Source: a virus
Reading direction: 5' to 3' (one strand)
Virus record (IMG/VR): IMGVR_UViG_3300036770_005281
Location: 1-49,753 of that record
Length of the DNA: 49,753 bases
Shown: positions 1 through 49,753 of the stretch, in pieces
How the letters are laid out: every line of letters starts with the position of its first letter
Numbering within the stretch: the first letter of the stretch is position 1
Position numbers and translations under genes: made by a program
The notes under the pieces: model-generated
What the model saw: the letters and a program-made list of their open reading frames with translations, nothing else
The model's database searches: none
Told to the model about the DNA's origin: nothing

Positions 1-702
1 GCAGCGCGCTCTGCGCAGGCCGAGCTGAGGGCTTTGGCCAAGAGCTACCAGCTCAAGAAGCAGGCGGCGGAGAACGCGGCCAAGGGTTTGATGAGCAACA
101 CCCTGGGGGCACCCACGTTGGAAAGACCGACCCTTGAGCAGGAGACGCTGACCAAGCGCCGCTTTGCCAAAGGGGGTGAAGCAAAAAAAGCTGACGCCGA
201 AGAGGTGGAGGAGCCCAGCCTCTTCGGCGTGAGTGACTATGCAACCAAGGCTTCGGCGCGGATGTTCCCAAACCAGATGGGGCAGGACGACCAGCGGGAC
301 GCGGCGCGTCACATGTTGGCCGCTGCAACCGTGGCTCGCAAGTACGGGCCGAAGGCTGCGGAGTTGCTGGGCAAGGCTCACGAGTACACGAGCAACCCGC
401 GCACCTTCTTCTCGCTCTTTGGGCTGGAGAAGCCGCGCGATGACTTCCCGTACGACATGCACAACAACCGGGTGGGCATGGAGCTTGGAGCGCGGGCCAC
501 GAGCCAGGCTGACTTGGAGCGGCTGGTCGCACAGATGGCTCGTCAAGCGTCGTTCGAGCAGACGCCTGGAAAACCGTGGATCATGAGCCCTGAGCGGATG
601 GAAGAGCGCAAGCAGGAGTTTTTGCGCAAGCAGCGCGAGATGCAGGCTCAGGATACCCTTGAAGGATACAAACGCGGCGGCGCTGTGAAGCGCGCTGCAT
701 AA
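1..702 (+). CDS. Hypothetical phage protein with RH / AHE / HNN pattern, 5' end missing
   Basis: The reading frame is open from the first base of the window, so the gene begins upstream; TTG at 34 is only a possible internal start. The C-terminal half contains an RH pair (DAARHML), then AHE, then DMHNNRVG. This spaced His/Asp/Asn pattern recurs in phage and bacterial proteins of unknown function and might bind metal, which is inference. Two basic Gly-Gly motifs occur, FAKGG near the middle and YKRGG at the very C-terminus, like several other virion-module proteins here. The gene ends 9 bases before the portal start, so it belongs to the same late operon. Function unknown. Confidence 0.75.
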   Translation, partial: AARSAQAELRALAKSYQLKKQAAENAAKGLMSNTLGAPTLERPTLEQETLTKRRFAKGGEAKKADAEEVEEPSLFGVSDYATKASARMFPNQMGQDDQRDAARHMLAAATVARKYGPKAAELLGKAHEYTSNPRTFFSLFGLEKPRDDFPYDMHNNRVGMELGARATSQADLERLVAQMARQASFEQTPGKPWIMSPERMEERKQEFLRKQREMQAQDTLEGYKRGGAVKRAA

Positions 703-711
703 GGAAAGCAC

Positions 712-3045
712 ATGCCAATCGACAAAGCCCTCAATCAAGCCCCCGTCCTGGACGTTGTTGTGGGCCTGCCCGAGCCGGAAATGGACATCGAAGTCGTCAT
801 TGAAGAGGACGGCGGGGCCACGGTGGAGATCGGGGCCGGCGATGCGGCCGAAGTGGGCTTCTACGACAACCTCGTGGAGGTCATTGACCCTGACGATCTG
901 GGCCGGATCGCGCTGGAAGTGGCGGCTGCGTTCGAGGCGGACAAGGGTTCGCGCTCGGATTGGGAGAACATGTACGCCAAGGGTCTGGAATTGCTGGGCT
1001 TGAAGATGGAAGAGCGCACCAAGCCCTTCCGTGGAGCCACCGGCGTGGCCCATCCGATGCTCACCGAGGCCATTGTGCAGTTTCAGGCGCAGGCTTTCAA
1101 GGAGCTGATGCCTGCTGGCGGCCCTGTGCGCACCCAAATCGTGGGCAAGGAGACGGTGGAGAAGTACCAGCAGTCCTCCCGCGTGCAGGATTTCATGAAC
1201 TACCAGATCACCACGGTGATGGAGGAGTACACGCCGGAGTTCGACCAGCTACTTTTCTACACCGGCTACGGTGGTTCGACCTTTAAGAAGGTCTACTACG
1301 ACTACCAATTGGGCCGGATGGTGTCCAAACTGTGCTTGGCGGACGACGTTTACATCCCGTACAACGGTTCGAGCGTCATGAGCCAGTGCGCGCGGATCAC
1401 GCACCGCATCGCGATGGACGCAAACGACTTCCGCAAGCGTGTTGTGGCTGGCGAATACCGCGATTTGAACATCCAGACGAGCGCAACACCCGCTGATCCG
1501 AGCCCGATTCAAGCTGCAACCGACAAAGTGGTCGGCGTGCAGCCTGTGGACGACATCGGCGAGGTGTTTTTGCTCGAAATGCTGGTGAATTTGGACATTC
1601 CAGGATTCGAGGACAAGGATTCGAGCGGCGAGCCGACCGGAATCAAGCTGCCGTACGTGGTGACGCTGGCCGAAGACAGCCTGCAGGTGGTCGGAATTCG
1701 TCGGAATTGGCGTGAAAACGACCCTCTGAAGAACCGCCGCAACTATTTCGTGCACTACGTGCTCGTGGAAGGCCCGGGAGCCTACGGTTTGGGCTTCGTG
1801 CACCTCATTGGCGGCCTGTCCAAGGGTGCTACGAGCGCTTTGCGCCAGTTGATCGACGCGGGAACGCTCGCAAACCTGCCTGCAGGCTTCAAAGCCAAGG
1901 GCGCGCGCATCGCAGACGACTCCGATCCGATCCAACCGGGCGAATGGCGCGACATTGACGTCGGCGGAGCCGAGATTTCGGCCTCACTGCTGCCTCTGCC
2001 GTACAAAGAGCCGAGCCAAGTGCTGTTTGGGCTGCTCGGGTTCCTCGTGGACGCTGGAAAACGCCTTTCCAGCACCGCCGACATGCAAGTTGGCGACGGC
2101 AACCAGTATGCGCAGGTCGGAACGACGCTGGCGCTGCTGGAGCGGGGCTCGATGGTCATGTCGAGCATCCACAAGCGCCTGCATTACGCGCAGACGCTGG
2201 AGTTCCGGCTGCTGTTTGAGGGCTTTGGCACCTTCTTGCCCGACGAGTACCCCTACGAGGTCCCTGGCGCGAGCCGCAGGATCAAGCGCAGCGACTTCAA
2301 CGAGATGGTGTCGGTACTTCCGGTGGCCGACCCCAACATTTTCAGCACCGCGCAGCGCATTCAGCTCGCGCAGATGCAGCTTCAGCTTGCGCAGAGTGCC
2401 CCGAACATGCACAACATGTACGAGGCCTACTATCGCGTGTACGCCGCGCTCAATGTGCGGGACATCGACGGCATCTTGCTGCCGCAGAACACGCAGATGC
2501 CCCGTGATCCGGCAACCGAGAACGCTGATGTGCTCAACAACATGCAGCTCAAGGCCTTCGCCGGCCAGCAGCATGATGCGCACATCGTCACGCACCTGAT
2601 GATGGGCCTGTCGCCCATCCTGCAGTCCAACCCGATTGCGGCCATGACCCTGCAGCGCCACATTCTGGACCACGTGCGCATCAAGGCTGAGGAGGACGTG
2701 GAAGCTGACCTGTTCAAGGCCTACGGCACCGATCCGGACCGCATGGTCTCGCAAATCCAGAAGGAGGGCATGGTCGCACTGCGCATTGCCCAGTACATGA
2801 AGGACGTGCGCGACATGCAGGACCAGTTGTCGGGCGGCGGTGGCGAGGACCCCATCGTGGCGCTCAAGCAGCAAGAGCTCCAGCAACGCGCCCAGGCCGA
2901 TCAGGCCGACAACCAGATTGATCAGCAACGCCTGGCGCTTGATCAGCAGCGTCTGCAGCAGCGTGCGCAGATTGATCAGCAACGCCTGGCACTGCAGGCC
3001 GCCAAGGTCCAACCGCTCAACCAAGGAGCACGAAATGCCGCTTAA
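712..3045 (+). CDS. Portal protein (P22-like podovirus portal)
   Basis: At 777 aa it has the length expected for the large portals of P22-like short-tailed phages. The portal forms the dodecameric ring at one capsid vertex through which DNA enters and leaves. Supporting features are an acidic N-terminal tail, a central region with typical portal sequence (YGGSTFKKVYYD, then DDVYIPYNGSS, about residues 185-220), and a C-terminal run rich in Gln and Ala (about residues 720-770, repeated DQQRL units). That run is predicted to be a coiled coil, consistent with the helical barrel of P22-type portals. It starts with ATG after AAGGAAAG. The last 11 bases overlap the next gene. Position before scaffold and capsid genes fits well. 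Confidence 0.9.
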   Translation: MPIDKALNQAPVLDVVVGLPEPEMDIEVVIEEDGGATVEIGAGDAAEVGFYDNLVEVIDPDDLGRIALEVAAAFEADKGSRSDWENMYAKGLELLGLKMEERTKPFRGATGVAHPMLTEAIVQFQAQAFKELMPAGGPVRTQIVGKETVEKYQQSSRVQDFMNYQITTVMEEYTPEFDQLLFYTGYGGSTFKKVYYDYQLGRMVSKLCLADDVYIPYNGSSVMSQCARITHRIAMDANDFRKRVVAGEYRDLNIQTSATPADPSPIQAATDKVVGVQPVDDIGEVFLLEMLVNLDIPGFEDKDSSGEPTGIKLPYVVTLAEDSLQVVGIRRNWRENDPLKNRRNYFVHYVLVEGPGAYGLGFVHLIGGLSKGATSALRQLIDAGTLANLPAGFKAKGARIADDSDPIQPGEWRDIDVGGAEISASLLPLPYKEPSQVLFGLLGFLVDAGKRLSSTADMQVGDGNQYAQVGTTLALLERGSMVMSSIHKRLHYAQTLEFRLLFEGFGTFLPDEYPYEVPGASRRIKRSDFNEMVSVLPVADPNIFSTAQRIQLAQMQLQLAQSAPNMHNMYEAYYRVYAALNVRDIDGILLPQNTQMPRDPATENADVLNNMQLKAFAGQQHDAHIVTHLMMGLSPILQSNPIAAMTLQRHILDHVRIKAEEDVEADLFKAYGTDPDRMVSQIQKEGMVALRIAQYMKDVRDMQDQLSGGGGEDPIVALKQQELQQRAQADQADNQIDQQRLALDQQRLQQRAQIDQQRLALQAAKVQPLNQGARNAA

Positions 3046-3307
3046 AAAGGGTTCCAGCCAGAAGACGATCAGCGCAAATATCGGCGAGATCGTTCGCGAC
3101 TACAAGAAGGACGGAATGATCGGTACCAGCAAGCCCAAGAGCAAGGCTGCTGCCGTGAAACAGGCCGCCGCCATTGCCTACGAGAAGGCGGGCAAGGCCA
3201 AGAAGATGGCCAAGGGCGGTGACGTCATCAAAAAGGCCAAAGGCGTGCAAGGCCCGTCGATGGTCGTGAAAAAGAAGGACGGAAATCGTCCTGTGAAGAT
3301 ATACTGA
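3035..3307 (+). CDS. Small lysine-rich protein with KGG motif
   Basis: 90 aa, strongly basic. The start ATG at 3035 lies inside the end of the portal gene behind a good ribosome site (AAGGAG). The N-terminus (MPLKKGSSQKTI) followed by a KAAAVKQAAAIAYEKAGK stretch resembles small uncharacterised phage and bacterial proteins with a 'KQAIAIA' helix, which I recall from domains of unknown function such as DUF6496. The middle carries MAKGGDVIKKAKG, related to short KGG motifs in neighbouring virion genes. Likely a minor virion or DNA-binding protein by context; function unproven. Confidence 0.75.
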   Translation: MPLKKGSSQKTISANIGEIVRDYKKDGMIGTSKPKSKAAAVKQAAAIAYEKAGKAKKMAKGGDVIKKAKGVQGPSMVVKKKDGNRPVKIY

Positions 3308-3323
3308 CAACTACCAACGCCTT

Positions 3324-3351
3324 CAGTCGGTGCGGTAAACCGACTGCTTTT
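3324..3351 (+). terminator. Possible weak intrinsic terminator
   Basis: A perfect 8-bp stem (CAGTCGGT with ACCGACTG, 3324-3346) with a 7-base loop is followed by CTTTT. It sits in the 45-base gap between the lysine-rich gene and the next small ORF. The U-run is short, so it may only reduce transcription. Confidence 0.4.
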
Positions 3352-3352
3352 C

Positions 3353-3565
3353 ATGGAAATGACCATGCTTGAATTCGCAGAAGCAGTTCTGAAAGAAATC
3401 AGAAAGCATCGCCAGCAGGCTCAGGAAATTATCCTGGGTGGCGGTATTTCCGACATGGAGCGGTACCGCTTCATGATGGGCCGCCTTGAGGGTTTGAATC
3501 TGGTCGAGGAATCCGTGAAAGGCCTTTTGAAGAAGGCGACGGGTGACGACGACGAGGACCTGTAA
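3353..3565 (+). CDS. Small hypothetical protein
   Basis: 70 aa if started at the first ATG (3353). ATGs at 3359 and 3365 are in frame, and 3365 has a weak GGAAA at better spacing, so the true N-terminus may be MLEFAEAVLKEI. The protein is mostly helical with an acidic tail (DDDEDL). It lies between a portal-linked small gene and the GroES-like gene on the same strand. Unknown phage protein; probably a head-module accessory by position only. Confidence 0.65.
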   Translation: MEMTMLEFAEAVLKEIRKHRQQAQEIILGGGISDMERYRFMMGRLEGLNLVEESVKGLLKKATGDDDEDL

Positions 3566-3580
3566 CCTGAAAGGAGAACC

Positions 3581-4057
3581 ATGGAAGCCGCGACCGAAGT
3601 ACCGCAGATCAACATGACTGCGCTTGAACGCAAGTGGGCGGAGGAGGCAGCCAACAAGCAGCCGGCCCTCGAAGACGCCTACACCGAGAGCGGGTTTGAT
3701 CCTGCCAAGCTCGATCAAGCCGTGATCGACACGATCCCCAAGCCCACGGGCTGGCGGATCGCCATCCTGCCCTACCGTGGCGCAGAGAAGACCAAGGGCG
3801 GCATCGTCCTGGCCGAGGAGACCCAGAGGAAGACGCAGCTCACCACCGTGTGCGGTTACGTCTTGAAGATGGGCGACCTGGCCTACGCCGACGAGTCCAA
3901 GTTCCCCACCGGTCCGTGGTGCAAGGAAGGTGACTGGATCATCTTCGGTCGCTACGCCGGTGCCCGCATCCCTATCGATGGGGGCGAGATTCGCCTCATC
4001 AACGACGATGAGGTACTGGGCGTGGTCAATCACCCTGAAGACGTTCTGCACATGTAA
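3581..4057 (+). CDS. GroES-like co-chaperonin
   Basis: 158 aa. Residues about 52-149 follow the Cpn10/GroES fold: a first strand GWRIAILPY, a loop with GGIVL (residues 73-77) matching the GroEL-binding IVL tripeptide of the GroES mobile loop, a conserved GYVLKMGD strand, EGDWIIFGRYAG, and a final DDEVLGVV. The N-terminal 50 residues are an extension absent from host GroES. Family knowledge: phage co-chaperonins such as T4 gp31 and RB49 CocO replace GroES so that host GroEL can fold the capsid protein. Its position between portal and scaffold/capsid genes supports the same job here. A ribosome site (AAAGGAG) precedes the ATG. Confidence 0.85.
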   Translation: MEAATEVPQINMTALERKWAEEAANKQPALEDAYTESGFDPAKLDQAVIDTIPKPTGWRIAILPYRGAEKTKGGIVLAEETQRKTQLTTVCGYVLKMGDLAYADESKFPTGPWCKEGDWIIFGRYAGARIPIDGGEIRLINDDEVLGVVNHPEDVLHM

Positions 4058-4068
4058 AGGAGCATGGA

Positions 4069-5001
4069 ATGATGAGCACAGACAACCAAGAATTGGAGTA
4101 CCGGATTGGAGAAGACGAGCAACCTGCCGCAGTCGCCATCGGCGATGATGGAAAGGCAGAGCTCCTGGACAAGCCCCAGCCTCCACAAGCTGTCGTTGCC
4201 GGCGCAGCGAGTGCTGCAGACAACCGCAGCGAAGTGGATGACTACAGCGAGAACGTCAAGAAGCGCATCGACAAGCTGACGGCACGTCTGCGTGAGACGC
4301 AGCGCCGTGAGCAGGCGGCTTTGGAGTACGCCCGCAACGTGCAGGCTCGCGCCCAGCAGTTGGAGCACCAGTACCTGAACACCGACCAGCAGCGGGTGGC
4401 GGAAGCCTCCGGCCGGATCGAGACCCAGGCGGTGGCGCTCAAGCAGATCATCCGCAAGGCCCGGGAAGAGGGCGACGTGGATACCGAGACCGAGGCCATG
4501 CAGCGCTTGGCCATGCTGACCAACGAGCAGACCAGTATCCAAGCGCAGACGGCCCAGCGCCAGGCCTACATGCAGCAGCTTGCTGCGCAGCAGGCTGCTC
4601 AGGCGGCCCAGCCGGTTGTTCAACAGCCGCGCCAGGTCGATCCCAGGGTCGAGGACTGGGCCGAGCGCAACCCTTGGTACGGCCGAGATACCGTCATGAC
4701 CCACGCTGCGTGGGGTATCCACAAGCAGTTGATTCAGGTCGAGGGGTTTGACGCCAGCTCGGACGAGTACTATCATGAATTAGATCGTAGAATTCGGGAG
4801 GCCTTCCCCAAGAAGTTCCAGTCGGATTCCGATCCGCAATCAAACAGGGTACAGCGACCCGTGCAAGCTGTAGCACCTGCATCCCGATCCTCGGGTATTT
4901 CCAATGCACGCCGCACTGTCAAACTGACGCCAAGTCAAGTTGCAATTGCCAAAAAGCTGGGCGTTCCGCTTGAGGAATATGCCAAGTACGTGAAGGAGTG
5001 A
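4069..5001 (+). CDS. Scaffolding-like protein
   Basis: 310 aa, highly charged and helical. Residues about 55-180 form a long coiled coil rich in Gln, Ala, Arg and Glu. A proline-rich linker follows, then a basic C-terminal helix (KLTPSQVAIAKKLGVPLEEY), similar in layout to scaffold tails that bind capsid protein. It sits between the co-chaperonin and the capsid gene, the usual scaffold position. Two ATGs are adjacent at 4069 and 4072 behind AAAGGAG; either could be used. No protease motif was seen. The assignment rests on composition and position rather than on a specific signature. Confidence 0.7.
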   Translation: MMSTDNQELEYRIGEDEQPAAVAIGDDGKAELLDKPQPPQAVVAGAASAADNRSEVDDYSENVKKRIDKLTARLRETQRREQAALEYARNVQARAQQLEHQYLNTDQQRVAEASGRIETQAVALKQIIRKAREEGDVDTETEAMQRLAMLTNEQTSIQAQTAQRQAYMQQLAAQQAAQAAQPVVQQPRQVDPRVEDWAERNPWYGRDTVMTHAAWGIHKQLIQVEGFDASSDEYYHELDRRIREAFPKKFQSDSDPQSNRVQRPVQAVAPASRSSGISNARRTVKLTPSQVAIAKKLGVPLEEYAKYVKE

Positions 5002-5005
5002 GAAC

Positions 5006-5485
5006 ATGAACGACGTCAACACCACCATCAATCGCACCACGCGCGAGGCCGAATCCCGCGCAAAGAATGCGCGACGCCGTCCCTGGGCACCTCCGTCTCG
5101 CCTTGACGCACCGCCCGCACCTCCTGGGTACAAGCACCGTTGGATTCGAGCAGAGGCTGGCGGGGTAGAAGATCGCACGAACATTGCTGGCAAGCTCCGT
5201 GAGGGCTACGAGCTGGTTCGCGGCGAGGAATACCCTGACTACCATGTGCCGACGGTTGAGGATGGCCGACATGCTGGCGTGATCAGCGTGGGAGGCCTGA
5301 TGCTTGCACGAATCCCAGATGAGACTGTGGCCGAGCGTAATGCGTATTACCGTGATCGCGCGAGCGACCAATTGCAGGCTGCTGACAACGAGCTACTGAA
5401 AGCCAATGCTCATTCGAGCATGGTGATCGACCGGCCCTCTCGCAAGTCGAGGGTGTCGTTCGGGAGTGGTTCGCGCGGCGGCTAA
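5006..5485 (+). CDS. Conserved hypothetical head-module protein
   Basis: 159 aa. The N-terminus is basic and Pro-rich, followed by a conserved-looking core (KHRWIRAEAGGVEDRTNIAG, then LREGYELVRGEEYPDYHVP). I recall similar proteins beside scaffold and capsid genes in marine and freshwater phages, without a known function. The C-terminus is Ser/Gly/Arg-rich (SRKSRVSFGSGSRGG). The ATG lies 4 bases after the scaffold stop with GGAG just upstream, so the two are probably translationally coupled. Likely a minor capsid or assembly protein by context. Confidence 0.7.
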   Translation: MNDVNTTINRTTREAESRAKNARRRPWAPPSRLDAPPAPPGYKHRWIRAEAGGVEDRTNIAGKLREGYELVRGEEYPDYHVPTVEDGRHAGVISVGGLMLARIPDETVAERNAYYRDRASDQLQAADNELLKANAHSSMVIDRPSRKSRVSFGSGSRGG

Positions 5486-5513
5486 CCAAACCTTTTTGTG
5501 AAGGAACCATCAA

Positions 5514-6095
5514 ATGGCAAACGTCGATAAGCCCTTTGGTCTGCGTCCTCTCGGCAATTTGTCCGGTACTGGCTCTCAGAAACAGTACGGCTACGAAATT
5601 GCTGATAACCAGTCCGGGGCCATTTACCAAGGCGATCTCGTAACCGTCTATGACGGCTACTTGGTCAAGTTCGCACCTGCGACCCACACCGCTGCTGTCG
5701 GCGTGTTCAACGGCTGCAACTACATCGATCCCACCACGGGCAAGCCCACCTGGAAGAACTACTACCCGGGTTCCGTCAACATCACTGCCGGCAAGATCAT
5801 GGCCGACGTGATTGACGATCCGAGCCAGTTGTTCCTCATCCAGGTCGATGAGTCTGTGGCTCAGACCGATGTCGGCAAGAACGCTGATGTTGTCGGTACT
5901 GGCGGTAGCACCACCACTGGTGTGTCCACCATGGAACTCGACTCGTCCACCATCGCAAAAACCGCTGCGCTGAACCTGAAGATCGTTGGCCTGTGGGATG
6001 CCCCGGGCAACACTTTTGGCACCAACGCCGTGGTGGTGGTGAAGATCAACGAGCACCTGTACGGTAGTGCTGGTGTTGCAGGCCAAGGAGCTTAA
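5514..6095 (+). CDS. Structural protein next to capsid (decoration-like)
   Basis: 193 aa. It begins MANVDKPFGLRPLG, an N-terminus shared by many abundant phage structural proteins encoded directly before the major capsid gene. The rest is beta-rich, with Gly/Thr/Ser-rich loops around residues 140-160, and has no charged coiled coil. It is preceded by GAAGGAACC and followed 2 bases later by the capsid ATG. A capsid decoration or cement role is plausible but inferred from position and composition. Confidence 0.65.
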   Translation: MANVDKPFGLRPLGNLSGTGSQKQYGYEIADNQSGAIYQGDLVTVYDGYLVKFAPATHTAAVGVFNGCNYIDPTTGKPTWKNYYPGSVNITAGKIMADVIDDPSQLFLIQVDESVAQTDVGKNADVVGTGGSTTTGVSTMELDSSTIAKTAALNLKIVGLWDAPGNTFGTNAVVVVKINEHLYGSAGVAGQGA

Positions 6096-6097
6096 TC

Positions 6098-7006
6098 ATG
6101 GCAATTTCCCGCGCACAACTGGTAAAGGAGCTTGAGCCCGGCTTGAACGCCCTGTTCGGCTTGGAGTACAAGAACTACGAGAACGAGCACGAGCAGATTT
6201 ACACCATGGAAACTTCGGACCGCGCGTTCGAAGAGGAAGTGATGGAGTCTGGCTTCGGTGAAGCTCCCGTGAAGACTGAAGGTGCTGGCGTCGCGTACGA
6301 CCAGGCACAAGAGGTCTACACGGCTCGTTACACCCACGAGACCATCGCCCTGGCGTTCTCGCTGACCGAAGAAGCCGTGGAGGACAACCTCTACGACCGT
6401 CTGTCGGCCCGCTACACCAAGGCTCTGGCTCGCTCGATGGCTCAAACCAAGCAGATCAAGGCTGCAGCCGTGCTGAACGGCGCTTTCACCACCTCCATCG
6501 GTGGCGACGGCAAGCCCCTGTGTGCAGACGACCACCCGACTCTGGGCGGCCCGAACCTGCGCAACGAGCTGTCCACTCCGGCTGACCTGTCCGAGACCTC
6601 TCTGGAGCAGGCTCTGATCGACATCGCAGCGTTCACCGACGAACGCGGCCTGAAGATCGCTGTCCAAGGCCTCAAGCTCATCATCCCGAAGGAGCTGATG
6701 TTCACCGCCGACCGTATCCTGAAGTCCACGCTTCGCGTTGGTACGGCCGACAACGACATCAACGCCATCAAGAACATGGGCATGGTGCCGCAGGGCTACG
6801 CCGTTAACCACTTCCTGACCGACCCCGAGGCGTTCTTCATCAAGACGGACGCTCCGAACGGTATGAAGGGGTTCACCCGTGTGGCGATCAAGACTGGTTT
6901 CGAAGGCGACTTCGATACCGGCAACGTCCGCTACAAGGCTCGCGAGCGCTACAGCTTCGGCTTCAGCGATCCTCGCGGTATCTTCGGCTCGCCTGGCGCG
7001 GCCTAA
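6098..7006 (+). CDS. Major capsid protein (Mu gpT-like, HK97 fold)
   Basis: 302 aa. It matches the Mu gpT-like major head subunit family in layout: an N-terminal helix (AISRAQLVKELEPGLNALFG), an E-loop-like acidic segment, ALARSMAQTKQIKAAAVLN, and the recurring loop CADDHPTLGGP (about residues 142-152). LKLIIPKEL follows and the C-terminal strand contains YSFGFSDPRGIFG. These subunits build the icosahedral shell with an HK97 fold (family knowledge). No N-terminal delta domain is present, consistent with the separate scaffold upstream. A strong terminator follows directly, as expected for a highly expressed gene. Confidence 0.9.
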   Translation: MAISRAQLVKELEPGLNALFGLEYKNYENEHEQIYTMETSDRAFEEEVMESGFGEAPVKTEGAGVAYDQAQEVYTARYTHETIALAFSLTEEAVEDNLYDRLSARYTKALARSMAQTKQIKAAAVLNGAFTTSIGGDGKPLCADDHPTLGGPNLRNELSTPADLSETSLEQALIDIAAFTDERGLKIAVQGLKLIIPKELMFTADRILKSTLRVGTADNDINAIKNMGMVPQGYAVNHFLTDPEAFFIKTDAPNGMKGFTRVAIKTGFEGDFDTGNVRYKARERYSFGFSDPRGIFGSPGAA

Positions 7007-7033
7007 GAGCAGGGGTTGGGGGTTCCCGGCCGG

Positions 7034-7065
7034 AAAAAGGGGTCTTCGGACCCCTTTTTCTTTTT
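7034..7065 (+). terminator. Strong intrinsic terminator with UUCG loop after capsid gene
   Basis: A perfect 11-bp stem (AAAAAGGGGTC with GACCCCTTTTT, 7034-7059) is closed by the very stable TTCG tetraloop. The 3' arm's own T-run plus CTTTTT gives a long U tract. The A-run on the 5' arm also makes it usable on the opposite strand. Confidence 0.9.
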
Positions 7066-7106
7066 GTGGACATCGGTTATATTCAGGGCAAGTTCCGGGG
7101 TTACCG

Positions 7107-7149
7107 GCGCATCTGACAGTCCCGGCTGACGACATGCAGACGGATGCGC
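7107..7149 (+). other. Leader hairpin between capsid terminator and next gene
   Basis: GCGCATC (7107-7113) pairs perfectly with GATGCGC (7143-7149), enclosing 29 bases. It lies in the 170-base non-coding stretch 7007-7176 between the capsid gene and the next start. No convincing sigma70 promoter was found in that stretch. The hairpin may stabilise the mRNA processed after the terminator; no function is shown. Confidence 0.35.
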
Positions 7150-7176
7150 TTCAACACACTCGCATGTGAGGATCAA

Positions 7177-7632
7177 ATGGGTGCTTCCACCTTTTCGGGC
7201 CCGCTCAAGGCCGGCCCTATCTCCCAAACCACCGGTACCACGGTTGGCAAGGATGTAGCCAACGTCGGCTACGCCGTGATGGCACAGTCCAAGGTCATTG
7301 ACATCATCGGCGCATCCGCTGCCGATCAGGTTGTGGCCACCATCCCGGCCGGATCGCAGATCATCGACGTCATCCTGAACGTCACCACCGCCAACGACGA
7401 CACGGGCACCGCCACTGTCGTGGTCGGTACTTCGACCGACGCAGACGCCTTCATTCCCAGCACCAGCGTCAAAACGGCTGCCACCACCCGTGGCACCCTG
7501 GACACTGAGGCCACGGACGTCGGCACTGCTGACATCCAGGTCCTGGCGGACTTCACTGCCCAAAACGGCAACGGTGCAGCGGGCGCGGCCACGGTCACGG
7601 TGATGTACCTGCAAGCTCGCAACCTCCTGTAA
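7177..7632 (+). CDS. Structural protein, beta-rich
   Basis: 151 aa from ATG 7177 (MGASTFSGPLKAG), chosen because GAGGATCAA precedes it; an in-frame ATG at 7144 lies inside the leader hairpin and lacks a ribosome site. The MGASTFSGPLKAGP start is common in phage structural proteins encoded after the capsid gene. The body is Ala/Thr/Val/Gly-rich with alternating hydrophobic strands and almost no Lys, typical of a surface beta-sandwich. A virion role is inferred. It is the first gene after the capsid terminator, so it probably depends on readthrough. Confidence 0.7.
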   Translation: MGASTFSGPLKAGPISQTTGTTVGKDVANVGYAVMAQSKVIDIIGASAADQVVATIPAGSQIIDVILNVTTANDDTGTATVVVGTSTDADAFIPSTSVKTAATTRGTLDTEATDVGTADIQVLADFTAQNGNGAAGAATVTVMYLQARNLL

Positions 7633-7644
7633 TCGGAGGCCGCC

Positions 7645-7947
7645 ATGAGCTTCAGCAACATTCAGTCGGTCCAGAAGACCGCTGCGGCTGCAGCGGTATC
7701 CGGCCGCACACGCTTGCTGGGGGTCTACTTCACGCACACGGCCACCTCCGCCACGATCACTCTCAAGGATGGGAGCACCAGTGGTGGGGCGGCAAAGCTG
7801 ACGTTGACGTCACCCGCAGCGATTGGTTCGCAGGACCTCATCATCCCCGACATGGGGATTCTGTTCGAAAGCGGCATCTACATCGACCTCAGCTCGGCTG
7901 AGATCACGAGTGTGACGCTGCTCTTCGAAGGCGGAGCACCTGCGTAA
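7645..7947 (+). CDS. Small beta-rich structural protein
   Basis: 100 aa. After a short helical start (MSFSNIQSVQKTAAAAAVS) the protein is a series of predicted strands (RTRLLGVYFTHT, ATITLKDGS, KLTLTSP). It resembles the 110-aa protein at 21113-21445 in having a short strand-rich fold with a 'conditioned value' look (LLGVYF..., GGAAKLTL). The ATG follows GGAGGCCGCC. Its stop overlaps the next start as TAATG. Unknown virion accessory protein. Confidence 0.65.
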   Translation: MSFSNIQSVQKTAAAAAVSGRTRLLGVYFTHTATSATITLKDGSTSGGAAKLTLTSPAAIGSQDLIIPDMGILFESGIYIDLSSAEITSVTLLFEGGAPA

Positions 7948-8234
7948 TGGCTACCAAGAAGGGCATGGGCATCAAGACTTCGGTGAAGTCGGGAAACTTC
8001 CGACCCACCAAGCAGGGTGCTGGCATGACCAAAAAGGGTGTGGCTGCGTACCGCAGGGCCAACCCTGGTAGTAAGTTGCAAACAGCGGTGACGGAGAAGA
8101 AGCCGTCGCCTGCGGACGCCAAGCGCCGTGCATCGTACTGTGCTCGTTCCGAGGGTCAGATGAAGCAGTTTCCAGAGGCTGCGAAGGACCCCAACAGCCG
8201 GCTCCGTCAGGCGCGAAAGCGGTGGAGGTGTTGA
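7947..8234 (+). CDS. Small basic protein with CAR...LRQARKRWRC ending
   Basis: 95 aa, strongly basic. It contains GMTKKGVAAYRRANPGSKL, then a Lys/Pro linker, then ASYCARSEGQMKQF and a C-terminal helix ending RKRWRC. I recall this arrangement (basic 'KKG...YRR...PGSKL' then 'SFCARM' and a final 'LRKWNC') from a small phage family of unknown function annotated as DUF6321. The two conserved cysteines could form a disulfide or bind metal. The start overlaps the preceding stop by one base. Confidence 0.75.
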   Translation: MATKKGMGIKTSVKSGNFRPTKQGAGMTKKGVAAYRRANPGSKLQTAVTEKKPSPADAKRRASYCARSEGQMKQFPEAAKDPNSRLRQARKRWRC

Positions 8235-8237
8235 GCT

Positions 8238-8483
8238 GTGGAAATGATGGTCTGGAACGTCGTGTTGACGGCGATTGTGGGGGTTATGGGGTTCATGTTG
8301 AAGAGCAAATTCGATGAAATTGCGCGTCTCGGCATCCTCCTGAACAAGACTCGTGAAGAGGTTGCTCGGGACCATGTCACACGCAAGGAAGTTGACGACC
8401 GCTTCGATAAGTTCCTCAGCCACGTAGACCAGCGGTTCAACCGGCTTGAGATGAAACTGGACGAAATCCGAAAGGCAGGGTAA
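8238..8483 (+). CDS. Small membrane protein with coiled-coil tail
   Basis: 81 aa from GTG 8238; ATG 8244 is an alternative. Residues about 4-22 (VWNVVLTAIVGVMGFML) form one membrane segment, followed by a charged heptad-like helix to the end (KEVDDRFDKFLSHVDQRF). One-span proteins with a cytoplasmic coiled coil occur in phage lysis and entry modules, but the real holin candidates lie 8 kb downstream. Whether it is a virion or membrane protein cannot be told. No strong ribosome site is seen; coupling to the gene 3 bases upstream is likely. Confidence 0.6.
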   Translation: MEMMVWNVVLTAIVGVMGFMLKSKFDEIARLGILLNKTREEVARDHVTRKEVDDRFDKFLSHVDQRFNRLEMKLDEIRKAG

Positions 8484-8487
8484 ACGC

Positions 8488-8658
8488 ATGAAGAGTGCAG
8501 GCATGAAGATGGTGAAAAAGGGCGGCAAGTCCGTTCCTGCTTTCGCCGCCGACGGCGTCGGCAAGATGAAAAAGGGTGGCATGGCCGACAAGATGGGCCG
8601 TGCTGTCAAGCGTAAAACGGCCGACGTCAAGGGTCGTGCGATGAAGAAAGGAGCCTGA
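8488..8658 (+). CDS. Tiny lysine/glycine/methionine-rich protein
   Basis: 56 aa, starting at ATG 8488 a few bases after the previous stop. It contains KKGGKSVPAF and MKKGGMADKMGRAVKRK, so two copies of a KKGG motif in a very basic, Met-rich chain. The stop TGA is followed 2 bases later by the next start, which has AAAGGAG upstream inside this gene. Size, composition and coupling to the next, similar gene support a real gene. Likely a minor virion protein with nucleic-acid affinity; this is inference. Confidence 0.6.
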   Translation: MKSAGMKMVKKGGKSVPAFAADGVGKMKKGGMADKMGRAVKRKTADVKGRAMKKGA

Positions 8659-8660
8659 TC

Positions 8661-8885
8661 ATGGCTGGAAAAGGTATGGGTTGCGCCACTCGTGGCGGCG
8701 GTGCCGTGATGAGCGGTCCGAAGAATCGTGTCACGTCGGAGCCGAGCAAGACCTCTGGCCCCGTCATGATGAAAAAAGGCGGTGCGGTCAATCAGCACAA
8801 GCGCATGGCTATGGGCCAGAAGGTCAATGGCATGATGGGCGGCGGCATGGTCAAGGGGTACCGCAAGGGCGGGATGTGCAAGTAA
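8661..8885 (+). CDS. Tiny Gly/Met/Lys-rich protein
   Basis: 74 aa. The chain is dominated by Gly, Met and Lys with motifs MMKKGGAVNQHKR, MMGGGMVKGY and a C-terminal YRKGGMCK. Three basic-GG motifs occur in 74 residues. Cysteines are at residues 8 and 73. It is preceded by AAAGGAG and followed with no gap by the gp4-like gene at 8886. Same style as its upstream neighbour; the pair may have arisen by duplication. Function unknown. Confidence 0.7.
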   Translation: MAGKGMGCATRGGGAVMSGPKNRVTSEPSKTSGPVMMKKGGAVNQHKRMAMGQKVNGMMGGGMVKGYRKGGMCK

Positions 8886-9551
8886 ATGAGCACATCGGGC
8901 ACCACCACGTTTGACTTGGCGATTGATGACCTGGTCGAGGAAGCGTTTGAGCGCTGCGGCATTCGCGCAACGAGCGGCTATCAGCTGAATTCGGCGCGCC
9001 GCTCGCTCAACCTGTTGTTCCTTGACTGGGCCAATCGCGGGTTGAACCTGTGGACGATTGAGCAGGCGACCTACGTGCTGACGCAGGGCGTCAACGAGAT
9101 CAACTTGCCGACCGATACGGTCAACGTGCTCGAAGCCATCATCCGCCAGAACAACCAAGGCACCAACACCGACGTCTACATCGAGCGCATCAGCCGAGAA
9201 GACTGGCTCAACGTGCCCGACAAGACCTCGCAGGCGCGGCCAGCGCAGTTCTACGTTCAACGGGACAACAACCCCAAGGCCTTCTTCTACCCTGCGGCCG
9301 ATCAGACGTACACGTTCGTGTACTACCGCATCCGGCGCATCCAGGACGCTGGAGCCTACACCAACACAGCGGACGTCAACTTCCGCTTCCTGCCGTGCTT
9401 GGCCTCTGGCCTGGCCTATTACCTGTCGCTCAAGTTCGCACCCGACCGGGCTGCGGCGCTCAAGGCCATCTACGAAGAGGACTTCCAGCGCGCTGCCTTG
9501 GAGGATCGCGACACTGCCAGCGTGCAGTTCGTGCCGGATTTGGGGGTGTGA
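8886..9551 (+). CDS. Head-tail adaptor (P22 gp4-like tail accessory factor)
   Basis: 221 aa. The N-terminus (LAIDDLVEEAFERCGI, then ARRSLNLLFLDWANRGLNLW, residues about 10-60) has the two-helix form seen in phage neck proteins of the P22 gp4 type, which bind below the portal ring. A beta-rich middle (INLPTDTVNVLEAIIR) and a long C-terminal helix region (ASGLAYYLSLKFAPDRAAAL) follow. The ATG is immediately after the previous TAA. Location between capsid and nozzle genes fits. The P22 gp4 link is by pattern, not alignment. Confidence 0.75.
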   Translation: MSTSGTTTFDLAIDDLVEEAFERCGIRATSGYQLNSARRSLNLLFLDWANRGLNLWTIEQATYVLTQGVNEINLPTDTVNVLEAIIRQNNQGTNTDVYIERISREDWLNVPDKTSQARPAQFYVQRDNNPKAFFYPAADQTYTFVYYRIRRIQDAGAYTNTADVNFRFLPCLASGLAYYLSLKFAPDRAAALKAIYEEDFQRAALEDRDTASVQFVPDLGV

Positions 9552-9552
9552 C

Positions 9553-9903
9553 GTGGCCTTTGCGACCGGCAAGTACTCCTACGCGCTGTGCGACTTCTGC
9601 GGTCAGCGCTACCCCTACAACGTCCTGCGCAAGCAGTGGCAGGGGTACATGGTTTGCCCGGACGACTACGAGCCAAAAGAGCCCCAGCTTGAGCCCCTGC
9701 GCTACCGGGGCGACGCGATTGCCCTGCGCGATCCGCGTCCCGACCGCATCGAGCCGGTGTCCGTGTACGTTGGTGCGCCAGGCTTTACTGCGTTCCAGAG
9801 CTACGGCAGCGCCCGTGGCACGAATGACATGCGGCCCTATGTGGAGGGCCAAGCTCTCATCGCCCAGGGCGTCGTCGGGTCCGTCACAGTGAGCACATCA
9901 TGA
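9553..9903 (+). CDS. Zinc-ribbon-like virion accessory protein
   Basis: 116 aa from GTG 9553, one base after the gp4-like stop. Residues 13-16 are CDFC and residues 35-38 are CPDD, giving a Cys-X2-Cys ... Cys-X2-Asp ribbon. The segment VCPDDYEPKEPQLEP is typical of a phage family found between neck genes. The remainder is Pro- and Arg-rich, then beta-rich. It overlaps the next gene by four bases (ATGA). Probably a small neck or tail component; metal binding is inferred. Confidence 0.7.
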   Translation: MAFATGKYSYALCDFCGQRYPYNVLRKQWQGYMVCPDDYEPKEPQLEPLRYRGDAIALRDPRPDRIEPVSVYVGAPGFTAFQSYGSARGTNDMRPYVEGQALIAQGVVGSVTVSTS

Positions 9904-10556
9904 CCTACGACGAGCTTGTCACCAACATCCGCAACTACACCGAGGTGGACGCCAATGTGTTCTCCAACTCGGTGATCAACACGTTCATCACGATGGCGGA
10001 GAACCAGATTCTCCGCGAGATCGACTTGGACGTTTTCAAGCTCGAAGTTGCGGGCAACATGTCTTCGGGCAATAAGTTTCTGACTGCCCCCACCGACATC
10101 CTGACCCACCGGTACATGATGATCACGGTGGATGGGAAACAGGTCTTCTTGGACTTCCGAGACACGTCCTTCATGAAGGAGTACTGGGCGGACGGCACTG
10201 CCACCGGCGTGCCCAAGTACTACTCGGTGTGGGACCAGAACACGTTCTACATCGCCCCCACGCCAGCGCAGAACTACACGGTCGAGATGGGCTACATCTA
10301 TCGCCCGGCCCAGCTTTCGCCTGCCACGCCGACCACGTGGATCAGCACCAACGCCCCCGAGGCACTGCTGTACGCTTGCTTGATTCAGGCCTACAGCTAT
10401 ACCAAGGGTCCGCTTGAGATGTTGCAGTACTTCCGTCAGTCGTACAAGGAAGCGATCCAAGGCCTGGGTGTCGAGCAGCAGGGCCGTCGTCGTCGCGATG
10501 AGTACCGGGATGGCATGCTGCGCATTCCCCTTAAATCGGAGTCACCTGGACCATGA
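9900..10556 (+). CDS. Head-tail adaptor-like protein
   Basis: 218 aa. The N-terminus (MTYDELVTNIRNYTEVDANV) and helix FITMAENQILREIDLDVFKL are typical of a large phage family annotated as adaptor proteins of SU10-like and other podoviruses. A beta sandwich follows (PTDILTHRYMMI, KYYSVWDQNTFYIAPTP, YTVEMGYIYRP), then a helix ending with basic RRRRDEYRDGM. Together with the gp4-like protein it probably forms the neck between portal and nozzle. Start overlaps the preceding stop (ATGA). Confidence 0.75.
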   Translation: MTYDELVTNIRNYTEVDANVFSNSVINTFITMAENQILREIDLDVFKLEVAGNMSSGNKFLTAPTDILTHRYMMITVDGKQVFLDFRDTSFMKEYWADGTATGVPKYYSVWDQNTFYIAPTPAQNYTVEMGYIYRPAQLSPATPTTWISTNAPEALLYACLIQAYSYTKGPLEMLQYFRQSYKEAIQGLGVEQQGRRRRDEYRDGMLRIPLKSESPGP

Positions 10557-10840
10557 TCTCTGTGCAATCACCCGTCCTCGTTGGGGGCGTACAAGTCGAA
10601 ACCACTGCCCATCGTGGGTGGTCTGTCGAAGAGCTCGCGCAGCGGGCTGCCGACAAGATCATCTTCGTGGGCGATCAGTCGCACCCGGCGGTGCGCGAGC
10701 AGGCCCGTGCTTTCAAGGAGAGCGTCAAGGCCGTGGTCGCGTTCTACCTGCGGGAGGCGGTTGAGCAGGATCGGCTCACGCTGGCCAATCGTCTGCGCGA
10801 GGCGGGATACCCGGACCTGGTCCACCTTTTGGAGGTGTAA
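10553..10840 (+). CDS. Conserved small phage protein
   Basis: 95 aa, with a beta-hairpin N-terminus (GGVQVETTAHRGWSVEELAQ) and two helices (AVREQARAFKESVKAVVAFY and DRLTLANRLREAGYPDLV). The pattern 'T..HRG.s.EE.a.....kI' followed by 'P..R.QA..f' is common next to neck genes in phages. Starts by ATGA overlap. Its stop overlaps the homing endonuclease start (TAATG), marking the insertion point of that gene. Function unknown. Confidence 0.7.
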   Translation: MISVQSPVLVGGVQVETTAHRGWSVEELAQRAADKIIFVGDQSHPAVREQARAFKESVKAVVAFYLREAVEQDRLTLANRLREAGYPDLVHLLEV

Positions 10841-11433
10841 TGGACTACGCACGAGCTTATGACTCCCTGATGCAACGCGCATCGGGACGGATACTGCTCG
10901 GCTATTCTGAAAAGCACCACATTGTGCCGAAATGCCTGGGCGGAAGTGACCGGAGGGAAAACATCGTCAGACTTACGGCCAGAGAGCACTTCATTGCTCA
11001 TCGGCTGTTGACCCGCATGTTTCCAACGGTTCCAGGGGTATGGTACGCCTTGATTGCCATGGGGCGGATACCCGGGGTCAAGGGCCGTATATTTGCGTCC
11101 GAACGAGAGCGTGCGGCATTTGCTCGGCGCGGGTTCAGGTACAGCCTTGAGTCGAGAAAAAAGATGGCTGGGGCCAAAAAGGGCAAGCCCTCCGTTTCAC
11201 CAAAAACGTGTTTTCAAAAAGGCCAGACGCCATGGTCGGCCGGAAACATCGGCCAAAACACCCCGGGCTACGGTACCAAGCGCACGCTGGAACAGCGTCA
11301 ACGCATGTCAGAAGCTCAAAAAGCCTGTGGAAACAGGCCTCCCTCTCGAAAAGGGATTAAATGGACGGAGGCTCAAAAAGCCCTGGCTAGACTTAAGCGG
11401 CAAACAAATCTCTTGAAAGGAGAACCTGTATGA
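10840..11433 (+). CDS. Free-standing HNH homing endonuclease with NUMOD-like repeats
   Basis: 197 aa. Residues 25-57 carry an HNH motif: KHHIVPKCLGG (His26-His27), Asn41, and His50/His54 in REHFIAHRLL. The C-terminal 100 residues contain basic repeats of the NUMOD3 type (SRKKMAGAKKGK, then LEQRQRMSEAQK and WTEAQKALARL), which bind DNA. Such genes cut unfilled alleles and spread by repair (family knowledge). The sequence uses more AAA/AGA/GGA codons than its neighbours, a sign of transfer. It sits between two late virion genes with overlaps at both ends, so it does not break either. Confidence 0.9.
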   Translation: MDYARAYDSLMQRASGRILLGYSEKHHIVPKCLGGSDRRENIVRLTAREHFIAHRLLTRMFPTVPGVWYALIAMGRIPGVKGRIFASERERAAFARRGFRYSLESRKKMAGAKKGKPSVSPKTCFQKGQTPWSAGNIGQNTPGYGTKRTLEQRQRMSEAQKACGNRPPSRKGIKWTEAQKALARLKRQTNLLKGEPV

Positions 11434-11867
11434 GTTTCTCAGGAAATTACATGTGCACCAGCTTCAAAGTGGAGCTGATGCAGGCAGTGCACAACTTCAC
11501 CACCAGCACGGGAAGCACGTTCAAGCTGGCTCTGTACGACAACAGCCCGTCGTTCACGGCCGCGACCACGGCCTACACCAGCTCGGGCGAGGTGGCCAAC
11601 TCGGGCACCTACGCAGCCGGCGGCGGCACCCTGACCAACGTCACGCCCACGAGCTCGGGGACCACTGCGTTCACCGACTTCGCGGACCTGTCGTTCACCA
11701 GTGCGACCATCACGGCCTATGGCGCGATGATCTACAACGATTCGGCTGCGGGCGATCCTGCTGTCTGTATCTTGGACTTTGGCGGGGCCAAGACCTCGAC
11801 CAACGGCACGTTCACGATCATCTTCCCGACGGCTGATTCCACCAGTGCGATCATCCGCATCGCGTAA
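11430..11867 (+). CDS. Beta-rich virion protein
   Basis: 145 aa. N-terminus MSFSGNYMCTSFKVELMQAV is followed by Thr/Ser/Ala-rich strands (FKLALYDNSPSF, ATITAYGAMIYND, FTIIFPTADSTSAIIRIA). The fold looks like a small phage structural beta-sandwich that often lies next to tail genes. AAAGGAG precedes the ATG inside the end of the homing endonuclease; overlap is four bases. Most likely a tail or head surface protein; no specific function recognised. Confidence 0.65.
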   Translation: MSFSGNYMCTSFKVELMQAVHNFTTSTGSTFKLALYDNSPSFTAATTAYTSSGEVANSGTYAAGGGTLTNVTPTSSGTTAFTDFADLSFTSATITAYGAMIYNDSAAGDPAVCILDFGGAKTSTNGTFTIIFPTADSTSAIIRIA

Positions 11868-11876
11868 GGAACGTAG

Positions 11877-12782
11877 GTGGCAGATGCAACCGTTGCGTTC
11901 CAAGGATGGAATGCCTCTGGCGTAGGCTGGGGTGAAGACCCCTGGGGGGAAAGTCTTGCCGACTTACCCACCGGGACGGGTCAGGTTGGGTCTGTAGCGA
12001 TCACGGCCGATGCCAACGTCACGCTGACGGGGGTATCGGCCTCGGCACTTCTGGGCCAGGTGACGGTCACCGCGAATGCGGACGTCCCGGTCACTGGGGT
12101 GTCTGCTTCCGGCGCGGTGGGAACCGTGGCCGTTACTGGGGACGCCAACGTCCTCCCGACGGGTGTGCAGGGCACGGGTGCGGTCGGCACCGTTGTGGTG
12201 ACAGCCGATGCCAATGTGACGGTCACCGGCGTCCAGGGCACGATGCAGCTTGGGCAGGTCACGGTCACCGCCAACGCGGACGTGCTGCCCACGGGCGTTT
12301 CGGCCACGGGCCAGGTCGGCCAGGTGGCCATGACGGGCGACGCCAACGTGCTGGTGACCGGTGTGGCCGGAACCATGCAACTGGGCAGCGTGACGGTCGC
12401 GGCCAATGCCGACGTCTACGTCACCGGCGTGCAGGCCACGGGCCAGGTCGGCAGCATCGCCATGACCGGCGATGCCAACGTCACGCTGACCGGTGTGCAG
12501 GCCACGGGTGCGGTGGGCACCGTGGTCATCGATGCGAGCGGCAACGTCAATGTCACGGGCTTGCAAGCAACCGCCAGTGTTGGCACTGTCGCTGTGGCGG
12601 CCAATGCTTCCGTCTTCCTTACGGGTGTGTCCGCCCAGGGGCAGGTCGGATCGGTACTGGTCTGGGGCGTGATTGATGACAACCAGACCCCCAACTGGCA
12701 AAATGTGGATGACGCCCAAGCGCAAAATTGGGCGGTTGTCAATGACGGCAACACAGTGACCTGGACACAGATCACTACGTAA
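11877..12782 (+). CDS. Tandem 22-residue repeat protein
   Basis: 301 aa from GTG 11877 (GGAACGTAG upstream). Residues 51-248 consist of nine consecutive 22-residue units of the form TGVxAxGxVGxVxVTADANVxV, with partial units on both sides. Each unit has two predicted strands, so the protein probably forms a beta-solenoid or stacked sheet. The first 30 residues are Trp/Gly-rich (WNASGVGWGEDPWGE). The C-terminus has two NW repeats (TPNWQNVDD, AQNWAVVND). It precedes the tail fibre gene, so a tail appendage is likely. Charged residues are almost absent except Asp. Confidence 0.75.
   Translation: MADATVAFQGWNASGVGWGEDPWGESLADLPTGTGQVGSVAITADANVTLTGVSASALLGQVTVTANADVPVTGVSASGAVGTVAVTGDANVLPTGVQGTGAVGTVVVTADANVTVTGVQGTMQLGQVTVTANADVLPTGVSATGQVGQVAMTGDANVLVTGVAGTMQLGSVTVAANADVYVTGVQATGQVGSIAMTGDANVTLTGVQATGAVGTVVIDASGNVNVTGLQATASVGTVAVAANASVFLTGVSAQGQVGSVLVWGVIDDNQTPNWQNVDDAQAQNWAVVNDGNTVTWTQITT
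11970..12668 (+). repeat. 66-bp in-frame tandem repeats
   Basis: Nine full units of 66 bp (12027-12620) plus partial units encode the 22-residue repeats of the surrounding gene. Copies differ mainly at third positions, so the array is old enough to have drifted while the protein pattern is kept. No unique spacers are present. Confidence 0.85.
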
Positions 12783-12793
12783 AGGAACTGAAG

Positions 12794-15700
12794 ATGCCAA
12801 GCACCTACTCCAGCAATCTAAAACTTGAGCTGATGGCCACGGGGGAGAACTCGGGCACCTGGGGCTCCATCACGAATACCAACCTTGGCACGGCAGTTGA
12901 GCAGGCCATCATTGGCTTGGGCACGGTGGACTATATTGCTGATGCCAATCTGACGATCTCGATCACCAACAGCAACTCGGCCCAGGCGGCGCGAGCGTTG
13001 GTACTGAACGTCACCTCCGGCTTTGGCTCTCTCACGCAGACGCGTGAGCTGGTGGTCCCGACCATCGAGAAGCAGTACATCGTCCAGAACAACACCACGG
13101 GCGGCCAGAGCATCACGGTCAAGACCTCGGGCGGAACTGGCATCACCGTGCCGAACGGCCGCAAGGCGCACCTGTATGTGGATGGCACGAATGTCATCCA
13201 GATGTTCGACTTCGTCGACATCAACGGTGGTGCGATTGACGGCACCACGGTCGGTGCGAACAGTGCATCGACTGGCGCGTTCACGTCCCTGACCGCCTCG
13301 GGTGCGACCACCTTGAACGGTGCGGTTGCCTTAGGCGATGCTGCTGCCGACTTGATCACGGTGCCTGGCACGATCAACTCCCACCTGCTCTTCACCGACA
13401 ACACCTACGACATCGGCGCGAGCGGCGCGACTCGTCCCCGCAACCTGTACCTGGCTGGTGCTGCCACCATTGGTGGCAACCTGAGCGTCGGCGGCACGTT
13501 GACTTTGACGGGCGGCGTGAACCTGAACGGCAACGTGACCGTGGGCGACAACGCCAGCGATACGCTGACGATCAACAGCACGATCACGAGCAACCTGCTC
13601 TTCACCGACAACACCTACGACATTGGTGCGAGCGGCGCTACGCGCCCGCGCAACCTGTTCTTGGCCGGAAACGCGACCATCAGCGGTAATCAGACGCTGA
13701 CTGGCACGCTGACCGTGGACAGCACAACCGACTCCACCAGCACGATCACGGGTTCGATCCAGACTGACGGTGGTCTGGGCGTGGCCAAGGCGGTGTTCAT
13801 CGGTACCACGCTCAACGTCGCGGGCGATGCGACCTTGGGGGATGCCACCACGGATAAGGTGGTAGTTGGTGGCTCCATGGGAGTTCGCGGTGTCACTAGC
13901 CCGGTTACCAGTTTGGCAGTTGCCACTTCCACTGCCACCGATAACACCTTCAACCCGGGCATCGTGGTCGGCCCGTCTGGCACGGCCTCGCAGGGTGGGT
14001 ATATTGGTTCTCGTACCGCAAGCGCGAATCAGCGGCAGGGCCTCTACATCTCCTCCAATCAAACCTTGACGCTTTGGGGGGATGCGACAGACGACAAAAA
14101 CTTGGTTTTGGAGGTCGTGCACGGCACCGCCCCTTCGGTCACGACTGGGGCAGATGCGCTGTTGCAGTTATATGCTGATGGGGCGCTTATCACGCTTCCA
14201 GAGGCGGGGGGAACTGCGGTCTTTAACGAGAACGGCGTAGACGCCGACTTCCGCGTCGAGTCTGACACCAACACCCACATGTTGTTTGTGGATGCTGGAA
14301 CCGACACGGTCAACATTGGCGGTCTGCCTCCAACCTATCCCGGTAAGTTGAATGTTGGCGGCGGCGGCATTTTTTCCAGTTCAACTACTTTTGACCCAGA
14401 CCTTGCGGATTCGGGAAGCATTCTGCTTGGCCAGATTGACGATGGGGGTGGTTTTGCCGCTTCGGGCATTGGGTGGAAAAACCCCGGAGTCGGGAATACG
14501 GCTGCAATTGTCTCAAACGGAAGCGTTATTTATTTTGGTACGGGTGATAGCGCGGCCGCGAACAGCCTCAGGAACCGCCTTGAACTTGGTGTGGCTGGTG
14601 GCGCTGTGTTCAATCAACAAGCGCAAGATGTTGATTTCCGCGTCGAGTCTGTCGCCAACACCCATGCGTTGTTTGTGGACGCGGGGAACTCTTATGTTGG
14701 CATCAACAACTCGTCCCCAGTGGCTCCGCTCTCAATCACTTCGGCGACGGATGGGTCTCCCACACTTACCACTTCGTACACCCGTTTTTATATCTTTACC
14801 GGAAGCGTTTTAGAGAACAGCAATTACCAAATTTTCAAGGTAACAATCAACGACATTCGTGTAAACGCACTGCTCAGAATTTCATTGCAGTCTGACAACC
14901 TCGCCGGTATTGGCCGTATTGTGGGGTCTGTCATGGAAGTGTCGGTTTCTAGGGTGGATGGCGGGGCCATTGTTAACGTGAAAAGCGTTTCCAATGGAAA
15001 TATTTCGCTTTCAGAGCCAGTGGTAAGTGGAAATGATGTCATTTTTGGAGCGTTTAACACAAACAACGGCACTGGAATCAGCATTAACTATGCTTGCTCG
15101 GTAGAGCTCGTCTCTGTAAACCCCGGTAGTTTCGTGTTTACGGACATTGCCCCCGGTACAGCCCATACAGGAGCCAACTGGGTAAACCAGACCAGAATTT
15201 CTAGGGACGGTACTTCTGAACTAACAATGATCAGCGGGGAGACCTCGTTCAACGACACCGGGGCTGATGTGGACTTCCGCGTCGAGTCTGACACCAACAC
15301 CCATGCGTTGTTTGTTGATGCGGGTAACAGTCGTGTTGGTATCAACCAATCCTCGCCACTGGCCCCGCTTGATGTTGATGGGAATATCCGCCAATCCGGA
15401 ATCAGTACACAGGTCAGGACGGCGTCTGACCATGTCGGCGCTGCCATTTTCCTTAGCCCGTATGGAGATGTCCCGATTACCGGGTGGATTCATGCGGTAG
15501 AGACCGGTACATCCAACTACATCATCCTGGCATGCTACAAACAATCTAACGCCTCCAATGTGACCACGACTACCGTCGCCAGTAGCGGGCTTAGTGTGCA
15601 GGCTACCAATAGCGGCGGCACTGTTACTCTTACTGGGTACACCACTTCTGGAAATGTGAAAATGGTTGCGTATGTCATCGGGCCAACTGGTGCCTCTTAA
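12794..15700 (+). CDS. Modular tail fibre protein
   Basis: 968 aa. The N-terminus (MPSTYSSNLKLELMATGENS, then GTWGSITNTNLGTAVEQAI) is the standard virion-attachment start of many phage tail fibres. Residues about 150-330 are beta repeats (LFTDNTYDIGASG...RPRNL twice). Residues about 480-880 contain three copies of a DFRVES...NTH.LFVDAG module separated by unrelated sequence. No C-terminal S74 chaperone motif (SDxRxK...) is seen. The last third is clearly more AT-rich and uses rarer codons, pointing to exchange of the receptor-binding part. Role: host recognition at the cell surface. Confidence 0.85.
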   Translation: MPSTYSSNLKLELMATGENSGTWGSITNTNLGTAVEQAIIGLGTVDYIADANLTISITNSNSAQAARALVLNVTSGFGSLTQTRELVVPTIEKQYIVQNNTTGGQSITVKTSGGTGITVPNGRKAHLYVDGTNVIQMFDFVDINGGAIDGTTVGANSASTGAFTSLTASGATTLNGAVALGDAAADLITVPGTINSHLLFTDNTYDIGASGATRPRNLYLAGAATIGGNLSVGGTLTLTGGVNLNGNVTVGDNASDTLTINSTITSNLLFTDNTYDIGASGATRPRNLFLAGNATISGNQTLTGTLTVDSTTDSTSTITGSIQTDGGLGVAKAVFIGTTLNVAGDATLGDATTDKVVVGGSMGVRGVTSPVTSLAVATSTATDNTFNPGIVVGPSGTASQGGYIGSRTASANQRQGLYISSNQTLTLWGDATDDKNLVLEVVHGTAPSVTTGADALLQLYADGALITLPEAGGTAVFNENGVDADFRVESDTNTHMLFVDAGTDTVNIGGLPPTYPGKLNVGGGGIFSSSTTFDPDLADSGSILLGQIDDGGGFAASGIGWKNPGVGNTAAIVSNGSVIYFGTGDSAAANSLRNRLELGVAGGAVFNQQAQDVDFRVESVANTHALFVDAGNSYVGINNSSPVAPLSITSATDGSPTLTTSYTRFYIFTGSVLENSNYQIFKVTINDIRVNALLRISLQSDNLAGIGRIVGSVMEVSVSRVDGGAIVNVKSVSNGNISLSEPVVSGNDVIFGAFNTNNGTGISINYACSVELVSVNPGSFVFTDIAPGTAHTGANWVNQTRISRDGTSELTMISGETSFNDTGADVDFRVESDTNTHALFVDAGNSRVGINQSSPLAPLDVDGNIRQSGISTQVRTASDHVGAAIFLSPYGDVPITGWIHAVETGTSNYIILACYKQSNASNVTTTTVASSGLSVQATNSGGTVTLTGYTTSGNVKMVAYVIGPTGAS
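13384..13659 (+). repeat. Pair of 66-bp direct repeats in fibre gene
   Basis: Copies at 13384-13449 and 13594-13659 (offset 210 bp) encode LLFTDNTYDIGASGATRPRN and differ at few bases. They can support in-frame deletion or duplication of one fibre module. Confidence 0.8.
14246..15328 (+). repeat. Three dispersed copies of a fibre module
   Basis: Near-identical segments of about 55 bp at 14246-14299, 14633-14689 and 15272-15328 encode DFRVESDTNTHALFVDAG. They are separated by 330-580 bp of dissimilar, more AT-rich sequence, so each could act as a homology tract for domain exchange. Confidence 0.8.
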
Positions 15701-15718
15701 TCCTGAAAGGAAATCATC

Positions 15719-16081
15719 ATGTCTCAAGTCACTCTCACCTGGGCCGTCAACAACATGACGCGCGTCATCAACGACGGGTTTGTCATCGTCGTCGATTGGT
15801 CTTGCACGGCTGGTGCGTTGGATTCGGAAACTCCACCACAGCCTCTTCCGATCCAAGGTGCGTTCTACGGTGGCCAAACCACCTACAAGAACGACCCGTC
15901 TGAACCGGGGTTCATTCCCTACGACAACCTGACCGAAGCCATCGTGCTGGGTTGGGTTTACGAAGCGCTGGGTGACCAGAAAGCCGAAATCGAGGCCACG
16001 CTGACCGCCAAGGTCGAAAAGCAGTTGAGCCCCACAACTGCCAACGGCGTGCCTTGGAGTACCGCTCCAGTGCAGGCATAA
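15719..16081 (+). CDS. Small fibre-linked protein (DUF7936-like)
   Basis: 120 aa. It begins with strands (MSQVTLTWAVNNMTRVIN, FVIVVDWSC), then a Gly/Tyr loop, then FIPYDNLTEAIVLGWVYEAL and a Lys/Glu helix ending in PTTANGVPW. This layout, 'W.v..m.r....v..v...', 'yd.LTE..v.gWv...lG', and a final 'GvPW', is common directly after phage fibre genes; I recall it as DUF7936. It may be a fibre assembly or tip partner. Ribosome site GAAAGGAAA. Its gap to the next gene holds only an imperfect GC hairpin. Confidence 0.7.
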   Translation: MSQVTLTWAVNNMTRVINDGFVIVVDWSCTAGALDSETPPQPLPIQGAFYGGQTTYKNDPSEPGFIPYDNLTEAIVLGWVYEALGDQKAEIEATLTAKVEKQLSPTTANGVPWSTAPVQA

Positions 16082-16134
16082 TTTGCACGGGGTAATCGTC
16101 GCTGCCCCTTTTCAGCGGCGCTTTGGAGTTAGAA

Positions 16135-16323
16135 ATGAACGACCAAAAAGTTGAACTGTCCCTGTCCTTGATCAATGGCATCTTGAAGTATCTAGCCAGC
16201 CGTCCTTACGGCGAAGTGTTCCAGATCGTCAACGCCATCCATGAGCAGGCCACGCCCCAGATCAAAGTGCCCCAGGCACCGCAGACCGATGAAGCTGCAA
16301 AGCCCGTCACGGACGCTGCCTGA
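16135..16323 (+). CDS. Small hypothetical protein
   Basis: 62 aa from ATG 16135 (GGAGTTAGAA upstream); a TTG at 16123 is in frame but overlaps that site. The N-terminal half is a helix (LSLINGILKYLASRPYGEVF) and the C-terminal half a Pro/Gln/Ala-rich tail. Similar short 'NxxLxYLxxRPYxEV' proteins occur in phages near lysis or tail genes. Function unknown. Confidence 0.65.
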   Translation: MNDQKVELSLSLINGILKYLASRPYGEVFQIVNAIHEQATPQIKVPQAPQTDEAAKPVTDAA

Positions 16324-16501
16324 CGGCAGCATTGAGCCCGCACACGCCGTAGAGATCGTCTGCAGCGCGTGCGGCTACGACCTGGATGCGGCCGAGTTGG
16401 AAGCAGACACCTGCTCTGACTGTGGCCAGGCCCTAGACCTGAAACGGTCCGTGGCCATCCAGATTACGACGGTACCTGCTGCATCGGGAGCTACTATGTA
16501 A
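16289..16501 (+). CDS. Small zinc-ribbon protein
   Basis: 70 aa from ATG 16289, which overlaps the previous gene by 35 bases; an in-frame ATG at 16241 is possible, and neither has a clear ribosome site. Two Cys-X2-Cys knuckles, CSACG (about residues 25-29) and CSDCG (about residues 42-46), form a typical zinc ribbon. No catalytic residues are visible. The gene precedes the lysis cassette. Start uncertain, reading frame likely real because of the cysteine pattern. Confidence 0.55.
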   Translation: MKLQSPSRTLPDGSIEPAHAVEIVCSACGYDLDAAELEADTCSDCGQALDLKRSVAIQITTVPAASGATM

Positions 16502-16513
16502 CCAGGAGAGATC

Positions 16514-16951
16514 ATGTCAGAGCCGACCCGCGATCAGGAGATCGCCAGGATCAAAGCCGAAGCCGAGGTCGAGCTTCGACGGCTGGAGGCCCAAAGCCCC
16601 GCCAAGGAGATTGCCGGCAAGGCCATCGGCAAGCATGGTCTCTTCTACATCACCCTGATCGTCGTGATCGGGGTTGTCTCTTCCCTGTTTCTGGAGCAGG
16701 AGAAGATTGCAGCGGTGATGGGACTGCTCGGCGCAAGCCTGACGGCCCTCATCTCCATGCTCAACGGCATCGCGGGTGCAACGCCCAAGCAAGAGAAGCC
16801 GGAATTCCAGGTCATCCAACACCTTATCGACAAGCTCGACCGACTTGATCGAACCGAGCAGCCGATGCGTGTGGCGGTGGAGGGTGATCGTGTCACTGTG
16901 ACCAAGGGCGACAATGAGGTCATCGCCAACCGAGGAGCCTCCCATGCTTGA
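16514..16951 (+). CDS. Two-span membrane protein, holin candidate
   Basis: 145 aa. A charged N-terminal helix (residues 1-38) is followed by two hydrophobic segments: LFYITLIVVIGVVSSLF (about 43-61) and AAVMGLLGASLTALISML (about 66-84). The C-terminal 60 residues are charged. Two spans separated by a short turn, next to a second membrane protein and an endolysin, suggest a holin or antiholin that permeabilises the inner membrane. Ribosome site AGGAGA. Overlaps the next gene by 8 bases. Confidence 0.6.
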   Translation: MSEPTRDQEIARIKAEAEVELRRLEAQSPAKEIAGKAIGKHGLFYITLIVVIGVVSSLFLEQEKIAAVMGLLGASLTALISMLNGIAGATPKQEKPEFQVIQHLIDKLDRLDRTEQPMRVAVEGDRVTVTKGDNEVIANRGASHA

Positions 16952-17441
16952 CATACTTGGTGGGGGCATCTTTGGCTCCCTGATTGGCGGCATCTTCCGC
17001 TTGGCACCGGAAGTGCTCAAGTGGCTGGACAAGAAAAACGAGCGCCAGCATGAGCTGGCCATGTTCCAGCGCCAATGCGACTTGGAGGCCCAGCGCGGTC
17101 AGCAAAAGCTCGCCGAGATCGGCGCGCAGCGCGAAGCGGCCATTGATGTGGGCGTCATGGACGCCTTCAACGCCGCCATCCAGCAACAGACCGAGATGGT
17201 CAAGGCCGCCGGCGGCTGGGTTGCAAGCCTGTCGGCCAGTGTGCGGCCGGTTGTGACCTACTGGATTTTGTTCATCTGGTCCTTTGTCCACGTCTGGTTC
17301 GCCTGGAACGCCTGGCTCTTGGGCGCACCTCCTGCCGAGGTGTTCAAGACCATGATGTCCCCTGACTTCAGCGCGTTGGTTGCGGGCACCTTGAACTACT
17401 GGTTCCTGGATCGCACCCTGGCCAAGCGGGGGCTTGCGTGA
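16944..17441 (+). CDS. Holin candidate (GTA-type 3-TM holin-like)
   Basis: 165 aa from ATG 16944 with CGAGGAG upstream. The N-terminus is hydrophobic and Gly-rich (ILGGGIFGSLIGGIF). A charged helix follows (KKNERQHELAMFQRQCDLE). After VASLSASVRPVVTYW come two hydrophobic segments, ILFIWSFVHVWFAWNAWLL and FSALVAGTLNYWF, and a basic end. This layout matches the family I know as '3-TM holin of gene transfer agents'. Directly upstream of and overlapping the endolysin (GTGA), so it is the best holin candidate. No spanin gene was recognised nearby. Confidence 0.7.
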   Translation: MLDILGGGIFGSLIGGIFRLAPEVLKWLDKKNERQHELAMFQRQCDLEAQRGQQKLAEIGAQREAAIDVGVMDAFNAAIQQQTEMVKAAGGWVASLSASVRPVVTYWILFIWSFVHVWFAWNAWLLGAPPAEVFKTMMSPDFSALVAGTLNYWFLDRTLAKRGLA

Positions 17442-17917
17442 AGTTGGACATCGCCACCGAACTGTGCAAGCGCTTTGAGGGCTTGCATCGGGTTGGCGCG
17501 GACGGGCTGATCTACCCCTACATCTGCCCGGCGGGCTTTCCCACTCAAGGCTACGGGACCGTTTACCGGCCCGATGGCCGCAAGGTGTCGATGGATGATC
17601 CGCCCATCACCAAGGAAACGGCCGAGCAGTGGCTCAAGGTTGAACTGCTTCACACCTATGCTCCGGGCGTTGTGCGCAATTGTCCGGGGCTGTTGCCGCT
17701 GGCCCTTTTAGAGCAGGATTGGGGCAAGTTCAACGCCATCGTGGACTTTGCCTATAACCTTGGGGTTGGCCGCTTGCAGACCAGCACATTGCGTCGCAAG
17801 ATCAACGCGCAGGACTGGGAGGGAGCCAAGGAGCAGCTCATGCTGTGGACCCGTGGTGGTGGCCGCGTATTGCCTGGGCTGGTGCGTCGTCGCCAGGCGG
17901 AATGTCAACTGATGTGA
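17438..17917 (+). CDS. Endolysin, GH24 lysozyme
   Basis: 159 aa from GTG 17438, overlapping the previous stop. It cleaves the glycan chains of peptidoglycan at lysis. Residues 10-41 hold the GH24 active site: Glu14 in CKRFEGLH, Cys30 in YICPAGFPTQGYG where T4 lysozyme has Asp20, and Thr36. The Glu-Cys-Thr form is known in phage lysozymes and a Cys at this place keeps activity in T4 lysozyme (family knowledge). FNAIVDFAYNLGVGRLQTST is the conserved C-lobe helix. There is no signal peptide, so release needs the holin. Confidence 0.9.
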   Translation: MKLDIATELCKRFEGLHRVGADGLIYPYICPAGFPTQGYGTVYRPDGRKVSMDDPPITKETAEQWLKVELLHTYAPGVVRNCPGLLPLALLEQDWGKFNAIVDFAYNLGVGRLQTSTLRRKINAQDWEGAKEQLMLWTRGGGRVLPGLVRRRQAECQLM

Positions 17918-17930
17918 GCAGGAGCAGTTC

Positions 17931-18095
17931 ATGAAAAACACCCCCGTCTGGGACAAGAAGCGCCCCAAGAGCCTGGGCAAGCCCAAGGCCCTGACACCGG
18001 CCAAGAAAGCGGCGGCCAAGAAGATGGCCAAGGCCGCTGGCCGGCCCTATCCGAACCTCGTGGACAACATGCGCGCTGCGCGGAAGAAGGGCTGA
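17931..18095 (+). CDS. Tiny lysine-rich protein
   Basis: 54 aa from ATG 17931 (AGGAGCAG upstream), ending 2 bases before the next start. Composition is Lys/Ala/Pro-rich (KKRPKSLGKPKALTPAKKAA), with a C-terminal YPNLVDNMRAARKKG. Histone-tail-like composition suggests nucleic-acid binding, perhaps packaged with DNA; that is inference. Good ribosome site and tight packing support a real gene. Confidence 0.65.
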   Translation: MKNTPVWDKKRPKSLGKPKALTPAKKAAAKKMAKAAGRPYPNLVDNMRAARKKG

Positions 18096-18097
18096 CC

Positions 18098-18535
18098 ATG
18101 GCCACTGTCAAAAAGGACGCGATTGCCGACGGCATCAAGCAGGCCTACAGCAAGGGCATGAAGGCGTGTCCGACGGCGACCATGGACGTCCATGTCAACC
18201 TGAAGAACCGCAACCACGCCATCAAGGAGTACGGCTACGGGCCCCTGAACCCGGAGTCGCAGTCGCGTGCTTTTTGGCAGAAGAAGGCCGAGATGTGGGG
18301 CACCGATGTACCTGAGGCTAAGAAGGCGCGTTGCCACAACTGTGCAGCGTTCATCCAAACCCCACAGATGCTCAAGTGCATTGCGGACGGTATCGAGAAC
18401 GAGCCTGAGCAGCATGAGAGCTACGCGGACGACGTAATTGCCGCCGCCAACCTGGGCTACTGCGAGCTCTTTCACTTCAAGTGTGCGGGCGACCGCACCT
18501 GTGACGCTTGGCTCGTTGGCGGCCCGGTGAAGTAA
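18098..18535 (+). CDS. Cysteine-rich conserved phage protein
   Basis: 145 aa. The C-terminal 60 residues have six cysteines in fixed order: CHNC, KC, GYCELFHFKC and TCDAWLVGG, reminiscent of metal- or iron-sulfur-binding small domains. The N-terminal part is basic. Similar 'CxxCxxF...C...GYC...F.C...RTCDxW..GGP' proteins occur next to tail genes of aquatic phages, with no proven function. It could be an electron-carrier-like or structural metal protein. Coupled to the tiny gene upstream and the nozzle gene downstream. Confidence 0.7.
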   Translation: MATVKKDAIADGIKQAYSKGMKACPTATMDVHVNLKNRNHAIKEYGYGPLNPESQSRAFWQKKAEMWGTDVPEAKKARCHNCAAFIQTPQMLKCIADGIENEPEQHESYADDVIAAANLGYCELFHFKCAGDRTCDAWLVGGPVK

Positions 18536-18544
18536 GGAAAAACG

Positions 18545-20404
18545 ATGCCACTGCTTCGACTCTTTCTCAAACCGGGCGTAGACAAGCAAAACACCGAGTA
18601 CGGCGCAGAAGGCGGCTGGGTGGATGCTGACTACGTGCGTTTTCGCTACGGCCTGCCTGAGAAGATGGGCGGCTGGACCAACTTCAACAACACCGAGGCC
18701 TACTTCATCGGCTACACCAGCGAGGTCTTCACCTGGACCGCGCTCGATGGCTCGCCACGCGCTGCCATCGGTACCGACCGCAAGCTCTACGTGTTCTACG
18801 GCGGTTCGTGGGCCGATGTCACCCCCATTCGGGCCACGTCTACCGGCGTGACTTTCGATACCACGAACGGCAGCACGAACGTCGTGGTCAACGACTCGGG
18901 CCACGGAGCCATCACTGGCGACTTCGTGACCTTTTCCAACGTCACCGGCGACCCGGGCGGCATCCCCAATGCGGACCTGGAGAACGAGTTCGAGATCGTT
19001 GAGGTCCTGAGGTCCAACACCTACCGCATCACGTCGCCCACCCAGGCCACGAGCACTGCTTCTGCGGCAGGTACTGCGGACGCGGCCTACCAGATCAACG
19101 TCGGCTCGGACCGGGGCTACATCGACTTCGGCTGGGGCACCGGTACCTGGGGCTTCTTTACTTGGGGCACGCCTCGTCCGCCGTCTGCCGGCCTGCAGCT
19201 CAACAACCGGGTGTGGCAGTTCGACAACTACGGCGAGAACCTGATCGCGCAGGTGGTTGATGGCGGCATCTATGAGTGGCTGCCCGCCGGGGGCCTTGCA
19301 ACGCGGGCCACGGCCATCGCAGGTGCACCCACCAAGAGCAAGTACGCGCTGGTGTCCACGCCAGACCGGCACCTGGTGTGCTTTGGCACGGAGAGCACCA
19401 TCGGAACACCGTCCTCGCAGGACCCGATGTTTGTGCGCTTCTCCGATCAGGAGAACATCAACGACTTTGTGGCCACGGCTACCAACACGGCGGGCGGCCA
19501 GCGTCTGACGGACGGCAACACCATCATCACGGCTGTGCGCTCGCGGGGCCAGATTCTGATCTGGACCGATACCTCGCTGCATGGCCAGCAGTACCTGGGG
19601 CCGCCTTACACCTTTGGCTTCCAGCAGCTCGGAGCCAACTGCGGCTGCATCGGACCGCATGCAGCGGCCGACGTCAACGGGGTGGCGTATTGGATGGGCC
19701 GTGATGCGTTCTTCATCTTCGATGGTACGGTCAAGAAGATTCCCTGCACCGTGCAGGACTACGTGTTTGAGGACATCAACCTCATTCAGAGCTTCAAGGT
19801 GAATGTGGGCATCAACACACAGTTCAACGAGGTGACGTGGTGGTACTGCTCGTTCACCAGTGACTTTGTGGACCGCTTCGTGAGCTACAACTACCTGGAG
19901 AACGTCTGGACGATTGGCACGATGGCACGCACGTCTTGGGTGGACATGAACACGTTCGCCAAGCCGATTGCCTCGTCCTACATGCCAGAGGGCACGCAGA
20001 CGCCGACCTACGGGGACCCGATCTACGGTCTGACGGCCGGCCGCACCCGCTTGTACAACCAGGAGGATGGGGTCAACGCGGTCGACCAGCCCATTGATGC
20101 TTACATCGTCTCGGGCTACTTCGACATCGGCGACGGTGACCAGATGCTGTTCATGAAGCGGTTCATCCCGGACTTCAAGAATCAGGTGGGCAACCTGACG
20201 GTGCGGCTGTTGCTGAGGCCTTTCCCGCAGGCGACGGCCAGCCCCAGCTCGCTGGACCCCTACGTCATCACGCCGACCACGCAGAAGGTGGACACGCGGG
20301 CGCGCGGGCGACAGATTCAGCTTCGCATCGAGAGTGACGAGCTGGACAGCAACTGGCGCTTTGGCACGATGCGCGTTGACATCCAACCGGACGGCCTGCG
20401 ATGA
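18545..20404 (+). CDS. Tail nozzle / DNA-stabilisation protein (P22 gp10-like)
   Basis: 619 aa. The start (LRLFLKPGVDKQNTEYGAEG, then WVDADYVRFRYGLPEKMGGW) is the hallmark of a large podovirus family equated with the P22 gp10 nozzle, which closes the portal channel and holds DNA in the head. The body is made of repeated strands with Gly/Trp turns (YIDFGWGTGTWGFFTWGTP, GVAYWMGRDAFFIFDG), consistent with a beta-propeller. Starts with ATG behind AAGGAAAAACG. Overlaps the next gene by four bases. The gp10 link is inferred from pattern and context. Confidence 0.75.
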   Translation: MPLLRLFLKPGVDKQNTEYGAEGGWVDADYVRFRYGLPEKMGGWTNFNNTEAYFIGYTSEVFTWTALDGSPRAAIGTDRKLYVFYGGSWADVTPIRATSTGVTFDTTNGSTNVVVNDSGHGAITGDFVTFSNVTGDPGGIPNADLENEFEIVEVLRSNTYRITSPTQATSTASAAGTADAAYQINVGSDRGYIDFGWGTGTWGFFTWGTPRPPSAGLQLNNRVWQFDNYGENLIAQVVDGGIYEWLPAGGLATRATAIAGAPTKSKYALVSTPDRHLVCFGTESTIGTPSSQDPMFVRFSDQENINDFVATATNTAGGQRLTDGNTIITAVRSRGQILIWTDTSLHGQQYLGPPYTFGFQQLGANCGCIGPHAAADVNGVAYWMGRDAFFIFDGTVKKIPCTVQDYVFEDINLIQSFKVNVGINTQFNEVTWWYCSFTSDFVDRFVSYNYLENVWTIGTMARTSWVDMNTFAKPIASSYMPEGTQTPTYGDPIYGLTAGRTRLYNQEDGVNAVDQPIDAYIVSGYFDIGDGDQMLFMKRFIPDFKNQVGNLTVRLLLRPFPQATASPSSLDPYVITPTTQKVDTRARGRQIQLRIESDELDSNWRFGTMRVDIQPDGLR

Positions 20405-21111
20405 GCAAGATCAACAACGTCCGCCTGCCCAACGCGGTTGCTTCGAGCTACAGCCCGGAGCAGTTCAACCAGCTTGTGCGTTCGCTTGAGCAGGTCATCT
20501 TCCAGCTCAACAACACCTACACCCCGGTCACCAGCGAGAACACCGCTGGCGCGGCCACGTGGATGTCGGCGGGCTCAGGCGCGGGCGGCGGGTTTGCAGG
20601 CGGCATCCGTGGCTTTCAAAACAGCAACGGCATCATCTTGCCGCACGCGATGATGATCTCCGAGGACGATCAGGTCAATGCCAGCATCACCGGGGAGAAC
20701 CTGCTGACTTTGACGCCTGCGTTTTCCAACGGCATCACGGTGGAGAGCGGCAGCCGCATCACGGTGCCCTGCGCTGGGCAGTACTTGGTGACCTTCACCT
20801 TGCAGGTGACCAACCGAGGCAACACGGCGGCGGAGTTCGAGGTCTGGGCCAAGGACACGGGGGTCAACTACCCCTTGAGCAACACGCGCTTTGACGTGCC
20901 GGTTCGCAAGAGCTCCACCATCTGGTCGCACGTGGTCCCGGCAGTCACTGGCATTTTTACCGTGGACGATCCGGCCAACGACTACCTGGAGATTGCTTGG
21001 TGGTCCGACAGCCTTGATGTTTACTTGGAACACTACGCTGCGGGTACGTCACCCACGCGCCCGGCCATTCCCTCGGTGATCCTCACCATCAACTTCGTAT
21101 CGGCGAACTGA
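20401..21111 (+). CDS. C1q/TNF-like jelly-roll tail protein
   Basis: 236 aa. An N-terminal helix (SYSPEQFNQLVRSLEQVIFQ) is followed by a Gly-rich linker and a jelly-roll domain (about residues 95-236): ITVPCAGQYLVTFTLQVTN, FEVWAKDTGVNYPLSNTRFD and a final IPSVILTINFV. This is the trimeric C1q-like head seen on tail needles and fibres of phages. Trimerisation would be driven by the helix. It follows the nozzle gene directly (ATGA overlap), so it may be the tail tip or needle knob. Confidence 0.7.
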   Translation: MSKINNVRLPNAVASSYSPEQFNQLVRSLEQVIFQLNNTYTPVTSENTAGAATWMSAGSGAGGGFAGGIRGFQNSNGIILPHAMMISEDDQVNASITGENLLTLTPAFSNGITVESGSRITVPCAGQYLVTFTLQVTNRGNTAAEFEVWAKDTGVNYPLSNTRFDVPVRKSSTIWSHVVPAVTGIFTVDDPANDYLEIAWWSDSLDVYLEHYAAGTSPTRPAIPSVILTINFVSAN

Positions 21112-21112
21112 C

Positions 21113-21445
21113 ATGGCCAACAAATACCTGCGCAAATACCTGACCCCGTCGGCCGCGACCGAGACCACGATCTACACCGCGCCGACCGCGAACAACGCCA
21201 TCGTCTCGTCGCTGCGGGTGACCAATGACAACGCCAGCACGACCAATTTGACCGTGACGTTGTACCCGGAGGGCGGGGCCACGCCCTACAAGGCGCTCAA
21301 GACCTACGTCCTGCCGCCCAGCCAGACGATGGACGTTTTCTCAGGGGTTCCCATGATCATGCAGGCGGGCGACATCCTCAAGGTGACGTCTTCGGTCGCG
21401 GACGTCGATTTCTGGCTGTCGTACCTGGAGATCGACCGCACTTGA
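21113..21445 (+). CDS. Small beta-sandwich virion protein
   Basis: 110 aa. After MANKYLRKYLTPSAATETTI the chain alternates strands (AIVSSLRVTND, TNLTVTLYPEGG, KTYVLPPSQTMDVF, DILKVTSSVADVDFWLSYLE). It is like phage tail accessory proteins with a 'missing-value' beta sandwich such as that at 7645. It starts one base after the preceding stop. A promoter-like sequence follows its end. Function unknown. Confidence 0.65.
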   Translation: MANKYLRKYLTPSAATETTIYTAPTANNAIVSSLRVTNDNASTTNLTVTLYPEGGATPYKALKTYVLPPSQTMDVFSGVPMIMQAGDILKVTSSVADVDFWLSYLEIDRT

Positions 21446-21449
21446 TGAG

Positions 21450-21479
21450 TGGACAAAACTGGATTTCATGTCGGATAAT
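21450..21479 (+). promoter_or_regulatory. Sigma70-like promoter before internal-protein genes
   Basis: TGGACA (21450-21455, 5 of 6) and GATAAT (21474-21479, 5 of 6) are 18 bases apart in a 108-base gap. The next start is at 21554. It would give the four large virion genes downstream extra transcription. TATAAC at 21487 is a second, weaker -10 candidate. Confidence 0.45.
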
Positions 21480-21553
21480 TTGGCCCTATAACGCGTCCTT
21501 TTCCGGCGCGCAGCCCCATGCGGAGCTATAGGCCATCAACGGAAAGGACAACC

Positions 21554-23815
21554 ATGGAAAACGAAGGAATCATGGCCCTCCCGCAAGGGGCAGCCATGCA
21601 AGAAGACCAGGGGCAGATGCCCATGGTGACCAGCGCCGACGCGTACGACGCTGCGCAGACGGCTATGGGGATGGTCAATCCTCAGGAATTGGCCGTCCTC
21701 AAGGAGTCTCTGCGCCAGAACATGGCCGAGCTGGAGCTGACGCCCGCGCAGCTTGAGACCCTCATCGAGATTTTCGAGTACGTCTCGCAGAATCCCGGTC
21801 AGTACAAAACCATCCGTGAGGACTTGATCAACCGCGACTTTGTTGATGCGGAAGACCTGCCGGAAGAGTACGACCCCGAGTTTCTCGGCGCAATCCTGAT
21901 TGTCCTGAACGAGCTGAAGATGACGGCGGCCCAAGGGGCCAGCGCCGCCATGATGGAAGGCCCGCCCGTTGAAGGCATGGGCATGCAGCCGATGGCCATG
22001 GCCGAAGGCGGCCTGGCCGACATGGCCGCTCTTTTGGCCGCCCAAGGTCGCAATGGCGACAAGATGCTGGCCCACATCACCCCGGAAGAAGCGGAGTTCC
22101 TCAAGTCCCGGGGCGGCGCGGGCACGATCAATCCGGTCACAGGCCTGCCTGAGTTTTTCCTGAAGAAGCTCTTCAACGCCGTCAAGTCGGTGGTGAAGAG
22201 CGTCGTCAACGTCGTCAAGAAGGTGGTCCAGTCGCCTGTTGGGCGCATCCTGGGCACCATTGCATTGGCCACGGTCCTCGGGCCAACGGCCATTGGCGCA
22301 ACACTGGGGACTGCGGGTACCGCTGCTCTGGCCTCTGGTGCCACCACTCTGATTGCCGGGGGCTCGATCAAGGACGCCTTGGTTGCCGGTGCCATGGGCT
22401 ACGTTGGCGGTGGTGGCACGATCATGGGAGTCAGCCCCGTGGCCGCCGTGGGCCAGTATCTGCCGGGCTATGCCGGTTCTGCGCTGAACACGGGCCTCGC
22501 CACTGGTGCCATCGGCACTGGTGTGGGCCTGATCGCGGGCATGAAGCCGGCCCAGGCGCTCCAGATGGGCGCGATGTCGGGCCTGTCCGCCGCCGCGCTG
22601 CAGGGCCTGTCCAATTCCAAGGCCTTGGCCGATGCGCGGTTTGCCCGCGACATGGGGCAGGAGCTGACGGTTGCCCAGCAGCAGGCTCTGACCCTGGCCG
22701 GTGAGCCGCTTAACACCGGCCCGCTTTCGGGTACTGGCACAGAGGGCGGCCCGCTGCGCCTGGCTCCTGGTGGTGTAGGCACGGTTGGCCAAGGCGGCGT
22801 GGGGCAGGTGGGCACCACCGGCACGGCTCAAGACCTGCTGGGGCAAGGTTTGCGCCCCGGTAGCGGCGGCCAAGGCTTGCAAGTGCCGTTGAACATGCGG
22901 CCTGAGTTCAGCACCACCAACGCTGACTTCTCCACCGGCGTGGGTGGCACCGCACCGACAACCAACTACGACTTGCTGGCGCGCGGCTACACCGCCCCGA
23001 CCGGGCTGCAGCCGTCGCCGATGGGCTTCGCCTCCGACTTCTCCCGCGCAGCGGGCGGGACGGCGGCCTCCACCAATTACAGCCTGACGCCCGCGCAAGC
23101 TACCCAAGCAGCCACACAGCCCGCTGGGTTCATCGACCGAATGGTAAGCGGCGCGAAGGACCTCTACAACGAGTACCTCTCGCCCAGCCGCCCCGGCCTG
23201 CCGGCCGACGCAGGCATCCTGCAGAAGTACGGTCCGCTGGCCTTGGCTGGCACTGCGGCCATCGCTGCCACCGGCGGCATGGAAGGCGAGCCTGCCAACC
23301 AGAACCCGGCGTTCAACCGGAACTACACCGGCATGGACTACATCCGGGACAACCCCGGCATGTTCCAGGGGGGCTTGGACAACAGCTACCAGCGCCCGGA
23401 CCTGCCGCGTGGCACGCTGGTCGACCCGTCGCAGATGTACCGCTACTCCAGCATTCCCCTTGGCCAGCCAGGCGTCGTGCAGCCGACGGGCGTCACGCGC
23501 AGCCCGGCCGGAGTGGCGCAGCCCTACAACGTCGCAGGTCTCTACGGCGTGCCGCTGATCTACGGTCAGCAGCCGCCTCCCGGCTACGCCAAGGGCGGTG
23601 AGCTGCGGCCGACGGAGTTCCCGCGCAAGAACGGTCCGATCAACGGCCCGGGCACCGGAACTTCTGACTCGATTCCGGCCATGCTGTCGGATGGGGAGTT
23701 CGTCTTCACCGCCAAAGCGGTGCGCAACGCCGGGGGCGGCAGCCGACGCAAGGGAGCTGCTCGCATGTACAAACTCATGAAGAAGCTCGAAGGCGGGCCC
23801 GTAAAGGCGAAGTGA
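21554..23815 (+). CDS. Large virion protein with membrane-active middle, ejection-protein candidate
   Basis: 753 aa from ATG 21554 (GGAAAGGACAACC upstream); an in-frame ATG at 21518 lies in the promoter leader. The N-terminus is acidic and helical (ELAVLKESLRQNMAELELTP). Residues about 230-330 are a long Gly/Ala hydrophobic stretch (RILGTIALATVLGPTAIGAT, then GAMGYVGGGGTIMG), able to enter a membrane. The C-terminus has YAKGGELRPTEFPRKNGPIN and LSDGEFVFTAKAVRNAGGG, a tail repeated in many phage internal proteins. Likely an internal virion protein that helps DNA cross the envelope; inferred from size, hydrophobic middle and place. Confidence 0.7.
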   Translation: MENEGIMALPQGAAMQEDQGQMPMVTSADAYDAAQTAMGMVNPQELAVLKESLRQNMAELELTPAQLETLIEIFEYVSQNPGQYKTIREDLINRDFVDAEDLPEEYDPEFLGAILIVLNELKMTAAQGASAAMMEGPPVEGMGMQPMAMAEGGLADMAALLAAQGRNGDKMLAHITPEEAEFLKSRGGAGTINPVTGLPEFFLKKLFNAVKSVVKSVVNVVKKVVQSPVGRILGTIALATVLGPTAIGATLGTAGTAALASGATTLIAGGSIKDALVAGAMGYVGGGGTIMGVSPVAAVGQYLPGYAGSALNTGLATGAIGTGVGLIAGMKPAQALQMGAMSGLSAAALQGLSNSKALADARFARDMGQELTVAQQQALTLAGEPLNTGPLSGTGTEGGPLRLAPGGVGTVGQGGVGQVGTTGTAQDLLGQGLRPGSGGQGLQVPLNMRPEFSTTNADFSTGVGGTAPTTNYDLLARGYTAPTGLQPSPMGFASDFSRAAGGTAASTNYSLTPAQATQAATQPAGFIDRMVSGAKDLYNEYLSPSRPGLPADAGILQKYGPLALAGTAAIAATGGMEGEPANQNPAFNRNYTGMDYIRDNPGMFQGGLDNSYQRPDLPRGTLVDPSQMYRYSSIPLGQPGVVQPTGVTRSPAGVAQPYNVAGLYGVPLIYGQQPPPGYAKGGELRPTEFPRKNGPINGPGTGTSDSIPAMLSDGEFVFTAKAVRNAGGGSRRKGAARMYKLMKKLEGGPVKAK

Positions 23816-23816
23816 T

Positions 23817-26800
23817 ATGGCAGAAGAAACCGTCACCCAACAGATCGTCCGGGAAGACCCCCGGATTGAGGCCTACAAGCTCAAGCTCCTTGAGCAGGCC
23901 CAGGCCCTAGCCTTCAACAATGTCCTTGATGCCAGTGGCAATGTAATTGGGCAGCGGCCCACCCTGGCCAGTCAACTTCCAGGCTACCAAGTAGCAGGCT
24001 TCACGGACCCCCAGTTGGCCGCCATGCAGGCGACCGCCAACATGGGGGTCGGTGCATTCACGCCCTACATGACGGCGGCCAATCAGGCCCTTGGTGCGGG
24101 GTACGCGACCACCGGTGAGGCAGCCGACATCCTGCGCGGCGCGGACACGCGCAACCAGTTCACTGACGCCCAGGCCGCCATGCAGCAGGCCGGTGGCGCA
24201 GCCGCTGGCATCACCCAAGGCCTGACCCCGATCTCCCAGGGGCTGGGCTACTTGGACGTGGCGGGCCAGCGCGCGCTGGCTTCTGACACCTCGGGGCGCT
24301 TTGCACCGGCGTACCAAGACATCACCACGGGCCTTGGCTCACTGGCCACGGCCCAGAACATGGCCGCGCTTTCCAGCCAGGCCGATCTGCAGCCAGCGAC
24401 GGCGGCCATCGGGCAAGGGCTCACGGGCCTGACCGAGGCGCAGCGCATGGCCGCTGGTGCCATGGGCGCAGACTTCGGCGGCTCGCAGGGCCTTCTGAGC
24501 CAGGCGGCCGGCCAGCTTGCCGGGTCGGCCCCGAACTTTGCCCAAGGCATTGGCGCGATCCAGCAGGGCTTGGGCACTGGCCAGCAGGCCATCAACATGG
24601 CTGCGCAAGCGGCGCGCCAACCTGGGTTTGCACAGCAGCAGGCTATGCTGGGCCAAGCCGCCGGCGCAGCCGGTCAAGCCGGCCCCAGCAACTTTGCGGC
24701 CGAGCAGGCTCGGCTTCAAGCGGCTGGCTATAGCGCAGCCGATGCTTCACGTATGGCCGCACAAGCGGCGCAGCAGCCGGGGTTCGGTCAGGCCCTGGGC
24801 CTTGGTCAGCAAGCCGTTGGCATGTCTGCTCAAGCAGCGGCGCAGCCGGGATTCCAGCAGGGCGTCAACGCTTTGTTCGGGGGCGCAGCTCAAGGTGCAC
24901 AGGCCACTGGGCAGCCCGGGTTCCAGCAGGGCGTCAACGCCGCCTTCCAAGGTGCCGCGCAAGGTGCGCAGGCGGCCCAACAGCCGGGTTTCGGTCAGGG
25001 CATTGGCACGGCGCTGACCGCTGCCGAGCAGGCCCGCTTGGCTGCTGCGCAGCCTGGGTTCAACATGGCGCAGGCCACGGGCATGCAGTCTGCCCAAGCC
25101 GCAATGGCCGCTGCCAACCAGCCCGGCCTGCAAGGTGGCGTGAACACCCAGTTGGCCGCTGCACAGCAGGCCGCAATGGCTGCCCAGCAGCCCGGATTCG
25201 GTGCGGCCCAGCAAGCGATCCAGCAGGGCATTGGTCAGCTTGGCGGTGCGGCTCAGGCCTACAACCCGCAGGCTGCCCAGGCCTTCATGAACCCGTACCA
25301 GCAGCAGGTGATCGACGAGACCATGCGTCAGATCAGCCGCCAAGGTGCGATTGCGCAGCAGGGCTTGTCGGCTCAGGCGGTGCGTGCCGGCGCATTCGGT
25401 GGCGAGCGCGAAGGTGTTCAGCGTGCCGAGCTGGAGCGCAACCTGATGGACCAGCGCGCCAGCACGATTGCCAACCTTCTGTCGCAGGGCTACAGCCAGG
25501 CGCAGGCGCAGTCCATGGCCGCATTCGAGCAGCAGCAACAGCGCCAGGCGGCGGCCGCACAGGGCATCGGCCAGTTGGGCACCCAACAGGCGTCCATCGC
25601 GGCCCAACAGGCCGGGCTTGGCCAACAGGCGGCCCAGCAACTGGGCCAGGCCGGTGCAGCTCAAACCGCTGCCGCTGCGCAGCAGGCTGCACTCCAGCAG
25701 CAAGGTGCGCAGGCCCTTGGCACACAGGCCGGGCTCCAAGCATCGATTGCCGCGCAGCAGGCGGGGCTTGGCCAAAGCGCCGCGCAGCAGTTGGCGCAGG
25801 CAGCGCAACTGCAGACGCAGACCGCTGCCCAGCAGGCAGGCTTGGGCATGCAAGCAGCAGGGCTCACGCAACAGGCCGGGCAGCAGGCCATTGGTGCCGC
25901 CGCTCAACAAGCGGGGCTCGGGCTGCAGGCCGCTGGGCTCACCCAGGCCGCTGGCCAGGGAGCCATCGGTGCTGCTGCACAGCAGGCCGGTCTCGGCCAG
26001 AACACCGCCCAACTGCAGGCGCAGCAAGCCGCGCTGGCAGGCCAGTTCGCTGGTCAACAAGGACAGCTTGGCCTGCAAGCCGCACAGCAGCGCTTCCAGC
26101 AGGCAGGCTTTGATGCTCAGACCGCCATGCAGATGGCGCAGTTGGAGCAGACGCAGCAACAGCAGGCAGCGCAGCAGTCGCAGCTCTTCCAAGGCATCGG
26201 CAGCTTGTACGGCCAGCAGGCCGGGCAGATGGCGGGCCTGCAGCAGCAAGCAGCGCAGCTCGCTGCCCAGCAAGCAGGCCTCGGTGTGCAGGCAGGTTCC
26301 CAGCTCGGGCAGTTCGCCGCCCAAGGTGCGCAGCTCGGCCAGGCTGCCGCCGGCCAGTTGGCCAACATCGGCCAGACCTTGGGCCAGCAGGCGGTGCAGC
26401 AGGCGCAGCTTGGCCAAGCGGGTGCGGGCCTCTACGGCAACCTCTCGCAGCAGCAGATTGCTGCCGGCCAGGGGCTGGGACAGCTTGGCATTCAGCAGGC
26501 CGGTCTCGGTCAGCAAGCCGCCGGCCAGTACCTGCAGGCTGCGCAGCAGTACGGCAACCTTGCTTCGCAGCAGGGCGCGCTCGCGGGCCAGGAGGCTGCG
26601 ATCAACCAGAACATTGCCAACCTGCTGGGCCAGCAGGCTTCGCAGTACGGTCAGATGGGTGGGCAGATCGCCAACATCTACGGCCAGCAAGGCCAGCAGT
26701 TCCAGGGCCTTGGCCAGGGGATCGGGCAGCTTGCAACGCAGCAGTACGGCATTGGTCAGTCGCAGGCAGCGGGCCTTGGTCAGTTGGCCGGGCAGCTTGG

Positions 26801-27128
26801 CCAGCTTGGCGTGCAGCAGGGCGCGCTCGGCCAGACGGCTCAGGCGCTGCAGCAGGGCGACATCAACTTCCTGTACAACGTGGGCCAGGCCCAACAGGCG
26901 CTCAACCAGCAGGTGCTCGACGCGCAGCGCGCAACCGAGCTGCAGCAGGTGTACGCGCCCTACCAGCAGGCAGGCTTCCTGTCCGACATCTACAAGGGCG
27001 CACCGTCGAGCCAGATGTCCACGCAGGTCGCCAGCCAGCCGTCAGCCAGCCCGTTCCAGCAGGCGGTGGGCATTGGCTTGGGGGCCATCTCGACGATGGC
27101 GGGGGCCAAGAAGGCAGGGCTTTTCTAA
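23817..27128 (+). CDS. Gln/Ala/Gly-rich repeat protein, internal virion candidate
   Basis: 1103 aa, one of the least complex proteins possible: most residues are Gln, Ala, Gly or Leu. Residues about 265-470 contain seven QPGF motifs at roughly 20-35-residue spacing. Residues about 590-900 contain seven QQAGLG motifs at varied spacing. Between them lies the only ordinary stretch (NPYQQQVIDETMRQISRQGA, then QAVRAGAFGGEREGVQ), which is conserved in phage virion proteins. Charged residues are almost absent in the repeats, giving long amphipathic helices. It starts one base after the previous stop. Probably ejected with DNA or lining the head core; inference. Confidence 0.7.
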   Translation: MAEETVTQQIVREDPRIEAYKLKLLEQAQALAFNNVLDASGNVIGQRPTLASQLPGYQVAGFTDPQLAAMQATANMGVGAFTPYMTAANQALGAGYATTGEAADILRGADTRNQFTDAQAAMQQAGGAAAGITQGLTPISQGLGYLDVAGQRALASDTSGRFAPAYQDITTGLGSLATAQNMAALSSQADLQPATAAIGQGLTGLTEAQRMAAGAMGADFGGSQGLLSQAAGQLAGSAPNFAQGIGAIQQGLGTGQQAINMAAQAARQPGFAQQQAMLGQAAGAAGQAGPSNFAAEQARLQAAGYSAADASRMAAQAAQQPGFGQALGLGQQAVGMSAQAAAQPGFQQGVNALFGGAAQGAQATGQPGFQQGVNAAFQGAAQGAQAAQQPGFGQGIGTALTAAEQARLAAAQPGFNMAQATGMQSAQAAMAAANQPGLQGGVNTQLAAAQQAAMAAQQPGFGAAQQAIQQGIGQLGGAAQAYNPQAAQAFMNPYQQQVIDETMRQISRQGAIAQQGLSAQAVRAGAFGGEREGVQRAELERNLMDQRASTIANLLSQGYSQAQAQSMAAFEQQQQRQAAAAQGIGQLGTQQASIAAQQAGLGQQAAQQLGQAGAAQTAAAAQQAALQQQGAQALGTQAGLQASIAAQQAGLGQSAAQQLAQAAQLQTQTAAQQAGLGMQAAGLTQQAGQQAIGAAAQQAGLGLQAAGLTQAAGQGAIGAAAQQAGLGQNTAQLQAQQAALAGQFAGQQGQLGLQAAQQRFQQAGFDAQTAMQMAQLEQTQQQQAAQQSQLFQGIGSLYGQQAGQMAGLQQQAAQLAAQQAGLGVQAGSQLGQFAAQGAQLGQAAAGQLANIGQTLGQQAVQQAQLGQAGAGLYGNLSQQQIAAGQGLGQLGIQQAGLGQQAAGQYLQAAQQYGNLASQQGALAGQEAAINQNIANLLGQQASQYGQMGGQIANIYGQQGQQFQGLGQGIGQLATQQYGIGQSQAAGLGQLAGQLGQLGVQQGALGQTAQALQQGDINFLYNVGQAQQALNQQVLDAQRATELQQVYAPYQQAGFLSDIYKGAPSSQMSTQVASQPSASPFQQAVGIGLGAISTMAGAKKAGLF

Positions 27129-27134
27129 GGGGTC

Positions 27135-29153
27135 ATGATGGACAACAAGATGATGAACGAAGAGCAGGATGTCGAGAACATCGGCATCATGCAGGGCTTC
27201 ATGGACGACATGGAGGACGAGCTCGAAGACGAAGACGAGCTCGAAACGGACGAGAGCGAGATGGAAGGCATGGAGCGCCGCCCGGACTCCCCCGAAATCC
27301 TCATGAACAACCTGCGCGGCGACATGCGCTCCATTGAAGCGCGCCGCGATGAGCTGGCCGATCTGGTTGGCTACGCCGCTGCGTCTGAGACCCCTGAGCC
27401 GGTGCTCGCGATGCTGCAGCCGATCTTGGCGCAAGGCAGCGGCCTGGGCGCGCTGCCGCAATCAGCCGGCGTGGCCCAAGGCCCACAGCCCCCGATGCTG
27501 CCTCCGCAGGGCGCAGCCCCCGGTGGCATGCCTCCTGGCGCACCGCCCATGGCCCCCGGATCAGAGATGGCCCCGCCGCCTGACAGTGGAGGCATTGCTG
27601 CGCTCTTGGCAGGTGCCGGAGGTCCTCCGGGTGCCGGCGCGCAGCCTCCTGTGCAGATGGCCGCTGGCGGATATGTCCAGCGTTTTCAAGAGGGGTCTGA
27701 TGAGGACGGCGTGACCCCTGTTGACAGCTCGTCCTCGCTTGGCTTCACCCCGACCCCTGACATGGTGCAGCAGGCCCGCACCCAGATGATGAACATGCTG
27801 GCCCAAAAGCCCTTGGCAGTGCCGGACCTGGCGGCCGAGTCGGCCAAGCGGGCGCAGGTCTACCGCGACATCATGGGCGACAACACGGATTCGCGCCAGG
27901 CGCAGCTCCTGCTGTCCCTTGGTCAGCGGGCCTTCGGCTTTGCTGGCAACGTCGACGACCAGGGCCGTCCCTTGCGGGGCTCGTTCCTGTCTCGCCTGGC
28001 CGGCGCGACACGCACACTGCCGGGCGAGATGGCGCAGTACATCTCGGCGACTGACAAGGAGCAGCGTCAGCTCAAGCTCTTGGGCATGCAGGCTGCTGAG
28101 AAGGAGATTGCCGGCACGAAGGAGCAGAACCTCAAGCTGCTGGAGAGCCAACGCAAGGCGTTCGGCGACATCCTGAAGGCTGCTGCCAAGAGCGGCACCC
28201 CTCAGTCTGGCGTCTTTGGCAAGGGGGTCACTGGTGGTGCGCTGAATTTCATGTACATGCGCGCCGACGACTTTGCCAAGGGCAAGCTCGATCCCGAAGA
28301 CGAGCGCGCTTTCATGACCGCCGTCACTGAGTACACCCAGCCGTCCTTCGTCACGACTACCAATCCGTTGACGCAAGAAACCAGCACGCGCGAGCAGCGC
28401 AACGAGCTGCCTGAATTCGTTGTCACGGCGCTGAAGACGCGTGGTATGTCAGTGCCCACTTCGCGTGGCGCGGCCCCTGTGGGCGGTGGTGCACCGGCCG
28501 GTGGCCGTGCAGCGGCTCCACAGCCTGCAGTCGCGGGCGCTCCGGCTCGCACTGTGCCGGCCCCTGGCGCGTCGGTTGCGGACCTGCCTGCTGATGTCGC
28601 GCCGATGGTGCAGTCGGCACCGCAGTCGACCTTCTTTGATCTGGCCAGCACTGGCACTGGCTTCGTGCCGGTGCTTGTGGCCGGTGTAGCGCGCAACATT
28701 CCGCTGGAGGCTGCTGGCCGCATCAAGCCGGAGTTCCAGCAGGCCACGACCATGCTGGAGAACATGCGCAACCGCGTGGTCAACGTGCTGCAGGAGAACC
28801 CGCGCTTTGCTGAAGGCGAGCGCAAGCAGATTCTGGGGGAGCTGGACCTCGGCCCACGGCTCTTGGCCAACAAGCAGAGCTTCATCAACCAGATCATTGC
28901 GCTTGACAACGTCTTCAACAGCATCGAGGACAAGACCTCCGCGCTGACCCAGGCCAAGGAGACCGGCATGGAGAAGCGCCGCGAGGCCTTCAAGAAGCTC
29001 GAAGAGGTCAACTTCATCCGTGACCTGCTGGGCGTGCGTCAGCGCAAGATCGACAACCCGGAGCAGTGGAAGGCCGCTGCACCGGGCGAGTACCTGGTGT
29101 TCGACCCGAACCGCAAGATTTACGTCTACGCCCAGAAGAGGGGGACTAAGTAA
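27135..29153 (+). CDS. Large virion protein with acidic N-terminus and Pro/Gly linkers
   Basis: 672 aa. The first 50 residues are extremely acidic and Met-rich (MEDELEDEDELETDESEMEG). A Pro/Gly/Met linker follows (PPQGAAPGGMPPGAPPMAP), then MAAGGYVQRFQEGSDEDG, a motif recurring in aquatic phage virion proteins. Residues about 230-420 and 520-640 are helical with charged surfaces (EKEIAGTKEQNLKLLESQRK). The N-terminal ATG pair at 27135/27138 follows AAGGGGTC. Context between two giant virion genes suggests an internal or ejection protein; no enzyme motif was seen. Confidence 0.7.
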   Translation: MMDNKMMNEEQDVENIGIMQGFMDDMEDELEDEDELETDESEMEGMERRPDSPEILMNNLRGDMRSIEARRDELADLVGYAAASETPEPVLAMLQPILAQGSGLGALPQSAGVAQGPQPPMLPPQGAAPGGMPPGAPPMAPGSEMAPPPDSGGIAALLAGAGGPPGAGAQPPVQMAAGGYVQRFQEGSDEDGVTPVDSSSSLGFTPTPDMVQQARTQMMNMLAQKPLAVPDLAAESAKRAQVYRDIMGDNTDSRQAQLLLSLGQRAFGFAGNVDDQGRPLRGSFLSRLAGATRTLPGEMAQYISATDKEQRQLKLLGMQAAEKEIAGTKEQNLKLLESQRKAFGDILKAAAKSGTPQSGVFGKGVTGGALNFMYMRADDFAKGKLDPEDERAFMTAVTEYTQPSFVTTTNPLTQETSTREQRNELPEFVVTALKTRGMSVPTSRGAAPVGGGAPAGGRAAAPQPAVAGAPARTVPAPGASVADLPADVAPMVQSAPQSTFFDLASTGTGFVPVLVAGVARNIPLEAAGRIKPEFQQATTMLENMRNRVVNVLQENPRFAEGERKQILGELDLGPRLLANKQSFINQIIALDNVFNSIEDKTSALTQAKETGMEKRREAFKKLEEVNFIRDLLGVRQRKIDNPEQWKAAAPGEYLVFDPNRKIYVYAQKRGTK

Positions 29154-32100
29154 TGGCCGAGCCCACCAAAACCCCTACCCTGGAAGAGCTGTACCCCGGC
29201 ATCTCCACGACCGGCAAGACGGACGAGGAGAAGGACGCTGCGCTGGCGCAGGCTTACCCGGGCATGGTCACTGAGCCAACTCTGGGCGAGGCGGCCACAG
29301 AAACACTGCTGGGCGCGGGCCAGGGGCTGGTGCGCACGGGCCCCATGGCGGCGGGCGCAATCGGTGGTCTGAAAGCTGGCGCGCCCTTCTTCCCGCCCTA
29401 TGGGGCCATCGGCGGCATGATCGCCGGGGGCTTGACAGGCTACTTTGCAGGCCGCGAGGCGGAGAAGCTATTCCCCGGCGTCTCCCGTGAGGACTTGATT
29501 CCGTACCGCGAGGGCGGCAAGACCTTTGGCGACTCCATCGCCTTTGCACCGACGGCCTTTGGCATCCCTCAGATGACGGCCAACCGCGTTGCGCGGTTCG
29601 TTTCCGGCATTGGTGAGGCAGCGCGCCGCAATCCCAAGGCATTCCTGTTGGCCGAGACCTCCGCCGCTGGCGGTGCGGGCATTGGCGGCGGCATGGCCGA
29701 AGCCTACGACCCAGGTGCCGCTGGCACGCGCTTCGGTGCGGAAGTGGCAGGGGGCCTGTTGTCTCCGGGCCGACTGCTCATCAACGGGACAACGACAGCC
29801 ACGAGTTTCCTTGGCAACTTGCGTTCGGCGGTCAGCCAATCCGGCCGTGAGGCGCGGGCCGCGAACCGTCTTTACACGATCCTGACGGAGTTCGGGGAGG
29901 ATGTTCCCCGTCTGATTCGGGAGCTGGAAAAGCCGCTGCCTGGCGGCGTGCCGTCCCCCACCGCCGCACAGAAGACAGGTAGTCTTGCGCTCTCCGAACT
30001 GGAAACCTCACTCGGAAAAGCACACGCCAAGTTCATGGGCGAGAGCATGGAGCAGGGCCGTCAGTCGCTGCGCGCCTATCAGCTCTTGGCAGACCGGCTC
30101 AAGGACATTGGCACGCCGGACGCTCTGCGCAAGTCGGCGGAGTTGCGCGAGACGATGTTCAACCAGATGGTCAATGGCCGACTGGCTGCGGCGGATGCCG
30201 ACGCGGCGGCCAAGATTCGCCTCATCTCACGCGACACGCCCCAGGCGCGCCGCCAGATCGGCGAGATCGTCAAGCTGGAGACTGAGAACGCCCTGCGCAG
30301 CGCCCGCGACTATGAGTCCAGCTTGTGGCAAGCGGGCCTGGCCCAGCTCACCAAGCCGACCAAGACCACCGTCACTGGGGCAGTCCCCACAGGTATCGTC
30401 GACGCCGCTGGCCAGCCGATCACACGCCAGGTGACACAGGACGTGATCCAAGCACCACGGCTCGCGCCCACGCGCACGGTTCGAGGGTTTTTGGACCGCA
30501 CGTTGGAGATTTTTGACCCGGTCTACGCCAACACGATGCCCAAGGTGGTCAAGGACATCATGGCTGACTTTGGCGTCACGGACGACGTGGTGCGCAGGTA
30601 CAAGCTCGGCAAGAACACCCAGGAGTTCATGGACACCGGAACGGTGCCTGCGCGCTTTTTGCCTGCGGCCAAGCAGGTCGACATCGGGGACCTGATCAAT
30701 GCACGTTCCAACCTCCTGAAGCTCGCTCGTGAGGCGGCCGGCAAGGGCGAAGTGGCCAACGCCGACTTCTACGGCACTTTAGCCGAGGGCATGCTGCGCG
30801 ACTTGGAAGAGGTGAAGAGCCCTGCGTTTGACACCGCTCGCCAGTTCTCCAAGGCGCTGAACGACACCTTCACCCGTACCTTTGCCAAGACGGCCAGCGA
30901 GACAGGCGATCTGACTCGCTCAGGTGCCCAGCGCATTCCGGCTGAGACCTTGGTGTTGCGCGCCTTCGGCTCCAACGCTGACGTCACCGCCCAGCGGATG
31001 ACCGAGATCGAGGACGCCGTGAGATTCATGGCGACTCAGTATGACGACGCTGTGCGGCAGTTCGGGGCCAACAGCCCACAGGCTTTGGCGCTCAAACCCC
31101 AAGCCGATCTTGCTCGGGGCCGCGTGTCGTCCATTGCGGATGCCCAATCACGCGCACTGCGCCTGTTGGCTGCCAAGGCGGTTGACCCGGCAACAGGCCG
31201 CCTGAACGTGCGCCAGCTTGAAGGCTTCATCGCACAGAACAAGCCGATGCTCGACAAGATGGGCATCACGCCAGACCTGGCCAATGCCACCCGTGCTGAA
31301 AACGCGCTGAAGGCGGTGCAGGACCAGAACAGCTACATCAACCAGACGCTGCGCAAGCAGACAGCGTTCGCTCAACTGCTGAAGTTTGAGAACCCGACGC
31401 GGGCAGTGGCGGACGCCCTCAACAGCCGCTTCCCTGTCAAGAACATCGGCAACATGGCCAAGCTGGCGGCGGCCGGTGGACCGGATGCAAGGGACGGCTT
31501 GAAGTCCACCTTGTACGATTACGCCTACACCAAGGCCGGTGGCAACGACGGGGTCTTCAACGTCTACGCCTTTGAAGACGCGCTGTTCCGGCCGCTGGCA
31601 CCCAACCAGCCGTCGCTGGTCAACATCATGCGTGCCAACGGCTTGATGTCGCTGACGGAGGTCAAGAACCTGCGTCGGCTTATCGCGCCGATGTCCCGTG
31701 TGAACGAGGCCATGGGCAACAAGCGTGTCCTGGACTCCGTGCTGGACGGTGCGGACGCGGTGACGGACCTGGCCTATCGTGTTGCCGGTGCACGGATCGG
31801 CGCATCCGCATCGCCCACAGGCCCGGGGGCCCTGATCGCTGCATCAGCGGGCTCGAAAGCAGTGCGGCAGCTTCTCGACAAGATGCCAACTTTGCAGGTG
31901 CGGGGCGTTATCGAAAAGGCCGCCCAGGACCCGCAGTTCATGGCGCTGCTGCTGCGCCGGGGTACCACGGAGCGTGAGAAGCTCAACATCGCCCGCTCGC
32001 TGCACAGCTACATGCTGATGTCCGGCTTGAACTACGCCACGTACGAAGAGCCACAGCCCACGCCTCAGGCCGGCACGCAGCCACCGTTCACCCAGCAGGG

Positions 32101-32323
32101 TCAGGCCGCTCGTGCCCTGCGGCAGATGCCTCCAACGGCGTCGACGCGGGGCGTGCCGTTCATGCAGCAGATGCCCCCTGGCCAGCCTCCCAAGGCAGGT
32201 GGTGGCGGTGGTGCCCCAACCCCGCCAGCTCCTGGCGGCGCGGCCTCGATGCTGCAGCAGCTCTTCCCGTTTGACAGCATCAGCGGGCTGGCGGCAGGCC
32301 GGCAGCAGCCTCCGCAGCAGTGA
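29153..32323 (+). CDS. Large internal virion / DNA-ejection protein candidate
   Basis: 1056 aa, starting by TAATG overlap. The N-terminal PTLEELYPGISTTGKTDEEK is followed by hydrophobic Gly/Ala segments (about residues 55-108, GAIGGMIAGGLTGYFAGREA, and 165-200), then about 800 residues of helices rich in Ala, Arg and Lys with no enzyme motif. The pattern of membrane-active N-terminus plus long helical rod matches T7 gp16 or P22 gp16/gp20 type ejection proteins without their transglycosylase part. The last 100 residues are Pro/Gln-rich. Its last 44 bases overlap the convergent nuclease gene on the other strand. Confidence 0.7.
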   Translation: MAEPTKTPTLEELYPGISTTGKTDEEKDAALAQAYPGMVTEPTLGEAATETLLGAGQGLVRTGPMAAGAIGGLKAGAPFFPPYGAIGGMIAGGLTGYFAGREAEKLFPGVSREDLIPYREGGKTFGDSIAFAPTAFGIPQMTANRVARFVSGIGEAARRNPKAFLLAETSAAGGAGIGGGMAEAYDPGAAGTRFGAEVAGGLLSPGRLLINGTTTATSFLGNLRSAVSQSGREARAANRLYTILTEFGEDVPRLIRELEKPLPGGVPSPTAAQKTGSLALSELETSLGKAHAKFMGESMEQGRQSLRAYQLLADRLKDIGTPDALRKSAELRETMFNQMVNGRLAAADADAAAKIRLISRDTPQARRQIGEIVKLETENALRSARDYESSLWQAGLAQLTKPTKTTVTGAVPTGIVDAAGQPITRQVTQDVIQAPRLAPTRTVRGFLDRTLEIFDPVYANTMPKVVKDIMADFGVTDDVVRRYKLGKNTQEFMDTGTVPARFLPAAKQVDIGDLINARSNLLKLAREAAGKGEVANADFYGTLAEGMLRDLEEVKSPAFDTARQFSKALNDTFTRTFAKTASETGDLTRSGAQRIPAETLVLRAFGSNADVTAQRMTEIEDAVRFMATQYDDAVRQFGANSPQALALKPQADLARGRVSSIADAQSRALRLLAAKAVDPATGRLNVRQLEGFIAQNKPMLDKMGITPDLANATRAENALKAVQDQNSYINQTLRKQTAFAQLLKFENPTRAVADALNSRFPVKNIGNMAKLAAAGGPDARDGLKSTLYDYAYTKAGGNDGVFNVYAFEDALFRPLAPNQPSLVNIMRANGLMSLTEVKNLRRLIAPMSRVNEAMGNKRVLDSVLDGADAVTDLAYRVAGARIGASASPTGPGALIAASAGSKAVRQLLDKMPTLQVRGVIEKAAQDPQFMALLLRRGTTEREKLNIARSLHSYMLMSGLNYATYEEPQPTPQAGTQPPFTQQGQAARALRQMPPTASTRGVPFMQQMPPGQPPKAGGGGGAPTPPAPGGAASMLQQLFPFDSISGLAAGRQQPPQQ

Positions 32324-32987
32324 CCCGCTCCATCCACGCGGCCTTGAATTCCTTGAATTCTCGGCCCGTGGTGGTGAACTCCTGCGTCGTTCCATCCTGC
32401 ACAGCGATCAGCACCGCGCCGAAGTCGATGTCGGTGCCGTGCATCGCGTCGTGCGCAATCGCGTAGGCCGCGAGTTGGTGGAAGTAGTCTGTGATGAACT
32501 CGTGCCGCTTGGGTTTGACCGACTGCTTGAAGTCAACGATGGCCAGCTTGCCCCGATAGGTCGCCACCAAATCCGTTGTGCCTGCGTACCTGTCAGCTAA
32601 GTGGACGCTCACTTCAGAGCCGTGCACGGCCGTGATCTCGGGGAAGTACTTGTTGGCCAGGGTGAGCGCCATCAGGTGCCCCTTCATGGCCGCCCAATCC
32701 GTGCCGAACTTCAGTGGCTCGCCTGTCAGGATGGCTTCCAGCGTGGTGTGCATGTTCGTGCCGATGTAGGCCGCCTGCTCTTTCTGCCTGTCTGCCTCTT
32801 CACGGCCCACGCGCTGCGCCCAGGCCTCAAGCTGGGCCTTGTCCTTCGTGCGATCCAGGATGGTTGTCACCGAGGGGACATGTCCAAATTCCGGCACTTC
32901 GTAGACACGTCCCGACGACGTGTCCATTTTTCGGAGTTTTTTGTACTCGAACTGGTTGGACCAGGGGATCAGGGTCACTTGATCCAC
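32280..32987 (-). CDS. PD-(D/E)XK nuclease, RecB-like
   Basis: 235 aa. The nuclease core is visible as FGHVPSVTTILDRT near the N-terminus, the helix MHTTLEAILTGEP, the catalytic GTTDLVATYRGKLAIVDFKQ (Asp, then Asp-X-Lys, about residues 136-153) and the following QLAAYAIAH motif-IV helix (Gln-X3-Tyr). This is the phage exonuclease layout of the PDDEXK_1/RecB family, used for recombination, end processing or host DNA breakdown. It overlaps the upstream helicase gene by 13 bases, so they form one operon on the minus strand. Confidence 0.85.
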   Translation of the reverse strand: MDQVTLIPWSNQFEYKKLRKMDTSSGRVYEVPEFGHVPSVTTILDRTKDKAQLEAWAQRVGREEADRQKEQAAYIGTNMHTTLEAILTGEPLKFGTDWAAMKGHLMALTLANKYFPEITAVHGSEVSVHLADRYAGTTDLVATYRGKLAIVDFKQSVKPKRHEFITDYFHQLAAYAIAHDAMHGTDIDFGAVLIAVQDGTTQEFTTTGREFKEFKAAWMERVTAAEAAAGLPPAR

Positions 32988-34426
32988 TCCCGAGCATGCT
33001 CGCCGAGGATCAGGTTGGCGATGTCCATCTTCTTCTGCAAGGCCTCGACGATCTTCTCGTCCACCGTGTCGGGCGACGCCAGGTCGATGTAGGTCATCTT
33101 GTTCTTCTGCCCGTAGCGGTCGATGCGGGCCTCAGACTGCAGGCGAATCTCCAGGTCGTAGTTGTTGGAATAGTAGATCATCGTGTGCGCTTCGGTAAGC
33201 GTCAGGCCGTAGCCCCCGGTGCGCGGCTGGCCCACAAAGAACCGCAGCTCGCTGTTGGGGTCTTGGAACCGGTCCACGATGTCCGAGCGTTCTTCGGCCG
33301 TGGTGTCGCCAAAGTACGTGGCCACGCTGCTCATCCCGTACTCCTTCTGGAGCGCGAGCTTGATGGCCTCGATGTCATGTCGAAAGTTGGCCCAGATGAT
33401 GATCTTGCCGTCCGACTCCTCAATGGCCGCCAAGAGTTCGTCCATGCGGTTGTTCTTGAGAGTGACCACCTCGCCCGTGTCCAGCGTCACGTGCCCGCAG
33501 ACAATCTGCTGCAGACGCATGATCTGGGTCAGGGTGTTCATCGTCGTGCTGATGCCCTGGTCAAAGGTCGCAAGAGCCGCCAGCACCATCTGGTCGTAGG
33601 CCTTGCGCTGCTCAGGGGTCAGCTCCACTTCACGCTTGAGGAAGACCTTGTCCGGCAGGTCAAAGCACTCGTCTTTGCGGACGCGGAAGCTGAACCTGTC
33701 GAGCTTTTCTTTGAGCTCATCAAGCCGGCGATAGCCCACCACCTGCTTGAACGAGTGCGATGCCAGCTGCCGCTCAACGGTGACCGCGTATCTGGCCTGG
33801 AAGGCAAAGTAGCTGTGGATGTTGAGGCAGTTCGGGGACAAGAACTCGCACTGTTGGTACAGGTCCATGGGACTCTTGGTCACCGGTGACCCCGTCATGA
33901 TGCGGCGAAAGCGTGCGCCAATGCCCACCTTCACCGCGTTCTTTGAACGCTGGGCCGTGTGCCCCTTGATGGTCGTGCTCTCGTCCACCGCCATCATCGC
34001 GTCATGCACAAGCAGAAAACGCTTGGCAAAGGTCGTGCCCTTGGCCGTGCTGAACGCTTCGACGTTCATGATCAAAATCTTCAGGTCCTCAGTGGAAACG
34101 AAGAGATCGTCGAGGGCCTTGGCCTCAGCCTTGCGCGGGCTCGGCGTCCAGATGGCCATTCGGTGCACAATGTGCTCAGGCAGGTGCTTGGGAATTTCCA
34201 CCTTCAGCCAGTTGCGGTAGACGCCCTTGGGCGCGACGATCAACAGCGCGTTGATCTTGCCCTTGTCGTAGAGCATCGCGGCGTTGTTGATGAGCATGAA
34301 GCTCTTGCCTGTGCCGGTGTCGGCGAACAAGGCTGCAACGGGCGAGTCCCAGAAGCGCTGCAGGTAGGCCTGCTGATGCAGGAAGGGCTTGTTCTTGAAC
34401 GGGTAGGTCTCAAGGAATCGGTCCAT
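32975..34426 (-). CDS. SNF2-type superfamily II helicase
   Basis: 483 aa. Motifs in order: Walker A ADTGTGKSF (residues about 36-44), ALLIVAPKGVYRNW (Ia), VDES (II, the DEAH box position), MTGSPV (III), KIIIWANFRHDIEAI (IV), PRTGGYGLTLTEAHTMIYYS (V region) and QSEARIDRYGQ (VI). These fit phage SNF2-like DNA translocases. Expected role is remodelling or unwinding at replication or recombination intermediates with its nuclease partner. Its ATG lies 84 bases from the divergent gene at 34511. A purine-rich AGAAAGAGAGAA precedes its start, two changes from the cassette found at plus-strand early genes. Confidence 0.85.
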   Translation of the reverse strand: MDRFLETYPFKNKPFLHQQAYLQRFWDSPVAALFADTGTGKSFMLINNAAMLYDKGKINALLIVAPKGVYRNWLKVEIPKHLPEHIVHRMAIWTPSPRKAEAKALDDLFVSTEDLKILIMNVEAFSTAKGTTFAKRFLLVHDAMMAVDESTTIKGHTAQRSKNAVKVGIGARFRRIMTGSPVTKSPMDLYQQCEFLSPNCLNIHSYFAFQARYAVTVERQLASHSFKQVVGYRRLDELKEKLDRFSFRVRKDECFDLPDKVFLKREVELTPEQRKAYDQMVLAALATFDQGISTTMNTLTQIMRLQQIVCGHVTLDTGEVVTLKNNRMDELLAAIEESDGKIIIWANFRHDIEAIKLALQKEYGMSSVATYFGDTTAEERSDIVDRFQDPNSELRFFVGQPRTGGYGLTLTEAHTMIYYSNNYDLEIRLQSEARIDRYGQKNKMTYIDLASPDTVDEKIVEALQKKMDIANLILGEHAREWIK

Positions 34427-34451
34427 GTGTTCTCTCTTTCTTGAAGGGGGC

Positions 34452-34480
34452 TTGCGCTGCCCTTGTTGAGAGTGTACACT
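34452..34480 (+). promoter_or_regulatory. Sigma70-like promoter with palindromic -10 region
   Basis: TTGCGC (34452-34457) and TACACT (34475-34480) are 17 bases apart in the divergent gap between helicase and the 34511 gene. The -10 lies inside a perfect 10-base palindrome AGTGTACACT (34471-34480), a possible operator for a dimeric repressor. Confidence 0.45.
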
Positions 34481-34494
34481 GGTCGCTCATTTCC

Positions 34495-34506
34495 AGAAAG
34501 GAGAAA
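34495..34506 (+). promoter_or_regulatory. Early-gene ribosome-site cassette 1
   Basis: AGAAAGGAGAAA, with the AAGGAG core, ends 4 bases before the GTG start at 34511 and begins 14 bases after the -10 hexamer. Confidence 0.7.
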
Positions 34507-34510
34507 TTCA

Positions 34511-34855
34511 GTGCCAACTGTGTACGTCGTGTCCGAGACCACGCAGCACAACATCGCAAGTGCTTTGGACTACGGCAAGATCGAAACCATTCTGCCGCCT
34601 ATGGCGCAGATTGCGTTCTCAGTCGTGCCTACAGTGCGACGCATCCAGCGCAAGCTGGAGAAGTTTTGCGACGATGACTACCTGCTTCTCATCGGCGACC
34701 CCTCTGCCATAGGCATTGCCTGTGCAGTAGCTGCGGCCAAGAACCACGGCCGCTTCAAGTGCCTCAAATGGGACAAGCGTGAAAGGCGCTATATTCCGTT
34801 GGAGGTTGACCTCTTCAAGAAAGGAGAAAGTGATGAGCCTTACGAATTTATTTGA
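34511..34855 (+). CDS. Conserved phage protein beginning MPTVYVVSETTQHN
   Basis: 114 aa from GTG 34511; the ATG at 34463 is rejected because the promoter lies downstream of it and AAGGAG lies directly before the GTG. The start MPTVYVVSETTQHN is shared by many phage proteins at the head of replication operons. It continues with LPPMAQIAFSVVPTVRRIQR, YLLLIGDPSAIGIACAVAAA and LKWDKRERRYIPLEVDL. No catalytic motif is seen; probably a small alpha/beta regulatory or replication accessory protein. Overlaps the next gene by 23 bases. Confidence 0.75.
   Translation: MPTVYVVSETTQHNIASALDYGKIETILPPMAQIAFSVVPTVRRIQRKLEKFCDDDYLLLIGDPSAIGIACAVAAAKNHGRFKCLKWDKRERRYIPLEVDLFKKGESDEPYEFI
34818..34829 (+). promoter_or_regulatory. 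Early-gene ribosome-site cassette 2
   Basis: The same AGAAAGGAGAAA, inside the end of the 34511 gene, 3 bases before the ATG at 34833. It has no nearby promoter, so this copy is only a translation signal. Confidence 0.7.
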
Positions 34856-35387
34856 GAACGATGCTGATGCCCTGCAAGTCTCCGACGAGCAGGTGACAGG
34901 TATCTCCGGCCTTGCACGTCGTGCCAAGCTGCTGGAGAAGGAACTCGCGGACTTGGAGAAAACCCTCTCCGAGAAGAACGAGCAGTACCGTAAGCTGACC
35001 GAGCAAACCATACCCGAGGCCATGGCCGAAGCAGGTATGAAGGCGTTCGCGATGGAGGACGGTAGCAGCATCAGTATCAAGCCGTTCTACGGGGCAAGCA
35101 TCCCGAAAGCCCGTCAAGCTGAAGCGTACCAATGGCTGCGCGACAACGGCTTTGACGACATCATCAAGAACACTGTGAGCGTGCGGTTCGGTCGCAACGA
35201 GGACGAACTGTGCTCACGTCTTCTCAATCTCCTGGGCGAGCAAGGCTATCCGGCCGAGCAGACCGAGAAGATTGAGCCCCAGACCCTCAAGGCCTGGGTG
35301 AAGGAGCGTATCGAGAAGGGGCAGCCCGTCGATACCGAGCTTTTTGGCGTGTTCATCGGCCAGAAAGCTGTCATCAAGTCTGTTTAA
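34833..35387 (+). CDS. Coiled-coil replication-module protein
   Basis: 184 aa from ATG 34833. Residues about 30-65 form a coiled coil (LLEKELADLEKTLSEKNEQY). A compact domain follows (AMAEAGMKAFAMEDGSSISI, then YQWLRDNGFDDIIKNTVSVR), ending in TLKAWVKERIEKGQPVDTEL and FGVFIGQKAVIK. Related proteins, often called hypothetical, are placed just before the putative ssDNA-binding gene in phages. It may bind DNA ends or assist replication; unproven. Reads in one operon with its neighbours. Confidence 0.7.
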   Translation: MSLTNLFENDADALQVSDEQVTGISGLARRAKLLEKELADLEKTLSEKNEQYRKLTEQTIPEAMAEAGMKAFAMEDGSSISIKPFYGASIPKARQAEAYQWLRDNGFDDIIKNTVSVRFGRNEDELCSRLLNLLGEQGYPAEQTEKIEPQTLKAWVKERIEKGQPVDTELFGVFIGQKAVIKSV

Positions 35388-35417
35388 TCACGAACCACGA
35401 AGAAAGGACCATGGACC

Positions 35418-36194
35418 ATGGCTAAGACTGAGATTGCGGAACAAAAGGCCAGCACCGCACTGGCAATCATGAGCGACCTGGAGCAAGACGCCGGTCAAGG
35501 TTTCGAGAACATGAGCCAGGAGGACTATGCACTGCCCTTCCTGAAGCTGCTCACGAGTACCAGCCCGGAAGTCGGCGATGTGGATGGTGCCCTCCCCGGC
35601 ATGATCCTCAACAGCGTCACCGGTGAGCTCTTCGACGGCAAGCGTGGCGTGCAGGTGGTACCTTGCGCGTACATCCGTCAGTACATCGAGTGGGCCCCGC
35701 GTGGCCAAGGTAGCGGTGCTCCCGTGCACATCTACCCGGCTACCAGCGACATCCTGTCCCAGACGCATCGCGATCCTGGCGACAACAGGGACTACCTGGA
35801 CAACGGCAACTACATCGAGAACACCGCCAATCACTACGTGATGGTGATTGACGAGAACGGTGTCCCCAGCCCTGCGCTGATCGTGATGAAGTCCACGCAG
35901 CTCAAGAAGAGCCGCAAGTGGAACAGCATGATGCAGTCGGTGAAGATGACGGGCAAGAACGGCCTGTTCACCCCGCCGATGTACAGCCAGGTCTACCGCC
36001 TGACCACCACGGCCGAGTCCAACGACAAGGGCAAGTGGTTTGGCTGGGAGATCGAACGAATTGGCCCGGTTGAGTCCAACGACATCTATCTGGCCTGCAA
36101 GCAGTTCGCGCAGTCTGTCAGCGCGGGCGACGTGAAGGTCAAGCACGAGGGTGCGGAGGGGGCCGAGAGCCACGCAGGACCAGCACCGTTCTGA
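35418..36194 (+). CDS. Putative ssDNA-binding protein
   Basis: 258 aa. Residues about 35-70 (EDYALPFLKLLTSTSPEVGD) and RGVQVVPCAYIRQYIEWAPR are recurrent in a phage family placed between regulatory and primase/polymerase genes. The body is beta-rich (NHYVMVIDENGVPSPALIVM, YRLTTTAESNDKGKWFGWEI), consistent with an OB-like fold. The acidic, disordered C-terminus (EGAEGAESHAGPAPF) ends in Phe, as in T7 gp2.5 and other SSBs. Function is inferred from these features and context. The start follows AGAAAGGACCATGGACC. Confidence 0.5.
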   Translation: MAKTEIAEQKASTALAIMSDLEQDAGQGFENMSQEDYALPFLKLLTSTSPEVGDVDGALPGMILNSVTGELFDGKRGVQVVPCAYIRQYIEWAPRGQGSGAPVHIYPATSDILSQTHRDPGDNRDYLDNGNYIENTANHYVMVIDENGVPSPALIVMKSTQLKKSRKWNSMMQSVKMTGKNGLFTPPMYSQVYRLTTTAESNDKGKWFGWEIERIGPVESNDIYLACKQFAQSVSAGDVKVKHEGAEGAESHAGPAPF

Positions 36195-36195
36195 G

Positions 36196-36294
36196 TTTCG
36201 GGGCCGAAAGTGGTTGGGTCACGGATAGTTGAGTCTGTCCAGGTAGCTCCTGGAAGGCAAAACACGGGTACCCGCCCAACCATGAGTAGGCCCC
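36196..36294 (+). ncRNA. Possible structured RNA leader of primase gene
   Basis: The 119-base gap before the primase gene holds nested complementary segments. GGGGCC (36200-36205) pairs with GGCCCC (36289-36294). GGTTGGG (36212-36218) pairs with CCCAACC (36275-36281). Inside are CCAGG-TAGCT-CCTGG (36239-36253) and the palindrome CGGGTACCCG (36265-36274). TTTCG-GGGC-CGAAA (36196-36209) is an alternative hairpin that would compete with the outer stem. Could be a cis-regulatory leader; no known family recognised. Confidence 0.35.
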
Positions 36295-36313
36295 ACCTTA
36301 CAAGAAAGAAGAA

Positions 36314-37846
36314 ATGACAGACATCACGCGGTTCAAGGCGATATTCAGCGGACTCGACATCGCTTACGGAACCTACAAGATCGAGGGGTCCAAGGAGAGC
36401 GGCAAGCAGGCCGGCAAAGCAGTCGTAGTGCGCAAGCCTCCGACTGATGACCTGTGGGTCAAACATTTGGAGGGGGTCGACCCGTCGCTCGGAATCATTC
36501 CGATCCGGGCAGACAACTCCTGCATCTGGGGCTGCATCGACATTGACCAGTACCCGCTGGATCACCAGGGGCTGATCAAGCGCATCCGCGAGATGAACTT
36601 GCCGCTGGTGGTGTGCCGCAGCAAGAGCGGCGGGGCGCACGTTTTCCTGTTTGTGAGCGAGCCCACGCCGGCCGCGCACATGCAGCGCTACCTCAAGGCC
36701 TGTGCAGCACTGCTGGGCGAGGCGGGGCGCGAAATTTTCCCCAAACAGGCCGAGATACTGGTCGAGCGGGGCGACACCGGCAACTTCCTGAACCTGCCGT
36801 ACTTCGGCGGCGATCAGACGATGCGCTACGCCATCAAGGACGATGGCACGGCGGCGACGCTGGAGGAGTTCTACGAGCTGCACGCAAAGTGGGTGCAGCC
36901 GCCTGACATCCAGCCCCCGGAAGAGCCCAAGAAACCCGATCACCCCATCAAGGACGGCCCACCATGCCTACAGGCTATCTGCGCTCAAGGCGTCCCCGAG
37001 GGGACACGGAACAACGCCCTCTTCAACATCGGCATCTTCCTCAAGCGGGCCAAGCCCGCAACCTGGGACAACGAGCTGGCCGAGCACAACGTGAAGTACG
37101 TGCAGCCGATGCTCCCCAACAACGAGCTGCAGGTCATCATCAAGCAGCTCCACAAGAAGGACTACAAGTACAAGTGCAAGGACGCACCGTTGAACAGCTT
37201 CTGCAACAGTGGTCTGTGCAGAACCCGCAAGTACGGTATCGGTGCGGACGGCCCTGACGCACCACAACTTTCATCTTTGTCCAAGTACAACAGCGAGCCG
37301 CCGCTGTGGTTCCTGGACATCAACGGCAAGCGCATCGAGCTCGACACCGAGGCGCTGTACAACCAATCGGCCTTCCAGAAGGCCTGTGTCGAGAAGATCA
37401 ACGTGCTGCCCCCGACGCTGCGCAAGCAGGACTGGGAGCAACTCCTCAACGCCCTGCTTCGTGAGATGGTCGAGAGTGAACAGATCACTGAAGCGCCCGA
37501 GGACACCAGCCTGACTGGACGTTTCAATGATCTGGTCGAAGAGTTCACGACCCACATGCAACAGGCCATGGACCGCGATGAGATTCTCATGGGCCGGCCT
37601 TGGGTGAACGAAGACGAGGCCAAGGTCTACTTCCGCATGAAGGACCTCGAAGCCCACCTCACGCGCAACAACTTCAAGGGCATGACGCACCCGAAGATGG
37701 CCCAGCGCATCCGTGAGCTGGGTGGCGAGCCGATCAGCCTGTTCCTGAAGAACCGCACCGCACGCTGCTGGCGCATGCCGATGTTCGGCAAGCAGGATTC
37801 GCCCTTCGACACACCGGAGCAGAAGAAAGCAAGGAGCCCGTTTTGA
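36314..37846 (+). CDS. Primase, archaeo-eukaryotic (AEP) type
   Basis: 510 aa. The AEP catalytic motifs are clear: Asp76-X-Asp78 in GCIDIDQYPLD and the SGGAH motif with His109 in CRSKSGGAHVFLF. A later acidic residue in AEILVERGDTGNFLNLPYFG completes the pocket (inferred). A central Cys-rich segment (CKDAPLNSFCNSGLC) may bind zinc. The C-terminal 150 residues are helical and include GRPWVNEDEAKVYFRMKDL, a fold typical of phage primase tails. The enzyme makes primers for the polymerase encoded 1.5 kb downstream. Ribosome site AGAAAGAAGAAA, one change from the early cassette. Confidence 0.8.
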   Translation: MTDITRFKAIFSGLDIAYGTYKIEGSKESGKQAGKAVVVRKPPTDDLWVKHLEGVDPSLGIIPIRADNSCIWGCIDIDQYPLDHQGLIKRIREMNLPLVVCRSKSGGAHVFLFVSEPTPAAHMQRYLKACAALLGEAGREIFPKQAEILVERGDTGNFLNLPYFGGDQTMRYAIKDDGTAATLEEFYELHAKWVQPPDIQPPEEPKKPDHPIKDGPPCLQAICAQGVPEGTRNNALFNIGIFLKRAKPATWDNELAEHNVKYVQPMLPNNELQVIIKQLHKKDYKYKCKDAPLNSFCNSGLCRTRKYGIGADGPDAPQLSSLSKYNSEPPLWFLDINGKRIELDTEALYNQSAFQKACVEKINVLPPTLRKQDWEQLLNALLREMVESEQITEAPEDTSLTGRFNDLVEEFTTHMQQAMDRDEILMGRPWVNEDEAKVYFRMKDLEAHLTRNNFKGMTHPKMAQRIRELGGEPISLFLKNRTARCWRMPMFGKQDSPFDTPEQKKARSPF

Positions 37847-37860
37847 AAACGGAGATCAAC

Positions 37861-37962
37861 ATGAACACATCTGACAAGGAGATGGGGCCGAAGATCGTAA
37901 AAGTCTTCGGCCCCCCTTAACCGGGCAGTGGCAAAACAACCTTCCTGCTCAACGTCGTCGAG
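37861..37962 (+). pseudogene. 5' part of UvrD-like helicase, split by in-frame TAA
   Basis: ATG 37861 follows a good ribosome site (ACGGAGATCAAC). The frame reads MNTSDKEMGPKIVKVFGPP and stops at TAA 37918-37920. It then continues without a break as PGSGKTTFLLNVVE into the helicase ORF starting at 37963. GPP and GSGKT are the two halves of a Walker A P-loop, separated by six extra bases (TAACCG in this register). The stop is preceded by an 11-bp hairpin. It may be a decayed start, an assembly problem, or a recoding site; see findings. No ribosome site precedes 37963. Confidence 0.6.
37884..37914 (+). other. Perfect 11-bp hairpin at helicase interruption
   Basis: GGGGCCGAAGA (37884-37894) pairs with TCTTCGGCCCC (37904-37914) around a 9-base loop. 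It ends one codon (CCT) before the TAA at 37918. No U-run follows, so it is not a normal terminator. Confidence 0.75.
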
Positions 37963-39393
37963 ATGGAGCTTGCCGACAACGTGCACCCCACCAAGATCGG
38001 CTACTTCTCCTTCACCAAGAAAGCTGCCAACGAGGCGCGCGACCGCGCGGTGGCCAAGTTCCCGCAACTACGCCCCGACAGCGACTTCCCGTGGTTTCGC
38101 ACGCTGCACAGCCTGGCCTACCGGTGCCTGGGCATCGGCACCAAGGACATGATGACGCCGGAGAACTACCGCGAGTTCGCTCAAGAAGCCGGCATCGAGA
38201 TCAACGTCGGCCTGGGCGAGGACGAGTTCATGGTGCAGGCGGACAACCCCATCCTCAACGAGATCAACATCGCACGGATCAAGGGCCTGGACCTGAAGAC
38301 GCACTACAACCAGTCCGTCATGGGCCTGGAGTGGTTTCACTTCGAATACGTGGAGCGCGCCTACCGGCACTACAAGCAGTCACGCAACCTGCTGGACTTC
38401 ACTGACCTGCTGGAGCAAGTGCTCCTGGAGCCGGACCGCCTGCCCCGGCTCGACGTTCTCATCATCGACGAGGCTCAGGACCTCTCGCGTTTGCAATGGA
38501 GGCTGGTTGAGCAGTTGGCACTGCGCTCCCAGCGTTCGTTTTTGGCAGGCGACGACGACCAGGCCGTCTACACCTGGGCAGGAGCCGACGTGGACAGCTT
38601 CCTGAGCTTCGAAGGTGAGATCAAGGTGCTGGACCAGTCCTACCGCGTGCCGGCCAAGGTGCATGCCCTGGCCAACAACGTGGTGCGCCGCATCCGCAAG
38701 CGCCAGCCCAAGGTCTGGAAGGCGCGCGAAGAGACCGGCGTGGTGGAGTACTACAACGATTGGCACCACGTGGACGTCTCGCACGGCGAGTGGCTGGTGC
38801 TCGCTGCGGCCAACTACATGCTCACCGACATGCACGACTGGCTCAAGAGCCAGGGCCTCTTGTTCGAGCGCCACGGCCAACGGTCCGTGCCCGAGGCAGT
38901 GCTCACCGCCGTGCTGGGCTGGGAGCGGCTGCGCAAGGGCGGCGAGGTGCCCTTCGAGGTGGTCAAGACCATCTACAAGTACATGGACACCGACTGCGTC
39001 AAGCACGGCCACAAGGGCCTGAAGACGGCCGACCCAGGGGCCATGTACACCATCGATCTCCTGAAAGAAAAGCACGGTCTTCTTTCCACAGAAATCTGGC
39101 ACGAGGCGCTGACCAAGATCGCCGAGGACAAGCGCAACTACATCATCTCGCTGCTGCGCCGGGGCGTGAAGCTCACGGGCAAGGCCCCGATCAAGCTCTC
39201 CACGATCCACGGAGCCAAGGGCGGCGAGGCCGACAACGTACTGCTGCTGGCGGACCTGACGACCAAGTTCGCCAAGGACTACGAGCGCAACTCCGACGAC
39301 ATCAACCGGCTGCTGTACGTGGGCATCACCCGTGCGAAGCAGTCCCTGCACATCGTGCTTCCCAAGAATGAACAGAAAGGCTTCCGGCTATGA
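37963..39393 (+). CDS. UvrD/Rep-like superfamily I helicase (body, P-loop lies upstream of a stop)
   Basis: 476 aa from ATG 37963. Motifs in order: Ia region GYFSFTKKAANEARDRAV, II VLIIDEAQDL, III AGDDDQAVYTWAGAD, IV LDQSYRVP, V LSTIHGAKGGEADNVLLL and VI LLYVGITRAKQSLHIV. These identify a UvrD/Rep-type helicase moving on single strands. The required Walker A (GSGKTT) is encoded just upstream in the same frame, so this ORF alone would lack ATPase activity. An intact product would start at 37861. Overlaps the polymerase start (ATGA). Confidence 0.8.
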   Translation: MELADNVHPTKIGYFSFTKKAANEARDRAVAKFPQLRPDSDFPWFRTLHSLAYRCLGIGTKDMMTPENYREFAQEAGIEINVGLGEDEFMVQADNPILNEINIARIKGLDLKTHYNQSVMGLEWFHFEYVERAYRHYKQSRNLLDFTDLLEQVLLEPDRLPRLDVLIIDEAQDLSRLQWRLVEQLALRSQRSFLAGDDDQAVYTWAGADVDSFLSFEGEIKVLDQSYRVPAKVHALANNVVRRIRKRQPKVWKAREETGVVEYYNDWHHVDVSHGEWLVLAAANYMLTDMHDWLKSQGLLFERHGQRSVPEAVLTAVLGWERLRKGGEVPFEVVKTIYKYMDTDCVKHGHKGLKTADPGAMYTIDLLKEKHGLLSTEIWHEALTKIAEDKRNYIISLLRRGVKLTGKAPIKLSTIHGAKGGEADNVLLLADLTTKFAKDYERNSDDINRLLYVGITRAKQSLHIVLPKNEQKGFRL

Positions 39394-41270
39394 AGCGCGA
39401 CACACGGACCATGTCCATGTTCCCCCGGGTCTCCGAGTGGGTTCCTCCACAGACTTTCCCCAACTTGTCCACAGCTAAGGAGATTGCAATTGACCTCGAA
39501 ACCTGCGACCCCAACATGGAATCCATGGGCCCAGGTTGGCCTCGTCGTGACGGCCACATTGTTGGGTACGCTGTTGCCGTTGACGGATGGGCAGGCTATT
39601 TTCCTGTTGCTCATGGCGGCGGCGGTAACCTTGATCGTCGGGTTGTGGAGCGATGGATGGCCGATGTCCTTGCGACGCCGGCTGACAAGATCATGCACAA
39701 CGCCGCCTACGACCTCGGGTGGCTCAGAGCCTCCGGCTTCGAGGTAAGTGGCCGCATCTTCGACACCATGCTGGCAGCACCCCTGCTGGACGAGAACCGC
39801 TTCAGCTATGCGCTCAACAGCTTGGGATTCGACTACCTCAAGGAGGTGAAGTCGGAGCAGGGACTCAAGGAATCTGCGCAGGACTTCGGTGTGCACCCGA
39901 AGAAGGAGCTGTGGAAGCTGCCGGCCATGCACGTGGGCGAGTATGCCGAGCAGGACGCGGCGCTTACGCTCAAGCTCTGGCACCACTTCAAGGCCCTGCT
40001 GCAGCGCGACGAGGTGCAGTCGATCTTCGAGCTTGAAACCGAAGTGCTGCCGGTGCTGGTGGACATCACGCTCAAGGGCGTGCGCTTCAACCGCGCCGAG
40101 TGCGAGCGCCAGGTCGAGGCCATGCGCCGCAAGGAGCAGGACATCCTGCGCTACATCAAGGAGCAGGCCGGGCGCACAGTGGACATCTGGGCCGCCGCCA
40201 GCATCGCCCAGGCCTTCGACAAGCTGGGCATCGAATACCCGCGCACGGCCCAAGGAGCACCGAGCTTCACGAAGAGCTTCCTGGACAACCACGACCACCC
40301 GATGGCCAAGATGATCGTGGAGGCCCGCGAGTTCAACAAGACGCACAACACCTTTCTGGAGCCGTACCTCAAGCACAGCGCGGCCGATGGGCGCATCCAC
40401 ACCCACTTCAACCAAATGCGCAACGAGGACGGAGGCACGGTTACCGGCCGTTTGTCGGCCAGCAACCCCAACCTGCAGCAGGTCATGGCGCGTCATGAGA
40501 TTTTGGGACCGCTGGTGCGGGGCTTGTTCTTGCCGGAGGAGGACCATCTCTGGGCGTCCAACGACTTCAGTTCCCAAGAGCCCCGCCTTCTGGTGCACTA
40601 CGCCACGCTCTTAGAACTGCCCGGGGCCGAGAAGATGGCGCAGGCCTACCGCGACAATCCAGACACCGACTTCCATCAGATGGTCGCGGACATGGCCGGC
40701 ATCAAGCGCAAGGCTGCCAAGACCATCGGCCTGGGCCTGATGTACGGCATGGGCAAGGCCAAGCTCGCCAACAGCCTGGAGCTGCCCTTGGACGAGGCCA
40801 GCGAGCTGATCGCCACCTTCCACCAGAAGGTCCCCTTCCTGCGCGGCACGGTGGACGCGGTGATGAAGCGCATCGAGCACCCGGCCTCGGGCGGTGCGAT
40901 CCGCACGCTTCTGGGCCGCAAGTGTCGCTTCCCGCTGTGGGAGCCGGTGGAGTGGGGCGTGAACAAGGCGCTGCCCTACGAGCAGGCCATCATCGAATAC
41001 GGCCGACGCATCAAGCGGGCGGGCACCTACAAGGGCCTGAACCGGCTCATCCAGGGCTCGGCCGCTGACCAGACTAAAGCCGCAATGGTGGCTTTATACA
41101 GAGCAGGGTTTGACATTCGCCTGCAAGTGCACGACGAAATTGCCTTGTCGGTGAAAAACGAGGCAGAAGCTCGTGAGGCTGCTGCACTGATGGCCGGTGC
41201 CGTCAAACTAGAGGTCCCAAGTCGCTGCGATGTTGAGATAGGTACCTCTTGGGGGGACTCTATGAAGTAA
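39390..41270 (+). CDS. DNA polymerase, family A, with 3'-5' exonuclease
   Basis: 626 aa. Exonuclease: Exo I IAIDLET (Asp35, Glu37), Exo II HNAAYDLGW (Asn104, Asp108), Exo III YAEQDAAL (Tyr185, Asp189). Polymerase: TVTGRLSASNPNLQQ, motif A ASNDFSSQEPRLL (Asp392), motif B RKAAKTIGLGLMYG (440-453) and motif C QVHDEIALS (His581, Asp582, Glu583). Leu448 sits where E. coli Pol I has Phe762. Motif A reads DFSSQEPR instead of the usual DYSQIELR. No 5' nuclease domain. It copies the phage genome. Start overlaps the helicase stop. Confidence 0.95.
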   Translation: MKRDTRTMSMFPRVSEWVPPQTFPNLSTAKEIAIDLETCDPNMESMGPGWPRRDGHIVGYAVAVDGWAGYFPVAHGGGGNLDRRVVERWMADVLATPADKIMHNAAYDLGWLRASGFEVSGRIFDTMLAAPLLDENRFSYALNSLGFDYLKEVKSEQGLKESAQDFGVHPKKELWKLPAMHVGEYAEQDAALTLKLWHHFKALLQRDEVQSIFELETEVLPVLVDITLKGVRFNRAECERQVEAMRRKEQDILRYIKEQAGRTVDIWAAASIAQAFDKLGIEYPRTAQGAPSFTKSFLDNHDHPMAKMIVEAREFNKTHNTFLEPYLKHSAADGRIHTHFNQMRNEDGGTVTGRLSASNPNLQQVMARHEILGPLVRGLFLPEEDHLWASNDFSSQEPRLLVHYATLLELPGAEKMAQAYRDNPDTDFHQMVADMAGIKRKAAKTIGLGLMYGMGKAKLANSLELPLDEASELIATFHQKVPFLRGTVDAVMKRIEHPASGGAIRTLLGRKCRFPLWEPVEWGVNKALPYEQAIIEYGRRIKRAGTYKGLNRLIQGSAADQTKAAMVALYRAGFDIRLQVHDEIALSVKNEAEAREAAALMAGAVKLEVPSRCDVEIGTSWGDSMK

Positions 41271-41277
41271 ACTCGCA

Positions 41278-41306
41278 GGCGGGCAACGATTGCAGCGCTG
41301 CCCGCC
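41278..41306 (+). other. Hairpin after polymerase gene
   Basis: GGCGGGCA (41278-41285) pairs with TGCCCGCC (41299-41306), 13-base loop. There is no U-run, so termination is doubtful; it may protect the 3' end of the polymerase mRNA ahead of the homing endonuclease. Confidence 0.35.
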
Positions 41307-41338
41307 CACTTCAACTAACCATGCCGCAGGAGGTATAC

Positions 41339-41854
41339 ATGGCGCGTCGCGAAAAGCATTGTATTCCTAGTCCCGAGCTATTGCGGGAACTACTTGAGTA
41401 CTGCCCGGATTCGGGCAGACTGTGGTGGAAAAAGACGCTTTCCAATCGGGTACACCCGGGGCGGGAAGTTGGGTCTCTTGATGGTCAGGGGTACCGCGTA
41501 ATGACGGTCAATGGGTATGCCACCCGAGTACATCGAGCCATTTGGGCACACTATCACGGGCAGTGGCCGACGGGGTTTATCGACCACATAAATGGGGATC
41601 GCTCAGATAACAGAATTGCGAACCTGAGAGATGTGACCAACGCAGTCAACCTGCAGAACAACTATCGGCCGCAGGTTAACAGCACAACAGGCCTACGGGG
41701 CGTGTGGTTTGACAAGCGACGAAACAACTTCGTCGCAGAGTTGTCCGCCAATAGAAAGAGGTACCGACTGGGCTCATTCCAGACAGCGGAAGACGCACAA
41801 GAGGCCTATTTGCGTGCAAAGGCGCTTTACCACTGCGTGGGTGAGGCTGCATAA
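41339..41854 (+). CDS. HNH homing endonuclease with AP2 domain
   Basis: 171 aa from ATG 41339, chosen for the strong AGGAGG 6 bases before it; longer in-frame starts overlap the polymerase. Residues about 60-108 hold the HNH_3 motif (VHRAIWAHYHG, FIDHINGDRSDNRIANLR, with His83, Asn91 and Asn95). Residues about 117-160 form an AP2-like DNA-binding domain (TGLRGVWFDKRRNNFVAELS, then RYRLGSFQTAEDA). Such genes often sit beside polymerase genes and home into them or the gap. Codon use is more AT-rich than neighbours. A strong terminator follows. Confidence 0.9.
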   Translation: MARREKHCIPSPELLRELLEYCPDSGRLWWKKTLSNRVHPGREVGSLDGQGYRVMTVNGYATRVHRAIWAHYHGQWPTGFIDHINGDRSDNRIANLRDVTNAVNLQNNYRPQVNSTTGLRGVWFDKRRNNFVAELSANRKRYRLGSFQTAEDAQEAYLRAKALYHCVGEAA

Positions 41855-41855
41855 T
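41827..41855 (+). promoter_or_regulatory. Weak sigma70-like promoter before terminator
   Basis: TTACCA (41827-41832, 4 of 6) and CATAAT (41850-41855, 5 of 6) are 17 bases apart at the end of the HNH gene. Any transcript would meet the terminator at 41900 after about 40 bases, so it could form an attenuated leader. Confidence 0.25.
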
Positions 41856-41899
41856 GGAGCCGGGATTTCAGCAGTTGTCTCCAACCTCTCACGAGGCTT

Positions 41900-41927
41900 C
41901 GGCCGCGCATGTCGCGGCCGCTTTTTT
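41900..41927 (+). terminator. Strong intrinsic terminator
   Basis: CGGCCGCG (41900-41907) pairs with CGCGGCCG (41913-41920), 5-base loop, followed by CTTTTTT. Separates the replication genes and HNH gene from the early array. Confidence 0.88.
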
Positions 41928-41935
41928 CGAGACCT

Positions 41936-41947
41936 AGAAAGGAGAAA
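41936..41947 (+). promoter_or_regulatory. Early-gene ribosome-site cassette 3
   Basis: AGAAAGGAGAAA, 3 bases before the GTG at 41951 and 8 bases after the terminator's T-run. Confidence 0.7.
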
Positions 41948-41950
41948 TCA

Positions 41951-42355
41951 GTGCCACACGAAGAGCCGGAAGACGGCGAAGAGTTCGTGCCGAAAGAGCG
42001 CGAGCCACAGGGCCCCAAGCGCAAGCGCGGACGCCCAGGCAGGCCACGCAAGCTCGGTGTCAAACGCCGCAAAAAGAGCAAGGACCCACCAGATCGGTTG
42101 TCCCCGTCTCAGCGCAAGAAGGCGCGCTGGATCACGGTGACCGTGCCAGCGGACGCCTACGTCAAGCTCAAAGAGATCGCCGCGTTTCGCAAGACGTCGA
42201 TGTCGCAGACCATCGCCGACATCGTGGAGCCCGTGTTCGACAAGGTGTATGAGGAATCAATGCTGCTGCTCCGCATCGAACAGCGCCGACAGAAAGAAGA
42301 GGAAGAACGTGAAGCACAACGCCGAAATAACCCTACCGGTCGAACTCATTTTTGA
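41951..42355 (+). CDS. AT-hook / ribbon-helix-helix-like DNA-binding protein
   Basis: 134 aa from GTG 41951, chosen for the adjacent ribosome site. Residues 22-45 carry an AT-hook (KRKRGRPGRPRK) within a very basic segment that binds AT-rich minor grooves. Residues about 58-98 resemble a ribbon-helix-helix unit: a strand ARWITVTVPADAYVKLKEIA and helix TSMSQTIADIVEPVF. A charged Glu/Arg helix ends the protein. Probably a phage transcription regulator, perhaps acting on the palindromic promoters nearby; target unknown. Confidence 0.7.
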   Translation: MPHEEPEDGEEFVPKEREPQGPKRKRGRPGRPRKLGVKRRKKSKDPPDRLSPSQRKKARWITVTVPADAYVKLKEIAAFRKTSMSQTIADIVEPVFDKVYEESMLLLRIEQRRQKEEEEREAQRRNNPTGRTHF

Positions 42356-42548
42356 AGTCTGGCCAGCACTGGAGGTCCGGGGCGAAATGCTCCCGCCAAT
42401 GGTTGAAGTCACAGCAGTCCTGCTTGAAATCACCGGCCCGGCTGGCAAGCCCCGCAAGGTGGACATCACCAAGGGTATCTCAGAGGACCAGCTACTGCTG
42501 TGGGAAGACGAGATCATCGACAGCTATGGCCAGGATTCTGAGGAATGA
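42309..42548 (+). CDS. Small beta-rich hypothetical protein
   Basis: 79 aa from GTG 42309 (GAGGAAGAAC upstream), overlapping the preceding gene by 47 bases. The sequence is strand-rich (HNAEITLPVELIFEVWPALE, VEVTAVLLEITGP) and ends with an acidic helix (EDQLLLWEDEIIDSYGQD). Short 'AEITLPVEL.FEV.P...G' proteins are common in phage early regions. Function unknown. Confidence 0.65.
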   Translation: MKHNAEITLPVELIFEVWPALEVRGEMLPPMVEVTAVLLEITGPAGKPRKVDITKGISEDQLLLWEDEIIDSYGQDSEE

Positions 42549-42957
42549 GCGGATCGCCGCTGCAGTAGCCTGGACAAAGGATCGTATCGGGGCCGACGGG
42601 ATCGGTGAGAACTGCAGCGCAGTGAGCCTGGTGGACGCGCACGACCGCTTCATCGCGGTGTGCGTGTTCTCCTCCTACATCGGTACCAACATCGACATGC
42701 ACCTGGCTGCCGAGCCTGGCCGACACTGGCTCTCGCGCAGCTACTACAACGCGGTGATGCAGTTGCCCTTTGAGGTGCTGCAAGTATCACGGATCACGGG
42801 CCTCATCCGGGGCTCCAACCTGCACACCCAACGCTTTGCAGAGCGCATGGGATTTCAGTACGAAGGACGCATGCGCAAGGTTTTTGCGGATGGGGACGAC
42901 CTGGTACTGTATGGTTTTTTGCACGAAGAGTATGAACGACACCCCTGGAGAAAGTAA
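42526..42957 (+). CDS. GNAT-family acetyltransferase
   Basis: 143 aa from ATG 42526 (no strong ribosome site; coupled to the preceding gene). The GNAT fold is visible: FIAVCVFSSYIGTNIDMHLA strands, a PFEVLQVSRITGLIRGSN strand with helix QRFAERMGFQYEGRMRKVFA, and a final DLVLYGFLHEE. The RITGLIRGSN...RFAERMGF pattern is typical of RimJ-type phage acetyltransferases. Acetyl-CoA is the expected donor; the substrate, perhaps a host protein or antibiotic-like target, is unknown. Confidence 0.75.
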   Translation: MARILRNERIAAAVAWTKDRIGADGIGENCSAVSLVDAHDRFIAVCVFSSYIGTNIDMHLAAEPGRHWLSRSYYNAVMQLPFEVLQVSRITGLIRGSNLHTQRFAERMGFQYEGRMRKVFADGDDLVLYGFLHEEYERHPWRK

Positions 42958-43172
42958 TGAAGCTATCGGACAACCTCCGGTACCTCGCAGACTTCCCCAG
43001 CCACGCACCGATTGCACCTATTCTGCAGACGGCAGCGGATAAGCTGGATGACAGTCACCTATGGCGAGATGCCTGGATGAGATCAGAAAAAAGAGTTGAG
43101 GAGTTGACAAGTGAATTGGAGCAGCTAAGATATAGGCTCCCAAACAGAAAGGAGAAAGAGTGTGAAGACTGA
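42957..43172 (+). CDS. Small coiled-coil hypothetical protein
   Basis: 71 aa, TAATG overlap with the acetyltransferase. The N-terminus (MKLSDNLRYLADFPSHAPIA) is followed by a coiled coil (MRSEKRVEELTSELEQLRYR). Its 3' end contains the promoter and ribosome-site cassette of the next gene, so their coding and control signals share bases. Function unknown. Confidence 0.65.
   Translation: MKLSDNLRYLADFPSHAPIAPILQTAADKLDDSHLWRDAWMRSEKRVEELTSELEQLRYRLPNRKEKECED
43104..43131 (+). promoter_or_regulatory. Sigma70-like promoter inside the preceding gene
   Basis: A perfect TTGACA (43104-43109) and TAAGAT (43126-43131, 4 of 6) are 16 bases apart; the cassette at 43146 begins 14 bases after the -10. Confidence 0.5.
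43146..43157 (+). promoter_or_regulatory. Early-gene ribosome-site cassette 4
   Basis: AGAAAGGAGAAA, 4 bases before the GTG at 43162. Confidence 0.7.
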
Positions 43173-43314
43173 ACCACTACTTCCGTACCCCTGGCCCTTC
43201 CCTCAGTGGGATGGTACCCGTTGGGTCATGCCTGCCGAGCTCATGCCCAAGGAGCTGCGCAAGAGAGCCAAGAAGGAGGTTGACCTCGACGAGTACGAGG
43301 AGGCCCCATTTTGA
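43162..43314 (+). CDS. Tiny proline-rich hypothetical protein
   Basis: 50 aa from GTG 43162 behind the cassette. The N-terminus (LLPYPWPFPQWDGTRWVMPA) is Pro/Trp-rich and the C-terminus charged (KRAKKEVDLDEYEEAPF). A dedicated promoter and ribosome site make it a convincing gene although it is short. It overlaps the next start (TTG within TTTTGA). Function unknown. Confidence 0.7.
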   Translation: MKTEPLLPYPWPFPQWDGTRWVMPAELMPKELRKRAKKEVDLDEYEEAPF

Positions 43315-43550
43315 AGCCCGATCTCTACAAGAAGCTGGCCGCCTCGGGCCGCTACGTCAACACTGGCAAGGTCCTCATCGGGCTGCAGTATCAACGGCCC
43401 CCGCGCCAGCTCGGTCGCGAGGAGGAACGCATGCAGTCGATCCTGCTGGGCAAGCGCCCGCACCAGTACGGCTACAGCCCACAGGTGTACGTGTTGTACC
43501 TCATCGGGCTGTCGATGCTGGTCGCGGCCATTGCTGAGATGTTCAAGTGA
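43311..43550 (+). CDS. Small membrane protein
   Basis: 79 aa from TTG 43311, with GAGGAGG 7-10 bases upstream inside the preceding gene. No ATG alternative exists before residue 41. The C-terminal 20 residues (VYVLYLIGLSMLVAAIAEMF) form one membrane span; the N-terminus is basic and cytoplasmic by the positive-inside rule. Unknown early membrane protein; superinfection or host-envelope roles are possible but unproven. Confidence 0.65.
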   Translation: MKPDLYKKLAASGRYVNTGKVLIGLQYQRPPRQLGREEERMQSILLGKRPHQYGYSPQVYVLYLIGLSMLVAAIAEMFK

Positions 43551-44050
43551 GAAAACGCAGTAAGTATCGGCCCAAGCCCGTGCTGGCCGATCCGCTTGGA
43601 TTTGTACTGTCTGGTATGCAGCGCCTGCCCCAGTTGAAAGACCAGTTCCTGATGATCCAGATCAAGAACCGCGAAGCATTGGAGCAGGTGCGCACAGGTC
43701 GCGCCACGAAAGATGACGTTGACCGATTGATCGCCATGGCCAACATGTCGGAGTCCCTCGCCATTCATGGCAAGGGCAACGACTGGCTCAAGGAGATCAA
43801 CGAGTCCCAGCACCACCTCCACGCCTTGGCGGAGCGGGGTGTCAGGCTGGGCATGCGGTTCGTGATGAAGGCTGCAGAGTGGGAAGCACTCAAGCTGATC
43901 ACGGACCTTCACGAGGTGCAGTTGGAAAACAGCACCGTTTATGACATCGAGAAGGCCTACGACTACGTGGAGAAAACAATCCGCGAAGGCAAAGCCAAAC
44001 TTATCCGCACGAAGGAGCAACCCAATGAAACCCAAGAAGACAAAGGCTGA
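43547..44050 (+). CDS. Conserved early phage protein
   Basis: 167 aa from GTG 43547 overlapping the preceding stop. It begins with a basic KYRPKP motif, common to a phage family, then helices (QFLMIQIKNREALEQVRTGR, VDRLIAMANMSESLAIHGKG) and ends with a charged tail. RHRLG-type or enzymatic motifs are absent. Its last 26 bases overlap the next gene. Function unknown. Confidence 0.7.
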   Translation: MRKRSKYRPKPVLADPLGFVLSGMQRLPQLKDQFLMIQIKNREALEQVRTGRATKDDVDRLIAMANMSESLAIHGKGNDWLKEINESQHHLHALAERGVRLGMRFVMKAAEWEALKLITDLHEVQLENSTVYDIEKAYDYVEKTIREGKAKLIRTKEQPNETQEDKG

Positions 44051-44504
44051 CCGCATCCGCGAGTACCTGGCCAAGAACCCGAACGCTGACGTGGCCAAGC
44101 TGGCCGAGCGATTCCAGACCGCCAAGCCGGTCATCTACAAACTGCGCAAGGACCTGCAGGCCAAACTGCCTGTGGAACTGCCGCAAGAAGCGCCGGTGGA
44201 GATGACCTGGACGGCCACGGCCAACGACCAGGGGGAGATCGTGGCGCTGCTCACGGAACGCGGGCACGAGTACGGCCCGTTCAGGGACGGTGCTGCGCTG
44301 ATGCAAGGCATGAAGCGCCTAATGGCAGATCACGCGCGTGCGCATGACAAGACCTTCAGTGACGACCAGTGGGAAGCCCTGGAAATGATCGTCCACAAGA
44401 TCGGTCGCATCGTCAACGGCAACCCCGACAAGGTTGACCACTGGAAAGACATCGCCGGATATGCCACGTTGGTGGCTGATCGCCTGGAAGGAGTTGCACG
44501 ATGA
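44025..44504 (+). CDS. HTH-DUF6378 fusion protein
   Basis: 159 aa from ATG 44025 (AAGGAGCAACCCA upstream). Residues 5-45 look like a helix-turn-helix (DRIREYLAKNPNADVAKLAE, then TAKPVIYKLRKDLQ). Residues about 70-158 carry the phage domain I recall as DUF6378: LLTERGHEYGPFRDGAAL, WEALEMIVHKIGRIVNGNPD and WKDIAGYATLVADRLE. The all-helical domain with conserved acidic residues is reminiscent of MazG-like nucleotide pyrophosphohydrolases, but that link is only a suggestion. Ends in ATGA overlap with the next gene. Confidence 0.75.
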   Translation: MKPKKTKADRIREYLAKNPNADVAKLAERFQTAKPVIYKLRKDLQAKLPVELPQEAPVEMTWTATANDQGEIVALLTERGHEYGPFRDGAALMQGMKRLMADHARAHDKTFSDDQWEALEMIVHKIGRIVNGNPDKVDHWKDIAGYATLVADRLEGVAR

Positions 44505-44872
44505 TCCCCACCTCACTGCACATGATGGCCAAGCAGCAGGCCGAGAAAGAAGCCGCCTATCAGCGCGAGCAGATCGGACCGCAGGCACCGCACGGCCTCA
44601 CCCGAGACCACGGCCCGCGCCTGGGCTGCGGCATCGAGTTCCAGATGGAGCGCCTGGCCAAGAACGTCGCGGCTATGGAAGAGCGATTCCACGCCTTGGC
44701 CATGAAGCTCGCGCCACTGACGCGGCCGCTGCCCGAGCCGGCGGAGACCAAGGACACCGGCTACTCCACGCCCACGCAGTCCCCCATGGCGGATCAGGTT
44801 GCACGGCTCACGGACCAGATCGAGCGCCTGAACAACGGCATGGCCTACCTGACCGACGGGGTGGACCTATGA
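44501..44872 (+). CDS. Small hypothetical protein with coiled coil
   Basis: 123 aa, ATGA overlap at both ends. Charged helices (MMAKQQAEKEAAYQREQIG, ERLAKNVAAMEERFHALA) and a C-terminal leucine/asparagine-rich segment (VARLTDQIERLNNGMAYLTD) suggest an oligomeric coiled-coil protein. No known family recognised. Confidence 0.65.
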   Translation: MIPTSLHMMAKQQAEKEAAYQREQIGPQAPHGLTRDHGPRLGCGIEFQMERLAKNVAAMEERFHALAMKLAPLTRPLPEPAETKDTGYSTPTQSPMADQVARLTDQIERLNNGMAYLTDGVDL

Positions 44873-45219
44873 AGTTCCGCAAGAAACCTGTGGTCATCGA
44901 GGCCACGCAGTGGTTCAAGAACGGCGACCACCCGCTTGATGACATTCGTCTTCTGGACGCCAGCGCAAACGGCGTGCAGAAAACGATTGAAACCGAGGGC
45001 AAGGTGGTGCGCTACTTCCGCCACCCGGACAAAGCCTACGCAGGCGAACGCCAGTGCGAAAAGTGCGGCGAGATCATGCACAAGCACGGCTGGATCGACA
45101 CCCTTGAGGGCGGCCACATCGTCTGCCCAGGCGACTGGATCATCACCGGCGTCAAGGGCGAGCACTACCCATGCAAGCCCGACATCTTTGAAGCAACCTA
45201 TGAAAGGGTTGAGTCATGA
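44869..45219 (+). CDS. Conserved phage protein MKFRKKPVVIEA...PGDWIITG
   Basis: 116 aa. The start MKFRKKPVVIEATQWFKNGD and end GDWIITGVKGEHYPCKPDIF are the hallmarks of a very widespread phage and prophage family. CEKCGEIMHKHGW adds a CXXC knuckle. The family has no established activity. ATGA overlaps join it to both neighbours. Confidence 0.8.
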   Translation: MKFRKKPVVIEATQWFKNGDHPLDDIRLLDASANGVQKTIETEGKVVRYFRHPDKAYAGERQCEKCGEIMHKHGWIDTLEGGHIVCPGDWIITGVKGEHYPCKPDIFEATYERVES

Positions 45220-45566
45220 GCTTCAAGATGCCTGAGAAATTCCGCGTCAAGCTCTCCGGCTACGCCGAGGGCGACGCGGGCAACGGAGCCTTTGTGGTCA
45301 AGCTCAAGCACAGCCAGGTGGTCTTCGTTCTCGCCAGCGATGGCGCGGGCTGGGAGCACGTGAGTGTCAGCCTCAAGGACCGCTGCCCGACCTGGGAAGA
45401 GATGTGCCAGGTCAAGGACCTCTTCTGGGACGACGAGGACGTGGTCATGCAGTTCCACGTGCCGTCCAAAGATCACGTCAACAACCATCCGTACTGTCTG
45501 CACTTGTGGCGGCCCGTGGGCCAAAACGTGCTGCGGCCGGATCGCATTATGGTGGGGCTCAAATGA
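45216..45566 (+). CDS. DUF7694-like phage protein
   Basis: 116 aa. The core WEHVSVSLKDRCPTWEEMCQ, KDLFWDDEDVVMQFHVPS and NNHPYCLHLWRP is a common phage pattern that I know as DUF7694. Conserved Trp, His and acidic residues hint at a binding pocket, but no enzyme activity is known. Starts by ATGA overlap; ends 4 bases inside the HslV-like gene. Confidence 0.75.
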   Translation: MSFKMPEKFRVKLSGYAEGDAGNGAFVVKLKHSQVVFVLASDGAGWEHVSVSLKDRCPTWEEMCQVKDLFWDDEDVVMQFHVPSKDHVNNHPYCLHLWRPVGQNVLRPDRIMVGLK

Positions 45567-46021
45567 CCGTCATCATCTGGGATCACAAGAACGGTCAGCT
45601 CGGCGCTGACAAGCAGGCGACACAGAGTGACCTGGTGCGCCGCGTGACCAAAATCCGCCGCATCAACGGCCACCTGTGCGCAGCGGCCGGGGACTGGGAC
45701 CTGGCGCAGGAGATGTTCCACTGGTTCGAGCAAGGGGCCGAGCCTGGCAAGGAGCCTGCTTGCATGCGCAACAAGGACGACTGGGTGGCCTTCCTGGTCA
45801 TCACGCCGGACAAGCGTGTGCTGAAGTACGAGAGGAGTCCGTACCCAATGGACTTCACCGAGGCCGCACGCAGTGACGGCTGGTACGCCTTTGGTTCTGG
45901 TCGAGACTTTGCCATCGGCGCGCTGGCTGCAGGCGCAGACATCCACACCGCCCTGGAGATCGTCAGTCGGTACTGCACCGGCTGCGGCATGGGAGCAGAT
46001 ATTTTGTCTTTGGTCGAATAA
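45563..46021 (+). CDS. HslV/proteasome-like Ntn hydrolase
   Basis: 152 aa from ATG 45563. The sequence follows the phage HslV-like family: MTVIIWDHKNGQLGADKQAT, VRRVTKIRRINGHLCAAAGD, AFLVITPDKRVLKYE and YAFGSGRDFAIGALAAGADI. Thr2 would be the N-terminal nucleophile after Met removal; Asp16 and Lys30 match catalytic positions of proteasome beta subunits. It may degrade or process host or phage proteins; the partner ATPase, if any, would be host HslU. Ends in TAA next to a new promoter. Confidence 0.8.
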   Translation: MTVIIWDHKNGQLGADKQATQSDLVRRVTKIRRINGHLCAAAGDWDLAQEMFHWFEQGAEPGKEPACMRNKDDWVAFLVITPDKRVLKYERSPYPMDFTEAARSDGWYAFGSGRDFAIGALAAGADIHTALEIVSRYCTGCGMGADILSLVE

Positions 46022-46026
46022 AGTAC

Positions 46027-46057
46027 TTGACAGGTACTTCGCGGTACCTGCTAAAAT
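46027..46057 (+). promoter_or_regulatory. Sigma70 promoter with inverted repeat between -35 and -10
   Basis: Perfect TTGACA (46027-46032) and TAAAAT (46052-46057, 5 of 6), spacer 19. Between them CAGGTAC (46031-46037) and GTACCTG (46044-46050) form 7-base inverted arms with a 6-base gap, a good operator site for a dimeric repressor. The ribosome cassette starts 14 bases after the -10. Confidence 0.6.
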
Positions 46058-46071
46058 CAACTTGCCAACTT

Positions 46072-46083
46072 AGAAAGGAGAAA
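46072..46083 (+). promoter_or_regulatory. Early-gene ribosome-site cassette 5
   Basis: AGAAAGGAGAAA, 3 bases before ATG 46087. Confidence 0.7.
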
Positions 46084-46086
46084 GGC

Positions 46087-46290
46087 ATGAACTTCAGTCT
46101 CAACATCCATCGGGTGACCGACATCATTGTCGGACCTGCCAAGGAAAACAACAGCGGTGCCGGTAGCTACGGTACCTACGCCACGCGGACCATCGAGATC
46201 AAGACGCCGGAAGGCGACTTCGAGCTCACGCTGTTCTCTGAGCACGTGGGTGAGGATCACGAGGGTGAGCTGCTGCAGGTGAAATCATGA
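46087..46290 (+). CDS. Small hypothetical protein, first gene of early operon
   Basis: 67 aa from ATG 46087, directly behind promoter and cassette; a longer in-frame ATG at 46027 would lie in the promoter. The chain is a short beta sheet (NFSLNIHRVTDIIVG, RTIEIKTPEGDFELTLF). As the first gene of an array of tiny ATGA-linked genes it is likely made early and in quantity. Function unknown. Confidence 0.75.
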   Translation: MNFSLNIHRVTDIIVGPAKENNSGAGSYGTYATRTIEIKTPEGDFELTLFSEHVGEDHEGELLQVKS

Positions 46291-46490
46291 GAGGCGTCAA
46301 CCAGTGCCTGGATTGCAAGTACTGGTCCGAGCTCATTGCCAAGTGCAATGGGGACGGGCCGGTGCAGGCGATGTGCCTGAACCGCGCATCACGGAACTTC
46401 AACAAGTACACCGTGGACCGTGTGAGCTGCGACCACTGGGCGCAAGCGCTGCACGGCCGCCGCGTGGACACGCCGGAGGGTCAGCCATGA
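46287..46490 (+). CDS. Tiny Cys-rich (zinc-binding?) protein
   Basis: 67 aa, ATGA overlap. Cysteines occur as CLDC (residues 7-10), C20, C30 and C48 (VSCDHW), with nearby His, a pattern seen in phage 'CxxC...W...CDxW' small proteins. Probable zinc binding. Function unknown. Confidence 0.7.
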   Translation: MRGVNQCLDCKYWSELIAKCNGDGPVQAMCLNRASRNFNKYTVDRVSCDHWAQALHGRRVDTPEGQP

Positions 46491-46654
46491 AGAAGAACAC
46501 CGACCACTGCGTGTTCCGAAACAACGTGCTGTTGTGTTTGCACTGCAACGGCACGTTCACGCTGAAGCTGCCGATGGACATCGATGCCTTGAGCAAAAAG
46601 ACCAAGATGTTCATCAAGCTGCACGAAGACTGCAAAGAAGGGGTACCAGCATGA
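46487..46654 (+). CDS. Tiny hypothetical protein with CXXC
   Basis: 55 aa, ATGA overlap. HCVFRNNVLLCLHCNGTF has three cysteines and two histidines, a possible zinc knuckle, followed by KTKMFIKLHEDCKEG. Function unknown. Confidence 0.65.
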   Translation: MKKNTDHCVFRNNVLLCLHCNGTFTLKLPMDIDALSKKTKMFIKLHEDCKEGVPA

Positions 46655-46932
46655 GCAAGCACACACCTGGACCGTGGACGATACGGGAGAGCGCGACGCA
46701 CATCACAGTGGTCGGGGCGGATAACGAAACGATTTTTCACGACGACAAGCGATGCCCGTCTGTACCAGAGGACGCACGCCTGGTCGCGGCCGCGCCTGAG
46801 CTGCTGGAGGCCCTGAAAATGGCGGTGAGTGCCCTTGAGCGATCAGATTACATCCAGATGGATGGGGACAGCGTTGATGTGATTGACGTCTCTCGCGCCG
46901 CCATCGCCAAAGCAGTGGGGGAGAAGTCATGA
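46651..46932 (+). CDS. Conserved phage protein MSKHTPGPWTI
   Basis: 93 aa. The start MSKHTPGPWTIRE and the segment EDARLVAAAPELLEALKMAV are the signature of one of the commonest small early phage and prophage families. No activity is established. ATGA overlaps both sides. Confidence 0.85.
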   Translation: MSKHTPGPWTIRESATHITVVGADNETIFHDDKRCPSVPEDARLVAAAPELLEALKMAVSALERSDYIQMDGDSVDVIDVSRAAIAKAVGEKS

Positions 46933-47249
46933 GCATGAACACACCCTTCCATCTGCGCCAGCGGGAGTTCAACGCATTCAACGCGGCCAACCCGGCCGTG
47001 TGGGAGTACTTTGAGCGCTTCACGCTGGAGGCCATCAACGCCGGCCATCGCAAGATCAGCCATTGGCTCATCATCAACCGCATCCGCTGGGAGGTGATGA
47101 TCACCACCACCGGCTCGGACTACAAGATCAGCAACGACCACATCGCGTTCTACGCGCGCTTGTTCGTGAAGGTGCACCCGCAGTACCGGTTCATCTTCAA
47201 CCTCAAGCGCATGCGTGACGAACCATGGCACGGGGATATGCCGCTATGA
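46929..47249 (+). CDS. Conserved phage protein with INRIRWE motif
   Basis: 106 aa. The run EYFERFTLEAINAGHRKISH, WLIINRIRWEVMITTTGSDY and ISNDHIAFYARLFVKVHPQY matches a family common in phages and islands ('F.LEAI..G....s..LIINRIRW'), without a proven function. Helical with basic patches; DNA binding is possible. ATGA linked. Confidence 0.75.
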   Translation: MSMNTPFHLRQREFNAFNAANPAVWEYFERFTLEAINAGHRKISHWLIINRIRWEVMITTTGSDYKISNDHIAFYARLFVKVHPQYRFIFNLKRMRDEPWHGDMPL

Positions 47250-47935
47250 GCCCGCTGATCCAGGAGATGGTGAGCCTCGAACCCGAAGAGGCCATCAACT
47301 ACCAGTGGTTCGACATGACCGCTGTTTACCGCCACGAGCAGCACATCAGTGGCGAGCTCCTGGAGCGGCCGCTGCCCTTCCCCAAGACCGCGCTGGTGTG
47401 CGGCTACGAGGGCAGGAAGGTGCTGATCCTGGCCAACCGTGTGGGCACGGTGACTGCGGTGGTGGGCTGGCAGTTTTACGGCAAGTCCTACCACCCGACC
47501 GTGCCGTTCACCTTCATCGTCACACCCGACGGTGTCAAGGTGCGACACGAAGACGGCACCAAGTTCGACTACCGCACCAGTCCCGCCACCGGCGTGCTGG
47601 CCTTCATCTGCGCGTTCCTTGAATCCTTGGACGTGGCCCCCGCCACGGGCTACACGCCGCTCAAGCGCGCGAACTGGGCCAAGAAAATCCGCCAGGGCAA
47701 GGTCCCGTCCTACGACTGGACCACGGTGGTGATCGAGCCGCGCCGACCACGGTCCGAGGACCAGGGTGGCACGCACGCGAGCCCGCGCTGGCACGAGCGC
47801 CGTGGGCATTGGCGCACGCTCAAGTCTGGCAAGCAGGTGTGGGTGAAGAACTGCGAGGTCGGGGACAAGTCGCGCGGCGCGGTGTTCCACGACTACAAGA
47901 TCAACGAGAAGGCCTTTGCGCCGGAGACGACATGA
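47246..47935 (+). CDS. Conserved phage protein with C-terminal ASPR.H.RRGHWR domain
   Basis: 229 aa from ATG 47246 (overlap ATGA). The N-terminal 150 residues are beta-rich with VLAFICAFLESLD. The C-terminal 60 residues (THASPRWHERRGHWRTLKSG, then KQVWVKNCEVGDKSRG) form a basic domain seen in many phage and plasmid hypothetical proteins, often after an unrelated N-terminus. It may bind nucleic acid. Function unknown. Confidence 0.75.
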   Translation: MSPLIQEMVSLEPEEAINYQWFDMTAVYRHEQHISGELLERPLPFPKTALVCGYEGRKVLILANRVGTVTAVVGWQFYGKSYHPTVPFTFIVTPDGVKVRHEDGTKFDYRTSPATGVLAFICAFLESLDVAPATGYTPLKRANWAKKIRQGKVPSYDWTTVVIEPRRPRSEDQGGTHASPRWHERRGHWRTLKSGKQVWVKNCEVGDKSRGAVFHDYKINEKAFAPETT

Positions 47936-48141
47936 CCAATGATGAAACACCAGTGTTCAGTGTCCACGGGCCACGGATCAAGACCCGTAAACCGCGCACG
48001 CTGATTGCCGCCTCGGTGGTCTCGCAAGAGGCCTTCATCGAGATCGACAGCACCCACATGAGCCAGGAGTTCCTGATGAAGCTGATGTACCACGTCGGCC
48101 AGGGCAACATCCGGGTAAAGATCGCGGAGGTGGTGCAATGA
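47932..48141 (+). CDS. Small hypothetical protein
   Basis: 69 aa, ATGA linked. Strands RTLIAASVVSQEAFIEIDS and a helix SQEFLMKLMYHVG end in NIRVKIAEVV. No known family recognised. Confidence 0.65.
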   Translation: MTNDETPVFSVHGPRIKTRKPRTLIAASVVSQEAFIEIDSTHMSQEFLMKLMYHVGQGNIRVKIAEVVQ

Positions 48142-48464
48142 CGGACGCGCAGTTGAAAGAGCTGGCCAAGGAGAACAACTACGAGCCGACCTACGAGCTG
48201 CTGTCCTTTGCTCGGCTGGCGCTGATCAACGCTCGGGCCCTGGACCTGGCGGCAATCGCCATGAACATCCGTGCCGCAGTCCGAGAGGAACGGGAGGCGT
48301 GTGCGGGGATGTGTGAGGACATTGAGGTTGATCAGTGGGCGCTTTACAAAGGACGCCCACCGTACAAAGGCAATGAAGAGGGCCGCGCTGATATGTACGT
48401 TCAAGGCGTAAGCGATGGAGCAGGCAGGTGCGCCGCCGCCATCCGAGCAAGGGAGCAAGCATGA
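48138..48464 (+). CDS. Small conserved early phage protein (REACAGMCE type)
   Basis: 108 aa. The motif REEREACAGMCEDIE followed by a C-terminal GAGRCAAAIRAREQA is typical of a broad phage family ('EREACA..CE......A..IRAR'). Two spaced cysteines may bind metal. ATGA linked. Function unknown. Confidence 0.75.
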   Translation: MTDAQLKELAKENNYEPTYELLSFARLALINARALDLAAIAMNIRAAVREEREACAGMCEDIEVDQWALYKGRPPYKGNEEGRADMYVQGVSDGAGRCAAAIRAREQA

Positions 48465-48730
48465 CCGAGTTCGACACCACCTGCTGCGGTATCCCCTGCA
48501 CGATCCGCGTGACCTACTGGGAGCCCTACGTCCCGGCCAAAGTGAGCGGCCCGCCCGAGCACTGCTACCCAGCGGAGGGCGGCTGCGGGGACTGGGAAAT
48601 CCTCGACCGCAGGGGCCGACCCGCGCCGTGGTTAGAGAAGAAGCTGCAGGGGAACCGCGCCGAATGCGAGCGCCTGGAGCAGGAAGTTTTTGAACACATG
48701 GAGAACCAAACCGATGACTACTACGACTGA
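48461..48730 (+). CDS. Small Cys-rich hypothetical protein
   Basis: 89 aa. TTCCGIPCTIRVTYWEPYVP and GGCGDWEILDRRGRPAPWLE contain four cysteines; the WEP...P...G.P pattern is shared by phage early proteins with a beta-sheet core. C-terminal acidic tail. ATGA linked upstream and overlapping the next gene by 17 bases. Confidence 0.7.
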   Translation: MTEFDTTCCGIPCTIRVTYWEPYVPAKVSGPPEHCYPAEGGCGDWEILDRRGRPAPWLEKKLQGNRAECERLEQEVFEHMENQTDDYYD

Positions 48731-49052
48731 AACCCCCATCGTGATCACCGAGATCACGCCTGTGAGCGAGAGCAAGAAGCGCCCGCGCCGCACGTACAAG
48801 GACGTCGAAAGCGGAGCCTACCGCCGTGGCTGGCAGGAAGGCCGCGAAGCGGCACGCCAGGAGTACGAGGAGGCCTACCGGCTGCTATCAAAGCACGACA
48901 GTGCAACGCTGCTGGAAGTGCACGCCCTGCGCGAGCAGTTGGCCAACATCTCCCTGCGCCGCCTGGCCTGGCAGCGGATCAAAGGACTCTTCGCCGGCTA
49001 CGGCCGCTCGCAGAGCAACAACGAGCTGTTCGATGATTGGGACAAGAAATGA
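48714..49052 (+). CDS. Small helical hypothetical protein
   Basis: 112 aa from ATG 48714. RTYKDVESGAYRRGWQEGRE is followed by a long charged helix (AARQEYEEAYRLLSKHDSAT) and a basic amphipathic RRLAWQRIKGLFAGYG. Function unknown. Confidence 0.65.
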   Translation: MTTTTETPIVITEITPVSESKKRPRRTYKDVESGAYRRGWQEGREAARQEYEEAYRLLSKHDSATLLEVHALREQLANISLRRLAWQRIKGLFAGYGRSQSNNELFDDWDKK

Positions 49053-49258
49053 CTGAGGACAACACACAGGAACTGAAGATCGTCGGCACGTATGAGGCCC
49101 ACTTCATCACCTGCCCCAAGCATGGTGAGCATCACAACAGCATCGTGAGCACGATCAAGGGCCACGAGGGCGCGTGGTGTCAGATTTGCTGGCTGGAGAG
49201 CCTGGGCACGCCGCTGCCGGTGGAAAAGAAACGCGTGCCTTTTGGAGATGGAACATGA
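49049..49258 (+). CDS. Small zinc-ribbon-like protein
   Basis: 69 aa, ATGA linked. [15 protein letters not shown] and [13 protein letters not shown] give CPxHG and CXXC knuckles, a pattern of small phage zinc-ribbon proteins. Function unknown. Confidence 0.7.
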
Positions 49259-49515
49259 CCAGGCAAAACGAATTCTGCTGGATCGACAAGGATCGGTTCA
49301 AAGAGCTGGTGGAAGGTGGCTCGGTGACCACGACCGTGACATCGCATCGAGCGTTCCTTGATGACGTGCCGCTGTACACGAAGACCGACTATGCGTGGCC
49401 CACCATCGAAGACTACGAGCGCGAGGCCTGGGACGGTAACAAGGTCAACGCGGTCTTTCGGGCCGGCTGGAACATGGCCCGCACGACCAACGATATGTTC
49501 AAGGAGAAGCCATGA
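49255..49515 (+). CDS. Small hypothetical protein
   Basis: 86 aa, ATGA linked. Contains [20 protein letters not shown] and [13 protein letters not shown], reminiscent of 'F..GW.aAR' phage early proteins. Function unknown. Confidence 0.65.
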
Positions 49516-49753
49516 CCGAGGACCGCGAGTACATCGTGAACATGCACAACCTGGCGGTTCACGAGATGTACAAGAAGCTGCAGGTGATCGTGGAGAGCTA
49601 CGACGGTCCGGTGGTGGTCAACACCTTGCTGATCGTCCTGGCCATGTGCGGGCAGCAAAGCGGCATACCCGACGAGCAGTTCAAGGCCTTCGTGGTCAAA
49701 GAGCTGGACCGACTGATGTTGATCGGAAAGGAGCAAGGCGATGAGCCAACCCA
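49512..49753 (+). CDS. Hypothetical protein, 3' end cut by window
   Basis: At least 80 aa, ATGA linked to the preceding gene and still open at the window edge. Helical ([20 protein letters not shown]) with a hydrophobic segment [14 protein letters not shown]. An ATG at 49741 in another frame with AAAGGAG before it is probably the start of the following gene. Function unknown. Confidence 0.65.

Follow-up and report, generated by a model that had tools for sequence, protein, structure and literature searches.

A stop codon and one further codon split the Walker A motif of a UvrD-like helicase gene in a viral genome, and we consider it very likely that natural programmed short ribosomal bypassing (a 'stop hop') is the best explanation of this arrangement, with no protein evidence as yet. 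A minimal ribosomal bypass had been proposed in the original prediction. On comparative evidence it is now the best-supported reading, and synthesis of the full-length protein is unproven. All evidence comes from sequence, with no protein, ribosome-profiling or reporter data. The window, i.e. the whole stretch of DNA analysed here, comprises positions 1 to 49,753 (49,753 nucleotides) of IMG/VR record IMGVR_UViG_3300036770_005281.

Interruption of the helicase P-loop in the window

The features of the locus are as follows.

36314-37846, + strand: upstream neighbour, an AEP/TOTE-type primase gene (Pfam AEP-TOTE, 1.5e-12; PHROG 21866, primase); context, outside the element
37849-37871, + strand: ACGGAGATCAACATGAACACATC, probably left over from the 3' end of an HNH gene since lost, judged by eye from its likeness to HNH 3' ends
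37861-37917, + strand: leader reading frame of 19 codons including the take-off codon, MNTSDKEMGPKIVKVFGPP, from reading of the frame
37876-37881, + strand: internal Shine-Dalgarno-like AAGGAG directly 5' of the hairpin; such a motif lies upstream in 35/35 interrupted UvrD copies
37884-37914, + strand: hairpin with its 3' arm in the VFGP codons, ending directly before the take-off codon (sequence, folding, covariation)
37915-37917, + strand: putative take-off codon CCT (Pro), from the sequence and shared by the copies with a 6-base gap
37918-37920, + strand: in-frame stop TAA with C as the next base, likewise from the sequence and shared by the 6-base-gap copies
37921-37923, + strand: putative landing codon CCG (CYN in 33/33 distinct 6-base-gap copies)
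37924-39393, + strand: helicase body from GSGKT (the rest of Walker A) to the stop TGA at 39391-39393 (Pfam, selection)

The frame at 37861-39393 reads ...GGC CCC CCT TAA CCG GGC AGT GGC AAA ACA, and a CGGAG (37850-37854) lies 5' of its ATG at 37861. Coding restarts at GGC 37924 as GSGKTTFLLN... and remains open as far as the TGA. The downstream part is a UvrD/Rep helicase (Pfam UvrD-helicase, 1e-26; UvrD_C, 1.5e-10) whose nearest solved relatives are PcrA and UvrD. Without the six extra bases the motif becomes KVFGPPGSGKTTFLLN, identical to that of intact relatives at 97-99% identity, so the surplus in the window is exactly six bases. The claim that a stop sits in the P-loop frame of a UvrD-like helicase with six surplus bases was thus confirmed both by the sequence and by the intact relatives.

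Since TAA ends 14 of the 27 main genes of the window and no tRNA gene was found in it, TAA is not reassigned there. A suppressor tRNA was rejected as well, none being present in the window and all three stops being used among the copies described below.

Recurrence and codon rules among UvrD-like helicases

A search with the helicase body, in which the P-loop was not used, found the same interruption in 3 of 80 kept relatives (L007, L014 and L016), all on contigs from other samples than the window. When a DNA pattern leaving the six gap bases free was applied, 28 loci were recovered, every one with a stop followed by CCN or CTN. With the valine codon removed from the pattern, further loci appeared, of which only two (L115 and L121) lacked the stop, and these are not helicases. 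Altogether, with the gap bases unconstrained, 33/33 distinct phage helicases with a 6-base gap carried a stop first and CYN second. Recurring as it does outside the sample of the window, and in 33 distinct copies, the interruption cannot be put down to chance or to assembly error. The latter, listed as an alternative in the original prediction, is ruled out by the independent contigs; they also dispose of one of the outcomes that would have refuted that prediction, namely a unique copy among uninterrupted relatives.

The stops in the 33 copies were TAA (12), TGA (11) and TAG (10), and the base after the stop was C in all of them. The landing codons were CTG (10), CTA (10), CCA (8), CTT (3), CCT (1) and CCG (1). 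The predicted landing from Pro codon to Pro codon therefore fits the window, with its CCG, and fails as a general rule: the landing codon need not encode Pro, and CTN is commoner among the copies. What was preserved instead is that one tRNA could read both sites (CCN to CYN, 33/33), with covarying third bases. Among the CTN landings, CTT occurred solely after CCT (3/3) and CTR solely after CCR (20/20), the outcome predicted for a single tRNA reading the two codons. A third-base match of this kind has a chance of 1 in 1771 if the copies are assumed to be independent; many are related, and the counts are not independent events. On a CTN codon the Pro anticodon would have to pair with a G.U or a mismatch at the middle position.

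Other gap lengths were also observed. UvrD relatives were found with a 7-base gap (TAAT-CCT) and with 8-base gaps (TGATG-CCG and TAATT-TCG). The frame shifts in these, yet a codon resembling the Pro take-off codon directly precedes GGN, so readthrough cannot yield the right frame there. A copy with a gap of 10 bases (L166, ACC to GCC), with its TGA within the loop of GGCACC-TGAA-GGTGCC and an HNH gene just upstream, can be read as another hop case. In one UvrD-type P-loop (L125, 3865-3903) a 13-base gap resembles a partial duplication, and the landing codon ACA breaks the rule.

Among bacterial and archaeal genomes, 13 pattern matches were obtained and none is an interrupted helicase. No UvrD version of the interruption was seen in named phages; a relative in phage DSL-LC04, 71% identical, has an intact P-loop.

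A conserved hairpin adjoins the putative take-off codon

In the window the hairpin arms are GGGGCCGAAGA (37884-37894) and TCTTCGGCCCC (37904-37914), forming 11 bp, or 12 counting a U.G pair. The 96-nt region folds at -31.6 kcal/mol versus -22.2 +/- 3.1 for shuffles (z -3.05). A stem of 10-19 bp was present in 35/35 interrupted UvrD copies with enough upstream sequence to be examined, and in all 35 its 3' arm ended at most 2 bases from the start of the take-off codon. The hairpin had been described as stopping one codon short of take-off; it in fact adjoins the codon directly. The median stem score was 30 in the 35 interrupted copies versus 16 in 57 intact genes.

Alignment of the arms kept 94.5% of pair cells with 22 double changes, and none of 500 shuffles scored as high. 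As the arms were picked by maximal pairing, which inflates the covariation result, the intact genes are the fairer control, and these scored much lower under the same arm-picking treatment. The Shine-Dalgarno-like motif, counted with a loose motif list, mostly lies directly 5' of the hairpin arm in the interrupted copies.

Association with HNH endonuclease genes and int-alpA RNA

An endonuclease gene of the HNH_3 type (in L007, L014 and others) was found directly upstream of 16/33 interrupted and 0/58 intact UvrD genes (p = 4.5e-9). Its end overlaps the start of the leader in L007 and L014. Each of the 20 closest HNH copies stands 5' of an interrupted helicase; more distant copies mostly precede P-loop genes, some interrupted and many intact. 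At loci L265-L324, distant HNH_3 genes were seen just 5' of other P-loop genes (SF2 helicases and RecA-like proteins), mostly intact.

Just 5' of the HNH gene, an int-alpA-type RNA was found in 16/16 UvrD cassettes tested, and it was absent from the HNH-bearing SNF2 loci tested. This RNA (RF02996; 2409-2474 in both L007 and L014) is filed as a small RNA, and it possibly serves homing endonuclease genes as a leader or regulator.

The window has neither an HNH gene nor an int-alpA RNA. Its remnant resembles, as read by eye, the HNH 3' ends ATGGAGACACTCAACATGAACACATC of L007 and ACGGAAAGATTCAACATGAACACAAC of L014, and the best explanation is that the window retained the hop and lost the HNH gene. 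The endonuclease gene thus travels with the interruption at the family level and is missing from the window itself.

A glycine version in SNF2-like helicases

SNF2-like helicases that read MGLG-TGA-GGT-KT came to light through a distant HNH copy. Searching with a pattern whose middle codon was left free, we obtained 49 matches, of which 46 were helicases, all 46 with MGLG-stop-GKT; the remaining three, without a stop, were other, unrelated proteins. Because the pattern demanded flanking GGN codons, only the stop is an unbiased result there and the landing codon is not. The putative take-off and landing codons are here glycine codons (GGN-stop-GGN), with gaps of 4-10 bases; relatives with gaps of 4, 5, 9 and 10 would also have their P-loop restored. 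Landings are GGN or one mismatch away (AGY, GAC; CGC at gap 6). The frame after the stop is SNF2-related by Pfam and spans 418-470 aa where its end falls inside the locus. No hairpin comparable to the conserved UvrD one is present in the SNF2 copies.

The stop lies directly after the take-off codon in UvrD and SNF2 copies with the exception of L277, whose SNF2-like P-loop (about 2800-2860) has 17 bases between GGC and GGA and no stop. Together with L125, it is an outlier to the hop rule.

Deposited phage genomes are among the interrupted SNF2-like copies, e.g. Erysipelothrix phage phi1605. In this genome (L326) and in L328 and L333, the interrupted helicase is annotated from after the P-loop. 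We also noted a different codon pair, CTG-TGA-CCG, in L320, and a member of another family, MEQG-TAA-GGA-TGKT, in L282. The 10-base gaps of L265 and L273 run from GGC to AGC; pairing of the take-off codon with the landing region is possible there and would resemble a take-off stem-loop. The first glycine codon of MGLG is GGC in 40/49 interrupted versus 0/10 intact SNF2-like copies, possibly reflecting a small stem around the take-off codon.

Selection and phylogeny

The downstream helicases are under purifying selection. Between close pairs of interrupted genes dN/dS was 0.009-0.093 (0.034 for the pair with 7-base gaps), and frames after the stop are open, with 489 codons typical of the main UvrD family. 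Less weight can be put on the value of 0.075 for the window and L007, since the nearest neighbours of each on the tree are intact. The pN just after the stop was 0.20 versus 0.34 in the rest, part of this stretch being fixed by the search pattern. The interrupted state requires at least 10 changes on the tree, six of them forced by well-supported branches, which means that the interruption was gained or lost repeatedly. In one tree group 22/23 rows, found by pattern, are interrupted.

Alternative explanations

Could the stop simply be decoded? Readthrough would give a helicase with two extra P-loop residues (GPP-X-P/L-GSGKT), and it gains some support from the frame being the same on both sides of the stop in the 6-base class, the window included, and from the invariant C after the stop in the 33 copies; a C directly after a stop is a weak termination context. 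It is nevertheless highly unlikely in our judgement: the GxxxxGKT spacing would break, all three stops are in use, gaps of 4, 5, 7, 8 and 10 bases in relatives cannot be put in frame, and neither the Y at the second landing base nor the third-base covariation is predicted. We are a shade more sceptical still of a dead or dying gene, in which insertion scars, perhaps at the HNH cut site, inactivate the helicase, or of an assembly error. The insertions do concentrate at the P-loop, and some gaps resemble short tandem duplications (TTAGG in Erysipelothrix phage phi1605). Scars would, however, rarely place a stop after the same codon, as all in-family pattern matches have it, and decay is at odds with the open downstream frames, the low dN/dS in close interrupted pairs and the large tree group of interrupted genes.

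Re-initiation past the stop, which would yield a shortened helicase lacking the Walker A lysine and make the 19-residue leader a regulatory peptide, commands even less belief. An ATG (37963) does sit 13 codons past the resume codon in the window, and the leader and internal Shine-Dalgarno-like sequence could support coupling; against this, the first possible start position varies and is not conserved, L106 and L114 lack any ATG, GTG or TTG among their first 60 codons, the post-stop codons are under no weaker constraint than the rest, and CYN is left unexplained. An RNA-level or trans mechanism of unknown kind, such as processing that takes out the six bases, we can scarcely credit at all. The int-alpA-type RNA beside the HNH gene makes RNA chemistry conceivable, but the window lacks it and its interrupted gene is still open, the HNH-bearing SNF2 loci tested lack it too, and the gap gave no match to any known RNA family. 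We rejected an intron, or any other Rfam RNA, as occupant of the gap: the only one found was int-alpA, 5' of the HNH gene. Simple frameshifting was likewise rejected, as it would not exactly restore the P-loop in the copies seen.

Proposed mechanism and implications

In the proposed stop hop, ribosomes would read the short leader to CCT, placing the stop in the A site. The peptidyl-tRNA-Pro would then unpair, the mRNA would slide by six bases, and the tRNA would re-pair at the CYN codon after the stop; reading would restart at GGC and give an uninterrupted GPPGSGKT P-loop. The hairpin is inferred to re-form behind the ribosome against the take-off codon, probably pulling the mRNA, and the AAGGAG just 5' of it may help to fix the landing place, a role likewise inferred. 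CTN, AGY and GAC landings would require one mismatched or wobble pair. The efficiency of the inferred hop may be low, as the leader of 19 codons is too short for a nascent-peptide signal of the gene 60 type.

The hop region would form the right-hand part of a mobile cassette comprising the int-alpA-type RNA, the HNH (HNH_3) gene, the hairpin and the interrupted P-loop. The cassette probably shields its carrier from cleavage at the P-loop site, the presumed HNH target, while the helicase is kept working; the HNH part would have been lost in the window. We lean, with little more than even confidence, towards a broader view in which the P-loops of phage helicases repeatedly host selfish cassettes that combine an HNH homing endonuclease with a minimal stop hop as self-immunity, in at least two superfamilies, the hop being stably left after endonuclease loss.

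Should bench work bear them out, the hops proposed here would be the first stop hops known in nature, and they would represent a widespread relative of the T4 gene 60 bypass. Bypassing in bacteria and phages, where efficient, has been studied almost wholly in T4 gene 60. A natural set of short hops varying in gap, codon and hairpin would reveal the minimal needs for leaving and regaining the message, and would open this question to tests in ordinary E. coli reporters. Such a set also suggests that recoding can supply a selfish gene with its immunity function, and that some phage genomes have helicases misannotated as starting after the P-loop, as in Erysipelothrix phage phi1605.

Comparison with known systems

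The open-licence literature, bioRxiv preprints excluded, yielded no description of a stop hop occurring naturally in a phage helicase; an earlier report elsewhere is possible. A 2016 review knew of no natural in-frame stop hop (PMC5009743). Synthetic stop hops have been made in reporters, where a codon, a stop and a matching codon, nine bases in all, yield one amino acid (ref 54 in PMC5009743). The helicase cases share this arrangement; unlike the reporters, they are natural genes and have, in the UvrD set, a conserved hairpin. In mitochondria of the yeast Magnusiomyces capitatus, short blocks are bypassed at 81 sites (PMC5009743). There, too, ribosomes pass non-coding blocks with take-off and landing codons that are not always perfectly matched, but the system is mitochondrial and is described as independent of mRNA context (PMC5009743).

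T4 gene 60 has a stop after take-off, matched codons and a 5' stem-loop motor, and its insert is thought to protect against a homing endonuclease (PMC5009743, PMC11194080). The parallel with gene 60 drawn at the outset holds and extends further, to the HNH endonuclease gene beside many interrupted copies: a stop 3' of take-off, a matched landing, a 5' stem-loop and a linked homing endonuclease are common to both. The endonuclease neighbouring gene 60 is MobE, whereas that of the helicases is HNH_3. The gene 60 nascent-peptide signal, 25-30 residues before take-off, is not matched in the window with its 19-codon leader. From the sequence comparison we would class the helicase cases as programmed bypassing, in an inferred minimal, widespread and new variant: the gap is 4-10 bases (6 in the window) instead of 50, the codons are Pro or Gly codons of the P-loop, the UvrD hairpin adjoins the take-off codon, and the putative hops span many different phages and two helicase superfamilies.
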